A stretch of DNA of 52,640 nucleotides from Candidatus Magnetocorallium paracelense. GTDB lineage: Bacteria > Nitrospirota > Thermodesulfovibrionia > Thermodesulfovibrionales > Magnetobacteriaceae. Positions 1-52,640 of the stretch are shown one piece after another. The position numbers and the translations under genes were made by a program. The notes under the pieces were generated by a model. It saw only the letters and a program-made list of their open reading frames with translations, was not told the DNA's origin and made no database searches. Every line of letters starts with the position of its first letter. Position 1 is the stretch's first letter. The stretch is from contig JAREWP010000071.1 in the NCBI GenBank assembly GCA_029001845.1, positions 1-52,640 on the forward strand, written 5' to 3'.

Positions 1-259
1 TCTTCAGTTCATTGGCTACCCGCACCTGGCCGTGAGTCGGATACTCAAGGCTGTAATTCAGTAATGTCTCTTCTATCTCAGGCGCCACACGGTTATTTAT
101 TCTCGGTTTGTTTCGGGCCTTCTCCAAAAGACCCTCTATTCCTTCCTCTTCAAGTGCCCTCTTTATATCGTAATAGTGCTGACGACTTACTCCCAACTTT
201 CGGCACGCATCACTTATGTTGCCTAAATTCTCCGATAACTTCACTATACTTAACTGCAT
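1..259 (-). CDS. IS481-like transposase, N-terminal part, cut by window edge
   Basis: The minus strand encodes 86 residues from an ATG at 257-259 and runs off the left edge. An in-frame TGA lies two codons upstream of the ATG, so this is the natural start. The protein opens with a helix-turn-helix (residues about 10-35, with NISDACRKLGVSRQHYYDIK) followed by the motif region LEKARNKPRINNRV and THGQVRVANELK. This order is what I know from the N-terminus of IS481-family transposases, before the DDE domain. The Rpn-like fragment at 275-544 begins only a few bases upstream, so the element may have landed inside that gene. The catalytic domain is not in view, so family assignment rests on the N-terminus alone. 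Confidence 0.7.
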   Translation of the reverse strand, partial: MQLSIVKLSENLGNISDACRKLGVSRQHYYDIKRALEEEGIEGLLEKARNKPRINNRVAPEIEETLLNYSLEYPTHGQVRVANELK

Positions 260-274
260 TAGTCACTAAAAGCG

Positions 275-544
275 TTGACAAGAGGCCCTCCCTTAGATGT
301 GCAGGGATCGTATGAGGAGGGATTTGAGCTTAGGCTGTATGTATATAATTACAGGATATATGACAAGTACAAGATGGAGGTAATAACTCTTGTCGTACTG
401 ACAGATGAGGATGAAAACTATCGACCCGAAGTATATGAAGTAAGCAGATGGGGATTTGAGCACAGATTCAAATCTCCCATGGTGAAACTTATGGACTACA
501 GGGGCAAAGTAGATAAAACAAGGCAGAGAATCCATTTGAGATAA
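275..544 (+). pseudogene. Rpn/PD-(D/E)XK transposase-nuclease family, internal fragment
   Basis: About 85 residues resemble the middle of Rpn-family (recombination-promoting nuclease, PDDEXK_2 class) proteins. The visible block contains VQGSYEEGFELRLYVYNYRI, then a hydrophobic strand, TDEDENYRPEVYEVSRWG and FKSPMVKLMDYR. The VQ of this block corresponds to the Q-type motif after the nuclease core strand in the family. The N-terminal third and everything after MDYR are missing. The only in-frame start is a TTG at 275 in a poor context, so I read it as a remnant, probably truncated on the left by the IS481-like element at 1-259. No ribosome binding site is visible. I infer that it is not functional. 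Confidence 0.55.
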
Positions 545-788
545 AAGGAATATTGAAATACTTGAAATATCCGGTCTTAAACGCGCCAGAATGGGGCTTG
601 AATCCGGTGATTCAGACCAATTAAAAAAAATGAATAAGGCCCAGTACCTCCAAAAAACTAAAAATGGCATTGAGTTACTAATAATAATACCATTTTCCGT
701 CATAAAGCAGCCTCTGATATCCATTCAGCTAAGACTCTATTTCCTTGACCCGGGATCAACCTGGAAGAATTGTTTGTGTGGAATTTAG
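540..788 (+). pseudogene. radical SAM protein fragment
   Basis: The frame is open from just after a TGA at 537-539 to the TAG at 786-788. Its first 45 residues include EILEISGLKRARMGLESGDS and QLKKMNKAQY. This matches the segment of B12-type radical SAM enzymes that reads roughly GCKRIRIGLESGD...LKxMNK and lies in the TIM barrel well after the CxxxCxxC cluster. No cluster motif or start codon is present, and after about residue 50 the translation stops looking like protein. I read it as a decayed fragment. The stretch 789-963 holds no gene that I can see, only the leader and ribosome binding site of the next gene. Confidence 0.5.
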
Positions 789-963
789 CAGCAATTTTTG
801 TCTATAATATTCAATGAAATCATACCATTAATAGACCCAAAATGAGTCATGTCATGGTTGATTAAATGGTAAAAAGCTGTCATATCCGACTTTTGACCCT
901 AATAATATGACAGCAAGTACTTGTATGTTTGCAAACACCTGTTGTAAGGAGGTATGAGATATA

Positions 964-1335
964 ATGTCTGACAAAAAATGCACCATCCTGTGTGTAGATG
1001 ATGAGCAGGATATTGTTGACAGTCTCTATGATACATTTATGGATTTCCATAATGTAAGGACCGCTACAAACGGTGAGGAGGCTTTGAAAATATTCAATGA
1101 AGAAGATATTGCACTTGTAATAACCGATCAGGGAATGCCGGGAATGAGCGGAAGCGAGTTACTTGTTCAAATAAATGAACAAAAGTCTGCCTGCAAAAGA
1201 ATACTGCTTACCGGATACACTGACATAAAAACTGAAGTCAAAGGTATCACAGAAAACTCGGCTGACAAGTATTTCAGCAAACCCTGGGACGATGATGAGC
1301 TTCTCGAAGCAGTGGAACAACTCCTTAAGATATAA
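964..1335 (+). CDS. single-domain response regulator (CheY-like receiver)
   Basis: This 123-residue protein is a lone phosphoacceptor receiver domain. The acidic pair D12-D13 follows the first strand (ILCVDDEQD), the likely phosphorylated Asp is D55 in LVITDQGMPGMSG, the switch Thr is T83 (LLTGYTD), and K106 sits in FSKPWDDDEL. The KPWDDDEL ending is typical of receivers of the RpfG/HupR group, which are often tied to HD-GYP or HDOD outputs. A strong AAGGAGG lies about 12 bases upstream of the ATG. No kinase is adjacent. Partners could be any of the HDOD, HD-GYP or GGDEF/EAL proteins in the window, which is inference. The gene stands alone between the decayed fragments and repeat A1. Confidence 0.9.
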   Translation: MSDKKCTILCVDDEQDIVDSLYDTFMDFHNVRTATNGEEALKIFNEEDIALVITDQGMPGMSGSELLVQINEQKSACKRILLTGYTDIKTEVKGITENSADKYFSKPWDDDELLEAVEQLLKI

Positions 1336-1411
1336 AACACTGACAATCTATATACTGAGCTGATTTTTTTCTTAATCAGAGATGTCTAAAGTTGATTTTG
1401 TAAAACAAGCA

Positions 1412-1565
1412 ACACTCAGATCAGCACCTTAACTTTAGGGGTGAAGCACCTTCCGACGGAAGCGGGTCATGTTTGAGAAGGCGCAGCGAAGCGGAGCCTT
1501 CGAGTTTAGCCGATGAAGGCGGATGGTGCTTTGCTCCTTAAGTGAATGACATTGACACTCAGATC
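1412..1565. mobile_element. family A MITE-like element, copy A1, with target-site duplication
   Basis: The element body is 1423-1554 (132 bp). It is flanked by an 11-bp direct repeat ACACTCAGATC at 1412-1422 and 1555-1565, which I read as a target-site duplication. The ends are inverted repeats of the general form CATTAACTTAAGG plus GTGAAGCACC, and the middle holds an internal palindrome with GAAGGC and GCCTTC arms. The right duplication overlaps the stop codon of the gene at 1559-3112, so the insertion landed at its 3' end without breaking it. No coding capacity is present. Confidence 0.85.
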
Positions 1566-3112
1566 CCATCCGTATCTGCGATGATCTCACCGGACGAATA
1601 GTCAATCTCTTTGCCCTCGCGCAGCTTTGAGATTTCCATGAACTCTGATTCGATTCTCGGAAAGGAGTACAAAATATCTCCGCTCTCATCGACAACCATC
1701 TCTCCATCCAGATCGAGGATCAACAGGCTCATCCTTTTGTCCACAATCTTTTTGGACAGCTTTTCCTCGGTGGTCATATTGTTGACAATATTCGTGATTT
1801 TTTGTATCAGCTGAGCCGCCCCTTTGGCTCTATAGAAGCAAGCGCAGTACAAACGTTTCCGAATGTTGTTTTCATGCCGCTCCTCCCCGGCCTTACGAAT
1901 GTAACGCCATCGCACATAGGGGACTATAAAGAAGAGCGTTGAAAAGATCAGGGGAAACCATCCCAAAAAGAAATTGAAACCCCAATGGTCGGATACCAGA
2001 TAGGGTATGAGCCATGTGGCGATGGCAAGGGCCAACTCATGGGTGTCCGGCGTGATCAGCTTCTGCATAATTGTCTCGAGCAGGTCCGTTACCACAAGGA
2101 AAGAAAATATCAGATTAAAACCATTCAGCAAAGTGATCCATGAGTTTACCGGCGTCGTATTGCCGTTTAATTCATATTCAGGTTCGTATTCGTCCCAATA
2201 ATAGATGATATCTCCCCCATCTCCTATACCGATACTCCGAGAGACTTGATCAAATTCCCCGTATACGACACCGTTGTCAGTAACCTTTACCTCCCCGTGA
2301 AATCGTATCAGACAGTCTGTAAAGAATTTATGGGCCTCCGAGGCTGTCCATCCGGCAAGAACAATTAAATCGGCGATTGTAATCAGGCCCTTGTTTTCCT
2401 GTAAAAAACGGGCGACTTCTTTTTCATTGGAAAAAGGATCGATCGGATAACGGGGCGGCCCGAACACATAATCGTATACCGAGGTGACGAATCGTTTTTT
2501 ATCCGGATCAAGCCTGCTCTTTTTAGGCTCTGCATGGCGATAGCGGTATCCCCTTTGATCCGTTTCATAGTAATATGCGCCGGTAACGGTATTCCAGTCG
2601 AAAATATCTGAAAAAAAACGGCCAAAAGCCGTGAATGCGCTGTTTATGTCACTTATTTTACCTGATGAGGAACGAGATGACGAATGAAACCCACCGGATC
2701 CGGAACTGCCGGAACTCGACCCCGAATTCTTACTCGATCCCCCTCTGGTCAAAGCCATTAGCAAGAGAACAATAAAAAGAACAATAAAGACAACGAAATA
2801 CACAACCAGTACAACAGCGATCATAAACCGGTAAGCAAGGACAAACCATTTCCATAAAATTCCAAGGATGTCATCCAAAATTTCACGTGAGCTTTTCTGA
2901 TCACGACGCTGAAGCGGATTGCCGAAATCGTATATCAGCTCAGCCTTTTCCGTGACCTGAACGCGGCAGATATATTTCTCATAAAGTTCGCTAAGGCCAT
3001 CCTTTGCCATATCGATGCCAAGTCCGGTAGCGGCTACAGCTTCGGTTACGCTAAAACGCCCCTGACCCTTTTGAAGATGCTTTTCCAAAATATCGGCCGG
3101 TTTCTGACTCAT
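1559..3112 (-). CDS. conserved membrane protein with N-terminal winged-helix-like domain
   Basis: This 517-residue protein is not one I can name. Residues 1-65 look like a small winged-helix domain (ADILEKHLQKGQGRFSVTEA). Residues 88-121 form one very hydrophobic transmembrane stretch. Residues 124-151 are a Ser/Gly linker. A second wing-like block occurs around 225-300 (EVARFLQENKGLITIADLIV). Further membrane segments follow near 325-345 and 385-415, and the C-terminus reads LLILDLDGEMVVDESGDILY, a small beta unit. The two wing-like blocks, each followed by membrane segments, suggest an internal duplication. I infer membrane association with no assigned activity. Spacing from the ATG to any Shine-Dalgarno site is weak. 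Repeat C1 lies just upstream and A1 at the 3' end. Confidence 0.75.
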   Translation of the reverse strand: MSQKPADILEKHLQKGQGRFSVTEAVAATGLGIDMAKDGLSELYEKYICRVQVTEKAELIYDFGNPLQRRDQKSSREILDDILGILWKWFVLAYRFMIAVVLVVYFVVFIVLFIVLLLMALTRGGSSKNSGSSSGSSGSGGFHSSSRSSSGKISDINSAFTAFGRFFSDIFDWNTVTGAYYYETDQRGYRYRHAEPKKSRLDPDKKRFVTSVYDYVFGPPRYPIDPFSNEKEVARFLQENKGLITIADLIVLAGWTASEAHKFFTDCLIRFHGEVKVTDNGVVYGEFDQVSRSIGIGDGGDIIYYWDEYEPEYELNGNTTPVNSWITLLNGFNLIFSFLVVTDLLETIMQKLITPDTHELALAIATWLIPYLVSDHWGFNFFLGWFPLIFSTLFFIVPYVRWRYIRKAGEERHENNIRKRLYCACFYRAKGAAQLIQKITNIVNNMTTEEKLSKKIVDKRMSLLILDLDGEMVVDESGDILYSFPRIESEFMEISKLREGKEIDYSSGEIIADTDGI

Positions 3113-3175
3113 CTTATCAAACGTATAAAATATTATTAGATCGATAAAAAATACAGTGTAAATCGCTTTTATGAA

Positions 3176-3350
3176 TTATCTAAAAAAAAGCAGCCAGCTA
3201 TCAGCAGTCAGCCTTCAGCTAAGGATTGTATTGATGTTAGGTCAATAATAAGCTTCACCTTATTGGTGAATCTGTTTTGAACCATAAGGTGTTGCAGTTA
3301 AAAAGCTGATAGCTGATGGCTGACAGCTCAATGCTTTTTTTAGATTATAG
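3176..3350. repeat. family C long inverted repeat, copy C1
   Basis: The two ends are imperfect inverted repeats: TCTAAAAA..GCAGCCAGCTATCAG on the left matches CTGATAGCTGATGGCTGACAG..GCTTTTTTTAGA on the right. The centre carries a smaller palindrome around TTCACCTTATTGGTGAA. The A-run at one end and the T-run at the other give a transcript from either strand a hairpin followed by U residues, so it could end transcription in both directions. It fills most of the gap 3113-3436 between two minus-strand genes. Confidence 0.75.
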
Positions 3351-3436
3351 CATGAACATGACATAAAATATAAAAGCAAGGTTCCTAAAAATGGGATTTA
3401 TTCGATTAACCTTTTATTGAATGCTTTTTGTTCAGA

Positions 3437-4378
3437 CTACTTACTTCCGCCTTTTAATCTCTTATCGTTGATTAGACTTTTATACTCATTGTAAAGAGCT
3501 TCCAGTGGTTTTAAGTCCGACTCATCGATAGGGGCCAGAGAGTCGATCTTAAAAAGAGTCAGAAATTGTCTTCCCTTTGCCTTCTTTTGTATTCTGACGC
3601 TCTTCTTTTTTATCGCCTCTTTATGTTCGAAATCTTTGTGAAAAAAACTGATCCTATCTATCAAAGGAGGTGAAGACTCGATGATTTTAACACGCTTTCC
3701 AATCTGCGGGTTTAGCTCTGACATAATTTCCAGCGCAGTATCAGTTGCAACCCCGGCATCGGACTCTTTAAAAAAAACCGAAAGGATGGCTTTGGAAAAA
3801 TGGCTTTTACTTGTGATTTTGCCAAAATAATGGTCAGCTTCTTTTCCTTTATTCCTGAGAAATATGGTATCGAGAAAAAGCATGGCGTTATCGCTGTTTT
3901 TAACGGTTGTTAATGTTTTACCTTCCAGATCTTCTAAACGTTCAATTCCTGAATCATGTTGTACAAGAAGCAGATAGACAACATCTTTTCTACCGTTTTT
4001 CACGAAACCGATACCGGGCTCGGATTCTATCTCGTTCCGGATCTTTATATACTCAAGGGCCGATCCGCCCGCCATATCGATCTTCTTCTGTTTAAAAGCA
4101 TTTACCAGCGAATCGAGATCGTCATAAACATGATTTACGCTCCTGAAATTAATTTCATTGGCAAGTTCCTTTGACCACATTTCCATTGCCGTTAAAGCGT
4201 CCTCCTCCGGCACATCGCCCATCATCAGATTTTTTATCATATAACCGAGGGACAATACCGGCCTTCCATTGGATTCAACGGTACCGGTATGCTCACCATC
4301 AGCTTTTGAACAGAGGCAACCGATGTAAAAAAGGAGGGACAACAAAGTAAACAAAATCGATCTATATCTTTGTCTCAT
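3437..4378 (-). CDS. PhnD-type phosphate/phosphonate-binding lipoprotein
   Basis: I start this gene at the ATG at 4376-4378 (MRQRYRS), giving 313 residues. An ATG ten codons further upstream lies inside repeat A2 and is unlikely to be original. A basic start, a hydrophobic stretch and a lipobox ending in IGC (Cys 21) mark a lipoprotein. The body follows the PhnD-like periplasmic binding fold: LSLGYMIKN near the start, LVNAFKQKKIDMAGGSALEY, LEDLEGKTLTTVKNSDNAML, and SDAGVATDTALEIM. These blocks match the phosphate/phosphite/phosphonate-binding family. No permease or ATPase is adjacent, so it is an orphan that may feed a sensor or a distant transporter. No Shine-Dalgarno site precedes the ATG, because repeat A2 begins about 18 bases upstream. 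Confidence 0.8.
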   Translation of the reverse strand: MRQRYRSILFTLLSLLFYIGCLCSKADGEHTGTVESNGRPVLSLGYMIKNLMMGDVPEEDALTAMEMWSKELANEINFRSVNHVYDDLDSLVNAFKQKKIDMAGGSALEYIKIRNEIESEPGIGFVKNGRKDVVYLLLVQHDSGIERLEDLEGKTLTTVKNSDNAMLFLDTIFLRNKGKEADHYFGKITSKSHFSKAILSVFFKESDAGVATDTALEIMSELNPQIGKRVKIIESSPPLIDRISFFHKDFEHKEAIKKKSVRIQKKAKGRQFLTLFKIDSLAPIDESDLKPLEALYNEYKSLINDKRLKGGSK

Positions 4379-4387
4379 TTTTGTAAC

Positions 4388-4540
4388 TTGAAAGTCAATA
4401 CCATTCACTTAAGGGGTGAAGTACCTTCCGATGTAAGCGGGTCATGTTTGAGAAGGCGCAGCGAAGCTGAGCCTTCGAGTTTAGCCGCTGAAGGAGGATG
4501 GTGCTTTTCTCCTTAAGTGAATGACATTGATTTGAAAGTC
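4388..4540. mobile_element. family A MITE-like element, copy A2, with target-site duplication
   Basis: The body is 4397-4531 (135 bp), between 9-bp direct repeats TTGAAAGTC at 4388-4396 and 4532-4540. The inverted ends read CATTCACTTAAGG on both sides. The insertion point is only about 10 bp upstream of the start of the PhnD-like gene, so the native leader of that gene was displaced. Any promoter now used must lie in or beyond the element. Confidence 0.85.
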
Positions 4541-4629
4541 TCTTTATCTTTATTCGAACACACATTTATTGTAACTGTGAAAGAGAGTTTTTGGAAAGGC
4601 AGCAAAAGAAAAATTCCTACATCATATTC

Positions 4630-4954
4630 GTAACTCTCTGGCTGAAGACTAAAGGTTGAAGTAAAAAATCAAATGACATGAGAGTGTCAGCAAATAAAAA
4701 ACCGGAAGTTTTATCGATAACCCATGCTTTACCTAATAGTCTTCATCCATCAGTCTATACACCTTAGGGTCTGCGCAAAAATAAATTACCCTCTTTGCAT
4801 TTCATACTCATATCATCTTCGACAGAATTTTAATCGCAAAATGCTCAAAAGAGCTCTGCTATTCCTCCGCTTTTGCTCAATCAGTTCAGCCGAATATGAT
4901 ACAATTATGAACGCCAACAGACCAATTTTTTTTGCGCAGACCCTAAGTAATTAC
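4630..4954. repeat. family B inverted repeat, copy B1, interrupted by a second element
   Basis: The left end GTAACTCTCTGG..CTGAAGAC and the right end CCTAAGTAATTAC match the family B termini, and the inner halves keep the family sequence (AAATCAAATGAC, TTATCGATAAC, GCTTTACCTAATAGTCTTCA). The right arm is split by the insertion at 4767-4943. The outer flanks ATTCGTAA and TTACGAAT are also inverted to each other. No gene is present between 4379 and 5024 apart from these repeats. Confidence 0.65.
4767..4943. mobile_element. small inverted-repeat element nested in B1, TA-flanked
   Basis: The ends are perfect inverted repeats GGGTCTGCGCAAAAA and TTTTTGCGCAGACCC. Both sides carry TA (4765-4766 and 4944-4945) in the context TTA...TAA. 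A TA duplication with inverted ends is what IS630/mariner-type non-autonomous elements leave, so I infer that origin. The 177-bp body has no convincing ORF. This is the only copy of the sequence I noticed in the window. Confidence 0.6.
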
Positions 4955-5024
4955 GAATATGGTATAATCGTTTTTAATTATCATTACAGGCGAATTTATT
5001 AAGGTTATATTAAAATACGATGAA

Positions 5025-5789
5025 ATGGTAAGAAAATTACTAAGGCATGTTTACCATAATTTTCTGCCTGCTCACATGAGACAGACCCTCGATATTTTCA
5101 GTAATCTCAGGGACAGGCGGAAAATCGATACTCCGTCAGGAAAAATCCTTGCCATAGCGCCTCACCCTGACGACGATGTAATTGCCTGTGGAGGCGCCAT
5201 ATACCAAAGCTTTCTGAATGACTCAGAAATAACAGCCGTATATATGACTGACGGAAGAAAGGGGAGCACATCCATCTCCGAAGAGAAACTGATCTCGATC
5301 AGAAAGGAAGAAGCTCGTATTGCCGCCTCGATTATAGGCATAAAAAAAACGATATTTCTCGATAACAGAGACTCTGAACTCGCCCTTTCAGACAAAACAG
5401 TCTCCGCTCTTTCAGAAGTTATTAAAGAAACCAAACCGGATGCTGTATTCCTCCCTTTTATAATGGACTCCCATCATGATCACATAGCTACAAACAGAAT
5501 ATTTATAGCTGCGTTAAAGAATCTCCCCTCTGTCATGTGTTATGCCTGGGGATTATGGACTCCGTTATCGGTTTTTAACTGCATCCTCGATATTTCGCCA
5601 TATATGGATATTAAAAAAAAGGCCATAGAATCCCACATTTCACAGACAAAGGAAGCCGATATCGTTGGAGCGGTTTTTGGTCTTAACAAGTACTACTCGG
5701 TCATGTCTGGCGGTAACGGATGGGCCGAAGTGTTTATCGCCTGTCATTCGGATCAATATATTAGACTTGCGGAGGTTGTTAAATGGTAG
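5025..5789 (+). CDS. PIG-L (LmbE-like) family deacetylase
   Basis: This 254-residue enzyme belongs to the zinc-dependent PIG-L family, which removes N-acetyl groups from sugar-linked GlcNAc-type substrates. The signature PHPDDD is at residues 46-51 (metal ligand H47 and catalytic Asp), RKEEARIAASIIGI at 93-107 matches the helix that follows in the family, and HHDH at 150-153 supplies the later metal ligand. The length is usual. It opens an operon with a GNAT-like protein (7-base overlap), a GT4 glycosyltransferase and a multi-pass glycosyltransferase-like protein. This context suggests deacetylation of an amino sugar on a surface glycan or its lipid-linked precursor. The exact substrate cannot be told from sequence. 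Confidence 0.88.
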   Translation: MVRKLLRHVYHNFLPAHMRQTLDIFSNLRDRRKIDTPSGKILAIAPHPDDDVIACGGAIYQSFLNDSEITAVYMTDGRKGSTSISEEKLISIRKEEARIAASIIGIKKTIFLDNRDSELALSDKTVSALSEVIKETKPDAVFLPFIMDSHHDHIATNRIFIAALKNLPSVMCYAWGLWTPLSVFNCILDISPYMDIKKKAIESHISQTKEADIVGAVFGLNKYYSVMSGGNGWAEVFIACHSDQYIRLAEVVKW

Positions 5790-6859
5790 AAAAAAATTTT
5801 GAAATAAGGCCATACAAAGAGGGTGAAGGTGAGGCCATCAATAATCTTTTTGAAAAAGTCTTTCATAAAAAACGAAGTTTTAAAGAGTGGAAATGGAAGT
5901 TTTTGGACAATCCCGCAGTTGACGATCCCTCGGACTGGATATCCATTGCAGAGAGAGAGGGTTCCATCATTGGCCATTACGCCAGTATCTCTCTTGAAAT
6001 GAAGGTGGGAGATAGAATCATAAAAACGCCCCAACCGGTGGACTCCATGATTGACCCTGACAGTAAAGCAGGAATTAAATTATTCAGACAGCTCAATAAA
6101 CATAATGTGGAGATAACATCGAAACATACATACTTCGGTTTCGGATTTCCCAATGAAACAGCTTATAAAGTCGGTAAAAAGATGCTCGGGTATATGGATA
6201 CAGGCAGGATGATCCCCCTGTTCAGAAGACTTGGCGTCAGAACGATCATTAAAAGACGGTTAACCTGGCTCCCGGCTTTAATAATTGATATTCTACATAA
6301 ACTGATGTGTTTTATATATGCTTTTCTGCTAAAAACCGGAAAAACAGATAAAAGCGTGGATGTATCTCTTTACGACTCATTCTCCGAAATAGAAAACAGA
6401 GAGAGTTTAGAGTCTCTCTGCAACGCCATGAAGGATAGATACGAGATTATCAATATCAGGACCATACCCTATCTGATCTGGAGATACACCGGCAGAGAGA
6501 TCAAGATTATTACTATTGAATCGGAAAATGAAATGACGGGCTTTGCCGTAGTTACCGTGGAGGAGGAAGAAGAGTCGAGAACCGGCTATATTCTGGATAT
6601 TGTTTACAAAGATAAAGTGACTGTTCTCATAAATGAAACGGTCAGGTATTTTCTGGACAGGAAAGCGGATTTTATCTTATGCGCCCTCATTGATGGAGAC
6701 CCGATGGCAGAGGATTTAAAAAAGAGCGGTTTCTCCGAGCACACCTCTTTTAAACCGTTCCCTTTGGTCTATTTTCACTTTCACAGTAAAGAAGGAGACG
6801 ATTTTCTAAAAAATCCATCAAACTGGCATCTCACCTACAGCGATTCGGACAGATTTTGA
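5783..6859 (+). CDS. GNAT-like N-acyltransferase of a glycan operon
   Basis: The 358-residue protein starts with IRPYKEGEGEAINNLFEKVF and WKWKFLDNP, then a strand SIIGHYASISLEMKVGDRII. That layout is typical of the long GNAT-related proteins found in polysaccharide clusters, where an N-terminal acyltransferase fold is followed by a poorly conserved second half. A hydrophobic patch near residues 170-190 might touch the membrane. The start overlaps the stop of the PIG-L gene by 7 bases (ATGGTAG), and its own stop overlaps the TTG start of the next gene by 4, so translation is probably coupled. A likely role is to re-acylate the amino group freed by the neighbouring deacetylase. That link is inference from gene order. 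Confidence 0.7.
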   Translation: MVEKNFEIRPYKEGEGEAINNLFEKVFHKKRSFKEWKWKFLDNPAVDDPSDWISIAEREGSIIGHYASISLEMKVGDRIIKTPQPVDSMIDPDSKAGIKLFRQLNKHNVEITSKHTYFGFGFPNETAYKVGKKMLGYMDTGRMIPLFRRLGVRTIIKRRLTWLPALIIDILHKLMCFIYAFLLKTGKTDKSVDVSLYDSFSEIENRESLESLCNAMKDRYEIINIRTIPYLIWRYTGREIKIITIESENEMTGFAVVTVEEEEESRTGYILDIVYKDKVTVLINETVRYFLDRKADFILCALIDGDPMAEDLKKSGFSEHTSFKPFPLVYFHFHSKEGDDFLKNPSNWHLTYSDSDRF

Positions 6860-8082
6860 AGATACTCCATGTAAACGAATTTCATGGCAATATCGGTGGC
6901 GCCGAGAAGTATGTTAGTGATCTATCCGGGTATTTGAAAGAGTACGGTCATGAATCATATTTTTTGTCATCTGTGAAGAGCGAAAATTCTGACACCAAAC
7001 CGGAGAAAGGTTATTTTATTGCCGGTTCATACGGAATACGAAGTTCTTTAAGAACTGTTGATCGTGTTAAAAACATATTAAAGAGAGAAAAACCCGATAT
7101 ACTCCATCTCCACAATACCTCCAATTTCATAAGCCCCATTGTCCTTGCATCGCTCTCCCATTACGCGCCGGTTGTAAAAACCGTACATGACACACGTCTT
7201 TTTTGCCCCGGACGCCTGTGGAAGGTAATACCCAAAAGCGGACAGGAGTGTAAATACCCTGCCGGGCTTGCATGCTCTCTCCGTGGCTGTTATCCCTTTA
7301 TTCCATCAGACAAAGGAGTTATACGCAATCTCCATAAATTGCTGCTCATACTTGCTGACCTGGCATTGCACAGAAAAATAATCGACACCCTGATTGTATC
7401 GAGTAATTATATGCGAGTTGAATTATTGAAAAACCGATTCAAAGATGAAAAAATAAAAATCATTCCCATGTATACGAATAAAGCCATGAATCGTACAACC
7501 CAAAACGACAAAAAGGAGTGTAAATTCATACTTTTCACAGGCAGACTGGAGAAGATTAAAGGTGTTTTCGAATTCATTACTGCCCTTGATCATATAAGAG
7601 AAAACAACTGGAATGCTACCATAGTGGGAGATGGCCGGGAAAAGGAAGAAGCCATAAACAGGGCAAAAAGACTTGGACTCTCCGACAGAATAACATTTAC
7701 AGGTTCCCTGTACAATGATGAGATCGACAGCATCTATACAGAGTCTGACATTGTTGTAATACCATCTATGATACCCGAGTCTTTCTGTCTGGTCGGCATC
7801 GAAGCCATGGCTTTCTCAAAACCTGTTGTGGCTTTCGATTCCGGCGGGATTGACCAGTGGCTGACAAACGGAAAAACAGGAGCTCTCATAAAAAGAGGAG
7901 ACACCAAAGCGCTGGCTGACAGAATTCTCTATCTTTTAAACAATCCTGAAAAGGCAAATCAAATGGGCACAATCGGCAAAACAACAGTTGACCGCTTTTA
8001 CAGAAGAGAATCTCATTTAACTGCATTACTGGAAGTATATAGAAAGGCAATTATGCTTCGACATCCAATACCATTATCTTAA
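6856..8082 (+). CDS. GT4-family glycosyltransferase, C-terminus altered by insertion
   Basis: This 408-residue GT-B enzyme starts at TTG (6856-6858), overlapping the previous stop as TTGA. The N-terminal domain shows the GGAEKY acceptor-side loop (residues 14-19). The C-terminal domain carries FTGRLEKIKGV and the retaining EX7E motif, E308 to E316, in ESFCLVGIEA. It should move a nucleotide-activated sugar onto a glycan at the cytoplasmic membrane. The last residues, PIPLS, are encoded by repeat A3. Joining the two copies of the 12-bp duplication (8054-8065 and 8520-8531) restores the ending RHLQKNKG and a TAA at 8549-8551, two bases before the next ATG. The catalytic domain is untouched, so the enzyme is probably active. 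Confidence 0.9.
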   Translation: MKILHVNEFHGNIGGAEKYVSDLSGYLKEYGHESYFLSSVKSENSDTKPEKGYFIAGSYGIRSSLRTVDRVKNILKREKPDILHLHNTSNFISPIVLASLSHYAPVVKTVHDTRLFCPGRLWKVIPKSGQECKYPAGLACSLRGCYPFIPSDKGVIRNLHKLLLILADLALHRKIIDTLIVSSNYMRVELLKNRFKDEKIKIIPMYTNKAMNRTTQNDKKECKFILFTGRLEKIKGVFEFITALDHIRENNWNATIVGDGREKEEAINRAKRLGLSDRITFTGSLYNDEIDSIYTESDIVVIPSMIPESFCLVGIEAMAFSKPVVAFDSGGIDQWLTNGKTGALIKRGDTKALADRILYLLNNPEKANQMGTIGKTTVDRFYRRESHLTALLEVYRKAIMLRHPIPLS

Positions 8083-8531
8083 GGGGTGAAGCACCTTCCG
8101 ACGGAAGCGGGTCATGTTTGAGAAGGCGCAGCGAAGCGGAGCCTTCGAGTTTAGCCGATGAAGGCGGATGGTGCTTTGCTCCTTAGTCGCTTATAAATGA
8201 AATTGTGCGCAAAAAAGCAACAATATTTTTGATTGTCACAGTTTTAGCTTTTATTTATAAGGCTTTTAAGCATATAGAAATATGCACTGACTTTTTAAAA
8301 TAAAGCTGCGAAAGCAGCGATTTACTCCCTCTCCCCTTTTGAAGGGGGAGAGGGTTGGGGTGAGGGGGTGCGGTAAGGTACTCGATAGGGTAACGCTTCT
8401 CCACCGTCACCCCTCACCTTAATCCTCTCCCCTCAAGGGGAGAGGAGACTTGAAGGGAATTTCTTCGAAATTCCCCAAACCTCTTTGGTTCCGGCTATGC
8501 CGGGTTAGGTTAATGACAGTGCTTCGACATC
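8054..8531. mobile_element. family A element A3 carrying a nested family D insertion
   Basis: A 12-bp direct repeat TGCTTCGACATC lies at 8054-8065 and 8520-8531. Between them the left 120 bp is a typical family A element, but its right inverted end is split: CCTTAG at 8181-8186 and TTAGGTTAATGACA from 8505. The intervening piece is an independent insertion. The whole composite separates the glycosyltransferase at 6856 from the membrane protein at 8554, which were formerly two bases apart. It fills the gap 8083-8553. Confidence 0.85.
8187..8504. mobile_element. family D repeat nested inside A3
   Basis: The insertion is bounded by TTAG at 8183-8186 and 8505-8508. Its left part (CTTATAAATGAAATTGTGCG, then CAAAAAAG) has a reverse-complement relative at about 34093-34140. 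Its middle has two GC-rich inverted pairs, CCCTCTCCCC with GGGGGAGAGGG and then CCTCTCCCCTC with GAGGGG-type arms. No ORF of interest is inside. The match to the 34 kb copy shows that it is a dispersed repeat and not unique DNA. Confidence 0.6.
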
Positions 8532-8553
8532 TACAGAAAAACAAAGGATAATA

Positions 8554-9942
8554 ATGATCGGAATCTTATCTGCAATTTTCCTTCCCGCCATTTTAGGCTT
8601 TCTGGTAATATCAATATTACCGAAAGCCCAAAGCGAAGCTTCTCTCTATGAAATAATCGCCCTCTCCTATCCTGTGGGAACATTTCTCTTAACTCTTCAA
8701 ATGTTTGTAACAGGAGTGCTGAGAGTACCTGTAACGATAAATTATTTACTGCCCATCATACTGTTCGAAATTGTCATACTCTCATTTATCACAATCAGAC
8801 AAAAAAAACAAAAACAACACGCTTCCCATAATACTTTTACTCCCCCGCCTTCCCCTGCCCATATAAAAATGATAAGAAAACTCTTGATTACCCTACTCTC
8901 TATATGGCTCATATTCAAAACAGGTTCTATCATTACAGATACATGGTTAAGACCGATCTTTGCCTGGGATTCGTGGACAAACTGGGCAGCCAGGGCAAAA
9001 ATAATCTTCTATTCAGGCGCTGTCTCCATGGAGGAGATGATAAAAAACTACACACACACATCAACGCTGAAAACTTTTATCGCCTACCCCCTTCACACGC
9101 CCCTGCTTCAGGTATGGTTCGCTCTTCTTTCCGGTAAATTCGATGAAGTGCTCGTCAAGATGTGGAGTCCCTTTTACCTGCTCTCCATGGTTGCCTACTT
9201 ATTTTTCTTTACAAAAAAACAGTCCGGAAGCCTCTTCTCTCTGCTCCTATGTGTTATATTTATAAGTTCTCCTCTTCTCTCCTTTCACGCCACCGATGTA
9301 TACAGCGATCTGGCTCTGAGTTCTTTTATCTTCTTTGCTCTTACGTCCTTTTATAACGTACTAAAGGGCAAGTACGCCTTTTTACCGCTTACAGTCATAT
9401 TCACATGCGCCGCAGTTTTTACCAAAGAGGAAGGTCTGTTTTTCGCATTGCCGTTGTTAACCTCATTTTTCCTTTATCTCTTTAGAAACAGCCACAGAGA
9501 ACTCCCATATAAAAAACTCATTCCAATGTTATCCCCGCTTATCCTGATAATTCCCTGGTTTATATATAAATTTTCAGGCGGCTACATTATCGGCCTCTCA
9601 AATACGGAATATAACTACAGCCTCGATTTCATATTTTTCTTTAAAATGATCACAAAAACCATATACCGAATTGTTCTTCTAGATAACTTCAACATCATCT
9701 TCCTCTTCTTTCCCATACTCATCGTAGTATCAGGTCGTCCTTCCAGGGAGTTTCTATATCTCCTATTCCCTCTCTTATGCTACGCCCTCTTTTTTATCTG
9801 CCTTTACTCATTTGTCCCCTTCTATCATGAACATCTCACTGCAATCACATCATGCTACCGAAACATGCTCACATACTATCCGGCCACTTTTTTTCTGACA
9901 ACGATTCTGCTTATAAAAATAAAATCGTCCCACTCCCTATAG
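8554..9942 (+). CDS. multi-pass membrane protein, GT39/GT83-like glycosyltransferase
   Basis: The 462-residue protein has about ten or more membrane segments, beginning at residues 3-22, 31-53 and 62-82. A soluble-looking Lys/Pro stretch lies at 84-105. After the fourth segment the loop reads PIFAWDSWTNWAARAK (135-149), and later KEEGLFFALP. An acidic or Trp-rich loop after the first hydrophobic block is the hallmark of GT-C enzymes that use polyprenyl-phosphate sugars (ArnT/PMT type). I infer transfer of a sugar from a lipid carrier outside the membrane. AAAGGA precedes the ATG by a few bases. It was originally directly coupled to the glycosyltransferase at 6856 and is now separated by A3. 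A flippase-like or O-antigen ligase-like role remains possible. Confidence 0.7.
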   Translation: MIGILSAIFLPAILGFLVISILPKAQSEASLYEIIALSYPVGTFLLTLQMFVTGVLRVPVTINYLLPIILFEIVILSFITIRQKKQKQHASHNTFTPPPSPAHIKMIRKLLITLLSIWLIFKTGSIITDTWLRPIFAWDSWTNWAARAKIIFYSGAVSMEEMIKNYTHTSTLKTFIAYPLHTPLLQVWFALLSGKFDEVLVKMWSPFYLLSMVAYLFFFTKKQSGSLFSLLLCVIFISSPLLSFHATDVYSDLALSSFIFFALTSFYNVLKGKYAFLPLTVIFTCAAVFTKEEGLFFALPLLTSFFLYLFRNSHRELPYKKLIPMLSPLILIIPWFIYKFSGGYIIGLSNTEYNYSLDFIFFFKMITKTIYRIVLLDNFNIIFLFFPILIVVSGRPSREFLYLLFPLLCYALFFICLYSFVPFYHEHLTAITSCYRNMLTYYPATFFLTTILLIKIKSSHSL

Positions 9943-10017
9943 AGAAGTATTTCTTCTCCTGATATACAGCATTCTCAACAGGATAGAGGGCTGATCACCG
10001 GAAGGAGCTGATTTTTC

Positions 10018-10143
10018 AAGCCTGATTGGCATAAAAAAACATTAGAAGCACAGTTCCACTGTCCTGTGGACATTGTCAGATATAGAGATGGAATGAATGA
10101 ATATTTGAAGTATCGAATAGGCAGAGAGGCAGTTTATGTATGA
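10018..10143 (+). pseudogene. minimal nucleotidyltransferase (MNT/MntA-like) C-terminal fragment
   Basis: The frame is open from just after a TGA at 10009-10011 and ends at TGA 10141-10143. It reads CPVDIVRYRDGMNEYL then KYRIGREAVYV, which is the usual end of small MNT-fold nucleotidyltransferases (VDIV...lk.RI..EAVYV), the antitoxin partner of HEPN toxins. The catalytic GSxxxG...DxD part is absent, as is any HEPN gene. It is a decayed remnant. The rest of 9943-10229 holds nothing I recognise. Confidence 0.6.
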
Positions 10144-10229
10144 TAGAGAGTTAGTTAAATGGAGATTATACTTAAAATCGTGTCTGATGGTCGCTTAGTG
10201 GGTTAGGTACAGATTCCAAATTATACTAT

Positions 10230-12563
10230 TTAAATATTCTCGACCATTTCCCATATAGCGCAGGGACAGACACCGGCGCAAAAGCCACAACCGATGCAGA
10301 TCGATTCGTCTACAATATATTCGAAGGAACCGTCTTCGTGCTCTTTTCTGCCAATAGCGCCGTAATGACAGGTGGCTTCGCACATGTGGCAGTCTCTGCA
10401 CACGGCGCAGGACATACAGCGGTTGCCTTCGGATTTTATCTCAAAGGGTTCTCCTCTGCATGCCTCATAGTAGGCGTCTTTAATTTTGTCATAGGGAACA
10501 ACGGGTTTTCTCGGAGGTCTGTGATAGGATATACCGGAAAAGAGAGTGTGAATCGCCTCGGCGGCCTTTCTGCCGTGCCCTATGGCGTCCGTTACAAGAC
10601 CTAACCTTGTGGCGTCGCCAATGGCGTACACCTTGGGATCGGAAGTATGACCCACTTCATCCGATTCGATCCATCCGTTTTTATCGGTATGCACACCGGG
10701 AGGCAGAAAATCCGTAACAGGGGTGTCACCAATAGAGACAACGACAATATCTGCATCCATTGTAGAACCGTCGTTAAAATATATCTTTTTCTCGCTCTTA
10801 ATATATTTATCCGTAAACCTTGGCCACACGATTTGAGTGCCAAGAGACTCGGCAATCTCCAACTCATCACCAAAGGCAGCCGGTTTCTGAATATCCACGG
10901 CAGTTACCTTGGAGGCGCCGCAGTGAAAAGCCTGAGCCGCAACATCCATACCTACATTCCCGGCGCCTACAATAACGACGGAACTTCCTTTTAAATCGGG
11001 AGGATTACCAAGATTGATTCCCTTTAGAAAATCATAGGCAGTCACCATATCATCGGCGCCCTGGCATTTCATTTTACGAGGCTTATGAGCGCCACAGGCC
11101 AATACAACGGCATCATGAGATTTATGGATTTCATCGAAAACCTCTTTATCCACCTTCTTCCCTGTATGAACGGTAATTCCCACTTCAGAAAATCTGGACA
11201 GCTCTTTTTTAAGAACCTCCTGGGGGAGTCTTTCTCTGGGTATACAGAGCTCGATTTTACCGCCCAACTTCTCTTCGGCCTCATATAAATCCACGCTGTG
11301 CCCTTTTAAACCAAGCTGCCATGCAGCGGAAAGACCTCCGGGGCCGCCTCCGATTACGGCAACTCTTTTATCCGTCTTTTTATCAGGTTTAGGGGCCTCA
11401 ACCTCAAGACTGACCCTACCCAACTCTTTGATATTAAGAGGATTATCCACAACGGAACGGGTACAGGCATTCATACAGAGGTTAGGACAAATTTCTCCGC
11501 ATACAGTAGCCGGAAGAGGACTATACTGTAAAACCAGATTAAGAGCTTCGTGCAGTCTGTTCGATCTTATAAGCTGCGCGCGCTTCTGTGTCGGTATTCC
11601 GCTGGGGCAGTTATACTCGCATGGAGGAGCGTATTTTTTATTATGCCAGAGAGGTTTATACCTCCTCTCCTCTCCTGTCGTGACATAGGGAAGCACTGTT
11701 TGAGGATGGGTTAAATACTCTCCGAATATACCGCCATCCCCTACTCCCGGCTCCCACAGCTCATTGCGGAATTCGGCAATACTCATTTTAAATGATTTTC
11801 TCTGTGCTCTCTCCTGCGCCGTATATGGAATGAGTTTCTTCCAATCCTCTATGGACTTTGCAAGTTCGTCATAATACTCTGTTCTCTGTATAGCATTCAG
11901 ATAGGGCTTCATATTATCTGTGAGCCACTGCCAGTCCTGATCCGTTAAGTCGAGAAGTTTCACATCCGACTCACTGTACCCCTCCAAAGGGCCGCGAAAA
12001 TAAACGACTCCTCCTACCATGCCGACACAGGGTCTGTAACCGAGTACGTTTTTCGGATTCCTGGGATTTACGCCACAAACAACGGCTATACCGCCGGCCT
12101 TGAATTCCGCAAATGTATCGCCTACATCTCTGAAGTACCACGACTGGGGAGGTTCGAAACGGGGATTGTGTTTTGTCATGGTGTCGCATCTGGCGCCGCC
12201 GCCGCCCTGTACATAAAGTTTGCCCTGTGCGCCGGCGTTATGGGCACCATTTGTAACGTCGCCGAGAACTGTTATATCGGCGCCGCAATTTATCCATCCC
12301 ACATCATCGGATACGCTTCCATCGACAACTATCTCTGTACCGAACATCCCCATGCTTCCCAGTCTCTGTCCTACAGGGCCTTTGACAGTCAGTTTAACTG
12401 ACTCGCCTCTGGGCCAGATTCTTCCGCCTATACCGTGCTGACCGCCTGCAATTACGTGCAACTCCCTTGCACCTTCCTCCACGGCGCTCTGAATACGCTC
12501 TTCCAGAACCCTGGAAGAAAGACGTTCGTTATTTAGGGCGCCTTCTATTGTAATTTTTTTCAT
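10230..12563 (-). CDS. glutamate synthase GXGXG domain fused to NAD(P)H oxidoreductase with Fe-S clusters
   Basis: This 777-residue protein joins two usual glutamate synthase parts. Residues 1-210 are the GXGXG beta-helix found at the C-terminus of the large subunit (HVIAGGQHGIGGRIW, VDGSVSDDVGWIN, AGAQGKLYVQGGGGARCD). From about 310 it is the small-subunit type FAD/NAD(P) oxidoreductase: Cys cluster CEYNCPSGIP and CGEICPNLCMNAC, FAD-binding VIGGGPGGLSAAW, and NAD(P)-binding VIVGAGNVGMDVA. The end adds a ferredoxin-like region with C716-C719-C722-C725-C728-C732 and C756-C759-C762-C766-C768. It would pass electrons from NAD(P)H to the synthase subunit encoded 21 bases upstream. Split synthases of this type are known from archaea and several anaerobic bacteria. 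Confidence 0.88.
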   Translation of the reverse strand: MKKITIEGALNNERLSSRVLEERIQSAVEEGARELHVIAGGQHGIGGRIWPRGESVKLTVKGPVGQRLGSMGMFGTEIVVDGSVSDDVGWINCGADITVLGDVTNGAHNAGAQGKLYVQGGGGARCDTMTKHNPRFEPPQSWYFRDVGDTFAEFKAGGIAVVCGVNPRNPKNVLGYRPCVGMVGGVVYFRGPLEGYSESDVKLLDLTDQDWQWLTDNMKPYLNAIQRTEYYDELAKSIEDWKKLIPYTAQERAQRKSFKMSIAEFRNELWEPGVGDGGIFGEYLTHPQTVLPYVTTGEERRYKPLWHNKKYAPPCEYNCPSGIPTQKRAQLIRSNRLHEALNLVLQYSPLPATVCGEICPNLCMNACTRSVVDNPLNIKELGRVSLEVEAPKPDKKTDKRVAVIGGGPGGLSAAWQLGLKGHSVDLYEAEEKLGGKIELCIPRERLPQEVLKKELSRFSEVGITVHTGKKVDKEVFDEIHKSHDAVVLACGAHKPRKMKCQGADDMVTAYDFLKGINLGNPPDLKGSSVVIVGAGNVGMDVAAQAFHCGASKVTAVDIQKPAAFGDELEIAESLGTQIVWPRFTDKYIKSEKKIYFNDGSTMDADIVVVSIGDTPVTDFLPPGVHTDKNGWIESDEVGHTSDPKVYAIGDATRLGLVTDAIGHGRKAAEAIHTLFSGISYHRPPRKPVVPYDKIKDAYYEACRGEPFEIKSEGNRCMSCAVCRDCHMCEATCHYGAIGRKEHEDGSFEYIVDESICIGCGFCAGVCPCAIWEMVENI

Positions 12564-12584
12564 TTTTGCTGTAATTCCCTTACA

Positions 12585-14246
12585 CTAACATGCATAACTG
12601 ATCTGAAGCCTCTCTGCAACAGCCCTGTCATCGGCGCTCAAAGCGTCGGACATGCCGATAGGCAGTTCGGTGCTCCTTCCCATTGGAGCAAAGATTTTTT
12701 TCAATTCTATATCAAGGGATTTATAGACTTCCACAACTCTCTCAGCCACTTTGTCCGGGTCAAGTCTTCTGTATAACTTTGGATCCTGCGTAGTAATACC
12801 TCTGGGGCATTTTCCTATATTACAAACATTGCATCTGTTATGCTCGTCGCCGAGGCAGGCAGCGGCAGCCTGCATTATATATTTACCTATTGATATGGCA
12901 GAAGCTCCCAGCATAAAGAGCGCCGCCGAATTGGCTGCAAGATTTCCCTTTCGTCCGACACCACCTGCAGCGATAAGAGGGATTTCATTCTGCTTACCGG
13001 ACTTTACAAGATCGAGGTAACACTCCCGGAGATTGGAAGCAAGGGGATGACCCATTTTATCCATTGATACATTATAAGCCGCTCCTGTTCCGCCGTCCTC
13101 TCCGTCTATGGAAAGAGCCGCGGCATAGGGATTTCTTACAAGGTTGTTTAAAACGGACTTGGCCGTTCTGGAACCGGAAATTTTGGGATAAACAGGGACT
13201 CTGAAACCCCAGGCCATTGACATTGACTGAATCATCTTGGCGACGGCTTCTTCAATAGAGTACTTCGTCTGATGCGTAGGCGGCGACGGCAAATCGACAC
13301 CCTGTGGCACACCCCTTATTTCGGAAATCAGCTTTAGCACCTTATGCGCCATGAGCAGGCCGCCGTCTCCCGGTTTAGCTCCCTGACCATACTTGATTTC
13401 AATTGCACAGGGATCTTCTACCATTTCCGGTATGGCTCGAACGATCTCGTCCCATCCGAAATAACCGGATGCAATTTGAGGAATGAAATATTTAATAAAT
13501 CTTGACTTAAGAAGACGCCTCGGAATACCACCCTCGCCGGAACACATGACAACCGGCATCTTTTCCACTTCATTGAGATATGTAATGCCCATAGCCAGCC
13601 CCTCCCACATAGTAGGGGAAAGAGCGCCCACTGACATACTGCCTATCATAACAGGGTAAATCTCTCTTACCGGCGGTACGAATTTGCCTGCGCTTTTATT
13701 TAAAATCAGTTTACCATTGTCTTCGATTAAGGGGAGTTCTTCGGCAGGTAAAATTCTTCCAAGGTAAGTCCTTATTCTGAATTCATGTCTTCCTGCATCG
13801 AGAGCAGGGTCGGTAAGCATGGAAATTCTCGTGAATTTCAGTCTGTCCAGAGTTGAGGTCTCGGGGTCATTCCTTCTGCCGCCTCTTCTGTATGGATGAC
13901 CGCCTTCGTTTTTATGAAACAAAAATTTATGTTGTGGATTATATTCCGGCTCTATTGCATCGTTCGGGCACACCAGGTTGCACGTAGCGCAGCCTGTGCA
14001 GAACTTTTGAATGTCAGACGTCTGTCTGACAACTGTTTCTACGCTTCTTTCGCTCTTTGGTTCAGGGGAAAGACCGATGGATTTTATTTGTCTCTTGACT
14101 ACAACTGAAGGCTCTATGGCGAACATAGGGCACACCGCGGTGCATCTGCCGCATCTTTTACACCTGTCGTCTCTCCATCTGATTATGTATGGAAAGTCCT
14201 GTGCAGTCAGTTCGTGATTGTTGTCCAGCCTTGTAGCTGGTTCCAT
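12585..14246 (-). CDS. glutamate synthase, FMN/3Fe-4S synthase subunit with ferredoxin domain
   Basis: The 553-residue subunit makes glutamate from 2-oxoglutarate and ammonia. Residues 29-39 and 83-93 hold two ferredoxin-type 4Fe-4S motifs (CKRCGRCTAVCP, CTGCATCNLVCP). The FMN-binding barrel follows, with GEGGIPRR, KYGQGAKPGDGGLL and DGEDGGTGAAYNVS. The 3Fe-4S motif of glutamate synthases is C472-C475-C480 (CNVCNIGKCPRG). The ATG at 14244-14246 is supported by GAGGAGG about seven bases upstream, although it overlaps the amidotransferase gene by 40 bases. That overlap is long and suggests coupled translation. The N-terminal ferredoxin suggests that reduced ferredoxin or the partner's C-terminal clusters could be the electron source. 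Confidence 0.92.
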   Translation of the reverse strand: MEPATRLDNNHELTAQDFPYIIRWRDDRCKRCGRCTAVCPMFAIEPSVVVKRQIKSIGLSPEPKSERSVETVVRQTSDIQKFCTGCATCNLVCPNDAIEPEYNPQHKFLFHKNEGGHPYRRGGRRNDPETSTLDRLKFTRISMLTDPALDAGRHEFRIRTYLGRILPAEELPLIEDNGKLILNKSAGKFVPPVREIYPVMIGSMSVGALSPTMWEGLAMGITYLNEVEKMPVVMCSGEGGIPRRLLKSRFIKYFIPQIASGYFGWDEIVRAIPEMVEDPCAIEIKYGQGAKPGDGGLLMAHKVLKLISEIRGVPQGVDLPSPPTHQTKYSIEEAVAKMIQSMSMAWGFRVPVYPKISGSRTAKSVLNNLVRNPYAAALSIDGEDGGTGAAYNVSMDKMGHPLASNLRECYLDLVKSGKQNEIPLIAAGGVGRKGNLAANSAALFMLGASAISIGKYIMQAAAACLGDEHNRCNVCNIGKCPRGITTQDPKLYRRLDPDKVAERVVEVYKSLDIELKKIFAPMGRSTELPIGMSDALSADDRAVAERLQISYAC

Positions 14247-15334
14247 ATCTTAACCTCCTCGGCTCCCGGTGTAACAATAACCATATCGTACTTCATCGGA
14301 AAAACATCTTTTGTTCGGTCACGACTGGAAACGGCGCTTTCCAGTCCGCACTCTTCAGACATCATTCCAACTCTTCCTTTTATTCCGCCAACGACGCCTG
14401 GTCTCAGTTTTTTGGCGTCCTGCACCATGAAGCAGGTACCGTCAGGCATAAAACCGATTACGCAATTGGGGCCGTCAATACATAACGGTCGTAAAGATAT
14501 CTTCAAAAATTCAGCTGCTTCTTTATCTTCCCTCTTCTCGATTTCCGATGTCTTTAAAGGTGTTATCACATCCTTGTAGTATGTTAAGGGGAATCCCAAA
14601 CTCTTACAGGTATAATGAAGAATATGAGCAAAAACCTCACTGTCGCTGTTATATCCAATATAACCGGGAAATCCCCGGCTTATCAAAAATTCTCTTATTG
14701 GAACAAATGCGGTATTTTCACCATTCGTCATTGAACCGAAACCTTGTATGAAAAAGGGATGGCAGGCATATAAATTGATGGCGTAATTGGTATTCTGTCT
14801 TCCCTGGGCAAAGATTATTTTAGCCTTTAACTGAGAATTGTCAAGACCAAAAAATTCGCATAATTGCAAAGGATCGCCTACCTCTTTCAAGGTAATAATA
14901 TCCGGGAAAAAGGAGAATACGATGATAGACTCATCTTTTTCTCCCATTGCTCTGAGATAGAGTCTTGTCTTTAACAGCAGGTTTTCCTTTTCATCAGAGG
15001 ATTTATCTTTGTATTCATCAGGATAATCGTAGACTCTTGCAAAGTAATAATCTCTGCTTTCTATACCTTTTACAGGCTTGATCTTTGGAGTCCAGGTATA
15101 TTTGAGTTTAAATCCGCTTTTGTTAAAAAAGACATCCATTTTATGCAGGCCGTCTTTGGAGCAGATGCCTGAAAGAATTGGAAAATCTTTTAAAGATTCG
15201 AATTCTCCACCCAGATTTTTCAGAATCAGCCCCATACCGGAGCCGTCGTGACCCTCTTTCATAGTTTCAAGGGCAAGGATGTTATCTAGAGGCGAGAAAA
15301 ATTCATTCGATGTTATGGCGCATAATCTACACAT
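14207..15334 (-). CDS. glutamate synthase, class II glutamine amidotransferase subunit
   Basis: The 375-residue protein begins MCRLCAI, which exposes Cys2 as the Ntn-type nucleophile once Met is removed. Later blocks GHDGSGMGLILKNLGG and FGSMTNGENTAF, followed by YNSDSEVFAHILHY, match the glutaminase domain of glutamate synthases and related amidotransferases. It should release ammonia from glutamine for the synthase subunit. It is first in the three-gene operon, and its 3' end overlaps the next gene by 40 bases. This is the stand-alone form seen in split synthases, where the conventional large subunit is divided into three polypeptides. No clear Shine-Dalgarno site precedes the ATG. Confidence 0.88.
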   Translation of the reverse strand: MCRLCAITSNEFFSPLDNILALETMKEGHDGSGMGLILKNLGGEFESLKDFPILSGICSKDGLHKMDVFFNKSGFKLKYTWTPKIKPVKGIESRDYYFARVYDYPDEYKDKSSDEKENLLLKTRLYLRAMGEKDESIIVFSFFPDIITLKEVGDPLQLCEFFGLDNSQLKAKIIFAQGRQNTNYAINLYACHPFFIQGFGSMTNGENTAFVPIREFLISRGFPGYIGYNSDSEVFAHILHYTCKSLGFPLTYYKDVITPLKTSEIEKREDKEAAEFLKISLRPLCIDGPNCVIGFMPDGTCFMVQDAKKLRPGVVGGIKGRVGMMSEECGLESAVSSRDRTKDVFPMKYDMVIVTPGAEEVKIWNQLQGWTTITN

Positions 15335-15535
15335 AAAATATATTCTTATTTAAAAGCAGGTAACTGGGAATTTATCTGATGCGTTTTAAAAGGACAGTTT
15401 TTGTTTTACATAGCAAAGCTTTGTCATAATATTATATAATTTTTGATGCCTTTGTATTGAAAGCAGTTATTATAACTTTTCCTAATAGTTTTTGCAAACT
15501 AAAAATTCAAAAAGATGACAGCCAAAACAGAAAAG

Positions 15536-15688
15536 TGTAATTCAATACCATTAACTTAAGGGGTGAAGCGCTTTCCGACTAAAGCGGGTCATGTTTGAGA
15601 AGGCGCAGCGAAGCGGAGCCTTCGAGTTTAGCCGCTGAAGGCGGGAGGCGCTTTACTCCTTAAGTTAATGACATTGAAATGTAATTCA
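15536..15688. mobile_element. family A MITE-like element, copy A4, with target-site duplication
   Basis: The body is 15545-15679 (135 bp), between 9-bp direct repeats TGTAATTCA at 15536-15544 and 15680-15688. The two ends read CATTAACTTAAGG, inverted. It lies 26 bp upstream of the nitroreductase ATG, so any promoter for that gene lies in or beyond the element, or in the short piece after it. The rest of the 15335-15714 gap is AT-rich leader of the divergent glutamate synthase operon, with no gene. Confidence 0.87.
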
Positions 15689-15714
15689 CTATTTTTCATC
15701 ATGGAGGTAAGTAC

Positions 15715-16326
15715 ATGAAAAACGATAGAGAGAATCCCAGAGTACCTGAAGTCGAAGTCAACGCCATTTTTACTGACAGGTGGTCTCCAAGATCATTCAC
15801 AGGTGACTCTATACCTGAACATCAATTATTAAGTCTTTTTGAAGCAGCTCGATGGGCGCCTTCCTGCTTTAACGAACAACCGTGGCTCTTTTTTTGTGCA
15901 ACAAACGAAAAGGAAAAGGAGCAATATCTCTCCGTGCTTGCTGAAAAGAACCGTGCATGGGCATCGAAAGCGCCTGTACTTATCTTTCTGGCGTCGAGAA
16001 AAAGCTTCTCACAAAATGGAGACCTTAACGAATGGTCGGAATTCGACGCCGGGGCGGCATGGATGTCCTTGGCATTGCAGGCAAGATATCTGGGACTTTA
16101 CGCCCATGCAATGGCCGGCTTTGACAGAGACAAGGCCCACGATGTGCTAAAAGCACCACAGGAAGATTATAAAATAATGGCTGCCATCGCAGTTGGAAGA
16201 AAGGGCGATCCCGACGATCTTCCCGAGGAGATTAGAAAAATGGAAAAACCAAACACCAGAAAACCCCTGTCCGAAATGCTAAACAGTGGCAGTTTTACGA
16301 AAATCGCCCGGCAGAAGACCGTGTAA
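15715..16326 (+). CDS. nitroreductase-family FMN oxidoreductase
   Basis: The 203-residue protein has the nitroreductase layout. The FMN-phosphate loop FTDRWSPRSFTGDSIP near residues 19-34 is followed by ARWAPSCFNEQPW (45-57), where SxxNxQPW packs against the flavin, and by the helix EFDAGAAWMSLALQARYLGL. The end reads IMAAIAVGRKGDPDDLPE, also typical. It would reduce nitro compounds or quinones with NAD(P)H as a dimer. The natural substrate is unknown. GGAGG lies nine bases upstream of the ATG. It appears monocistronic, framed by two family A elements, A4 upstream and the short A5 just after the stop. Confidence 0.9.
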   Translation: MKNDRENPRVPEVEVNAIFTDRWSPRSFTGDSIPEHQLLSLFEAARWAPSCFNEQPWLFFCATNEKEKEQYLSVLAEKNRAWASKAPVLIFLASRKSFSQNGDLNEWSEFDAGAAWMSLALQARYLGLYAHAMAGFDRDKAHDVLKAPQEDYKIMAAIAVGRKGDPDDLPEEIRKMEKPNTRKPLSEMLNSGSFTKIARQKTV

Positions 16327-16336
16327 TAACAGGCTA

Positions 16337-16380
16337 AATGTCATTAGCTTAAGGGGTGAAGCACCTTAAGCTAATGGTAC
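16337..16380. repeat. family A deletion derivative A5 (ends only) / possible terminator
   Basis: Only the two inverted ends remain: CATTAGCTTAAGG at 16342-16354 and CCTTAAGCTAATG at 16364-16376, around a 9-base loop. The 13-bp arms are perfect. The outer bases TGTC on the left and GGTAC on the right show that it is in reverse orientation to the other copies. Lying 16 bases after the nitroreductase stop, it could fold as an RNA hairpin and help end that transcript, although no T-run follows. Confidence 0.65.
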
Positions 16381-16764
16381 TTTCTTTCGATTTCTTGTTT
16401 TTAAAATGGAGGCAGCGTCACAACGCAGCCCTTCTTTAGCAATTCATTCACTGAGTTGACGAAGAGAATCTGAAAAAAGAGGCCAAAGAGGTATGTAACG
16501 ATCTCATTGAAAAAGCTTCTTTTACGTTATTATTCTTTTGGGGAGACATTTTTTTAAACACGCTCTGACTCCCGGTCGATTTTTTTTAAAGTGATTCGCT
16601 TTATCAACATAAAGCCACAATCCTGCTTATTGTAATAACAAGAACCCATAATATATAATAACTGCTTCGTCAAGAGAAAGGTCGTTCTCCCTCTTTATGT
16701 ACCGGAGTCAAAACGCCTCTGTATAAAAACAGTTAAACCGGTGATCTGAGACTACTCTGAATAT
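16381..16764. other. gap without a recognised gene
   Basis: This 384-base stretch before cheD shows no ORF with protein-like composition on either strand. It is AT-rich from about 16490 onward, and the last 150 bases are probably the cheD promoter and leader. I see no clear -35/-10 pair and no strong Shine-Dalgarno site. Confidence 0.5.
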
Positions 16765-17313
16765 ATGAAACCAATTGTAAAAATACATATAGGAGAACTT
16801 TACGCCAGCAAAACGCCGGTATCGATATGGACTGTCCTGGGGTCATGCGTGTCAGCATGTCTTTTCGATCCTGTCGCTAAAATTGGAGGGATGAACCACA
16901 TCCTCTCTGTAGGTAATGCCGATATTACACAATTCGATGACAGCGCCAGATACGGCATTAATGCAATGGAACAGCTTATAAACGAAATCGTTAATCTTGG
17001 CGGAGTCAGATCAAGATTTCAGGCGAAAGTCTTTGGAGGAGGGCATCTCCTGGGATTATCGGAGAAAAACAGACCGGGCCCGAAAAACGTCCAATTCGTT
17101 CTGGACTTTCTGAAAATGGAAAAAATCAAACTTGCAGGGCATAATACAGGGGGGCCCTATTCTCGTAAACTCTACTTTCATACAGATACATTCGAGGCAT
17201 TTTTAAAGAAAACGGAAGCAAAGGGAAGCGACCAGTTTATGGAGAAGGAGGCCATGCAAATTAAAAAAGTAAAATCCATAGCAACGGCGCCAGGAGAAAT
17301 TACACTTTTTTAG
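16765..17313 (+). CDS. cheD: chemoreceptor glutamine deamidase CheD
   Basis: CheD deamidates Gln or Gln-methyl ester side chains in chemoreceptors and, in some bacteria, also binds CheC. The 182-residue protein shows the family signature TVLGSCVSACLFD with catalytic Cys28, Thr23 just before it, and His45 in GGMNHIL. Further family blocks are ARYGINAMEQLINEI, FGGGHLL and NTGGPYSRKLYFHTDT. The C-terminal tail after residue 155 (SDQFMEKEAMQIKKVKSIAT) is not typical and is probably disordered. No other chemotaxis gene is adjacent, so it may serve a distant che operon. It converges on the HDOD gene, 11 bases away. Confidence 0.92.
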   Translation: MKPIVKIHIGELYASKTPVSIWTVLGSCVSACLFDPVAKIGGMNHILSVGNADITQFDDSARYGINAMEQLINEIVNLGGVRSRFQAKVFGGGHLLGLSEKNRPGPKNVQFVLDFLKMEKIKLAGHNTGGPYSRKLYFHTDTFEAFLKKTEAKGSDQFMEKEAMQIKKVKSIATAPGEITLF

Positions 17314-17324
17314 AAGAACCGGAA

Positions 17325-18335
17325 TCAGGTTTGCTCGACTACGCGAGAAACATATCCGGCAGTCTCCTGCATTATAATATTCAAATCGCTCTCTCCGATA
17401 TTCAACGACTCCATGACGGATTCATCCAGCTTATACAGCATTCCGTCAAACCCGACTCCAAGACCGCTCATCATAGCGATTGCATCGGCCAGATGAATAA
17501 TCGAAGAGAGTTCCTTTTGCGAAGACAATGCAGGTGTATGATGATACCTGATAGCATTGGCGATATACTCCGGCATATTCCATTTAAGACACACAGAATA
17601 AGCGATCTCGGCATGATCGAAGCCAAGGGTATGTTTTTCGGCGTCTAAAAAAGTTTGTCTTTCATCGAGGAGAAAATCCATAAAAGCAATTTTTCTCTCT
17701 AAAATATATGAATCGAGAATCAGTTTTCCGGAATCATGAATAAGTCCGGCCGAAAATGCGTCATCCTTGAGTTCCGGCATAAACCGCTCCGATAAAATTC
17801 TGGATCCCGAAGCAACGGCAAGAGAGTGCATCCACAGATCACCGGCGTCCAAATCGTACCCCTCCAGTCTTTCTCCCAGGAATCCCGATGCGCAAGCCAT
17901 AGTAAGAAGCTCGTATAACGTTTTTGTTCCCAACACGACAGCAGCCTTTTGAACGGTAGCAACTTCTCCCCTTGAACCGTAAAAGGGCGAATTAGCCAGT
18001 TTTAAGACTCTTGTTGTAATGGCCTGATCCTGCTCGATTACATTCGCCAGGTCCTGAGCATTGGATTTTGAATTGGAAACGACCTGACGTGCTTTAATGG
18101 CAACCTGAGGCATGGGAGGTAAATCCTCCACCTCTTTCACGATTTTCTCCTTAAGCTCATCGCCAAAGGGCAGACTCTTTATCAGGGAGTTAACGGCCTT
18201 CTTTATGGCAAGTCGGCTTATTACGATATCGCTATTGCATTCAGGGCAGGAGATGGATAGATTCGAGCTGTAACCTCTAAACTGTTCGTTCGTTATTTTA
18301 AATCCGCTTTTACACTTACCGCATTGAATATCCAT
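17325..18335 (-). CDS. HDOD-domain signalling protein with N-terminal zinc ribbon
   Basis: The 336-residue protein starts with a small zinc ribbon (C5, C8, C30, C33; CGKCKS and CPECNS), like the MJ0042-type ribbon seen in delta- and myxobacterial regulators. The HDOD domain spans about 65-270: LPPMPQVAIKARQVVSN, VIEQDQAITTRVLKLANSPF, AGLIHDSGKLILD, and FDHAEIAY then IRYHHTP. HDOD proteins relate to HD-GYP enzymes but lack most metal ligands, and they act in signalling and surface motility. A purine-rich AAGGGGGG precedes the ATG. It converges with cheD. Another HDOD protein lies at 39246. Confidence 0.88.
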   Translation of the reverse strand: MDIQCGKCKSGFKITNEQFRGYSSNLSISCPECNSDIVISRLAIKKAVNSLIKSLPFGDELKEKIVKEVEDLPPMPQVAIKARQVVSNSKSNAQDLANVIEQDQAITTRVLKLANSPFYGSRGEVATVQKAAVVLGTKTLYELLTMACASGFLGERLEGYDLDAGDLWMHSLAVASGSRILSERFMPELKDDAFSAGLIHDSGKLILDSYILERKIAFMDFLLDERQTFLDAEKHTLGFDHAEIAYSVCLKWNMPEYIANAIRYHHTPALSSQKELSSIIHLADAIAMMSGLGVGFDGMLYKLDESVMESLNIGESDLNIIMQETAGYVSRVVEQT

Positions 18336-18475
18336 CTTTTACGCCCCCCTTAATGATAAGTTAAATGGATGATAGTAAAGGCTATTATACCAAATAGCCT
18401 TCTGCCTGTCTACCTGATAGAGCGACCTTTTTGTTATAATATAGACTCTTCAATCCAAAAGATGCAATTATATAT

Positions 18476-18718
18476 ATGAAATCAATAACAGTTGAGGTGA
18501 GGCTTTTCGCTTCTCTCAGAGCATACCTGCCTGAAGAGGAGGACATCTGTATACTGAGAATTGACAGCGGAGCAACAGTAAGGGATGTGCTTGACCGGTT
18601 GAATATTCCGGTAGAATATCCTAAGATTATTTTATTAAATGCAGTGCATGGATCGATTGACAGTACTTTGGAGGATAACAATATCCTGAGTATATTCCCG
18701 CCTATAGCAGGAGGATAA
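18476..18718 (+). CDS. ThiS/MoaD-like ubiquitin-fold sulfur carrier, orphan
   Basis: The 80-residue protein has the MoaD/ThiS pattern: VEVRLFASLRAYLPEE at the start, GATVRDVLDRLNIP, IILLNAVHGSIDSTLEDN, and ISIFPPIAGG ending in the diglycine that is activated as a thiocarboxylate. The FPPxAGG ending is the MoaD form. No E1-like enzyme, MoaE or thiamine gene is adjacent, so its pathway cannot be fixed; molybdopterin synthesis, tungsten cofactor synthesis and other sulfur transfer all fit. It ends two bases from the convergent HD-GYP gene. The ATG follows an AT-rich leader with no obvious Shine-Dalgarno site. Confidence 0.85.
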   Translation: MKSITVEVRLFASLRAYLPEEEDICILRIDSGATVRDVLDRLNIPVEYPKIILLNAVHGSIDSTLEDNNILSIFPPIAGG

Positions 18719-18720
18719 TA

Positions 18721-20166
18721 CTATTCTCTCTTTTTATCGCTGAAATTTGCCGCGATATCTATAAAAGTCTGCTCTATACCAATAAAAGCGTCAACAACAG
18801 AGGGATCGAAGTGCTTTTCTCTGCCCTGAATTATAATCTCCTTTGTTTTTTCATGGGAAAAAGCTTCCTTGTAGACTCTTTTGCTTATTAAAGCGTCATA
18901 TACGTCCGCCAGCGCCATAAGTCTCCCCGATAAGGGGATATCCTCTCCTCCCAGGCCCCGTGGATAACCACTGCCATCCCATTTCTCATGGTGAGTATAG
19001 GCTATTTCGCCTGCAAAACCGAGAAAAGAGTTCGTACCCAGTATCTTTTCACCTTCGGCAATGGCGGCTTTTCCGTATTCCGTATGCCTTTTCATCTCTT
19101 CGAACTCCTCGTTGGTAAGTTTGCCTGGTTTCAAAAGTATGGAGTCCCTTACACCAACTTTACCGATATCGTGCAGCGGGGCGCTTTTAAAAAGGAGGTC
19201 TATATTGGATTCAGTTAAAAAATCTTCATATTCGGGATTTTTTGCGAGATATTCGGCAAGGGCGCGTACATATCTCTGAGTCCTCATAATATGAGCGCCG
19301 GTCTCATTATCCCTTGTTTCGGCAAGAGAGGCCAGTGTAAGGATCGTAACATCCTGAGTTACCTGTACTTCTTTCGTCCTCTCTCTCAGACTTTCTATCA
19401 TTCGATTCGTAAGCATTGCCATGGATCCAAATTCATCATTACTGCTGACAACAACCCTGCTGTCAAGATCACCGCCCTCTACTTTATAGAGAGCGTTATT
19501 TTCATTCGTTAAAAATAGCTTTAAATTCATAGAGTATGAAGTAATCAAATTAATCATCTCAGCCAATACCACGACTCCTATAAATACTATTTCGAATATC
19601 ATACTCATTAAGTAACTGTTGTCAGGAATACCGGAAATCTCCATCAATAAATAGATATCTCTGGCTATAACCACTATAAAAACAGTCGTTACAAGTGTTA
19701 CGGTAAGCGCGGCAGTCAGTGTTAATTTAAAGGGGAGAGGAAAGTACTTCTCCCGTAATTTGAAATCTTCATTACCGAGAATCAGTTTTTTCGACAGATT
19801 TCTCTCTCTTTCCAAAGCGAGATCCAAAGCCGCGAAAAAACCGAGTAAAGCACACCCAAGCCCCACTTTCGCACCACTTCCGGCGGGATAGCCGTAAAAA
19901 AGGGACGAATATATTGTATAAAGTATGGTGACAAGAAAAAACATACTTATCTCCACAACAAATTGTCTCTTTACATGGAGATGAAAAGGAGAGTTGTTTA
20001 CAATTTTAAGCAGAAGTCCATGTCTCAAGATAAAAACGAAGCTGAATATAACCCAAAAAACGGTCATCCAGAAGACTAAATGCCTCTCCGACATAAAAGG
20101 ACAGACCTCGGACCCGTATACACTTAATGCAGCAACAGAAAAAAGATAATGCAGCAGAACTCTCAT
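18721..20166 (-). CDS. membrane HD-GYP domain protein (putative c-di-GMP phosphodiesterase)
   Basis: The 481-residue protein begins with about six membrane segments (residues 1-200), then a HAMP-like linker (DLDSRVVVSSNDEFG) and a C-terminal HD-GYP domain. The key motifs are present: ETGAHIMRTQRYV, APLHDIGKVGV, LKPGKLTNEEFEEMKRH, HHEKWDGSGYP with HH at 392-393 and the GYP, and ALADVYDAL. I expect it to cleave cyclic di-GMP, or a related dinucleotide, under control of the membrane part. The sensor region has no recognised ligand domain. It is monocistronic and converges with the MoaD-like gene. Confidence 0.88.
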   Translation of the reverse strand: MRVLLHYLFSVAALSVYGSEVCPFMSERHLVFWMTVFWVIFSFVFILRHGLLLKIVNNSPFHLHVKRQFVVEISMFFLVTILYTIYSSLFYGYPAGSGAKVGLGCALLGFFAALDLALERERNLSKKLILGNEDFKLREKYFPLPFKLTLTAALTVTLVTTVFIVVIARDIYLLMEISGIPDNSYLMSMIFEIVFIGVVVLAEMINLITSYSMNLKLFLTNENNALYKVEGGDLDSRVVVSSNDEFGSMAMLTNRMIESLRERTKEVQVTQDVTILTLASLAETRDNETGAHIMRTQRYVRALAEYLAKNPEYEDFLTESNIDLLFKSAPLHDIGKVGVRDSILLKPGKLTNEEFEEMKRHTEYGKAAIAEGEKILGTNSFLGFAGEIAYTHHEKWDGSGYPRGLGGEDIPLSGRLMALADVYDALISKRVYKEAFSHEKTKEIIIQGREKHFDPSVVDAFIGIEQTFIDIAANFSDKKRE

Positions 20167-20309
20167 ACTGGTTGATTTCAGGTATTTTTAGTTTTGTACC
20201 GATAGAGGATTGTCTTTATTTGATTATTATAGCATGGAACTATTTCCAAATACAGATTCATGGAAGTAATTTATAATGAAAACTACGCTATGTTATAATT
20301 ACTTAACCT

Positions 20310-20576
20310 ATGAGACACTTCTATTCATACGGACCTGTCGATTGTGAGGAGCACTTCTGCATTTTCAGAAAAAAACCGTTCGAAGATTGTACCGCTCAAT
20401 CTGAAGTCAAAGATGCAATAAAACAGGCTGCCCAATATGCAAGGGCATTAAAGCAGGACTCTGTCGTTATAGCTCTTTTTATTACAACTAACGACGAGAA
20501 GGTTCTGAGCAAATTTTCAATCCAAGAGAATATCGATGGCGTTATGGTTATTGTAATGCCTGTCGGATGGGTTTAA
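20310..20576 (+). pseudogene. ATPase-nuclease family gene with large internal deletion
   Basis: The 88-residue ORF starts MRHFYSYGPVDCEEHFC, the characteristic opening of a family of AAA-like ATPases that normally continue into a GxxGxGKT/QTGKT Walker A region. Here that ATPase core is missing, and after about 30 residues the frame jumps into KDAIKQAAQYARALKQDSVV and DGVMVIVMPVGWV. Those resemble the C-terminal PD-(D/E)XK-like part of the same proteins, which usually ends in VGWV or similar. I read it as an in-frame deletion product of a gene of several hundred codons. It ends ten bases before the tag coding region, whose ribosome binding site overlaps its stop. Activity is unlikely. Confidence 0.6.
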
Positions 20577-20586
20577 GGAGCTGAAT

Positions 20587-21150
20587 ATAACCAGACGTTG
20601 CGAATGGGCCGGTGACGATCCTCTTTATATAAAGTACCATGATAAGGAGTGGGGAGTCCCTGTATATGATGACAGTAAACTCTTTGAGTTCCTCGTTCTC
20701 GAATCCGCGCAGGCGGGATTGAGCTGGCTTACCATATTGAAAAAGCGGGAAAATTACAGAAAAGCCTTTGACGGTTTCAATCCCGTAAAGGTAGCGGAAT
20801 ATGACGAGAAAAAAATTCAGGAACTTTTAACGAATAAGGGGATTATAAGAAACAAATTAAAAGTCAATGCCGCCGTTACAAATGCAAGGGCCTTTTTGGA
20901 AGTTCAAAAAGAGTTCGGCAGTTTTTCCAATTACATATGGGGATTTGTCGAGCACAAACCTTTACAAAACAGTTGGAAATCAATAGAGGAAATTCCCGCC
21001 AATACCGAACTTTCCGATAAAATAAGTAAGGATTTAAAGAAGAGGGGCTTCAAATTTGTTGGTTCCACAATTATTTATGCTCACATGCAGGCAACGGGAA
21101 TGGTAAACGACCATATTACAAGCTGTTTCAGATATAAAGAAGTCAGGTAA
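20587..21150 (+). CDS. tag: DNA-3-methyladenine glycosylase I, with non-canonical (ATA) start
   Basis: Tag removes 3-methyladenine from alkylated DNA. The frame that starts at 20587 gives 187 residues, the usual length, and reads (I/M)TRRCEWAGDDPLYIKYHD, then EWGVP and LESAQAGLSWLTIL. The Zn and base-binding positions of the family are all visible: Cys5 in RCEWAG, His18 in YHDKEWG, the active Glu in LESAQAG, and HITSCF near the end. No ATG, GTG or TTG exists in frame between the upstream stop (20554-20556) and the TTG at 20719, which would delete the N-terminal third. AAGGAG at 20575-20580 is six bases before ATA (20587). I infer ATA initiation or a start lost by mutation. The 3' stop is supplied by repeat B2. 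Confidence 0.8.
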   Translation: MTRRCEWAGDDPLYIKYHDKEWGVPVYDDSKLFEFLVLESAQAGLSWLTILKKRENYRKAFDGFNPVKVAEYDEKKIQELLTNKGIIRNKLKVNAAVTNARAFLEVQKEFGSFSNYIWGFVEHKPLQNSWKSIEEIPANTELSDKISKDLKKRGFKFVGSTIIYAHMQATGMVNDHITSCFRYKEVR

Positions 21151-21292
21151 CTACTTAGGTTTTTAGACTGAAGGCTGAAGACTGTCAGGTTAAACATAGG
21201 TTATCGATAAAATATTAAGCTTATTATTGAACAACGCACCAAATTTATTTGATTTTTTGCTTCAGCCTTCAGCTAAATACCTGAGAAGTTAC
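21147..21292. repeat. family B inverted repeat, copy B2
   Basis: It begins GTAACTACTTAGG and ends with the inverted counterpart CCTGAGAAGTTAC. The inner arms GACTGAAGGCTGAAG and CTTCAGCCTTCAG are also inverted. The central part holds TTATCGATAA and AAATTTATTTGATTTTTTGC, shared with other copies. It starts inside the last codons of tag and provides its TAA. It fills the gap up to the vapC-like gene. Confidence 0.75.
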
Positions 21293-21317
21293 GAAATCGG
21301 AGATTAAACCGGGGTAG

Positions 21318-21701
21318 TCACCATGCATTTTTTACGATAACTTCAGGCATTGGGTAGTGCTTTTTGTTCAAAGTATAGATATGTCCGCCCGTTTCAATAG
21401 CCGTTGCAGCCAGGATAACATCATTTACGTCGACTCCATGACCGGGATGCCATTTTCGAAACAGCTTCCCTGCCGTATCAATAATGCGTTGGTCGATTGA
21501 TGCGGTTTTAAATTGAGAAAGTAGCAGTTCCGTGGTTTCCACTTCATTGGATCTCATAAAAAAAACGATTTCAGCTCTTTGTAGCGCTCCTGTCCAAAGT
21601 TCATACTCGTTGGCATCCCTAATTCTCTTTAAAAATTCAGCTGCCTCGGTGTTACCTCTAAGCTGCCAGATTAAGATGTCCGAATCGATGTATGCTCTCA
21701 T
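21318..21701 (-). CDS. PIN-domain toxin, VapC-like
   Basis: The 127-residue protein is a PIN-domain ribonuclease of the kind that acts as a VapC toxin. The acidic centre is visible: D6 and D8 in AYIDSDILIW, E44 in RAEIVFF, and D91/D94 in VDVNDVILAATA. The later block reads IYTLNKKHY, where the family often has TxNxxHF. VapC proteins cut tRNA or rRNA when not neutralised. The likely antitoxin is the small ribbon-helix-helix protein at 21863-22129, upstream on the same strand, but repeat C2 now separates the pair. No close Shine-Dalgarno site is visible, so toxin translation may have depended on coupling that was lost. Confidence 0.87.
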   Translation of the reverse strand: MRAYIDSDILIWQLRGNTEAAEFLKRIRDANEYELWTGALQRAEIVFFMRSNEVETTELLLSQFKTASIDQRIIDTAGKLFRKWHPGHGVDVNDVILAATAIETGGHIYTLNKKHYPMPEVIVKNAW

Positions 21702-21882
21702 ATATTATCTAAAAACAGCAGTCAGCTATCAGTGGTCAGCCTTCAGCTTAGGCAAGCATTGATGTTATGCCAATAATAATCTTCACCACTTCACCTTATG
21801 GGTGAATCTGTTTTGAACCATAAAGTGTTGTAATTAAAGAGCTGATAGCTGATGGCTGACAGCTAAATGCTGTTTTTATTAT
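21702..21882. repeat. family C inverted repeat C2, inserted between antitoxin and toxin genes
   Basis: The ends read TCTAAAAACAGCAGTCAGC and GCTAAATGCTGTTTTTATTA, inverted to each other, with inner arms TCAGCCTTCAGC and GCTGATGGCTGACAGC. The element fills the space between the vapB-like and vapC-like genes, and its right end supplies the antitoxin's last residues (NKNSI) and stop. The run of T at one end and A at the other would favour termination between the two genes. Confidence 0.75.
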
Positions 21883-22129
21883 ATCTGAACATTGAGTTTC
21901 TGAATGCAGCTCTGGCATGACAAACTGTCTCTTCGGCGGATTCCTCCCTTAACCACGCACCACAGGTATCGTCAAACACATCTCTGTTCTTTTCAGAGTC
22001 CACTTTCATGCTGAGCAATTCAATCGCTGATTCAATAACAGCTTTTTTTGTTGTATTCATTCGATTTGCAAGATCGTTTATTTGACGAAGAATCCTGTCA
22101 TCGATTCTGGCCGACAAAACTTTATCCAT
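21863..22129 (-). CDS. ribbon-helix-helix antitoxin, VapB-like, tail altered by repeat
   Basis: The 88-residue protein has an N-terminal ribbon-helix-helix fold: KVLSARIDDRILRQINDLAN then TTKKAVIESAIELL, typical of DNA-binding antitoxins. The middle (FDDTCGAWLREESAEETVCH) would wrap the toxin. The final residues after FRY are encoded by repeat C2, so the original C-terminus is gone. It probably represses its own promoter, which is clear just upstream: TTGACT and TATACT with an 18-base spacer at 22153-22182, and a perfect palindrome inside the spacer. GGGGGTGAT precedes the ATG as ribosome binding site. The toxin gene follows after C2. Confidence 0.8.
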   Translation of the reverse strand: MDKVLSARIDDRILRQINDLANRMNTTKKAVIESAIELLSMKVDSEKNRDVFDDTCGAWLREESAEETVCHARAAFRNSMFRYNKNSI

Positions 22130-22152
22130 ACCATCACCCCCACTCTTACATC

Positions 22153-22182
22153 AGTATACTTACGTAAGAATGATAAAGTCAA
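22153..22182 (-). promoter_or_regulatory. sigma-70-like promoter with palindromic operator for the antitoxin gene
   Basis: On the minus strand TTGACT (22177-22182) and TATACT (22153-22158) are separated by 18 bases. The perfect 10-bp palindrome CTTACGTAAG (22159-22168) abuts the -10 element. This is a natural place for the ribbon-helix-helix antitoxin to bind and repress. The antitoxin ATG begins 24 bases beyond the -10. Confidence 0.7.
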
Positions 22183-22222
22183 TAGTTTATGAATAAAGGC
22201 ATAAATGCGTTTGAATGTAGCA

Positions 22223-23239
22223 TTAATGATCCAGAAGATGACAACTCAGGCAGGGGACGTGAAAATCCGGTGTGTACTCGGATTCGTTTCCGAGAATTCG
22301 TCTGGAAGCTCTAAATTTCTCGCTATTCCATATTTCGGTGAAATCATCGATCAGTATATTGCCCATAGAGCCGTCAAAAGTCAGGCAGCAGGGCCGAACC
22401 TCTCCGTTCCATGCAATATACACCTCTCTCCATAATCTATGACACTTTTTCATCTTTGTACGAAGGAGATTCGATTTTTCCGCTATTTCCTTGTGATCGG
22501 TTTTATGGGGGACATATCTGGGGCCAAAATCTTTTAATATAAACTCCTCCACGCCAAGGCGCTTTCCAAATTCCATGGTTTCGGAGATTTCATGCCTGTT
22601 ATGATCCATTACGATAAACTGTATTTGAATTACCGGAGTTCCGGCTGAGAGTTCTCTCTTTCTCTTCATAATCGCTTCGATGTTTTGCTTAACGATTTCA
22701 ACGTCTCCGTTCACCCTGTACTTCCTGTAAGTTTCCTGGCTGAATCCGTCAAGACTCACGACAATCAGTTCAAGACCGGAATCGATTATCTTATCGATAT
22801 CCCCGTTTTTCAAATGACAGAGATTAGTGCTCAAAACCGTTCTTATCTTACTACCTGAAGCATACTTAATCATGTCGAAAATATCTTTATGGAGAAAGGG
22901 TTCTCCAAAACCGAAGAGAAGGATTTCGTAAAGATATTCCTTTAAGGGATCAACCGTTTTTTTAAAGTCACTCAATTCCATTTTTCCCGGAGGATCGGGA
23001 TTCACTCCCAAGCCTGTAGGGCAGGTAGGGCATTTCAATTGGCAAAGGTTCACAGGCTCTATCTGAGCAATATAGGGATATCCCCTGACTCTCTCTTTTT
23101 TTAAATGATATTGAATATTAACGGACAAAAAGTTGAGCACCTTTCTAAAATCGCTCTGTTTAACGAACGATCCCAAAAGTCGACTGTATCGCTTGAGTAA
23201 AAGAAACCTCGAAAGAGCAGCCCGCCTTTTTATCTTCAT
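22223..23239 (-). CDS. radical SAM/SPASM protein
   Basis: I start at the second ATG (MKIKRR at 23237-23239), because AGGAACAG just before it is a better ribosome site than anything before the first ATG four codons upstream; this gives 338 residues. The cluster motif CQLKCPTC lies near residue 66, followed by GFGEPFLHKD and STNLCHL. The C-terminus carries further Cys residues (KKCHRLWREVYIAWNGEVRP then CC, and CLSCHLLD), as in SPASM domains that bind extra Fe-S clusters. It is last in an operon after three alkaline-phosphatase-superfamily genes and is separated from them by a heptamer repeat. Related proteins act on peptides or lipid-linked intermediates. The substrate is unknown. Confidence 0.85.
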   Translation of the reverse strand: MKIKRRAALSRFLLLKRYSRLLGSFVKQSDFRKVLNFLSVNIQYHLKKERVRGYPYIAQIEPVNLCQLKCPTCPTGLGVNPDPPGKMELSDFKKTVDPLKEYLYEILLFGFGEPFLHKDIFDMIKYASGSKIRTVLSTNLCHLKNGDIDKIIDSGLELIVVSLDGFSQETYRKYRVNGDVEIVKQNIEAIMKRKRELSAGTPVIQIQFIVMDHNRHEISETMEFGKRLGVEEFILKDFGPRYVPHKTDHKEIAEKSNLLRTKMKKCHRLWREVYIAWNGEVRPCCLTFDGSMGNILIDDFTEIWNSEKFRASRRILGNESEYTPDFHVPCLSCHLLDH

Positions 23240-23262
23240 CTGTTCCTGCATAACAAACCAAA

Positions 23263-23318
23263 ATCATCAATCATCAATCATCAATCATCAATCATCAATC
23301 ATCAATCATCAATCGTCA
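23263..23318. repeat. tandem heptamer repeat (ATCATCA)n
   Basis: There are eight tandem 7-bp units: seven perfect ATCATCA, then one ATCGTCA. The last unit overlaps the stop codon of the phosphodiesterase gene at 23316-25019, and the array ends 12 bp before the first ATG of the radical SAM gene. Copy number changes could alter the distance between the two genes without touching either frame. Confidence 0.95.
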
Positions 23319-25019
23319 TTCTATATACCCGATATCCCTCAACCTCTCCCTTACCAATTCTGATTCCTCATCTGTAAAGGGTTGTGCTTCATGAGATTCC
23401 ATTTGCGATTCCTTGGAAAATTTCTTCTCATGGGAGTTCAGGTAATCTTCCGTGAAAAGTTCATCCAGTACTTTTCCGTCCATCTCTTCCGGGACAGGCA
23501 ACCCGAGCAAATAGAGCAAAGTAGGCGTTACGTCGATAATACGGGCATCGGATATTGTTGCACCTTTTTTTATTCCGGGACCGGATGCAACGACAACTCC
23601 GTCCATTGTGTGATTCCCGGACCATCTGTGACCGGCGAAGAGTTGCTCACTGTCAATACCCATATAAATCTGTTGAAGCTCACCGCTTCCGTGGTATCCG
23701 TCCTCTAAAATACATATAAGATCGGGAGCGTCGACAGAGCTGTCGCCTGTATATATATCTTCAGGTTTATGAACGGCCCTCACGATATGTCTGCCTGTTT
23801 CGGGGTCCTTAATTAAACTCATCTTTTCGATAATCTCGCTTCTCATTTCTTCATACTCTTTACCGGGGCTTACATTACCATCGGGATACTTACCTTTGGT
23901 ATTTATGAAAATGGCAGGATAACTGCCTTCACAAAAAACCTTTGTCCTTGCCCAGTCCACGTTATTCATATAGTAAGAAGATATCTTCGCAGTGGCGAAT
24001 TTTAGAAATCTCGTCATAATCTTCTGAAACGTATCGCTGCCAGCCCTTTGACCCACAGGGATGATGATGTTATTGGAGATATTTCTTAATGCTTTCACTG
24101 CATGGTATGTAAGACCTTTTTCAGAATCCTCTTTAAGATGAAAATATCCTTCTTTCCTCAGCCAGTTATTGATCGAGAAGTTTTTGAAAAGAGGCCCCTG
24201 ACCGTGGTCGGATACGATCAATATGGATGTATCGGGGTCCGTTAAAGCGATCACCTCGCCTAAGAGGTCGTCCATCTTCTCGTATATTCTGAAAATATAG
24301 TCTCCGAATTTTTTATGGAGTTCTTCTTTATATTCAGGATGATTCTTATCCATATATTTCCAGCAACTGTGCTGAATAAAATCCGTTATGGTAAGTACAT
24401 AAAAGAAAAGGTTCCACTCTTTGTTCTGCAATAAGTACTTTAGCGCCTTTCCCTGAATATCGATAATATCGGTGAGGGCTTTAAAGAATCTCGGATTTTC
24501 GGGGTCGGAATTGATAATCACGTCCTGATTGATGGCATAATTTCCAACCTCTCTTATGAGCTCATCATACAGATCGTGAGGTTCAAAGGTAAATTCGCTT
24601 TTCACCTTCGGGCTGTCAAGGCCGGCGATCATAAAACCGTTCACTTTCTCTGCCGGGTAAGTCATGGGTATATTCATGACTCCCACATCGCCTCCATTGT
24701 CTGAGATGATCTTCCAAATGGCTTTCGCCCTCCTGAATGAGGCGTTAAGCGGGACAAAGTTGTAACTTCCCTCTTTATTAAAAAGAAAATCAAAAATTCC
24801 GTGTTTTCCGGGATTGACGCCGGTAACCATCGACGTCCATGCCACGGCGCTGAGAGGGGGAAGAGTAGATGTGAGGCAGCCTCTTGTTCCGGAGCCCATG
24901 AGTTTTTTCAGATTAGGGAGTTTTCCCTCTTTTATCATTGGATCGATTATATCGAATGTAGCACCGTCCACTCCGAATACAATTACTTTCGAAGTCTCTG
25001 TTTTCTCTTTTTTTTCCAT
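23316..25019 (-). CDS. alkaline-phosphatase-superfamily phosphodiesterase, first paralog
   Basis: This 567-residue protein is of the type I phosphodiesterase/nucleotide pyrophosphatase group. The metal and nucleophile region is clear: VIVFGVDGATFDII (D18), STLPPLSAVAWTSM with probable nucleophile T52, TGVNPGKHGIFDF, and later ILIVSDHGQGP and FAGHRWSGNHTMDGV. Such enzymes cleave phosphomono- or diesters, for example on lipid or glycan headgroups. I see no signal peptide or membrane segment, so the protein as written is cytoplasmic unless the start is wrong. It follows its paralog directly: that gene's TAG stop is immediately before this ATG. Both end in the same RLRGLGYID/RLRDIGYIE sequence, which points to tandem duplication. 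Confidence 0.85.
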   Translation of the reverse strand: MEKKEKTETSKVIVFGVDGATFDIIDPMIKEGKLPNLKKLMGSGTRGCLTSTLPPLSAVAWTSMVTGVNPGKHGIFDFLFNKEGSYNFVPLNASFRRAKAIWKIISDNGGDVGVMNIPMTYPAEKVNGFMIAGLDSPKVKSEFTFEPHDLYDELIREVGNYAINQDVIINSDPENPRFFKALTDIIDIQGKALKYLLQNKEWNLFFYVLTITDFIQHSCWKYMDKNHPEYKEELHKKFGDYIFRIYEKMDDLLGEVIALTDPDTSILIVSDHGQGPLFKNFSINNWLRKEGYFHLKEDSEKGLTYHAVKALRNISNNIIIPVGQRAGSDTFQKIMTRFLKFATAKISSYYMNNVDWARTKVFCEGSYPAIFINTKGKYPDGNVSPGKEYEEMRSEIIEKMSLIKDPETGRHIVRAVHKPEDIYTGDSSVDAPDLICILEDGYHGSGELQQIYMGIDSEQLFAGHRWSGNHTMDGVVVASGPGIKKGATISDARIIDVTPTLLYLLGLPVPEEMDGKVLDELFTEDYLNSHEKKFSKESQMESHEAQPFTDEESELVRERLRDIGYIE

Positions 25020-26669
25020 TTAGTCTATATACCCCAATCCCCTTAATCTCTCCTTAACGGCCTCCTCTTCGGTTTCGGAGAAGTGTCTTTCACCTTCCGA
25101 AGCGGAGTCGTTTTCTCTAACCAAATCACCCGGCTCGGAGTAAACAGGGGAGTTTTCTTTAAGATAGTCATTGGTAAATGCATCACTGAGAAGGTCGCCG
25201 TCCATATCTCCGGGAATCTCCTGATTCATCAGGTAAAGGATAGTCGGTGTAATATCTACAATGGCGGCATCTGTAATTGTATGGCCCTCTTTAACGCCCG
25301 GGCCTTTTATAACGAATATACCCTCAGGACAATGATTCCCTGACCATATATGTTTTTGAAAGAGTCCCTTATCCTTTCCTCTCTTTTCCGCCAGAGGAGT
25401 CCTCTCCACAGCGGATGAAACGAAGTAATGTTCCCTGCTTGTAGCAATAATATCAGGCGCTTCTTCAAAAAAGGGACCTGTGAAAATCTCTTCCCTTTTG
25501 TAAACGCGCTCTACTACGGGAAGTCCATTTTCAGGGTCCCTCACTTCCATTAATCCACTCATTATATCGTTACGGACCTGCTCGTATTCATCTCCGGGTT
25601 CTACAATTCCCAGCGGCTCCCTGCCTATGAGGTTTACATAGATATAACCGAATGCTCCGTCTGAATAGGCCTTTGTATTCTCCCACTCTATAGATGTAGC
25701 GGGATTTCGAGAATTATCCCTTGGACTTCTCTTTTTAAGGGAAAGCCTGTTTTTAACTTTACCGGCCAGAGAAGATAATCTGCCCATAGACCTGGACGCC
25801 AATGTCTCCTCTTTAAAACAAAGAAAACCCTTTTCGCTCAACCAGTTGTTTAAAATAAAAATCTTATGAAGCCCGTGAAATCCATGGTCTGAAACGAGCA
25901 TAAAAGTCGTGTCTTCACTATATCGGTTTACAAGCGTACCAATATATTCGTCCATTTTCCTGTAAACATCGGGAATTGCATTTTTGAATCGTTCCGGTGT
26001 ATTTGTATTATGGTCGGGATGAATTTTGTCCATATCCTTCCAGTAGAAGTGTTGTGCGCCATCTGTTTCAATAAATACAATCATGGTAAAATCGGGATCG
26101 TACTTCTTTGTAAGCAGGTCCGCTGCTTTTTGACGGGTATCTATCATTTTAAAGAGACCGTTCAGGTGTTCCTCTTTGGACTTCATAAATGAGGCCGGAT
26201 TGATAATATTATAAGAACCAAGACCTTTTTTTAAATCCTCTTGAACAGAGGGGGGGTAAGTATAATCTTCATTCACTCCCGGTGCGTCGATACCTGAAAC
26301 AATAAAACCATTGACCTTTTCCGGGGGGTAGGACATTGTGACATTAATTACCCCCACTTTTTTACCTTTATCACTGAGAAAGGACCATACCGGTTTTACC
26401 ACACGATCTCCGCCGCGAACTCCGCGAAAGTCATAGGAATCTCTTTTTCGTGTCATAAAATCATATATCGCATGATTACCCGGTTTCCTTCCGGTAATCA
26501 TGGAAGTCCAGGCCACGGGACTGAGGTCCGGTATGGTGGATTTGAGCACGCCGCTTGTACCGGAGTCGATAAGAGAAGAAATGTTTGGAAGGTCTCCCTC
26601 TTTGATCATGGGACGAATCACGTCGAATGTAGCGCCATCCAAACCGATAACTACCACTTTAGCCGACAT
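25020..26669 (-). CDS. alkaline-phosphatase-superfamily phosphodiesterase, second paralog
   Basis: The 549-residue protein is a close relative of the one encoded directly after it. Matching blocks are VVVIGLDGATFDVI (D11), STIPDLSPVAWTSM with probable nucleophile T45, TGRKPGNHAIYDFM, FMLVSDHGFHGL, and HIWSGNHCPEGI. The C-terminus ERLRGLGYID is shared with the paralog. The ATG overlaps the preceding sulfatase-like gene by 11 bases. The role is probably hydrolysis or transfer of a phospho-group on a glycolipid or polysaccharide; this rests on family knowledge only. As with its neighbour, no signal peptide is present, although the substrate-type context would suit a cell-surface location. Confidence 0.85.
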   Translation of the reverse strand: MSAKVVVIGLDGATFDVIRPMIKEGDLPNISSLIDSGTSGVLKSTIPDLSPVAWTSMITGRKPGNHAIYDFMTRKRDSYDFRGVRGGDRVVKPVWSFLSDKGKKVGVINVTMSYPPEKVNGFIVSGIDAPGVNEDYTYPPSVQEDLKKGLGSYNIINPASFMKSKEEHLNGLFKMIDTRQKAADLLTKKYDPDFTMIVFIETDGAQHFYWKDMDKIHPDHNTNTPERFKNAIPDVYRKMDEYIGTLVNRYSEDTTFMLVSDHGFHGLHKIFILNNWLSEKGFLCFKEETLASRSMGRLSSLAGKVKNRLSLKKRSPRDNSRNPATSIEWENTKAYSDGAFGYIYVNLIGREPLGIVEPGDEYEQVRNDIMSGLMEVRDPENGLPVVERVYKREEIFTGPFFEEAPDIIATSREHYFVSSAVERTPLAEKRGKDKGLFQKHIWSGNHCPEGIFVIKGPGVKEGHTITDAAIVDITPTILYLMNQEIPGDMDGDLLSDAFTNDYLKENSPVYSEPGDLVRENDSASEGERHFSETEEEAVKERLRGLGYID

Positions 26670-28125
26670 TTGTGGTCTCCTTTATCCAGGTATGCAGACT
26701 GTTTATCATCTCTTGTATCAGATTATTAAAATAGGGTGCATCGATAAGATTTCTCTCTTCAAAGGGATCATTTTCCAGATCATAAAAATAAAAGTTGTTT
26801 CCCTGCTTCAGCAGTTTAAATTGACTCCCTCTTGCGCACCAGAACTCGGCAAACATACTTTGAGGGCCGCCTGTGTCTCCAAGCTCCGGTAAAAGGGCAA
26901 GAAGATGAGAAAACACGATATCCTGCGTCTCGAACAGTTGGTTTGTAAGCATGGGAATCAGAGTTGTTCCCTGCATATAAAGCGGAATCTCTATACCGGC
27001 ATAATCAAGAACTGTCGGTGTAAGATCGATTAGATTTACCGGATGACTTATTAGATCGCCTGAATCGAGTTCCGGAGCACAGATAATAAGCGGTACATGT
27101 ATTACGCCTTCATTCAGAGATTTCCCGTGGGAAAAAGCAATTTCCGGCTTTTCCGCCATGATTTCTCCGTGATCGGAAGTAATTATCAGTAATGTTCTAT
27201 TCCACAATCCTGCTTCATGTAGGTGATGAACAATCCTTTCAATCAACATATCCGTTTGCCTGATATCACCGTCATAACCGGATATCCAGAGATTGGGATC
27301 GAAATTTCCTCGGGGATCTTCAAAGCTGCAATCACCGTAAAAATCATCCAACCAGGGATAGCGATCCGTTGTCAAATAGGAAGCTGTCATCAACCAAAGA
27401 GGATCAGTAGTTGCAACCAAATCTTCACATGTAAGCGATGTAACTTTACGCACAAGCCCGTCCTCCGTGAAACTTCTCAATATGTTATCGTCGGGCATAT
27501 ATGGCGTGTGAGGACTGATAAGTCCTATAAAAAGAAAAACTTTTCCCGATCTGTTTTCAGGATTATCCAACCATGAAATCAGTTTATCCATAAGTTGCAT
27601 ATCGTATATATTTTCAAAAGGCTCTCCCACCCAATCTTCATATTGATATTTTGTATCAAAACCGCGCAGCAGACCAAAATGGTCGTTTACAAATGAATTG
27701 GTCTGAAACGCAGCGGTATTGAACCCGTGATTTCTCAATATCTCCGCCAGCATGAGCGACTCTCCTTCATAAAAATCCGAAGGCGTAATCATACCGTGCG
27801 TTGTGGGATAGAGCCCTGTCAGCATCGTTGTAAAGGAAGGAAGAGTCCATGAGGAGGGAGCTATGGCGTTATAAAAAAGAGCCCCCCTCTTCGATAAATA
27901 GTCCATAAAGGGAGTCGTATCTCTCGGGTAGCCGTAACAGCCTATATGATCAGCCCGTAATGTATCGGCCACAATCCAGACAATCACCGGGTTATCTGCA
28001 ACAGTATCGTACGGCCTGCTCCACAGTGGCAGGCGCTCGATAATCGAAGCATTGGAATGCTTTCTATCCAAGCAGGCCCCGGCAAGTCCCAAAGCCGTAG
28101 TCTTAAGAAAATCTCTTCTTTTCAT
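26659..28125 (-). CDS. sulfatase-family protein with twin-arginine signal, lacking the sulfatase Cys/Ser motif
   Basis: The 488-residue protein begins MKRRDFLKTTALGLAGAC, a twin-arginine signal with a Cys at the possible lipobox. It should be exported folded. The fold is that of sulfatases and phosphoethanolamine transferases: IVWIVADTLRADHIGCYGYP (D54), APSSWTLPSFTTMLTGLYPTTHG, LLIITSDHGEIMAEKP, and NPVNLIDLTPTVLDYAGIEIP-like ending blocks. True sulfatases need C/S-x-P-x-R at the nucleophile; here the place reads SSWTLPS (T94), so a formylglycine sulfatase is unlikely, and a Thr-nucleophile phosphotransferase or hydrolase fits better. It starts the four-gene operon. No Shine-Dalgarno site is obvious before the ATG. 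Confidence 0.85.
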   Translation of the reverse strand: MKRRDFLKTTALGLAGACLDRKHSNASIIERLPLWSRPYDTVADNPVIVWIVADTLRADHIGCYGYPRDTTPFMDYLSKRGALFYNAIAPSSWTLPSFTTMLTGLYPTTHGMITPSDFYEGESLMLAEILRNHGFNTAAFQTNSFVNDHFGLLRGFDTKYQYEDWVGEPFENIYDMQLMDKLISWLDNPENRSGKVFLFIGLISPHTPYMPDDNILRSFTEDGLVRKVTSLTCEDLVATTDPLWLMTASYLTTDRYPWLDDFYGDCSFEDPRGNFDPNLWISGYDGDIRQTDMLIERIVHHLHEAGLWNRTLLIITSDHGEIMAEKPEIAFSHGKSLNEGVIHVPLIICAPELDSGDLISHPVNLIDLTPTVLDYAGIEIPLYMQGTTLIPMLTNQLFETQDIVFSHLLALLPELGDTGGPQSMFAEFWCARGSQFKLLKQGNNFYFYDLENDPFEERNLIDAPYFNNLIQEMINSLHTWIKETTNVG

Positions 28126-28480
28126 ATGTGTATGAATTTATTTGGTAGGGTGTTGCTCCTCTACACTCAACTTATTTAGAATTTTCTATAGTATAACCTA
28201 CCCCCCTGTTTTTGCTCAATTTTCTTCATGAATCCCCTGAATTATTTTGCCTTGAAATCTTTAATTGTTCCTAAATTCGATAGTTAAGCCGTAAAAGGTT
28301 TGACAGATTGCTTCTTTTCAACCACCCTTTTAGGTTGATGGACTCTATTCTAATCTACCGTGCGCCCTACCCTGCTACAGTTCAAGAAGCTTCTGACATA
28401 AACAAAATCCGTTACAATCCCAAGCCGGTATCTTTATTATGCTACGCTTACTATGAGATAAATATGTTAAAATTCAGGAA
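28126..28480. other. divergent intergenic region, no gene seen
   Basis: These 355 bases separate the minus-strand sulfatase-like operon from the plus-strand aspartyl-protease-like gene. A TTGACA occurs at about 28299 on the plus strand, but I see no -10 at the right distance. No ORF has protein-like composition. It should hold the promoters of both neighbours. Confidence 0.5.
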
Positions 28481-28903
28481 ATGGGAGAAGTTCGTATTAA
28501 GGTAAATCTTACAAACCCTTTCGATCAGGCAATGGTGAGGGAGGGGTTTAAAAAAGAGGAAGACATAAGGTTTCTGGAAGTCGACGCCCTTATCGACACC
28601 GGAGCCGTTAATTGTGTTCTGCCTCAATATGTAGCAGACAGGCTGGGTTTGGCAAGACCTTTTCGTCAGGTGGCTGAATTTGCCGACGGTCGCAAGGAAG
28701 AAGTGGACGTAACCGAGCCTGTGTTGATGGAAATACTTAACAGGAAAGTTTATGAAGAGTGTCTCGTTTTGGGCGATGAAGTGCTGATCGGTCAAACGGC
28801 TCTGGAGTCGACCGACCTTTATGTGGATTGCAGAAATAACAGATTAATTCCTAACCCCGCTCATCCCTTCCAGCCTGTGATTAAAATAAAAGTAGCTACT
28901 TAG
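28481..28903 (+). CDS. clan AA aspartyl-protease-like protein
   Basis: The 140-residue protein carries the retroviral-type aspartyl protease motif DTGAVNCVLP (D39-T40-G41-A42) after a strand FLEVDALI, with later blocks VYEECLVLGDEVLIGQTALE and DLYVDCRNNRLIPNP. This single-lobe form works as a dimer and is common next to ATPases and toxin-antitoxin genes, often as a small family with no known target. The start has only a weak AGGA in front. The last three codons, ending ACT TAG, fall inside repeat B3, so the original C-terminus may have been replaced. The gene appears monocistronic. Confidence 0.8.
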   Translation: MGEVRIKVNLTNPFDQAMVREGFKKEEDIRFLEVDALIDTGAVNCVLPQYVADRLGLARPFRQVAEFADGRKEEVDVTEPVLMEILNRKVYEECLVLGDEVLIGQTALESTDLYVDCRNNRLIPNPAHPFQPVIKIKVAT

Positions 28904-29048
28904 GTGTATAGACTGAAGGCTGAAGGAAGACTGTAAGGTAAAACAGAGGTTATCAATAAAACTTTACGTTTTTATTGACCAACATTCCCAAGTCATTTGA
29001 TTTTTTTGCTTCAGCCTCAAGTCTTCAGTTTTCAGCCTGAGTAGTTAC
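28892..29048. repeat. family B inverted repeat, copy B3
   Basis: The left end GTAGCTACTTAGGTG and the right end GAGTAGTTAC are inverted, and the inner arms GACTGAAGGCTGAAGG and CTTCAGCCTCAAG pair as well. The centre TTATCAATAAAACTTTACG and the TCATTTGATTTTTTTGC segment match the other copies. It starts inside the preceding gene and supplies its TAG stop. Confidence 0.75.
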
Positions 29049-29138
29049 AAATAAAATAACTTTCAGACAGGATAAAGGTTCATTTCTCCAGCTGAATGGT
29101 GACCTCAATTTTACAGATTCACGCTCGATCGATTTTCT

Positions 29139-30287
29139 TTATCCTATAATCTCCCCATTCCACAGAAGTTCGATAAATTCCCATACAGGAAGAACCAATA
29201 TGTCGCCTTCATAACGTGCTTTTGACTCAAGAGATACAATGATCCCTTTGCCTGCATCGGGATAGTCTCTTCTCAGGTTTCGGAGCCCTTTTAAATGATC
29301 GGATGTGATTTTTTGAGACGCCTTTACTTCAATGGCGACTTCCATATTATTAAGTATAAAATCCACCTCAACACCACTCGTTAGTCTCCAGTAAGCGATG
29401 TCGAAGAATGCCTCGCTGTAATGGCTGTAGGCCCTTAGTTCATGAAATATCAGATTTTCAAAAGCCTTTCCGAATAGCGGAGAGCCCTGTTCCAAAAAGC
29501 CCCTCTTAGCAAGAACATTAACGATACCAACATCGAAGAAATAGAATTTCGGCATCTTTACGATTCGACGCTTTGGTTTTTTTGTGTATGCAGGAACCCA
29601 TTGCCCCAAAAGAGTATCCGTTAATATCTGAAAATACTCCTTTACAGTATGCGATGAAACACCGCACTCCCTGGCAATTATGGAAAAATTAATCAGTTCC
29701 GTATCAGAGAGGGCCGCGATGTCCAGGAAACGTGAAAATGCAGGAAGATTTCGAACAGTGCTTTCAGCCGCTATTTCCTCCTTCAGATAATCACCTATAT
29801 ATGATTGCAACAGGCGGGTGGGACGTGACGATGTGTAGTGTCGTGGAATATATCCGTTATTAATGAATCTGTTAAGGTTAAAGTCATTACCTGCCTCAAA
29901 GGATGTCAATCCAAAGAGTTCATAGCGGATCGCCCTGCCGCCCAGCAGATTTGCCCCCCCTCTTTTTACTTTTCGCGCACTTGAGCCGCATAAGGCGAAA
30001 CTGCACTCCCCGTTCTCTATCAACCAGTGAACTTCATCCAACAATTTCGGTACCTTCTGAATTTCATCGATAACAATCCGTCCTCTATGCTTCTTCGCTT
30101 CGAGCTCTTTGCGCAGCAACTCGGGATTGCCCGTGTATCTCCTGTAATCGTCGCTTTTCAACAAATCTATCCACAGAGCGTCGGGATAACTCTGTTTCAG
30201 CAAGGTGGTTTTGCCTGTTTGTCTGGCTCCCCAGAGGAAAAAATTTTCGAGATTGTTTTTGGGTAACAGTAGTTTTCTTTTGAACAT
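29139..30287 (-). CDS. ATPase with C-terminal DUF4143 nuclease-like domain (AAA_14 family)
   Basis: The 382-residue protein has Walker A GARQTGKTT at 20-28, Walker B IVIDEIQ at 71-77, and sensor-like FALCGSSARKVKRG near 97-110. A winged-helix-like middle (IIARECGVSSHTVKEYFQIL) links to the C-terminal DUF4143 domain with the PD-(D/E)XK signature SGVEVDFILNNMEVAIEVKA (about 304-323). This family is very common in anaerobes and is thought to be mobile or defence-related, but its function is not settled. Length and motifs are intact. A strong promoter with an inverted repeat precedes it (30288-30347). It appears monocistronic. Confidence 0.88.
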   Translation of the reverse strand: MFKRKLLLPKNNLENFFLWGARQTGKTTLLKQSYPDALWIDLLKSDDYRRYTGNPELLRKELEAKKHRGRIVIDEIQKVPKLLDEVHWLIENGECSFALCGSSARKVKRGGANLLGGRAIRYELFGLTSFEAGNDFNLNRFINNGYIPRHYTSSRPTRLLQSYIGDYLKEEIAAESTVRNLPAFSRFLDIAALSDTELINFSIIARECGVSSHTVKEYFQILTDTLLGQWVPAYTKKPKRRIVKMPKFYFFDVGIVNVLAKRGFLEQGSPLFGKAFENLIFHELRAYSHYSEAFFDIAYWRLTSGVEVDFILNNMEVAIEVKASQKITSDHLKGLRNLRRDYPDAGKGIIVSLESKARYEGDILVLPVWEFIELLWNGEIIG

Positions 30288-30347
30288 CTACTTCAAAATA
30301 ACATGATAATTTGAAGTAGTATATAGAATTATCACAATTAATATCAA
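30288..30347 (-). promoter_or_regulatory. promoter and perfect inverted repeat before the AAA_14 ATPase gene
   Basis: On the minus strand TTGATA (30342-30347) and TATACT (30318-30323) are 18 bases apart. A perfect 10-bp inverted repeat, CTACTTCAAA at 30288-30297 and TTTGAAGTAG at 30310-30319 with a 12-base loop, runs from the -10 edge to the base before the ATG. It could be a repressor operator, or an RNA hairpin that hides the ribosome binding site, since no other Shine-Dalgarno site is visible. Confidence 0.65.
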
Positions 30348-30813
30348 CCGCTGTCAGCAAGGCAAACAAGAAACAAATGACAATAAACGTCTTTTCTCAA
30401 AGCTTTTCGTGGTCTTTGTGGTTATATAAGCCCGGTCTCTTCGGGTCGTGGACTTAATATTGCATGAGCCTAAATTCAGCTGATCAGATGTTCACGCCGG
30501 GGATTCAATTGCCACAACCACATATGGTTTCAAAAACAAAGAGTCATTCCCGCTTAAGGGACTGCGGGAATGACTCTTTGTTTTGTATGAATTCGTACGT
30601 TAAAAAGACAGATGAATCCTTTGTCTAAAAATCTGACTTCTCGCAAAGTCGTATAAAAAAAATGAAAATTCTTTGTATTCAAGCTAACGTCTTCGGCGGA
30701 TGTCTTTAAATGTAGCCGCAGTCTTCAACCTGCGGCCGGGTTCGGCTAACCACGAAGCATGATCATTTTAAGCAGGAGCAGTCTACAAGAGAGATGAACC
30801 ATCGGCCAACCCC
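30348..30813. other. gap without a gene; holds one perfect hairpin
   Basis: Apart from the hairpin at 30533-30584 I find no gene or gene remnant in these 466 bases. The piece from about 30640 is moderately GC-rich around GTAGCCGCAG and CTGCGGCC, perhaps the remains of another dispersed repeat. It lies between the ATPase gene start and the 3' end of the RG-rich secreted protein gene. Confidence 0.5.
30533..30584. terminator. perfect 21-bp stem, probable bidirectional terminator or dispersed repeat
   Basis: Arms at 30533-30553 and 30564-30584 are perfect complements (AAAACAAAGAGTCATTCCCG against its reverse), with a 10-base loop. Each strand ends the stem in a short T-rich run. It lies about 230 bases after the stop of the minus-strand gene 30814-32148. 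The GTCATTCCCGC core is a common dispersed inverted repeat in bacterial genomes, so mobility is as likely as termination. Confidence 0.6.
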
Positions 30814-32148
30814 TTATCTGACGATCTGGTATATATTCATGATAACATCCGCTTTTTTTGGTTTAAAACCTCCCTTAACCCTCTGTATGTGTGGAATATC
30901 GGGTATTTCTTTTTCGGAATGAACGGAAATTAAATGGTTTTTGTATACTGCCAGACTGCCCTGAGCACTTACGCCTCTGCTTACAACATACTCTGCCGTT
31001 CTTTTGAAATTTGCATTAAAAACAGAGATATGCAACTCTCCGTCTCCCAACCGTCCTCTCTGTTTATTGTCCAAACCGGAGGCAAAGGAATAGGCTGCGA
31101 AATAGAAAGATTTATAGGGCAGAAAGTTTGTGGCGTAATACTCTATTCCCGGAAAGGTGTCGGTAAGGCGTTTTCCTTTATTAAAAAGATTCCACCCTCT
31201 GTCATAGGATATGACAAAGAGGTCTTTATTCAATTGATTCGGCTGCCTCGCTCTAAGCGCCGGCGGAAGATCGGGGTCTCCAAAGCCGTCAGGCACGAAC
31301 TCTCCGAGAAGAAGGAATCGGTTGTGATGATAAACCGGGTAGACCAGTTTATGAAAGCCTCCGCTGAAACCGGGCGCCGGAATATCTCTTGTCAAAAGAT
31401 TGTTGAGCCTCTTATCGAATACACGAACCCGGTATTGCGGATCGTCAGGACCGAATCGACCACGCTTTCTCAGCTCGGTAATCAAATAGATATTTTCGCC
31501 GTCCGAAACGATCCCCGGATCGTCTCCCTGCTCCAAAACAATCGTGTCTGCCTCGGGACCGCCGGTGATTAATTGATGCTCCTTATGCATCTGCTCTTCC
31601 AGTACAATGACAGAGTCGGTTATTTGAAAATTTTGATCATACCTGTTCAGATAGAGCTTCATGGACATCTCGCTTCTTCCCCGCCCCCTGCCTCTGGAAG
31701 AGCCTCCGCCCTGTCTGCGCTGAAAAAAACCTCCCCCCTGTCTCATATTCTTTGCAGGTCGTCCCTGCCCGCGCTCTCCGGCAAGGGCCGTTAAATAGAA
31801 GTCCTTTCCTTCAAAAAGAGAACCGAAATCTGTTATCATCATGCCTCTTTCGCCATTTACCGGGAAGAGAGGTATTGACGGCCCCTGCTGCCTGGTGTTG
31901 AAAAAGAATTCCCGCACCAAAAAGGGCGTATTCAATTTCCTCATAACCACAAAAATACGCTCCTTTCCCTGCCTCTTGACAACATGAATTTCAGGACGGA
32001 GCTCAAGATCTCCACGAGGAGTAAGATTAATGGTTTCCATGTGCTTAAGTCCCACAGCACAGACCTGATCGATATGGACTAAAAAAGAGAGGGAAAAGAT
32101 CGAAATGAAAAAAATCGTTGCTAAAATTCTATACGTTTTAAAGTGCAT
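30814..32148 (-). CDS. secreted protein with RG-rich insert, unknown function
   Basis: I start at the ATG at 32146-32148, because AAGGAGG lies eight bases upstream; a GTG three codons earlier overlaps that site. The 444-residue product has a signal peptide (YRILATIFFISIFSLSFLVH then CAVG). The mature part alternates short strands with Asp/Gly turns and recurring phrases such as EIHVVKRQGKERIFVVMR and DPGIVSDGENIYLITELRKR, which suggest a beta-propeller. An insert near residues 130-165 is full of Arg and Gly (GGGFFQRRQGGGSSRGRGRG). I do not recognise the family. The basic insert might bind nucleic acid, polysaccharide or a surface. It seems monocistronic. Confidence 0.75.
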   Translation of the reverse strand: MHFKTYRILATIFFISIFSLSFLVHIDQVCAVGLKHMETINLTPRGDLELRPEIHVVKRQGKERIFVVMRKLNTPFLVREFFFNTRQQGPSIPLFPVNGERGMMITDFGSLFEGKDFYLTALAGERGQGRPAKNMRQGGGFFQRRQGGGSSRGRGRGRSEMSMKLYLNRYDQNFQITDSVIVLEEQMHKEHQLITGGPEADTIVLEQGDDPGIVSDGENIYLITELRKRGRFGPDDPQYRVRVFDKRLNNLLTRDIPAPGFSGGFHKLVYPVYHHNRFLLLGEFVPDGFGDPDLPPALRARQPNQLNKDLFVISYDRGWNLFNKGKRLTDTFPGIEYYATNFLPYKSFYFAAYSFASGLDNKQRGRLGDGELHISVFNANFKRTAEYVVSRGVSAQGSLAVYKNHLISVHSEKEIPDIPHIQRVKGGFKPKKADVIMNIYQIVR

Positions 32149-32170
32149 ATATAACACCTCCTTATAATAT

Positions 32171-32203
32171 TATGTAAAAAAAAGCTGTCAGCTGTCAGCT
32201 ATC
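32171..32203. repeat. partial family C end (half element), copy C5
   Basis: AAAAAAAAGCTGTCAGCTGTCAGCTATCA is one family C end without its partner. It overlaps the stop codon of the ATPase gene at 32202-33962. On the minus strand the segment after the stop ends in a T-run, so it may help termination. Confidence 0.55.
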
Positions 32204-33962
32204 ACTCCCGATCCAAATCCTCAGGCAGCGTCCTCACATGATACCTGGTTAACAGCTTATTCAACATCTCCTCGTCGGAATATAAAATACCCCTCTCCTC
32301 CATATACTCGATCGCGCCCTTTGTAAACCCCTTCCTGCCGAAAAACCACAATACCGTCTCCTTTTCTCCGAATACGGCGTTACCGATATCCGCCTTCCTT
32401 TCCGCCAAATCCCGTACAGACTCGATATCCACCTTCTCTTTCAGATACTTACACTCCCCGAACCACTGAACAAAAAGATTTAAGCCAATAATATCGACCT
32501 GCGCCTTTCTGCCCCTGTCACGATCCTTTAGCAATCGGTTGTCAATCAAATCGAACTTTGGCAGTTTGATCTTTTTATCGATCCCGAAATACGCCTTCCC
32601 ATCCACCTCTTCATTTCTCCACTTGCTCATCAGATAGAGTATGTATATTTCTACCGCCACTCCCTTAAAATAGTTGTATCGACCCTCCAGGCTCTTATAC
32701 TCCTCGAATTTACCCCGTTTTACTCTATCCCTCTCCTTATTCTCAACCTCCACCTCGCACCAGGCCTGCAGAAACTCATTTAAAACCGGATCCTTCACCT
32801 TTACAAAATACCAACCCTTCATGGCGTCGGCCTCAAGCAGATCGGCCCATGCCAGGTCGGTCAGCATTTGGCGAACCTCTTCAAAACTCCGCCCCAATCT
32901 TCCGGCAATCTCTTCCATCTGATTATAGTTGATCGTGTCATACTTCGAAGCATGATATATCAGCTCCCTTCCGATCCCCTTTCTGTTCTGTTGATTAACA
33001 AAACCCTGCACCTGCCTCTCCAGCTCACTCCATATTCTGCCCTCTAACAGGCTGTATGTATATACATTGAGAATATTATCGACACTATTCAAAGGAACCT
33101 GCAACCTGGCAGCATCCTTTACGATCAACCCGATATAATAGGGATTCCCTCCGCACTTTCTGGCAAGCCACAAAGCGAAGAGCTCCTCTGTCTTCACATT
33201 CAGCTTTTTACACCACTTAATGACAAGATCCCTTCCATGATAATCGTTCATGCCTTCGAAATAGTCCAAATCGAACCGTGCAAACAAAGGCCCTGTCCGA
33301 AGAATATCGTATAATATCAGGCTCTTGGAGGACCCGGTAATAATATGGGGACACTCCAGGCTCTCTACAGCCTCCTGATAGTTTCCTATGCAATTGGGAT
33401 TTCCTCCGTCTTTATTCCTTACTTTCAACACCTCCTGAAACTCATCGACAAATACGATGACAAGCTCTTCATTGTAATCCGATACAGTGCGAGGGGCGTT
33501 AATGGCAATGGTTAACATTTGATTGACTTCATTGATTCCGGACTCGTTCCTGAACCTCTCCAGCACCTCTATCATCCCCCTTGATCCGTCCTCGTTCAAT
33601 CCAAAATCCATTAGTTTCGATAAGTCATACCTTAAAATTTCCTCTGACATCTTCTTGTTCTTAAAAGCAAAATATTGTCTCAAGAAGTTTTGAAGATAAG
33701 CTCTGGAGAAATCGGGGTTCTCCAAATTCTTTCCCTCATAGGACCAAAACACCGGAACCACCTCGTCCTGCTCGAAAAACAGCCTGTTATAGACCCTCTT
33801 GAACAGCTCCGTCTTTCCCAACCGCCTCAATCCGATAAGGGCTGTTGATCCGAAGGTCTTCCCCTCTGTCATTTTGACGCCGTAGTGATACAGAGACTCC
33901 AGCCACTTCTCTCTGTCAGTAAAGAGATCATCGGACAGGGTTTTTAATATCCATCTGCTCAT
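32202..33962 (-). CDS. ATPase_2-type P-loop ATPase with C-terminal nuclease-like domain
   Basis: The 586-residue protein has Walker A GLRRLGKTE (44-52) and Walker B VIVFVDEFQE (167-176), followed by the sensor HIITGSSKSLI. A winged-helix region (GRELIYHASKYDTINYNQME) leads to a C-terminal PD-(D/E)XK-like block, KAQVDIIGLNLFVQWFGECK, near residue 495-515. This is the layout of the archaeal-type ATPase_2 plus DUF234 proteins, common in anaerobic bacteria and archaea. The function is unproven; defence or DNA processing have been proposed for the class. The motifs are intact. Its 3' end carries a half copy of repeat C. It is the second ATPase-nuclease fusion in this part of the window, after 29139-30287. 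Confidence 0.85.
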   Translation of the reverse strand: MSRWILKTLSDDLFTDREKWLESLYHYGVKMTEGKTFGSTALIGLRRLGKTELFKRVYNRLFFEQDEVVPVFWSYEGKNLENPDFSRAYLQNFLRQYFAFKNKKMSEEILRYDLSKLMDFGLNEDGSRGMIEVLERFRNESGINEVNQMLTIAINAPRTVSDYNEELVIVFVDEFQEVLKVRNKDGGNPNCIGNYQEAVESLECPHIITGSSKSLILYDILRTGPLFARFDLDYFEGMNDYHGRDLVIKWCKKLNVKTEELFALWLARKCGGNPYYIGLIVKDAARLQVPLNSVDNILNVYTYSLLEGRIWSELERQVQGFVNQQNRKGIGRELIYHASKYDTINYNQMEEIAGRLGRSFEEVRQMLTDLAWADLLEADAMKGWYFVKVKDPVLNEFLQAWCEVEVENKERDRVKRGKFEEYKSLEGRYNYFKGVAVEIYILYLMSKWRNEEVDGKAYFGIDKKIKLPKFDLIDNRLLKDRDRGRKAQVDIIGLNLFVQWFGECKYLKEKVDIESVRDLAERKADIGNAVFGEKETVLWFFGRKGFTKGAIEYMEERGILYSDEEMLNKLLTRYHVRTLPEDLDRE

Positions 33963-34046
33963 CTTTAGTCTCAGGTCTATTATGTTATCGGTTTACGGTA
34001 AAATTTTAACACATCCAAGTCAAGCCGCCTTCAGCAGCTCCCTATT

Positions 34047-34140
34047 CTCTTACTCCCTCTCCCCCCTTGAAGGGGGAGAGGGAGTAAGAGAAAAATCGTC
34101 GTTTTTTGCGCGTAAATTTACTTATAAGGGCATATTTAAA
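34047..34140. repeat. family D repeat with perfect 19-bp hairpin
   Basis: Arms at 34047-34065 and 34072-34090 are perfect inverted repeats (CTCTTACTCCCTCTCCCCC) with a 6-base loop. The following segment, TTTTTTGCGCGTAAATTTAC then TTATAAG, is the reverse complement of the left end of the nested element at 8187. This is the second copy of family D in the window. Confidence 0.7.
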
Positions 34141-34529
34141 TTGACGATTTTCGATTGACGATTTAAAGATTGTCAATTAATAATTATTGATGCGGCTGTT
34201 TTCTTTGAGCTGCCGCATTCTAAACACTTTTGCCTTATTTTTAAAACGTCGATCGACAAGAAATTATTGATATAGAGTCTCTAAGGGCCTAAAAACCTGC
34301 CATCGAAAGCATCCTCTCTTCATCGTCAATTTTACACTTATAATATATGGGATTGCAATTCTCCAGCATAGGCATTTAGGTAATCCAGGTCGAAATTTCT
34401 TATCGACCCTGCATAAAAAAAGGTGAGCATGAGGTAGGATAATTCAACGGAGTTGTGGTTCTTTAGAAAAAAATCGTGTAATCTTAATTTTTAAGTTATC
34501 GGATATGAGTAAGGACATGTTCAGAGGTA
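34141..34529. other. gap without a recognised gene
   Basis: This 389-base stretch has reiterated ATTGACGATTTTCGATTGACG and a small hairpin with ATGCGGC/GCCGCAT arms at 34190-34218, but no ORF of protein-like composition. It separates two minus-strand transcription units. It may hold the promoter of the ATPase at 33962 and the end of the 34530 gene. Confidence 0.5.
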
Positions 34530-34799
34530 TTACTCTTCATCGGTTTCTATGGATATATTTCTTTTCTTTTCGTCCTCGTACCTGTGTTTCGCCTCTGCAA
34601 CGATATCTTCCATATCTTCGATAACTGTATCGAAACCGCCAAAGATATTCTCTTTAAATGCATAACCATACTCAACAACTTTTACGAGAGCCGGTCTTAA
34701 CTTTATCGACGATTTACCCAAAACAAAAGCACCGACAGCACCGGCAATGCCAATGGCAGTACCCCACGGCCCGAAAACCTTTAATATTTTAAAACTCAA
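34530..34799 (-). CDS. small membrane-associated protein next to an HMA2-like protein
   Basis: The 89-residue protein starts with TTG (34797-34799), supported by AAGGGG about ten bases upstream. Residues 10-28 are hydrophobic (GPWGTAIGIAGAVGAFVLG), one membrane segment, followed by an amphipathic helix ending in acidic residues. The pattern resembles the small proteins that accompany HMA-like proteins and metal P-type ATPases, but I cannot name a family with certainty. It follows the HMA2-like gene by 48 bases on the same strand, and both probably belong to one transcript. A role in metal or membrane stress is inference. Confidence 0.6.
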   Translation of the reverse strand: MSFKILKVFGPWGTAIGIAGAVGAFVLGKSSIKLRPALVKVVEYGYAFKENIFGGFDTVIEDMEDIVAEAKHRYEDEKKRNISIETDEE

Positions 34800-34847
34800 T
34801 GCTGCGTTCCCCTTTTACTTACTTCCTGACGACAGTGAATTGTGTCA

Positions 34848-35240
34848 TTATGCCGTAGTGGTTTTTAAGATTTTAAAGACCTTTGGCAATATAACGTTAT
34901 ATGGATTAGGCGCCGCCAGTCGTACAACGGAATCCAGCAGATCAGAGACACCGGAATTTATTTTCGAAGATTTTGGTTTTACAGATGTAGCGGGCAATGT
35001 TTTTTCCCAGGTCTCGCTTCTTTGAATCATATCTTTAATTCCGGCCTTTAATAAGGACACCGAGGTCTTCATCTCGTCAAAATAGAGTAAAACCGATCCT
35101 GTTCTGTGATTCACGGTTACCGATATGACACCTTCCAGTGCGGCAATCTCCTTCTCGATATAATTCCCGGGACCTTTAAGGCCGATAAGAGAAGGTATCT
35201 TCACCCTGAACCTGCCGGGCAACTCGCTCAATGTACTCAT
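34848..35240 (-). CDS. HMA2-like (heavy-metal-associated fold) protein
   Basis: The 130-residue protein opens LPGRFRVKIPSLIGLKGPGN, then IEKEIAALEGVISVTVNHRTG and SVLLYFDEM. This is the ferredoxin-like HMA2 fold, which lacks the CxxC of copper chaperones; no Cys is present at all. The second half (KTLPATSVKPKSSK... LLDSVVRLAAPNPYN) is a linker and a hydrophobic tail. AAGGAGG precedes the ATG at good distance. HMA2 proteins often sit beside metal transport genes, and here fur lies just upstream beyond repeat B4. The metal link therefore rests on context. No partner ATPase is in view. Confidence 0.72.
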   Translation of the reverse strand: MSTLSELPGRFRVKIPSLIGLKGPGNYIEKEIAALEGVISVTVNHRTGSVLLYFDEMKTSVSLLKAGIKDMIQRSETWEKTLPATSVKPKSSKINSGVSDLLDSVVRLAAPNPYNVILPKVFKILKTTTA

Positions 35241-35258
35241 TCGATCCTCCTTGTTTTA

Positions 35259-35397
35259 GTAACTACTCAGGTGTTTAGGCTGAAGACTGGAGCAATAAAT
35301 CAAATGACTTGCTGAGTTGATCAATAAAAAGCTTAACGCTTTATCGATAACGTATGTTTTACCTGACAGCCTTCAGTCTACACACCTAAGCAGTTAC
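35259..35397. repeat. family B inverted repeat, copy B4
   Basis: The left end GTAACTACTCAGGTGTTTAG pairs with the right end CACCTAAGCAGTTAC, and inner arms CTGAAGACTG and CAGCCTTCAG pair too. It is in the opposite orientation to B2 and B3, since the TTATCGATAA block lies toward the right. It separates fur from the HMA2-like gene. Confidence 0.78.
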
Positions 35398-35404
35398 CTT
35401 ATTT

Positions 35405-35842
35405 CTATTGACACTTGCTGCAAATGCCGTATAACAGCATTTCATGGTCTTTTAGATCGTAACCATACTTTACAGCCAGCTTTTCCTGCATCTCCTCTAT
35501 TGTGCTGTCCACGATCTCTACGGTAGCGCCGCACTTCTGACAAACCAGATGATCGTGATGCTCCCTGTTGTAGTTACTTTCGTAACGTGCAAAACCATCG
35601 CGAAAGTTTACCTCTCTGGCGATTCCCGATTGATTAAGCAATTTCAGAACCCTGTATACAGTGGCGATTCCGATTTTGCTGTCCCTGGCTTTTACTCTGT
35701 TGTAGAGTTCCTCAGGGGAGACGTGGTGCTTCATTTCAAGAAAAGTAAGGAGTATGGTCTTTCTCTGACCTGTCATTTTCAGGCTTTTCTTTTTTATGAA
35801 TTCCGTGAAGACGTTGATAATATCCTGTGTATGAGTATTCAT
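35405..35842 (-). CDS. fur: Fur-family metal-responsive repressor
   Basis: The 145-residue regulator has the N-terminal winged helix (LKMTGQRKTILLTFLEMKHH, VSPEELYNRVKARDSKIGIA, TVYRVLKLLNQSGI) and the C-terminal metal domain with HHDH (95-98), C101-C104 and C141-C144. The HHDHLxCxxCG form is that of Fur and its close relatives; a Zur or PerR role cannot be excluded by sequence. A Fur-box-like site lies 22-36 bases upstream of the start, so it probably controls itself. It precedes repeat B4 and the HMA2-like gene on the same strand. No strong Shine-Dalgarno site is visible. Confidence 0.9.
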   Translation of the reverse strand: MNTHTQDIINVFTEFIKKKSLKMTGQRKTILLTFLEMKHHVSPEELYNRVKARDSKIGIATVYRVLKLLNQSGIAREVNFRDGFARYESNYNREHHDHLVCQKCGATVEIVDSTIEEMQEKLAVKYGYDLKDHEMLLYGICSKCQ

Positions 35843-35863
35843 TTATAAAATTCAGCTTTCAAA

Positions 35864-35878
35864 TAATAATGATTATCA
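35864..35878 (-). promoter_or_regulatory. Fur box upstream of fur
   Basis: On the minus strand the sequence TGATAATCATTATTA matches the 7-1-7 Fur consensus TGATAATNATTATCA at all but one position. It lies 22 bases upstream of the fur ATG, within an AT-rich stretch suitable for a promoter. This suggests autoregulation by iron or another metal. Confidence 0.72.
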
Positions 35879-35934
35879 ATATTAATTATACTACTAACAA
35901 TTGCTTATGTCAAGTGGAAAAACAGCTCATTGGC

Positions 35935-36077
35935 ATAATCTTAAAAAGCTATCAGCTATCAGCTTTTTAATTGTAATATTTTATGGTTTAAAACACATTC
36001 ACCCATAAGGTGAAGCTTATTATTGGCATATTATCAATACTTCCTTTCACTGATAGCTGACTGCCGTTTTTAGATAA
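35935..36077. repeat. family C inverted repeat, copy C3
   Basis: The left end ATCTTAAAAAGCTATCAGC and the right end CTGATAGCTGACTGCCGTTT are inverted to each other. The centre carries CACCCATAAGGTGAAGC, shared with C1 and C2 in reverse orientation. It lies upstream of fur. A-run and T-run at the two ends again suit a bidirectional terminator. Confidence 0.75.
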
Positions 36078-36307
36078 TTTTTTATTTTAAAGATTATATC
36101 ATGACTGCCGATATATATAGTGTAAAATTAATAAGGAAACGTGACAGATAATTAACTTGAGAGACAAGTTGCCTCTTACGAAATGAAAACGTTTCAAAAC
36201 GACATTGCATTGAGACATTTTGTTCCAAAAGTTGATTATAGTTATCATGTTGTCTGCAATATTACAGCGGGATGCTGTTTTCGGTGATATTTACAGGGAG
36301 GTAAATT
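36078..36307. other. leader region of the small ORF, no gene seen
   Basis: These 230 AT-rich bases precede the 21-codon ORF at 36308. TGAAAACGTTTCA at about 36184-36196 is nearly palindromic and could be an operator. TTGAGA and TTGATT occur downstream of it, but I cannot fix a -10. The word GACATTGCA appears both here and at the start of the small ORF. Confidence 0.4.
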
Positions 36308-36373
36308 ATGGACATTGCAAATGACGAAAAGTTTCCTTTACGCTATAACTTATATTTTTATAGCACTATTTAA
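36308..36373 (+). CDS. 21-residue small ORF followed directly by a terminator
   Basis: The ORF encodes MDIANDEKFPLRYNLYFYST then I and stops at TAA 36371-36373. A strong GGGAGG lies seven bases upstream of the ATG, and the first base of a 12-bp terminator stem comes right after the stop codon. This combination of ribosome site, short frame and immediate terminator is unlike random sequence. It could be a leader peptide or a small regulatory or membrane-touching protein; the end is aromatic and hydrophobic. It converges on acs, whose 3' end is just beyond the terminator. I do not recognise the sequence. Confidence 0.5.
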   Translation: MDIANDEKFPLRYNLYFYSTI

Positions 36374-36413
36374 GGATGGGTAAAGATTGCTTTACCCATC
36401 CCCACCTTTTTTT
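36374..36413 (+). terminator. Rho-independent terminator after the small ORF, shared with acs
   Basis: The stem GGATGGGTAAAG (36374-36385) pairs perfectly with CTTTACCCATCC (36390-36401) around a 4-base loop. CCACC separates the stem from a T7 run at 36407-36413. On the minus strand the same stem follows the acs stop by about ten bases but lacks a strong T-run, so it serves mainly the plus-strand unit. Confidence 0.75.
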
Positions 36414-38400
36414 ACAACATCCCCTTAAGAATTTCATCTACGACAAAAGGATCGGCCAAAGTAGTCGTATCGCCGAGATTCTCTACATCTCCCTTTGCAA
36501 TATTTCTTAAGATACGCCGCATGATCTTGCCGCTTCTTGTTTTGGGAAGGCCCGATGCAAATTGCAGCTTGTCCGGCGAAGCGATGGCCCCTATCACTTC
36601 CCTTACATGATTGATCAGTTCCTTCTTAAGAGCATCCGTCGGGGAGACATCTCCCTTTACAGTCACAAACACATATAATCCCTCCCCTTTGATGTCGTGG
36701 GGAAAGCCGACAGCAGCCGCCTCGGAAACGGATGGATGGCTGACAAGGGCGGATTCCACTTCAGCGGTGCCTATCCTGTGGCCCGATATATTGATTACGT
36801 CGTCAACTCTTCCCATAATCCAAAAGTCTCCGTCACTATCCACTCTGGCGCTGTCCCCGGGGAAATACATGCCGGGGAATTTCGAAAAATAGACCTCCTT
36901 CACCCTCTTGTTCTCGCTATCGCCGTACGTACCTCTGATGATTCCGGGCCAGGGCTTTTTTATGACCAGATAACCGCCTTCATCCGGTCCTGCCGGCGTG
37001 CCGTCTTCTTTTAAGATAGCCGGAGAAATTCCGGGAAAGGGTTTACATGCCGATCCCGGTTTGGTCGGTATCGCTCCGGGAAGGGGAGTAATCAATATTC
37101 CCCCTGTTTCTGTCTGCCACCATGTATCTACGATAGGCAGCTTCTCCTGACCGATATTCTTGTGGTACCACATCCATGCTTCGGGGTTTATAGGTTCGCC
37201 TACCGTACCGAGCACTCTGAGAGAGGAGAGATCGTATTTTTTCATCCAACTCTCGCCTTCTCTCATCAAAGAACGGATGGCTGTGGGCGCCGTGTAAAAA
37301 GAGGTTATACCGTACTTTTCAACGATCTTCCAAAATCTCCCCGGATTTGGAAAAGTAGGAATGCCTTCGAACATGACCGTAGTGGCGCCATTACACAAAG
37401 GGCCGTACACTATATAACTGTGCCCGGTTATCCACCCTATATCGGCCGTACAAAAATGAATATCGTCCTCTTTATTATTGAATATCCACTTGAACGTAAG
37501 CGCAGTATACAGAAGATATCCCCCTGTCGTGTGCAATACGCCCTTCGGTTTACCGGTGGATCCGGAAGTGTATAAAATAAAGAGGGGGTCCTCCGAGTCC
37601 ATCCACTCAGGTTCGCAATAACTCTCTATATCGTCGGCAGTTATTTCGTCATGCCACCAAAAATCCCTATCAGGAGTCATCGCAGTTCTGTAACCCGTTA
37701 CTGTCTGAACTTTGGCTACAAGCACTCTCTCCACGGTAGGGCAGACTTCCACGGCTTCATCGACATTCGCCTTCAAAGGGACGAACTTTCTTCCCCTGGC
37801 GCCATAATCGGCGGTAATTACCATTTTTGCACCGCAATCCTGAATTCTATCCTTTAAGGATTGAGAGCTGAAGCCGCCAAACACGACACTGTGTATTGCC
37901 CCTATCCTGGCGCAACCCAACATGGCAATGGAAAGTTCCGGTATCATAGGCATATAAATCATGACCCTGTCGCCTTTCTTTATACCATGCTTTTTCAGAA
38001 CATTGGCGAATCGGCTCACTTCATGATAGAGTTGTCGATAGGTGAGAGTTCTGCTTATATAGCCATAATTGGACTCCCATATAATGGCTGCTTTGTTTCT
38101 TTTATCGCTGTTTATAAACCTGTCCAGACAATTATAAGAAACATTGAGCTTACCGTTAATAAACCATTTCGAATAGGGTTTATGAAAATCGTACTCCAAG
38201 ACTTTATCCCATTTTTTGAACCAGTGAAGATTATTTTCAGCCATCTCCGCCCAAAAACCTTCATTATCCTCTACAGATCTTTTATAAAGCTCTTCATACT
38301 CGGCGAAACTCTTTATATACGCCCTTTCGACAACATCGGGGCCGGGCGAAAAAACCCTCTTTTCATCCATTAAAACTTCAATGTTCTTCATCTCTTCCAT
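36412..38400 (-). CDS. acs: acetyl-CoA synthetase (AMP-forming)
   Basis: Acs activates acetate to acetyl-CoA through acetyl-AMP. The 662-residue protein has all the class motifs: [16 protein letters not shown] early, the P-loop-like [20 protein letters not shown], the [14 protein letters not shown] block, the hinge region [20 protein letters not shown], and the C-terminal [12 protein letters not shown] with the acetylation-sensitive Lys. The length is usual. GGAGG lies seven bases before the first ATG and supports that start. It is monocistronic, ending against the terminator at 36374, with repeat B5 upstream of the start. In an anaerobe it would assimilate acetate or run in reverse. Confidence 0.95.
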
Positions 38401-38426
38401 CTCTTAACCTCCATTATAAAATTACA

Positions 38427-38562
38427 GTAACTACTTAAGGTATTTAGACTGAAGGCTGAAGCAAAAGATCTGATGGTTTGGGAGTGTCGGTCAATAAAAA
38501 ACTTAGATTTTTATCAATAACGCATGTTTTACCTAATAGTCTTCAGCCTTAACTCCTGAACG
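38427..38562. repeat. family B inverted repeat, copy B5
   Basis: The left end GTAACTACTTAAGG and inner arm GACTGAAGGCTGAAG are clear. The right inner arm is CTTCAGCC, followed by a diverged end TTAACTCCTGAAC. The centre TTTTATCAATAACGCATG then TTTTACC matches B1 and B4. It lies upstream of acs. Confidence 0.7.
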
Positions 38563-38644
38563 GACCCTGATAATATTAATTTATTGACTCGGAAATATCA
38601 AGAGATGTCCTTTTTTTTCAGTAATGCTTATCAAAATGATGATT

Positions 38645-38800
38645 TGATATAGGATTCTATACCATTAATTTAAGGGGTGAAGCGCCTTCCGAAGGAAGCG
38701 GGTCATGTTTGAGAAGGCGCAGCGAAGCGGAGCCTTCGAGTTTAGCCGCTGAAGGCGGATGGTGCTTTACTCCTTAAGTTAATGACATTGATATAGGATT
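38645..38800. mobile_element. family A MITE-like element, copy A6, with target-site duplication
   Basis: The body is 38657-38788 (132 bp), between 12-bp direct repeats TGATATAGGATT at 38645-38656 and 38789-38800. The inverted ends read CATTAATTTAAGG and CATTAACTTAAGG. It lies about 90 bases before the DUF3391-like gene. The gap 38401-38892 contains only this element, B5 and leader sequence. Confidence 0.87.
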
Positions 38801-38892
38801 TATAATTGTGTTATATTGTCAGTAAAAGCAATAAAAACATCTTAAACCGGTAAACATTTCTTAATCAACAGAAAAACGAACCACACATTAAT

Positions 38893-39240
38893 ATGACTTC
38901 CGTTAATTTAAAAAATCTGAGACCGGGCATGGTGCTTGCCAAAGATATTATGAACAGTTATGGTCGTATTATTTTACGTTCCGGCGTAGAGTTTACGGAA
39001 AGAGAGATTTATATCCTCAAAACATGGGGTATTACGGAAGCCGAGGTAGAAGAGGAGTCCTGCAAAAGCATCGAAAAGCCGTCTGCTCCCAATATAGCTC
39101 CTGAAAGGTTGGAACAAGTGGAAAAAGAAATGAAAAGGATATTTTCACGTTCCAATTTTGACCACCCCGTAATGAACGAGCTTTTCCGCCTTTGTCTTCA
39201 GCGAAGAATCAAACACGAAGCAAAAGCCGAAAATAACTAA
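38893..39240 (+). CDS. DUF3391-like small protein of a c-di-GMP/HDOD operon
   Basis: The 115-residue protein reads LKNLRPGMVLAKDIMNSYGR, then IILRSGVEFTEREIYILKTW and GITEAEVEEE. This is the small beta domain (DUF3391-like) usually found at the N-terminus of HD-GYP proteins (LRPGMVLARDIY...GxxLLxxGxxLTxxxixxLkxwGI). Here it is a stand-alone protein with a short helical tail (EQVEKEMKRIFSRSNFDHPV). It begins a four-gene operon, five bases before an HDOD gene. It may act as a detached regulatory domain for the neighbouring HDOD protein, which is inference. No clear Shine-Dalgarno site is visible. Confidence 0.8.
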   Translation: MTSVNLKNLRPGMVLAKDIMNSYGRIILRSGVEFTEREIYILKTWGITEAEVEEESCKSIEKPSAPNIAPERLEQVEKEMKRIFSRSNFDHPVMNELFRLCLQRRIKHEAKAENN

Positions 39241-39245
39241 CAGAC

Positions 39246-40091
39246 ATGACAACACCTGAAGATTTTATAAAGGGAGACATAACGATCTCATCACTGCCCG
39301 ATGTGTTTACCAGGCTGGATAACGCCATAAACGATCCCAGAGGTTCCTTATCGGTTATTGCGGACCTTATCAGTAAAGATGCAGGGCTTACGGCCAGGCT
39401 TTTGAAAATAGCAAACAGTGCTCTCTTTAAATTTTCCAACGAAATTGTAACAATCAGCCAGGCAGTTACAGTTATCGGCATGCAACAGCTTCGAGACCTT
39501 ATACTGGCCACAAGCGTTATCGACATGTTTCAGCAGAACAATTTGGATAAAGAGACTGTAAATTCATTCTGGCATCATAATATCGCCTGCGGTATAACAG
39601 CCAGAGTGATCGCCACATATCGAAGGGAAGTCAATGTAGAGCGTTTTTACGTTTCCGGCATTCTTCATGATTTGGGAAGGCTTGTAATTTACATGAAAGC
39701 CCCGGAACTGACAAAAATCACTCAACTTCGCGCCAATACCGACAAAACGACCATATACGAGTCGGAGCAAAAAATTCTCGGCTTTGACCACGCCGCAGTG
39801 GGAGGCAAATTGTTGTCAACATGGAATCTTCCTGACAGTCTGATACAAATGGTCAGTTACCATCACAATCCATCTGCTTCTCCTAACTACCCTTTAGAAG
39901 CATCGATTATACATATGGCCGACATAATATCTTGCGCCATGCAACTCGGATTCAGCGCCGAAGACTACGTACCGCCTCTCGATCCGGCGGCATGGGAAAT
40001 GCTGGGACTTAAAAAAAGCGTGTTAACCGGCATCATGAATCAGGTTGACCAACAGTTCGCGGATGCAATAAACATATTTGTACGAGAGTAG
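39246..40091 (+). CDS. HDOD-domain signalling protein
   Basis: The 281-residue protein is an HDOD domain without other parts: ISSLPDVFTRLDNAIND, then VIADLISKDAGLTARLLKIA, NSALFKFSNEIVTISQAVTV, IGMQQLRDLILATSVIDMF, GILHDLGRLVIYMKAP, and FDHAAVGGKLL with VSYHHNPSASP. The HD pair is seen in HDLGR and the HH in YHHNP, so some metal ligands are kept. It sits between the DUF3391-like protein and a GGDEF/EAL protein, five and two bases from them. The three probably act in one cyclic-dinucleotide pathway. It is shorter than the zinc-ribbon HDOD protein at 17325. Confidence 0.87.
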   Translation: MTTPEDFIKGDITISSLPDVFTRLDNAINDPRGSLSVIADLISKDAGLTARLLKIANSALFKFSNEIVTISQAVTVIGMQQLRDLILATSVIDMFQQNNLDKETVNSFWHHNIACGITARVIATYRREVNVERFYVSGILHDLGRLVIYMKAPELTKITQLRANTDKTTIYESEQKILGFDHAAVGGKLLSTWNLPDSLIQMVSYHHNPSASPNYPLEASIIHMADIISCAMQLGFSAEDYVPPLDPAAWEMLGLKKSVLTGIMNQVDQQFADAINIFVRE

Positions 40092-40093
40092 TA

Positions 40094-42013
40094 ATGGCTT
40101 ACACAGAGTCAGAGAGAGAATTTAACGAAAGGATGGACGCCAGGCTCGAGTATTTGGAAGAGCTGAACAGGTGGCACATTTTCGCTCTCGACATGGTCGC
40201 CTCTCTGGGAGAACTTCACGAATATTCTAAGGAGAGTCGTAAACCCCCCGAATTATTCGCTTCAACCAGACAATATCTGAAAGGTTTTCTCAATTTCGAA
40301 GCCACTGCCTTTTTGACAGTGGACGACGAAGACTCATCCTTTCAAGTTGCGGACTGCGAACCGATCGAAATGAAGTCCATCGTTCAGGAAGAACTGAATG
40401 AACAGATTTCCAACGGCACATTCGCCTGGGCCCTGAACCAGAATCGCGCAGTCGTTACAAGATCGGAGACATTTGACCACACAATTATTCTTCACGTATT
40501 GGCCACAAAATCGAGAATAAGAGGAATGTTTCTCGGTCTCCTTGAAAACAGAAACAGAATTGTATCGGACACGCATTCAAAACTCCTTTCCATTATCCTC
40601 CAGAATGCTGCCAATGTACTGGAAAGTGATGAACTCTACGAGCTTCTTAACAGAAAAAACCAGGATCTCCAGGAGATGGTTCGAGAAAGGACGCAACATA
40701 TAGAGCATATGTCCTATCACGATGCTCTTACAGGTCTGCCGAACCGTATGCTTTTGAAAGAACGGCTTAGTCTTCACATCGCTCAATCGCGGCGTAACAA
40801 CCAGATACTTGCCGTTATGTTCCTTGATTTGGATCGATTTAATGTTATAAACGAGACAATGGGTCACGATTTTGGAGACCTCCTGCTCAGAGAAGTCGCC
40901 GGAAGATTAAGCGATTCGCTGCGAGACGACGATACGGTAGCCAGACAGGGAGGCGACGACTTTATTATGGTCCTTTCCGGTTTACAATACATTGAGGACA
41001 TCAAAACCATTGCACAGAAAATACTTGACAAGATGTCGGAAGTTTTTATTATAGAAGGCAAGGAGATATTCATAGGCGCCACAATAGGAATCAGTATCTA
41101 CCCCGGTGACGGCGATACAGTGGAAGCTCTTACGAAAAAGGCGGACAGCGCCATGTACAGGGCAAAGGAACAGGGACGTAACAGCTTTCGTTTATATTCC
41201 AATGAGATGGACACGAGAGCTTCCGGCAGGCTGACACTTGAAAATGCTTTAAGAAAAGCCTTGGAAAAAGAGGAGTTTATATTATACTATCAGCCTAAAG
41301 TCGACATAAAAACCGGTATGATTACAGGTATGGAAGCCCTTTTGCGATGGCGTCATACGGAAATGGGTCTTGTTTCTCCTGCTCAGTTCATACCCCTTGC
41401 AGAGGAAACCGGCCTGATCGTACCGATAGGAGAGTGGGTTTTGCACTCTGCCTGCGCGCAAAACAAACGATGGCACAACGAGGGATTCGACAACCTCACG
41501 GTTGCCGTAAATATTTCGGGCAGACAGTTCAGGCACAGCGACTTGTTAAAATCCATAGACACCACCCTCACCTCTACCAACCTCGCTCCGCAGTTCATAG
41601 AAATGGAGCTTACAGAGAGTATCGCCATGCAACATGCCGAACTGACAATTAAAATGCTCAATGAAATTAAGTCAAAGGGCATCAACATAGCAATAGACGA
41701 CTTTGGCACCGGATACTCCTCTTTAAGCTACCTGAAGCGTTTCTCAATAGACACATTGAAGATAGACAGAGCATTTATAAAAGATATCCCCGGTGATGCA
41801 GACGATGCAGCAATCGTAACCGCTGTAATCGCCATGTCCCACAGAATGAATATAAAAGTTGTCGCAGAAGGCGTGGAAGATAAAGAACAGCTCAGTTTCC
41901 TCCGACAATATAACTGTGACCTCCTTCAGGGGTATTATTTCAGCCCTCCTGTAACGGTCGAAAGATTTACGGAAATGCTTAGAAGCGGACAAAAAATGGA
42001 AAAAGAACAATAA
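40094..42013 (+). CDS. GGDEF-EAL protein with N-terminal GAF-like region
   Basis: The 639-residue protein has a GAF-like region (about 30-190) and a coiled helix (NRKNQDLQEMVRERTQHIEH) before the GGDEF domain. The synthase motif is GGDDF at 286-290, with D in place of the usual E, so cyclase activity is uncertain but possible. The EAL domain is intact: EALLRWR at 414-420, AEETGLIVPIGEWVL, then DDFGTGYSSLSYLKRF, IDTLKIDRAFIKDI, and the end VVAEGVEDKEQL and DLLQGYYFSPPV. I expect phosphodiesterase activity on cyclic di-GMP, perhaps regulated through the first two domains. The start is two bases after the HDOD stop. Confidence 0.9.
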   Translation: MAYTESEREFNERMDARLEYLEELNRWHIFALDMVASLGELHEYSKESRKPPELFASTRQYLKGFLNFEATAFLTVDDEDSSFQVADCEPIEMKSIVQEELNEQISNGTFAWALNQNRAVVTRSETFDHTIILHVLATKSRIRGMFLGLLENRNRIVSDTHSKLLSIILQNAANVLESDELYELLNRKNQDLQEMVRERTQHIEHMSYHDALTGLPNRMLLKERLSLHIAQSRRNNQILAVMFLDLDRFNVINETMGHDFGDLLLREVAGRLSDSLRDDDTVARQGGDDFIMVLSGLQYIEDIKTIAQKILDKMSEVFIIEGKEIFIGATIGISIYPGDGDTVEALTKKADSAMYRAKEQGRNSFRLYSNEMDTRASGRLTLENALRKALEKEEFILYYQPKVDIKTGMITGMEALLRWRHTEMGLVSPAQFIPLAEETGLIVPIGEWVLHSACAQNKRWHNEGFDNLTVAVNISGRQFRHSDLLKSIDTTLTSTNLAPQFIEMELTESIAMQHAELTIKMLNEIKSKGINIAIDDFGTGYSSLSYLKRFSIDTLKIDRAFIKDIPGDADDAAIVTAVIAMSHRMNIKVVAEGVEDKEQLSFLRQYNCDLLQGYYFSPPVTVERFTEMLRSGQKMEKEQ

Positions 42014-42021
42014 CTTTTCAA

Positions 42022-42759
42022 ATGAAGGAAAGCGGAAAAAACATTGTACTCCTTCTCTTTACTTTCCTCGCTTTGCTTGTCCTTCTTATCTTTTTCTCTT
42101 CAAACAACCAGACAAAAGACAAAACTATCGAAAAGAAGAAAAAAGTCATAAAAATTTTAGAGGGGAAGAAAAGAAAAAAGGACAGTAACGCCGACAAATC
42201 CTCCAGTGCAAAAAAGAAGGAGTCAAAGTGTAAGTTTTTATACCATAAAGTAGACGATAATATTTCAAGAGTCGTTGAGGATTGCGGAGATAAAAAGGAA
42301 GAGGCCGAGTACATCATTGATTGTGTTACGAACGCTATAGTAGTAAGAGAGAGAACCGATAATCGCGATGTAGACACCCATAACCTCCCATGGTCAAAGC
42401 CTACATATTCACAACAAAAATTTATGGATCAAACCTGTATCACCCATTTCAATGAACCTTACCACTTAACCAGAGAGTATCCCGATAATACCGATTTTAA
42501 AGATCTCTGTGTTTATGAAGGATACAGAATACGTAAGAATATGATCGGCATTGGTGAGAGTTGCACGGGAGACAAAGGAACTTACAATGCCGAGCTGATG
42601 ATCGACTGCTCAACTGTCAAAATTAAAAAAGGTCTTGTAGAGAAGTACATTAAAAAGAAAAAGAAGAAGAAAAGAAAAGATTTAAGGCCGAAAGGATGGA
42701 AAAAACCCGCATCCCATGAAGAATGGCTGATAGAGGAGCTTTGTAAAAAAGAGGAGTAA
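42022..42759 (+). CDS. Lys-rich, Cys-containing anchored protein with internal duplication
   Basis: The 245-residue protein has one N-terminal membrane anchor (IVLLLFTFLALLVLLIFF), then a Lys-rich spacer. Two related units follow: CKFLYHKVDDNISRVVEDCG...IIDC (near 69-107) and CVYEGYRIRKNMIGIGESCT...MIDC (near 162-202). Each has three Cys in the same order, an acidic middle and a closing I/M-I-D-C. The C-terminus is again full of Lys (KKKKKKKRK). With one anchor, the units would be exposed outside the cytoplasm, where the Cys could form disulfides. It is last in the operon after the GGDEF-EAL gene, eight bases away. I know no family; binding to an anionic surface is inference. Confidence 0.75.
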   Translation: MKESGKNIVLLLFTFLALLVLLIFFSSNNQTKDKTIEKKKKVIKILEGKKRKKDSNADKSSSAKKKESKCKFLYHKVDDNISRVVEDCGDKKEEAEYIIDCVTNAIVVRERTDNRDVDTHNLPWSKPTYSQQKFMDQTCITHFNEPYHLTREYPDNTDFKDLCVYEGYRIRKNMIGIGESCTGDKGTYNAELMIDCSTVKIKKGLVEKYIKKKKKKKRKDLRPKGWKKPASHEEWLIEELCKKEE

Positions 42760-42769
42760 CGGATATACC

Positions 42770-44458
42770 TTAATAACTCTTATCGGCACGGCTTATTTCT
42801 ACGGGCTTTTTATCCGCCTTCTCATAATACTCCATAAACCTCTCCACAGCTTTACTCTTTTCTCTGTCTGATTCAAGGTCCGAAATAAAAGGATACGATA
42901 CGGAGCTGTAAAGAAGTCTGGCTGAAATACTAAAGGGGCCTTTGAATCCTGTGATGTTGATCGCATATTTAATATCATCCGACCCCTCTGTAAAATTCTT
43001 GTCCTCAACAGCCGCCCCGTTAACGGCGATGTCCTTGCCGGCATTCTGTTTATCGAAACCTGAAGGAAGCAGTCGGGTATCTTTGAGGTAACCGACTGCA
43101 TTCATTAACGTAAAAGTCACCTTACCGTCCTTCCCTCTCATTAGGGACTCATAAATCTGAACCATATCGGAACGATCTATGATCTCATAATGACTTTCAT
43201 ACAACCCTGAGGCGCTGTTTGTTGTATCACCTGCGATATCTCCGTTAATGTCAGGTTTGCCTGATTCGAAGACGGTGCGGCCGTCTGTATCTGTTACCAT
43301 GAAGTGAATCCAGGCCCTTCTGGAAGGAAAACCGGTAGGAAATTTATGGCCTGCCCTGTTTCTGACTCTCACGGTAATTTCCAACATATCGTTATTGGAG
43401 ACAATATTTTCAATGCTGATATCCCCAGTATTTTGTTTCAGCTGTTTAACGGTTCTGTTGATCGTTTTGTCGAACTTCGACACAGGCAGAGTAATCCCCA
43501 TACTCTCTCTGAAATCTCTGAGTATAGACAATATGAGTATATTACCTCCCACAAAATAGTGCTTACTAAAGGGCTCTCTCTGCGACACAAAGGGAGGTCT
43601 GTTCGATATTTTTACTTTACCTGAGGCGTATGGCATATGACACTCCCTGCAAGATACGTCATTGTCATCCTTACTGTCGCCAAAGCTGCTGTGAGACCAC
43701 TCGAGATAAGTCGTCTGTTCGGGGAATTTTCCCGTTATCTCTCTATTGTCCGAAAATACAGGTGTGTAAAGAGTATGACATGTTGCGCAAAGTTCCGATT
43801 TACCGATATGATCGGAATGTACGGGCGTGTAACCGATGTGATGCTTCATTGGTGTTACTAAGGGGTCCGGATACTGTCCGTATATACTGCGCAATGGCCT
43901 GATACTGTCCATGTCTATTTTAAAATTACCGGAAAAACTGCTTTCCACATATCCGGCATTATCCTTTATCTGATGGCAAAAGGTGCATGACACACCGTCT
44001 TCTGCAACCAGGCCCATAATGGTGTTTTTTTCCAATATACCTTTATCGCCGAAAATATCCGGTACGGCGCGGCTTTTGGCGCCTTCGATATTCGCCATGG
44101 GCCCGTGACAGGCAAGACACTTTTCGTTAATAATATCCTTAAGATTCGGATTTCGCAACATTTCGGAATCCACCTTCGCCTGCCATAAGGGATCACGCAC
44201 GGCATTCGCCATCATGGATGAACTCCAGTCCGATGCGATGGATATATCATTCTTATCCTGATCAGTTATAAAGTCATGACATAATGCGCAGTTACCGGAT
44301 CCTGAAAAGAGTTCCGTATTAAACGTCGTCAGATAGGGTGTTGTCAGTTTATCGTTCCCTGCCATGCAGCCGCATTTAGGTCCCTGCGAATAGCCGGCTG
44401 TAAAAGGTATTACCAATAAAATCAATATAAATACAATAATTCGAGAAAACAGGTTCAT
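42770..44458 (-). CDS. secreted multihaem c-type cytochrome (five CXXCH)
   Basis: The 562-residue protein has a signal peptide (residues 1-25) and five haem-binding motifs: CALCH 57-61, CLACH 114-118, CTFCH 158-162, CATCH 224-228 and CRECH 270-274. The spacing and sequences VSCTFCHQIKD and VSCRECHMPYASG resemble the cytochrome c554/multihaem family of periplasmic or cell-surface carriers. The second half (from 300) has no haem site; it looks beta-rich and includes RVRNRAGHKFPTGFPSRRAW, seen in related proteins. It may be an electron carrier or part of a respiratory complex, not determined here. GGGAGG precedes the ATG at six bases. It converges on the Lys-rich gene, 10 bases away. Confidence 0.92.
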   Translation of the reverse strand: MNLFSRIIVFILILLVIPFTAGYSQGPKCGCMAGNDKLTTPYLTTFNTELFSGSGNCALCHDFITDQDKNDISIASDWSSSMMANAVRDPLWQAKVDSEMLRNPNLKDIINEKCLACHGPMANIEGAKSRAVPDIFGDKGILEKNTIMGLVAEDGVSCTFCHQIKDNAGYVESSFSGNFKIDMDSIRPLRSIYGQYPDPLVTPMKHHIGYTPVHSDHIGKSELCATCHTLYTPVFSDNREITGKFPEQTTYLEWSHSSFGDSKDDNDVSCRECHMPYASGKVKISNRPPFVSQREPFSKHYFVGGNILILSILRDFRESMGITLPVSKFDKTINRTVKQLKQNTGDISIENIVSNNDMLEITVRVRNRAGHKFPTGFPSRRAWIHFMVTDTDGRTVFESGKPDINGDIAGDTTNSASGLYESHYEIIDRSDMVQIYESLMRGKDGKVTFTLMNAVGYLKDTRLLPSGFDKQNAGKDIAVNGAAVEDKNFTEGSDDIKYAINITGFKGPFSISARLLYSSVSYPFISDLESDREKSKAVERFMEYYEKADKKPVEISRADKSY

Positions 44459-44687
44459 TCAGGCCTCCCATTGAGGTGACGATTCAGATGAAAACGAATA
44501 AAATGAAACGACAAAAATGGGGATTACTTCTAATTATGGTTGCTTTAATAAAATTCCCTTATTATATTACCATTTAAAATTGTCTTTGACAACTATCGAA
44601 CTGTAATTTTATAATTTCTTTACTGCCCAATACTTGTTAAATTCAAGGCACTCTTTACTGAATGCTCACAAAGATACGCTGAAAATC

Positions 44688-45383
44688 ATGAATCTGACCT
44701 GTTTACAAGACGATATTGCATTTTGGGATCAATTTGCTCCGTGGTACGATAAATGGGTCTCAAGAGGTGCTTATCACACTCCCCTATTAAGGGAACTCTC
44801 TCAAATGGTAGAACCGCAGTGGCGTATTTTGGATATTGGCGCCGGAACCGGTGCATTATCGATTCCCATACTTTCAATCGGCTGCGACGTCACGGCCCTG
44901 GAACCTTCTGTCGGAATGAGAAGGCTATTTAACAGAAAATGCGAAAAACTGTTTATAGCGGACATCGATTTTATGGAAGAGAAATGGGAGAATCAGGATC
45001 TGAAACATATCCGTCCCTTTGATCTGATAATTGCCTGTAATTCCATCCACCTCACGGAAGGAGGGATAATGGAGGGAATGTCCCGTGTTTTTTCCTCACT
45101 GCCGCAACATGCATGTCTTATAACCGAAGTAAATCAGGGCTTTCCTATAGATTTTAAGAACATCGATAAAATCCAGGACACTCACAACTTCTTATTCATA
45201 AAAAATATCAAAGCAGACAGCAGCTTCATTTTTAAAGACATGGAAGAAGCGCAAAATTTTTCCGATACCTTCGGAATTCCTTTACATATCGATATCTATG
45301 ACGGGATACCTGTACAACGAGACAAAACGGATATTGCCATGATCTGGTGGGAGAGAAAAAGGGGGATTGGACAGAGTGGCTGA
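44688..45383 (+). CDS. SAM-dependent class I methyltransferase
   Basis: I prefer the ATG at 44688 (MNLTCLQDD), giving 231 residues; the frame is open upstream from a TTG at 44634, but that part is not protein-like. The Rossmann core shows FAPWYDKWVSRGAYHTPLLR before motif I, ILDIGAGTGALSIPIL, then VTALEPSVGMRRLF and FDLIIACNSIHLTEGG. These are class I methyltransferase motifs I to IV, with the D/E of ALEPS holding the ribose. The small-molecule substrate cannot be read. No operon partner is nearby; a multihaem cytochrome gene diverges upstream. Strong Shine-Dalgarno sequence is absent. Confidence 0.82.
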   Translation: MNLTCLQDDIAFWDQFAPWYDKWVSRGAYHTPLLRELSQMVEPQWRILDIGAGTGALSIPILSIGCDVTALEPSVGMRRLFNRKCEKLFIADIDFMEEKWENQDLKHIRPFDLIIACNSIHLTEGGIMEGMSRVFSSLPQHACLITEVNQGFPIDFKNIDKIQDTHNFLFIKNIKADSSFIFKDMEEAQNFSDTFGIPLHIDIYDGIPVQRDKTDIAMIWWERKRGIGQSG

Positions 45384-45664
45384 AAAGGGCTTCACCTTTA
45401 CCAGATTTTTTTATCGTTAACAGGATTTATACTTTTCTTTATTACTTGAGCTGTCACAGTAATGGTCATATGGAAAATAGACAATATTAGGAAAGAGAAA
45501 GAGACTCCCGACGACTTTCCTGTTCTGATAATATCGCAAAAAATAACAACTATACTGCCGACGTTGTCAGATACAAAGACATGACCGGTTTATTAAAAAC
45601 AAAAGAGGAGTACACACTCTCCGTACTGCCGGGGATGTCGGCTGCTCTTAGATGAGGAGAAGCA
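45384..45664. other. gap with one possible remnant frame before the Uma2 gene
   Basis: Most of these 281 bases look non-coding. From about 45573 one frame reads DVVRYKDMTGLLKTKEEYTL then SVLPGMSAALR and ends at TGA 45652-45654, nine bases before the Uma2-like ATG. It looks like the tail of a small protein such as an antitoxin, but the N-terminal part is not recognisable. Confidence 0.35.
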
Positions 45665-46213
45665 ATGGAAGCATTTGCAAGAGATTATTTACCACATTAT
45701 ACTTATGACGATTATAAGCATTGGGAAGGTAATTGGGAAATTATAGAGGGAGTCGTTTACGCGATGGCTCCACTCCCTGTTATTAAGCACCAAAGAATAA
45801 GCAGAAATATCAATTATCAGCTTGTTAAATTATTAGAGGGATGCGATACATGTGAAGCAATGCTTCCTGTGGACTGGAAAATATCGGAAGATACGGTTGT
45901 CCAACCCGATAACATGGTTGTATGCGGGGAAACGGACGGTAAATACCTGGACAGACCACCTGTAATGATATTTGAAATCCTCTCGTCATCTACTCGCGAA
46001 AAAGATAAAAATCTAAAATTCAAGCTTTATGAGATGCAAAAAGTGAAATACTATATCATAGTAGATATAGATGCCGGAATTGCAGAGGTATATGAAAATA
46101 TAGAAAACAGATATAAAAAACTCAAAAACGCCGTTAAAGACATAATCTTATTTACCCTCCAAGAGTGTGAAATAAATTTTAATTTTTCATTAATTTGGGA
46201 CAAAACAACGTAA
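45665..46213 (+). CDS. Uma2/DUF820-family PD-(D/E)XK endonuclease-like protein
   Basis: The 182-residue protein matches the Uma2 (DUF820) fold: YTYDDYKHWEGNWEIIEGVV at the start, then KHQRISRNINYQLVKLLEG. The nuclease signature is QPDNMVVC near residue 80 and PPVMIFEILSSSTREKDKN near 98-116, with the late block YYIIVDIDAGIAEVYE. The family is spread in cyanobacteria and anaerobes, often in many copies, and its function is not settled. A GAGGAG ribosome site lies a few bases before the ATG. Any partner gene upstream seems decayed. Confidence 0.85.
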   Translation: MEAFARDYLPHYTYDDYKHWEGNWEIIEGVVYAMAPLPVIKHQRISRNINYQLVKLLEGCDTCEAMLPVDWKISEDTVVQPDNMVVCGETDGKYLDRPPVMIFEILSSSTREKDKNLKFKLYEMQKVKYYIIVDIDAGIAEVYENIENRYKKLKNAVKDIILFTLQECEINFNFSLIWDKTT

Positions 46214-46241
46214 AACACTCGAGCTCAACCCCGGATTCAAC

Positions 46242-46349
46242 ACAGTAGGGGAAGACCTGCGTGTCTGCCCCGGCGGTGACTAACGAACAACGAACAACCG
46301 CATCGGAGTAACGGCACGCGACCGGGGCGAACATACAGGTTCGCCCCTA
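46242..46349. repeat. family F inverted repeat, copy F1
   Basis: The outer arms GTAGGGGAAGACCTGCGTGT and the inverted GGTTCGCCCCTAC, with inner CCCCGG and CCGGGGCGAACATACAGG, are of the widespread GTAGGGGCGAAC...GTTCGCCCCTAC type. The related copy F2 lies at 51401-51495. No coding sequence is involved. The element separates the Uma2 and J-domain genes. Confidence 0.6.
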
Positions 46350-46431
46350 CCAACTATCATGAATAATTTTCATCCTCTGTGGTGACCTGGAGGATCATGG
46401 ACGTTTATTCCGAATACCGATTTCTGATATC

Positions 46432-47403
46432 TCAGGCATTGCCGTCGCGATGATGTCTGAGGATCCAGGAATAGCTCGCATTAATCCTGGCAATGTGATC
46501 TGTCTTCTGCTTTAGTGAGAGTTCGTTAAGGTTGGGATGTTTATCGGGATGATAAATACGGATAAGTTTTTTATAAGTATCCTTTATAACTGCCAGGGAG
46601 TCATCTTTATATACACCAAGAACGTCATACGCATCCGCCCGGTAATCTTCAGGCACTCTGCTTCTTGTCCACTCTAATTCATCTTCCAGCTCGCGCCTGA
46701 TCTTCTCCGCTTTCAGGTATTCGTTTTCAGCTTTTGTCCTGTCCGTCTCCGCCTTTTGCAGCAGCTCATTTAAGTGTTGATATAGTGTAGACAGTTTTTT
46801 AACCTCTTCCTGCTGCATCGTTTCCGCCTTCAAACGTATATATTCGGCGGTTTCACGCTCCGTTCTGGCCTCTACGCTCTCCTTTTCAACCTTCTTATAT
46901 AATTCCGTAAGACTGTAATACTCCTCTACAAGTCTTTTAAGTTCTTCTCTCTGCTGTATTTCACTCTTATGCCGTATCGTTCTTGCCGTATCAAACTCCT
47001 TTTGAGCCATCCTGGACTGCTGTTCTGTCTCTTTATAAACTTCCGTAAGAGTGTTATAGGTCTCAACGAGCCTTTCCATCTCTTCCTTTTGCTTTGCTTC
47101 GCTTTCAATACGGACTTGCTTTGCAGTAAGCCGTTCATTGACAGTCTTTCTATAGGTTTCGTTCGCCTGTTTTAAAAGCCGCTCCATCTCGTTTCTGCTG
47201 TTTTTTACTTTTGCTGCTTCAAGCTCTATAAACACCTTTTTTTTCCACCAGAAATAGAATAGATAAAATATTATTAACAGGTTTATGAGAGAAATCGAAG
47301 ATAACCACAAAGGCAGAAACCGAGATAAAAGGTAGAGCATAAAAGACGATGCAATGATTAGAGGAAATATTTTTATTGACTTGGTGAAATTAGACAATTG
47401 CAT
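46432..47403 (-). CDS. membrane-anchored coiled-coil J-domain protein
   Basis: The 323-residue protein starts with two hydrophobic segments (10-34 and 36-54). Residues 60-250 are a long charged coiled coil in which a 46-residue unit repeats three times exactly end to end: 104-149, 150-195, 196-241, each with the pattern EE-x-x-RLV-E-x-Y-x-x-LTE-x-Y and an R-rich close. A shorter unit lies at 68-103. The C-terminus is a J domain (YDVLGVYKDDSLAVIKDTYK, then HPD at 285-287). J domains recruit and stimulate DnaK-type chaperones, so this protein may place Hsp70 at the membrane by way of a long spacer. No dnaK or grpE is adjacent. Confidence 0.85.
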   Translation of the reverse strand: MQLSNFTKSIKIFPLIIASSFMLYLLSRFLPLWLSSISLINLLIIFYLFYFWWKKKVFIELEAAKVKNSRNEMERLLKQANETYRKTVNERLTAKQVRIESEAKQKEEMERLVETYNTLTEVYKETEQQSRMAQKEFDTARTIRHKSEIQQREELKRLVEEYYSLTELYKKVEKESVEARTERETAEYIRLKAETMQQEEVKKLSTLYQHLNELLQKAETDRTKAENEYLKAEKIRRELEDELEWTRSRVPEDYRADAYDVLGVYKDDSLAVIKDTYKKLIRIYHPDKHPNLNELSLKQKTDHIARINASYSWILRHHRDGNA

Positions 47404-47562
47404 AATCGATACACATCGAATAGTTTAAAGTTTAAATGGAATTGACGTGTTGGCCTGCAAGATGTCCTTATATTTAAAAACAAGTGAGAATATGGTCAGC
47501 TGTAATTGGTGTGCTGTACGTTGCATAGATCATTATATCATAGAGCTGTATTTTGATGGTGC

Positions 47563-47641
47563 AGAATATCGAATAAGGAATGTAGAATCACAACAAAAAA
47601 TTCACCGGCTTTCCGCTTTCATTATTCCCTGTTCGATATTC
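47563..47641. repeat. family E inverted repeat, copy E1
   Basis: Arms AGAATATCGAATAAGGAATG and CATTATTCCCTGTTCGATAT are imperfect inverted repeats, with an AT-rich centre. A second copy, E2, lies at 51218-51304 with the same TTCCTGTTCGATATTCGATA end. The element is in the gap 47404-47842 between the J-domain and DtxR-like genes, which has no gene. Confidence 0.6.
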
Positions 47642-47679
47642 ATTATGAAAGTCCTTTGAAATGTCTAAATAAGTAAATC

Positions 47680-47820
47680 AAAAAATAGCTATCAGCCATC
47701 AGCCATCAGCTAAGGAAAATCAAAGCGCTATGTTAAAAAAAGCGCTCACCTAAAAATGATGCGCAAGTTTTCATGTAAAACGTTGAAAACAGAGAGCTGA
47801 TAGCTGAATGCTGTTTTTAA
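47680..47820. repeat. family C inverted repeat, copy C4
   Basis: The left end AAAAAATAGCTATCAGCCAT and the right end GAGCTGATAGCTGAATGCTG then TTTTT are inverted. The interior differs from C1-C3 (AAGCGCTATG and AGCGCTCACC), so only the ends define it. It lies 23 bases after the stop of the DtxR-like gene and could end the feo operon transcript. Confidence 0.65.
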
Positions 47821-47842
47821 AGAGTGTACGCCTATATTCAAA

Positions 47843-48568
47843 CTACTTCATTCCAAACACCCTACTCATAAAACCTCTTTTATTTCTATGCGACTCGTCA
47901 TGGTCAATTCGGCAATATCTTCCTCCGGACCACACACATATATTGTGTGCAATATCGTCATCAATGGCGATGCTTGAATTTTCGCATTCAACAACAAAGG
48001 TCGGGTATTTCTGATGGAGCCTGATGGCTGCGCCGGGCCTTATCTGCAGACCGTTAAGTCTGTGCAAATGGTGGTCATTGGCGCAATTGATATAAGCGAT
48101 TTTTGCGGATTCACCCACCTCCAGTTCGTTGAGGTGAATAACGGAACTTTCAAATGTTTTTACTGAATGGCGACAGCACTCTCCTTCCGGTATGGCAAGC
48201 CCGTGGGGACACTCTCTGGGGTGTCCGAGCATGATGCATATGCTGTCCACCAACTCATGGGTTACTATGTGTTCGAATTCGCAGGCGCCGTCTTCGATAT
48301 TCCTGCCCATGGCGTCGTAGAGCAGTCTCTCTGCAAGCCTGTGAGCCCTGACAATACTTCTGGCCTGGTTTTCCCCCTTTTCTGTCAGACCCATTTTGCC
48401 GTTGCCTTCATCTATATCCACAAGGGACTCCATAGCCATCGTTCTCACTATATTTTTATCATACTCACTCTTTAACGACTCTTGCAGGTCATTTAAAGAG
48501 TCCTTCCCGTTTTCCTTCATGTACCACAGATTTTCAAGGTATTCATCAATTGTCTTATTATTCTCCAT
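47843..48568 (-). CDS. DtxR/MntR-family metal-dependent regulator fused to FeoA-like domain
   Basis: The 241-residue protein joins an iron-dependent-repressor part to a C-terminal FeoA-like SH3 domain. The N-terminal helix-turn-helix (TIDEYLENLWYMKENGKDSL) precedes the metal-binding domain, EFEHIVTHELVDSICIMLGH then PRECPHGLAIPEGEC, which carries the family His, Glu and Cys ligands. The FeoA part runs about 150-225 (LNELEVGESAKIAYINC then IRPGAAIRLHQKYP). AAGGAG lies about nine bases before the ATG. It follows feoB by 67 bases on the same strand. It probably represses the feo operon at high Fe(II) or Mn(II); the separate small FeoA found in many operons is not present, and this domain may replace it. 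Confidence 0.85.
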   Translation of the reverse strand: MENNKTIDEYLENLWYMKENGKDSLNDLQESLKSEYDKNIVRTMAMESLVDIDEGNGKMGLTEKGENQARSIVRAHRLAERLLYDAMGRNIEDGACEFEHIVTHELVDSICIMLGHPRECPHGLAIPEGECCRHSVKTFESSVIHLNELEVGESAKIAYINCANDHHLHRLNGLQIRPGAAIRLHQKYPTFVVECENSSIAIDDDIAHNICVWSGGRYCRIDHDESHRNKRGFMSRVFGMK

Positions 48569-48635
48569 CTATTAAATCTCCTTTTTGTAAAAACTTGCTG
48601 CAAGATCACAAGGGTATTTTTTTGTATTATTAAGA

Positions 48636-50597
48636 CTACATTCCGAACATATCGACTAAAACAAAATTCATCGCCCCTGCCACGACAAAGGCGCTGACAT
48701 TGATTATCAAGGCCATGACAAGCGCGTTTTTCATGCCAAGTTGTTTTACCATGGCCCCTATATTGGCGAAACAGGGGATAAACATCGTTGTGAGAGTAAC
48801 GGCTATTATACATTGCGCATAATTCAGCACGCCCTTGTCTATAAGGTTCATAATAAGAGCAGCAGCAGCCTCATGCCTGGCCATGGTCAATATCAGCGCG
48901 TCTACCATATCGAGAGGCAGTCCGAGAAAGCCCTCCATAAGGGGGCTGACAGCTGATTTTGCAGCCAGCAGTATGCCGGATTTATCGAGAACAAAAAGAG
49001 CGAGTGCGGCATAAATAAAAACAGGCACAGCCTCCTTAAGAAACCAGTACAATCTGTAATAGGTCTTTTTCAGTACAGCCCGAATATTCGGCAGCCTGAT
49101 TGCAGGCAATTCCTGAATATATGACGTGCTTAAGTCCTTTTTCAATACATTATTGAGAATAAGTCCGGCCGTGATCTCTACAAAGGCAAGCACCGAAAAA
49201 GCGATTGCAAATGCCGTAATACCCATCTTTCCCAGGATACTCATGTTCAGACCCATCTGCGCCGCACAGGGAATGGCGAATCCTATCAAAAAGATAGCGA
49301 TATACCTCTCTCTCCATGTAGCCAGAGATTTTGCCGTTAAAGTGGCCATGGTCTTACATCCGAAGCCGAGCACCATAGGCATAATCGCAGCGCCGCTTAG
49401 TCCCAGTTTCTCAAAAACCTTCTTAGAAAGAACGCTGAGGTTAGGAATATATCCAATATCTTCCAGTACGTTATAGAGCAGGAAGAAAACCGATAATATC
49501 GGAAGAACAGTTATAAAAGCGTTGGCAAGACCAAGAGAAAGCACGCCATAGTCTCCTATAAGAAATTCGTTCCAAAAAGGATAGGGAACAAGGCTGTCTA
49601 TCTGCGACTGAACAGGCGCCCAAATTGTCTCGTCCATCCATCCGGCTATCTCGTTTGCAACATTAACAACAAGCAGATACATCACAAGTATTATTGACAG
49701 AAGTATGGGAATACCGAATACAACATGCCTGCTGAGCCCCGCGAATGTGTGGGCAAAGCCCTTTGTCTCGACCTTCTGTCTTTTAGTAATATTGACCGTT
49801 ATTTCATTGACAACATGCGTATGCTTGTCACTAATGATTCTGCCCGGATTTACATTGAACTGATTAATGATCGCTTCTGCTTCGAGTAAAATATTTTCAC
49901 CCTCTCCTTTGCCCCCTTGAACAGGCAGACTGTCGGCAATAAAACGATCGCCCGTTAACAGAAGAAAGGCAGTTTTTCTTTTAAAGCTGAAATTTTCCGG
50001 CAGCAAAGAGACGATCCTTGAAATGCCCTCTTCAATAATATCGCCATAAAAAGAGAGCCTTTTTCCGATCCTTGCATTTGTAATCTCCTGTTTGAGTTCG
50101 TTGGTGCCTACCCCGTCTACGGCAATCGATTCTACCACGGGAATCCCAAATGTTTGAGAAAGCTTGTCAGAGTCTATCCAAACACCTTTTCTGTTAGATT
50201 CGTCCAAGGCGTTTACAGTCAGAACCATGGGAATTTTCAGGTCAATAAGATCCAACGTCAAATTAAGGGATTGTTTGAGCCTGTTGGCGTCTATGCACTG
50301 GACAAGAATGTCAGGCGTGTCTGTGAGCAGCAATTCTCTTACTACCAGCTCTTCCTCAGAGTTGATATAGAGAGAGTTGAGCCCAGGCGTGTCATATATC
50401 TCATATGTAATATTATCGTAATGAAAAACACCTTTTTTAATATCTATTGTTGAAAGAGGATAGTTGGCCACAAGAGCGTAATCACCGGTAAGATTATTGA
50501 ATATCTGGCTTTTACCGGAGTTCGGCAACCCCAGTATCGCCACTTTCTTTACAGTACCCTGAACAGCAGGTGAATGGAGATCGTTAACCATTGTCAT
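48636..50597 (-). CDS. feoB: FeoB-type ferrous iron transporter
   Basis: The 653-residue protein carries an N-terminal GTPase domain: G1 GLPNSGKS at 23-30, G3 DTPG at 69-72, G4 NALD at 129-132. Unlike the usual NxPGxT switch, the region reads ANYPLSTIDIKKG. The membrane part shows several segments with VVFGIPILLSIILVMYLLV, gate-like FGCKTMATLTAKSLATWRER, PCAAQMGLNMSILGKMG, and EAAAALIMNLIDKG. The Cys in FGCKT and in PCAAQ are FeoB features. It should import Fe(II) in a GTP-dependent way. AAGGAG lies six bases before the first ATG. The DtxR-FeoA gene follows. At 653 residues it is somewhat shorter than many FeoB proteins. Confidence 0.9.
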   Translation of the reverse strand: MTMVNDLHSPAVQGTVKKVAILGLPNSGKSQIFNNLTGDYALVANYPLSTIDIKKGVFHYDNITYEIYDTPGLNSLYINSEEELVVRELLLTDTPDILVQCIDANRLKQSLNLTLDLIDLKIPMVLTVNALDESNRKGVWIDSDKLSQTFGIPVVESIAVDGVGTNELKQEITNARIGKRLSFYGDIIEEGISRIVSLLPENFSFKRKTAFLLLTGDRFIADSLPVQGGKGEGENILLEAEAIINQFNVNPGRIISDKHTHVVNEITVNITKRQKVETKGFAHTFAGLSRHVVFGIPILLSIILVMYLLVVNVANEIAGWMDETIWAPVQSQIDSLVPYPFWNEFLIGDYGVLSLGLANAFITVLPILSVFFLLYNVLEDIGYIPNLSVLSKKVFEKLGLSGAAIMPMVLGFGCKTMATLTAKSLATWRERYIAIFLIGFAIPCAAQMGLNMSILGKMGITAFAIAFSVLAFVEITAGLILNNVLKKDLSTSYIQELPAIRLPNIRAVLKKTYYRLYWFLKEAVPVFIYAALALFVLDKSGILLAAKSAVSPLMEGFLGLPLDMVDALILTMARHEAAAALIMNLIDKGVLNYAQCIIAVTLTTMFIPCFANIGAMVKQLGMKNALVMALIINVSAFVVAGAMNFVLVDMFGM

Positions 50598-50757
50598 AAA
50601 GGACTCCTTAATTAGCTTAAAGTGAGAATCAGAATCAATAATAATATTAGCATTTAAAATTGGGATTTTTCAAGAAAAAAACGATGAAATCGGATTATCT
50701 GTTGATTTGGTAATGGAAAAGAGTTATAATTATTATTGAAAATGGGTTAAAACTGAT

Positions 50758-51216
50758 ATGGAAACCAATGTCGTTGTTATTTCAGCCGATTTAATAAGAG
50801 GGAACATAATAACAAAGACTTTTAAGCGGAATGGTATGAAAGCTTATTTTTGCGAAGGAATAAGTAACGCTAAAAATGAAATAATCGACCATGCGCCGGG
50901 AGTTGTTGTTATCGACACAAAAGACTTTTATAAAAAAGAACTGAGCCAGATCGAGGATATGGAGGACATATTGAATGGCAGGAATCTGATTTTTCTGGCT
51001 GACCAGTCTGCCAACCTCTCAAAAGATTTACTGACCCTCGGTAAGCACCGGATATTATACGACCCTCTGGATCCTGAGTTAATCGTAAAGAAAACAGCGG
51101 AATTAATGCTCTCCCAAGACAAGGAAACACTTTCTCCACAATCTGACGCACCAAAAGTACAAACAGAAACAGGGGCAATAATGGATGACCTGAAAAGCCT
51201 TCTCTCACTGAAATGA
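50758..51216 (+). CDS. degenerate receiver-like protein
   Basis: The 152-residue protein has the beta-alpha pattern of a receiver domain: NVVVISADLIRGNIITKTFK, GMKAYFCEGISNAKNEI, PGVVVIDTKDF, RNLIFLADQS, HRILYDPLDPELIVKKTAEL. The first acidic pair is replaced (SAD), one Asp is kept in VVIDTK, and the conserved Lys before Pro becomes Tyr-Asp-Pro. It is therefore probably not phosphorylated in the normal way. A linker leads to a short acidic-to-basic C-terminal helix (MDDLKSLLSLK), which could bind a partner. It lies alone between feoB and the actin-like gene. Confidence 0.7.
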   Translation: METNVVVISADLIRGNIITKTFKRNGMKAYFCEGISNAKNEIIDHAPGVVVIDTKDFYKKELSQIEDMEDILNGRNLIFLADQSANLSKDLLTLGKHRILYDPLDPELIVKKTAELMLSQDKETLSPQSDAPKVQTETGAIMDDLKSLLSLK

Positions 51217-51217
51217 A

Positions 51218-51304
51218 GAATCAATCGAATATCGAACCGGGAATAATGAATTTCGAAGTAAAAACTTCATAACTCGACATTTCCTGTTCGATATTCGATA
51301 TTCA
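51218..51304. repeat. family E inverted repeat, copy E2
   Basis: The left arm GAATCAATCGAATATCGAAC and the right arm GTTCGATATTCGATATTC pair imperfectly, and the inner GAAGTAAAAACTTC adds a short hairpin. It matches E1 at 47563-47641 in the ends. It begins one base after the stop of the receiver-like gene. Confidence 0.6.
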
Positions 51305-51400
51305 AAAGTTTTTTTTAAATTGAATTCCCGCCTAAATTTGAGCGTTTATGCCCCTCCGTGTCGCTATAAAACATGAAAATTATTTATAACGATTCGAAGG

Positions 51401-51495
51401 GTTGAATCGGCGTGTTCGCCCCGGCCGGCATGCGATTATTCCGATGTGTTTGCTCGTTCGCCACCACCGGGGCGGACACACAAGTCCGCCCCTAT
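51401..51495. repeat. family F inverted repeat, copy F2
   Basis: CGTGTTCGCCCCGGCC on the left pairs with ACCGGGGCGGACACACAAGT then CCGCCCCTA on the right. The same arms in F1 confirm a dispersed repeat. It lies upstream of the actin-like gene, where a TATAAT at about 51565-51570 may be the -10 element. The gap 51217-51623 otherwise holds nothing. Confidence 0.6.
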
Positions 51496-51623
51496 ATTTT
51501 CTTGTAGTCATTTATTTCGCGACAAAATTATTTCAGTTTACTGATTTTTTTATTTTGAATTTTATATAATACGTACGCTCAATATTACAATACTTATAAA
51601 AAAATATCTTTCGGGAGGAAAAT

Positions 51624-52640
51624 ATGGCGGAAGGCATGGAAATCAATAATTACAGAGATGAAATCGACAGACTGAAACAGCGTCTTGTAGAAATAGAAAG
51701 CGATAAGGGAGCTCAGACAACAAGTAGTCTTACTCAACCCACCGCACCTCAGCCCGCAGTTACAGGCATGACAAGTCCGACAGAAGCGGTTCAAAGACCT
51801 GTCACCGCACCTGCTGCAACGGCTGTAGGGTCTGACTCTGTACCCCCCCAGGGCCCGGTCGGTCTGGATGTCGGGACGAGCAATCTGGTAATGACGCAGA
51901 ATCAGGGCAGTTCTGTTCATGTGGTAAAGCAGTTAAACGCCTTTTTTACGGTGCCGCAATCCAATTTTACAAGAGACATTTTGTTGAAGAACAATGTACT
52001 CTTTGTTGAACACAACGACGAGTATTATATCATCGGGTATTCTGCCGAGGGATTCGCCAATATGTTTAACGCCAACACCCGCAGGCCCATAGAGAGGGGA
52101 TTGCTGAGTCCTTTGGAGAACGAGGGGATAATGATCATGCAGTCTCTGATAAACTCAATATTACAGAAGCCCAAAAAGTTCGGAGAGTCCGTTTGTTTCA
52201 GCGTACCCGGGGAGCCCGTTGAGGGCGGCGCCTATGTGGCGGGTCATGAGATGATCATAAAGATGTATTTGGAGAGTATGGGGTTTTCTCCCATATCGAT
52301 AAACGAGGGACTGGCTGTGGTGATGTCCGAGCTTGCAGAGGATAATTTTACCGGTATAGGAATCAGCATGGGCGGGGGCATGTGCAATGTCTGCCTGGCC
52401 TATTTGTCAGTGCCTGTCATCTCTTTTAGTATAAGGAAGGCGGGAGACTATATAGATACGATGGTGAGCAGGGATGTGGGAATGTCGGCGACCAAGATCA
52501 AGACGATAAAGGAGGAGTCTCTGGATTTGTCGGTGTTGCCCAGGGACAAGGTGGGAACGGTGTTGCACATCTACTATACCGATCTTATAAGCGTGTTGAT
52601 CCGTACGTTGCAGGAAGTCATATCCTCTTCCGACAGAGTG
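51624..52640 (+). CDS. actin-like ATPase (MreB/FtsA/ParM-type fold) with N-terminal coiled coil, cut by window edge
   Basis: The first 339 residues are in the window, starting at ATG 51624 after a strong GGGAGG. Residues 6-30 are a short coiled coil (INNYRDEIDRLKQRLVEIES). A Pro/Thr/Ala-rich linker runs to about 75. The actin-like core begins with phosphate-1 motif VGLDVGTSNLVM, continues with the VCFSVPGEPVEGGAYVAG block that resembles the MreB VxGxPxG region, and GIGISMGGGMCNVCLAYLSV takes the place of phosphate 2. It should bind ATP. The usual Asp of the phosphate-2 loop is Ser, so hydrolysis may be weak. The linker and coil are not normal in MreB. The missing end would decide between a filament former and an FtsA-like adapter. 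Confidence 0.8.
   Translation, partial: MAEGMEINNYRDEIDRLKQRLVEIESDKGAQTTSSLTQPTAPQPAVTGMTSPTEAVQRPVTAPAATAVGSDSVPPQGPVGLDVGTSNLVMTQNQGSSVHVVKQLNAFFTVPQSNFTRDILLKNNVLFVEHNDEYYIIGYSAEGFANMFNANTRRPIERGLLSPLENEGIMIMQSLINSILQKPKKFGESVCFSVPGEPVEGGAYVAGHEMIIKMYLESMGFSPISINEGLAVVMSELAEDNFTGIGISMGGGMCNVCLAYLSVPVISFSIRKAGDYIDTMVSRDVGMSATKIKTIKEESLDLSVLPRDKVGTVLHIYYTDLISVLIRTLQEVISSSDRV

Follow-up and report, generated by a model that had tools for sequence, protein, structure and literature searches.

Type I sulfatases carry, as their hallmark, a C/S-x-P-x-R motif that is converted to formylglycine. The bacterial enzymes making sulfated surface glycans are little known, and such glycans are chemically hard to see. 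The closest described system comes from Halobacterium salinarum, in which VNG1056C (Agl30) and VNG1057C (Agl31) have been established as N-glycan sulfotransferases through deletion and expression in Haloferax volcanii (Zaretsky et al., mBio 2025; PMC11980604). Agl30 is a membrane protein and Agl31 a cytosolic one; both belong to the alkaline phosphatase (AP) superfamily, with sulfatase-like relatives, and are encoded in the N-glycosylation cluster (PMC11980604).

The locus described here (positions 22223-28125) is part of a 52,640-nucleotide window, i.e., the whole stretch of DNA that was analysed, from the 6.0-Mb draft genome of Candidatus Magnetocorallium paracelense. As read from its ORFs, it contains four genes on the minus strand encoding, in this order, a sulfatase-like protein (SULF), two phosphodiesterase-like proteins (PDEA and PDEB) and a radical SAM/SPASM protein (rSAM) (Table 1). 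Compared by published description, Agl30 and Agl31 resemble this system in their superfamily, in their sulfatase-like annotation and, for Agl31, in the cytosolic location. Cytosolic AP proteins encoded in glycan loci are also seen for the PDE family; in the window itself, the glycan-related trio lies 14 kb from the operon. Agl30 and Agl31 belong however to the sulfatase-like branch whereas PDEA and PDEB belong to the NPP branch, and SULF is predicted to be exported and is devoid of the C-terminal tail described below. We found no named pathway with this gene set, as the initial annotation had anticipated, and no direct report on this PDE family in glycan loci. The evidence assembled here points to a unit for the sulfo- or phospho-modification of a surface glycan, a reading to which we give a probability of about 0.5, sulfate being more likely than phosphate as the transferred group.

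Table 1. Coordinates of the operon, its motifs and the glycan-related trio of the window
Feature	Position	Strand	Basis or remark
SULF gene	26659..28125	-	488 aa; no LGY tail; Pfam PF00884
Tat-type motif RRDFLK of SULF (N-terminus MKRRDFLK)	28102..28119	-	sequence
SULF Thr94 codon, nucleophile position	27844..27846	-	sequence; column invariant in alignment A4
PDEA gene	25020..26669	-	549 aa; Pfam PF01663
PDEA Ser50 codon, nucleophile position	26520..26522	-	Thr 33 / Ser 22 among 55 rows
PDEA tail ERLRGLGYID	25023..25052	-	AlphaFold2 model and alignment
PDEB gene	23316..25019	-	567 aa; Pfam PF01663
PDEB tail ERLRDIGYIE	23319..23348	-	sequence
7-bp tandem repeat, 8.1 copies	23262..23318	-	fills the PDEB-rSAM gap
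rSAM gene	22223..23251	-	342 aa, start may be Met5; Pfam PF04055 and PF13186
rSAM CxxxCxxC cluster motif (C70, C74, C77)	23021..23044	-	sequence
PIG-L deacetylase / GNAT / GT4 trio	5025..8082	+	Pfam; 14 kb from the operon

The first three genes are tightly packed. The start of PDEA lies inside SULF, with an overlap of 11 nt, and is preceded by aaggag, a good ribosome-binding sequence which fits one message, while the ATG of PDEB directly follows the TAA of PDEA. This layout makes it very likely that SULF, PDEA and PDEB are co-transcribed and bears out the earlier proposal of a single unit for these genes; for rSAM, located 64 nt downstream of PDEB, co-transcription is plausible. The 7-bp repeat of this spacer is also dispersed, being present on six contigs of the genome. 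A promoter scan gave no excess of matches (16 vs 15.2) and was uninformative. Genes resembling vapBC toxin-antitoxin systems adjoin the operon. Gene calls, here and in the loci compared, are simple ORF choices, with some starts wrong (e.g., in locus L304).

SULF matches the Pfam Sulfatase family (PF00884) with 161 bits, above the cut-off, and SGSH_C with 53 bits, its closest solved chain being 4upi_A (E 6e-25). It has in common with the arylsulfatase/phosphonate monoester hydrolase group the PF00884 core and the C-terminal domain but departs from it by a Thr at the nucleophile position and by the absence of the formylglycine motif. Thr94, found in the context SSWTLPSF and 10 residues ahead of the Gly of LTG, occupies the position of the sulfatase Cys, and T-L-P-S-F replaces C/S-x-P-x-R. 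The twin-arginine start and the SSWTLPS stretch in place of the sulfatase motif, two features of the initial annotation, are thus both present, the RRDFLK motif predicting export through the Tat pathway. Because the nucleophile position holds Thr and not Cys or Ser, SULF cannot be a formylglycine sulfatase. Two other candidate functions were rejected on their scores against NCBIfam models: phosphoethanolamine transferase (EptA; 37 bits for a cut-off of 500) and LtaS-type phosphoglycerol transferase (22 bits for a cut-off of 970).

With a SPASM radical SAM gene and a sulfatase-like gene in one unit, rSAM might have been an anaerobic sulfatase-maturating enzyme (anSME) installing formylglycine in the neighbouring SULF. 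This activity would require Cys or Ser within C/S-x-P-x-R, where SULF has Thr and T-L-P-S-F; furthermore, anSME models are not among the best 25 of the 34 NCBIfam matches, a structure search with rSAM returned no anSME, and the genes for rSAM relatives have GTs and PDEs as neighbours, in most cases with no sulfatase nearby. Such a function is therefore extremely improbable and was set aside. The protein scores above cut-off with Radical_SAM (60 bits) and SPASM (PF13186, 51 bits) and, for each of its best 25 NCBIfam matches, remains far under the curated threshold of the model. A possible association of rSAM with sulfation in locus L105 was also dropped, the 'CysN' of this locus being, by eye, a SelB-like factor.

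PDEA and PDEB, 39% identical to each other, match Phosphodiest (PF01663) with 154 and 131 bits, respectively, for a gathering cut-off of 23. Their two-metal ligands and nucleophile (D11, S50, D203, H207, D261, H262 and H446) are kept in all 55 aligned PDE rows, with Ser or Thr at position 50. The AlphaFold2 model of PDEA (mean pLDDT 89) has nucleotide pyrophosphatase/phosphodiesterases (NPPs) as best structural matches (Xac NPP: Z 28.8, rmsd 3.2, 344 residues aligned), and the structural prediction that had been suggested for the active sites thus gives, for PDEA, an NPP fold with a complete two-metal centre. Pfam score, ligands and fold place both proteins in the type I phosphodiesterase/NPP family, hydrolysis of phosphodiesters or nucleotides being a predicted activity. 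With Xanthomonas NPP (2gsn/7n1s), they share the fold, the two-metal ligands and the Ser/Thr nucleophile; compared with it, the window PDE is only 18% identical, is predicted to be cytosolic, has an additional LGY tail and belongs to a family found in glycan loci. Indeed, both chains open directly at the first catalytic strand, with no export signal, and should hence be cytosolic. Phosphonoacetate hydrolase (TIGR02335) was considered and rejected, PDEB and PDEA scoring 38 and 28 bits for a cut-off of 407.55.

In the PDEA model, the C-terminal tail forms a helix (residues 532-544, pLDDT about 87) behind a low-confidence linker. The RLRxxGYI ending had been taken as a mark of the two paralogues; it is present in both proteins but, as a paralogue mark, it was discarded since the LxxLGY tail is near-universal in the bacterial and archaeal PDE family. 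Leu542 is found in 54 of the 55 aligned rows and Gly546-Tyr547 in 53, and the tail terminates 134 of the 146 PDEs longer than 500 aa in our set, haloarchaeal ones included, after a linker that is variable. It also terminates half of the sulfatase-like relatives (7/14), mainly those lacking an export signal. Haloarchaeal sulfatase-like proteins have it as well: in a haloarchaeal glycan cluster containing aglF (L253), a sulfatase-like pair combines Thr at the nucleophile position with LGY tails. A DNA-level search of the M. paracelense genome for the LGY pattern gave no excess over the control (57 vs 67), the pattern being too loose; when the in-frame matches were followed up by reading, the real cases were PDEs and CysD.

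Around PDE genes, glycan genes are markedly denser than in controls: per 100 kb, we counted 5.1 GT4, 2.5 GT2 and 1.9 flippase genes against 0.8, 0.8 and 0.3 in 20 arbitrarily placed regions, all of them within the same phylum and one containing a glycan locus. The order flippase-PDE-PDE-(PQQ)-GT9-PDE-PIG-L-GNAT-GT4 recurs with variations across phyla, the labels resting on HMMs built from clusters named by eye, with Pfam backing for some members. Loci of the flippase-PDE-GT9-PIG-L-GNAT-GT4 cluster occur in Brocadia (L119), a planctomycete (L145), BMS3Abin06 (L168), a deltaproteobacterium (L170) and JdFR-81 (L176), and haloarchaea display a PDE-GNAT-deacetylase-flippase association. Homologues of the PIG-L/GNAT/GT4 trio of the window directly follow PDE genes in L119, L170, L176 and L082, and this trio possibly acts in the same pathway as the operon from a separate transcript. 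According to the PDE tree, the M. paracelense PDEs matching the recurrent cluster are located on three other contigs (L084, L085 and L086); with these PDEs elsewhere and the trio in the window, the cluster appears scattered in this genome. PDEA groups with a PDE whose gene is flanked by those of a flippase and a B12-radical SAM protein (L139; support 93), and PDEB is unplaced. A scan of genome contigs with PDEA alone gave six pattern matches, none of them a relative. The window pair is comparable to the tailed tandem PDEs found near GT4, flippase, PIG-L and GNAT genes in Brocadia, Planctomycetes, JdFR-81, BMS3Abin06 and Verrucomicrobia, but, in contrast to these, it has SULF and rSAM, and no GT or flippase gene, next to it, the remaining PDEs of the genome and the PIG-L trio being on separate contigs or stretches.

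A search for a conserved neighbourhood of the four families had been suggested as a check, with a lack of co-occurrence as grounds for refutation. The exact SULF-PDEA-PDEB-rSAM quartet was absent from all the other genomes searched, these genomes being a sample and not an exhaustive set. By that criterion, the proposal is refuted for the exact quartet but not for subsets of it, which do recur. JdFR-81 has PDE-PDE-SULF-PDE (L176), PDEs are near sulfatase-like genes in L093, L096 and L176, and a 12-kb stretch of L161 contains members of the four families, its SULF bearing only a distant resemblance. The uniqueness of the quartet, the 64-nt gap with its dispersed repeat and the adjoining vapBC-like genes would all fit a fortuitous assembly in which SULF-PDE-PDE is the unit and rSAM is unrelated. 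We nevertheless consider it improbable since, in another genome (G083), a related rSAM immediately precedes two consecutive PDE genes within an rSAM-PDE-PDE-GT4 arrangement (L076), and since an rSAM/SPASM gene lies at most three genes away from 10 of 165 PDEs.

Regarding the transferred group, several observations connect the wider PDE family to sulfation. In five related genomes (L345-L349), four of which were submitted to Pfam, an AP domain (PF01663), an internal LV.LGYI-like element, TPR repeats and a sulfotransferase succeed one another in a single protein; these fusions were retrieved with one tail-bearing sulfotransferase neighbouring a PDE. As in the window PDEs, the PF01663 domain is followed by an LGY element; unlike them, the fusions continue into TPR and sulfotransferase domains and belong to another PDE subfamily. 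Among 1627 non-AP ORFs surrounding PDEs, 17 end with an LGY tail, and 15 of these are sulfotransferases, APS-kinase-like or CysD/PAPS_reduct-like proteins by Pfam or clear similarity, the other two being a ribbon-helix-helix protein encoded next to genes of this kind and an apparent chance occurrence. Tailed non-AP neighbours accompany 11 of 38 tail-less PDEs and none of 130 tailed ones (Fisher p 2e-8, a value that overstates the association, since the loci are related to one another and a sulfotransferase served to retrieve some of them). E. coli CysD has KKRQGYF as C-terminus and, on sequence grounds, the tail is ancestral in CysD, which makes CysD neighbours weaker evidence than sulfotransferase ones. 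For the operon itself, the sulfation link is by family, since PDEA and PDEB belong to the tailed subfamily whereas the fusions and most sulfation neighbours represent other ones.

These observations bear on two other explanations. The initial annotation proposed the modification of a phospho-glycan, a teichoic-like polymer or a lipid headgroup. Its surface-glycan context is supported by the glycan loci; its teichoic-like or phosphodiester chemistry is not favoured over sulfation, given the sulfotransferase fusions and pairings and the haloarchaeal precedent (PMC11980604). In a strict form of this proposal, the PDEs would be phosphodiesterases or phosphotransferases of a phospho-glycan, cleaving NDP-sugars or transferring a phosphodiester, with no part for sulfate in the operon. 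The nearest folds, NPP phosphodiesterases and phosphonoacetate hydrolase, the Ser/Thr nucleophile and the glycan-locus setting all agree with it, but the wider family is repeatedly paired or fused with sulfotransferases and CysD-like proteins, and the AP-superfamily proteins of one glycan cluster are sulfotransferases (PMC11980604), so that we hold this reading to be possible but rather unlikely. According to the other explanation, the PDEs would be clean-up or proofreading hydrolases acting on PAP, PAPS, NDP-sugars or misplaced esters in support of sulfotransferases and glycosyltransferases, and would not build the glycan. NPP enzymes hydrolyse nucleotides, and the AP-TPR-sulfotransferase fusion is consistent with a transferase linked to the hydrolase of its by-product; however, the PDE copies, which number two to five in a glycan locus and diverge from one another, are better explained by several acceptor-specific enzymes, and CysQ-like genes, already present in the genome, weaken a role as PAP phosphatase. 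A clean-up function is hence quite unlikely.

In the sulfo/phospho-modification that we favour, an activated sugar or a lipid-linked glycan would be the substrate of PDEA and PDEB on the cytosolic side of the membrane. Prior to flipping of the glycan, both enzymes would attach, relocate or edit a sulfate (or phosphate) ester, the group being relayed by the PDE Ser nucleophile at the two-metal site. Their LGY helix, at the C-terminus, may dock them to a partner. SULF, outside and after flipping, would trim or rearrange esters, and rSAM may alter a cytosolic substrate, whether a sugar or not. The PIG-L/GNAT/GT4 trio implies an amino-sugar glycan, which could be the one modified. Within the window, we recognised neither sulfate-activation nor sulfotransferase genes. 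Elsewhere in the genome, we identified CysD/CysN on one contig (C78), ATP sulfurylase and a 457-aa protein that contains an APS kinase match and is, by eye, CysQ-like in its first part, a second CysQ-like gene being adjacent; judged by this gene content, the organism makes activated sulfate.

More speculatively, and with a rather low probability, these proteins might be part of a class of cytosolic NPP-fold AP enzymes, very large and as yet unrecognised, that performs glycan sulfation or sulfate editing in bacteria and archaea. The LxxLGY element, in cis or supplied by a sulfotransferase, APS kinase or CysD-like protein encoded nearby, would dock them onto sulfate activation, and the operon would be a lineage-specific module with periplasmic trimming and a radical SAM step in addition. 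Members of the PDE family are present in many bacterial and archaeal phyla, often with several copies per glycan locus, and their sole annotation is 'alkaline phosphatase family protein'. The sulfotransferase fusion, the tail common with sulfate-activating proteins and the AP-sulfotransferase precedent turn this vague annotation into a proposal testable in cultured organisms such as Marichromatium, Lacipirellula and haloarchaea. A dependence of every PDE on PAPS is unlikely because JdFR-81, which has several PDEs and two tailed SULF genes, contains no convincing APS kinase (best E 2e-23). Across the phylum, APS kinase, counted by hand at E below 1e-50, is present in 17 of 27 genomes with PDEs against about 61 of 171 (p about 0.01), a modest enrichment.

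In several loci, a tail-less member of the PDE family, lacking the LxxLGY element that ends most of these proteins, has a tailed protein of sulfotransferase, APS-kinase-like or CysD-like type encoded immediately next to it or at most two genes away. Within L193, one of these loci, PDE, CysD and CysN genes adjoin the gene of a 73-aa ribbon-helix-helix-like protein, whose C-terminal LKSLGYL is a tail of this same type. Single-chain fusions were also found, combining in order an AP phosphodiesterase domain, an LV.LGYI-like internal element, TPR repeats and a sulfotransferase domain. Regarding the window's own draft genome, a 457-aa protein matching APS kinase has an N-terminal part that reads as CysQ; its gene is followed by a second CysQ-like gene and preceded by GlmM/GlmS-like genes.

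Homologues of the window's PIG-L, GNAT and GT4 genes directly follow PDE genes elsewhere, in one glycan cluster common to Planctomycetota, Nitrospirota and one deltaproteobacterium. An exopolysaccharide cluster conserved across Verrucomicrobia, Acidobacteria and Planctomycetes (L146, L165, L173, L186, L194 and others) comprises, with variations, PDE, GHMP-type sugar kinase, PDE, acetyltransferase, GT4, membrane fusion protein, TolC-like and flippase genes, with an ATP-sulfurylase-like gene just upstream in L165 and L173.

Locations of the features in the window and in other loci
Feature	Location	Strand	Remark
PIG-L deacetylase, GNAT, GT4 genes	window 5025-8082	plus	
PIN-domain (VapC-like) toxin gene and antitoxin candidate	window 21318-22129	minus	just downstream of quartet
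(GATTGAT)n array	window 23262-23318		occupies PDEB-rSAM gap
Clan AA aspartic protease-like gene	window 28481-28903	plus	adjoins operon start
APS-kinase-matching protein and second CysQ-like gene	L315:8171-10339		own genome, contig C14
Ribbon-helix-helix-like protein	L193:19443-19664		
Tail-less PDE near tailed protein	L303, L305, L306, L307, L313, L111, L112, L083, L107, L193		
AP-TPR-sulfotransferase fusion	L345:1395-4103		
AP-TPR-sulfotransferase fusion	L346:1109-3823		
AP-TPR-sulfotransferase fusion	L347:4534-7359		
AP-TPR-sulfotransferase fusion	L348:1014-3950		
AP-TPR-sulfotransferase fusion	L349:3687-6503		

Next to the quartet, the antitoxin candidate accompanying the VapC-like gene has 88 aa and is ribbon-helix-helix-like. 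The 7-bp satellite (GATTGAT)n is scattered across six contigs of the draft genome (the window contig, C16, C18, C52, C66 and C102), the last of which opens with such an array and also carries an rSAM paralogue.
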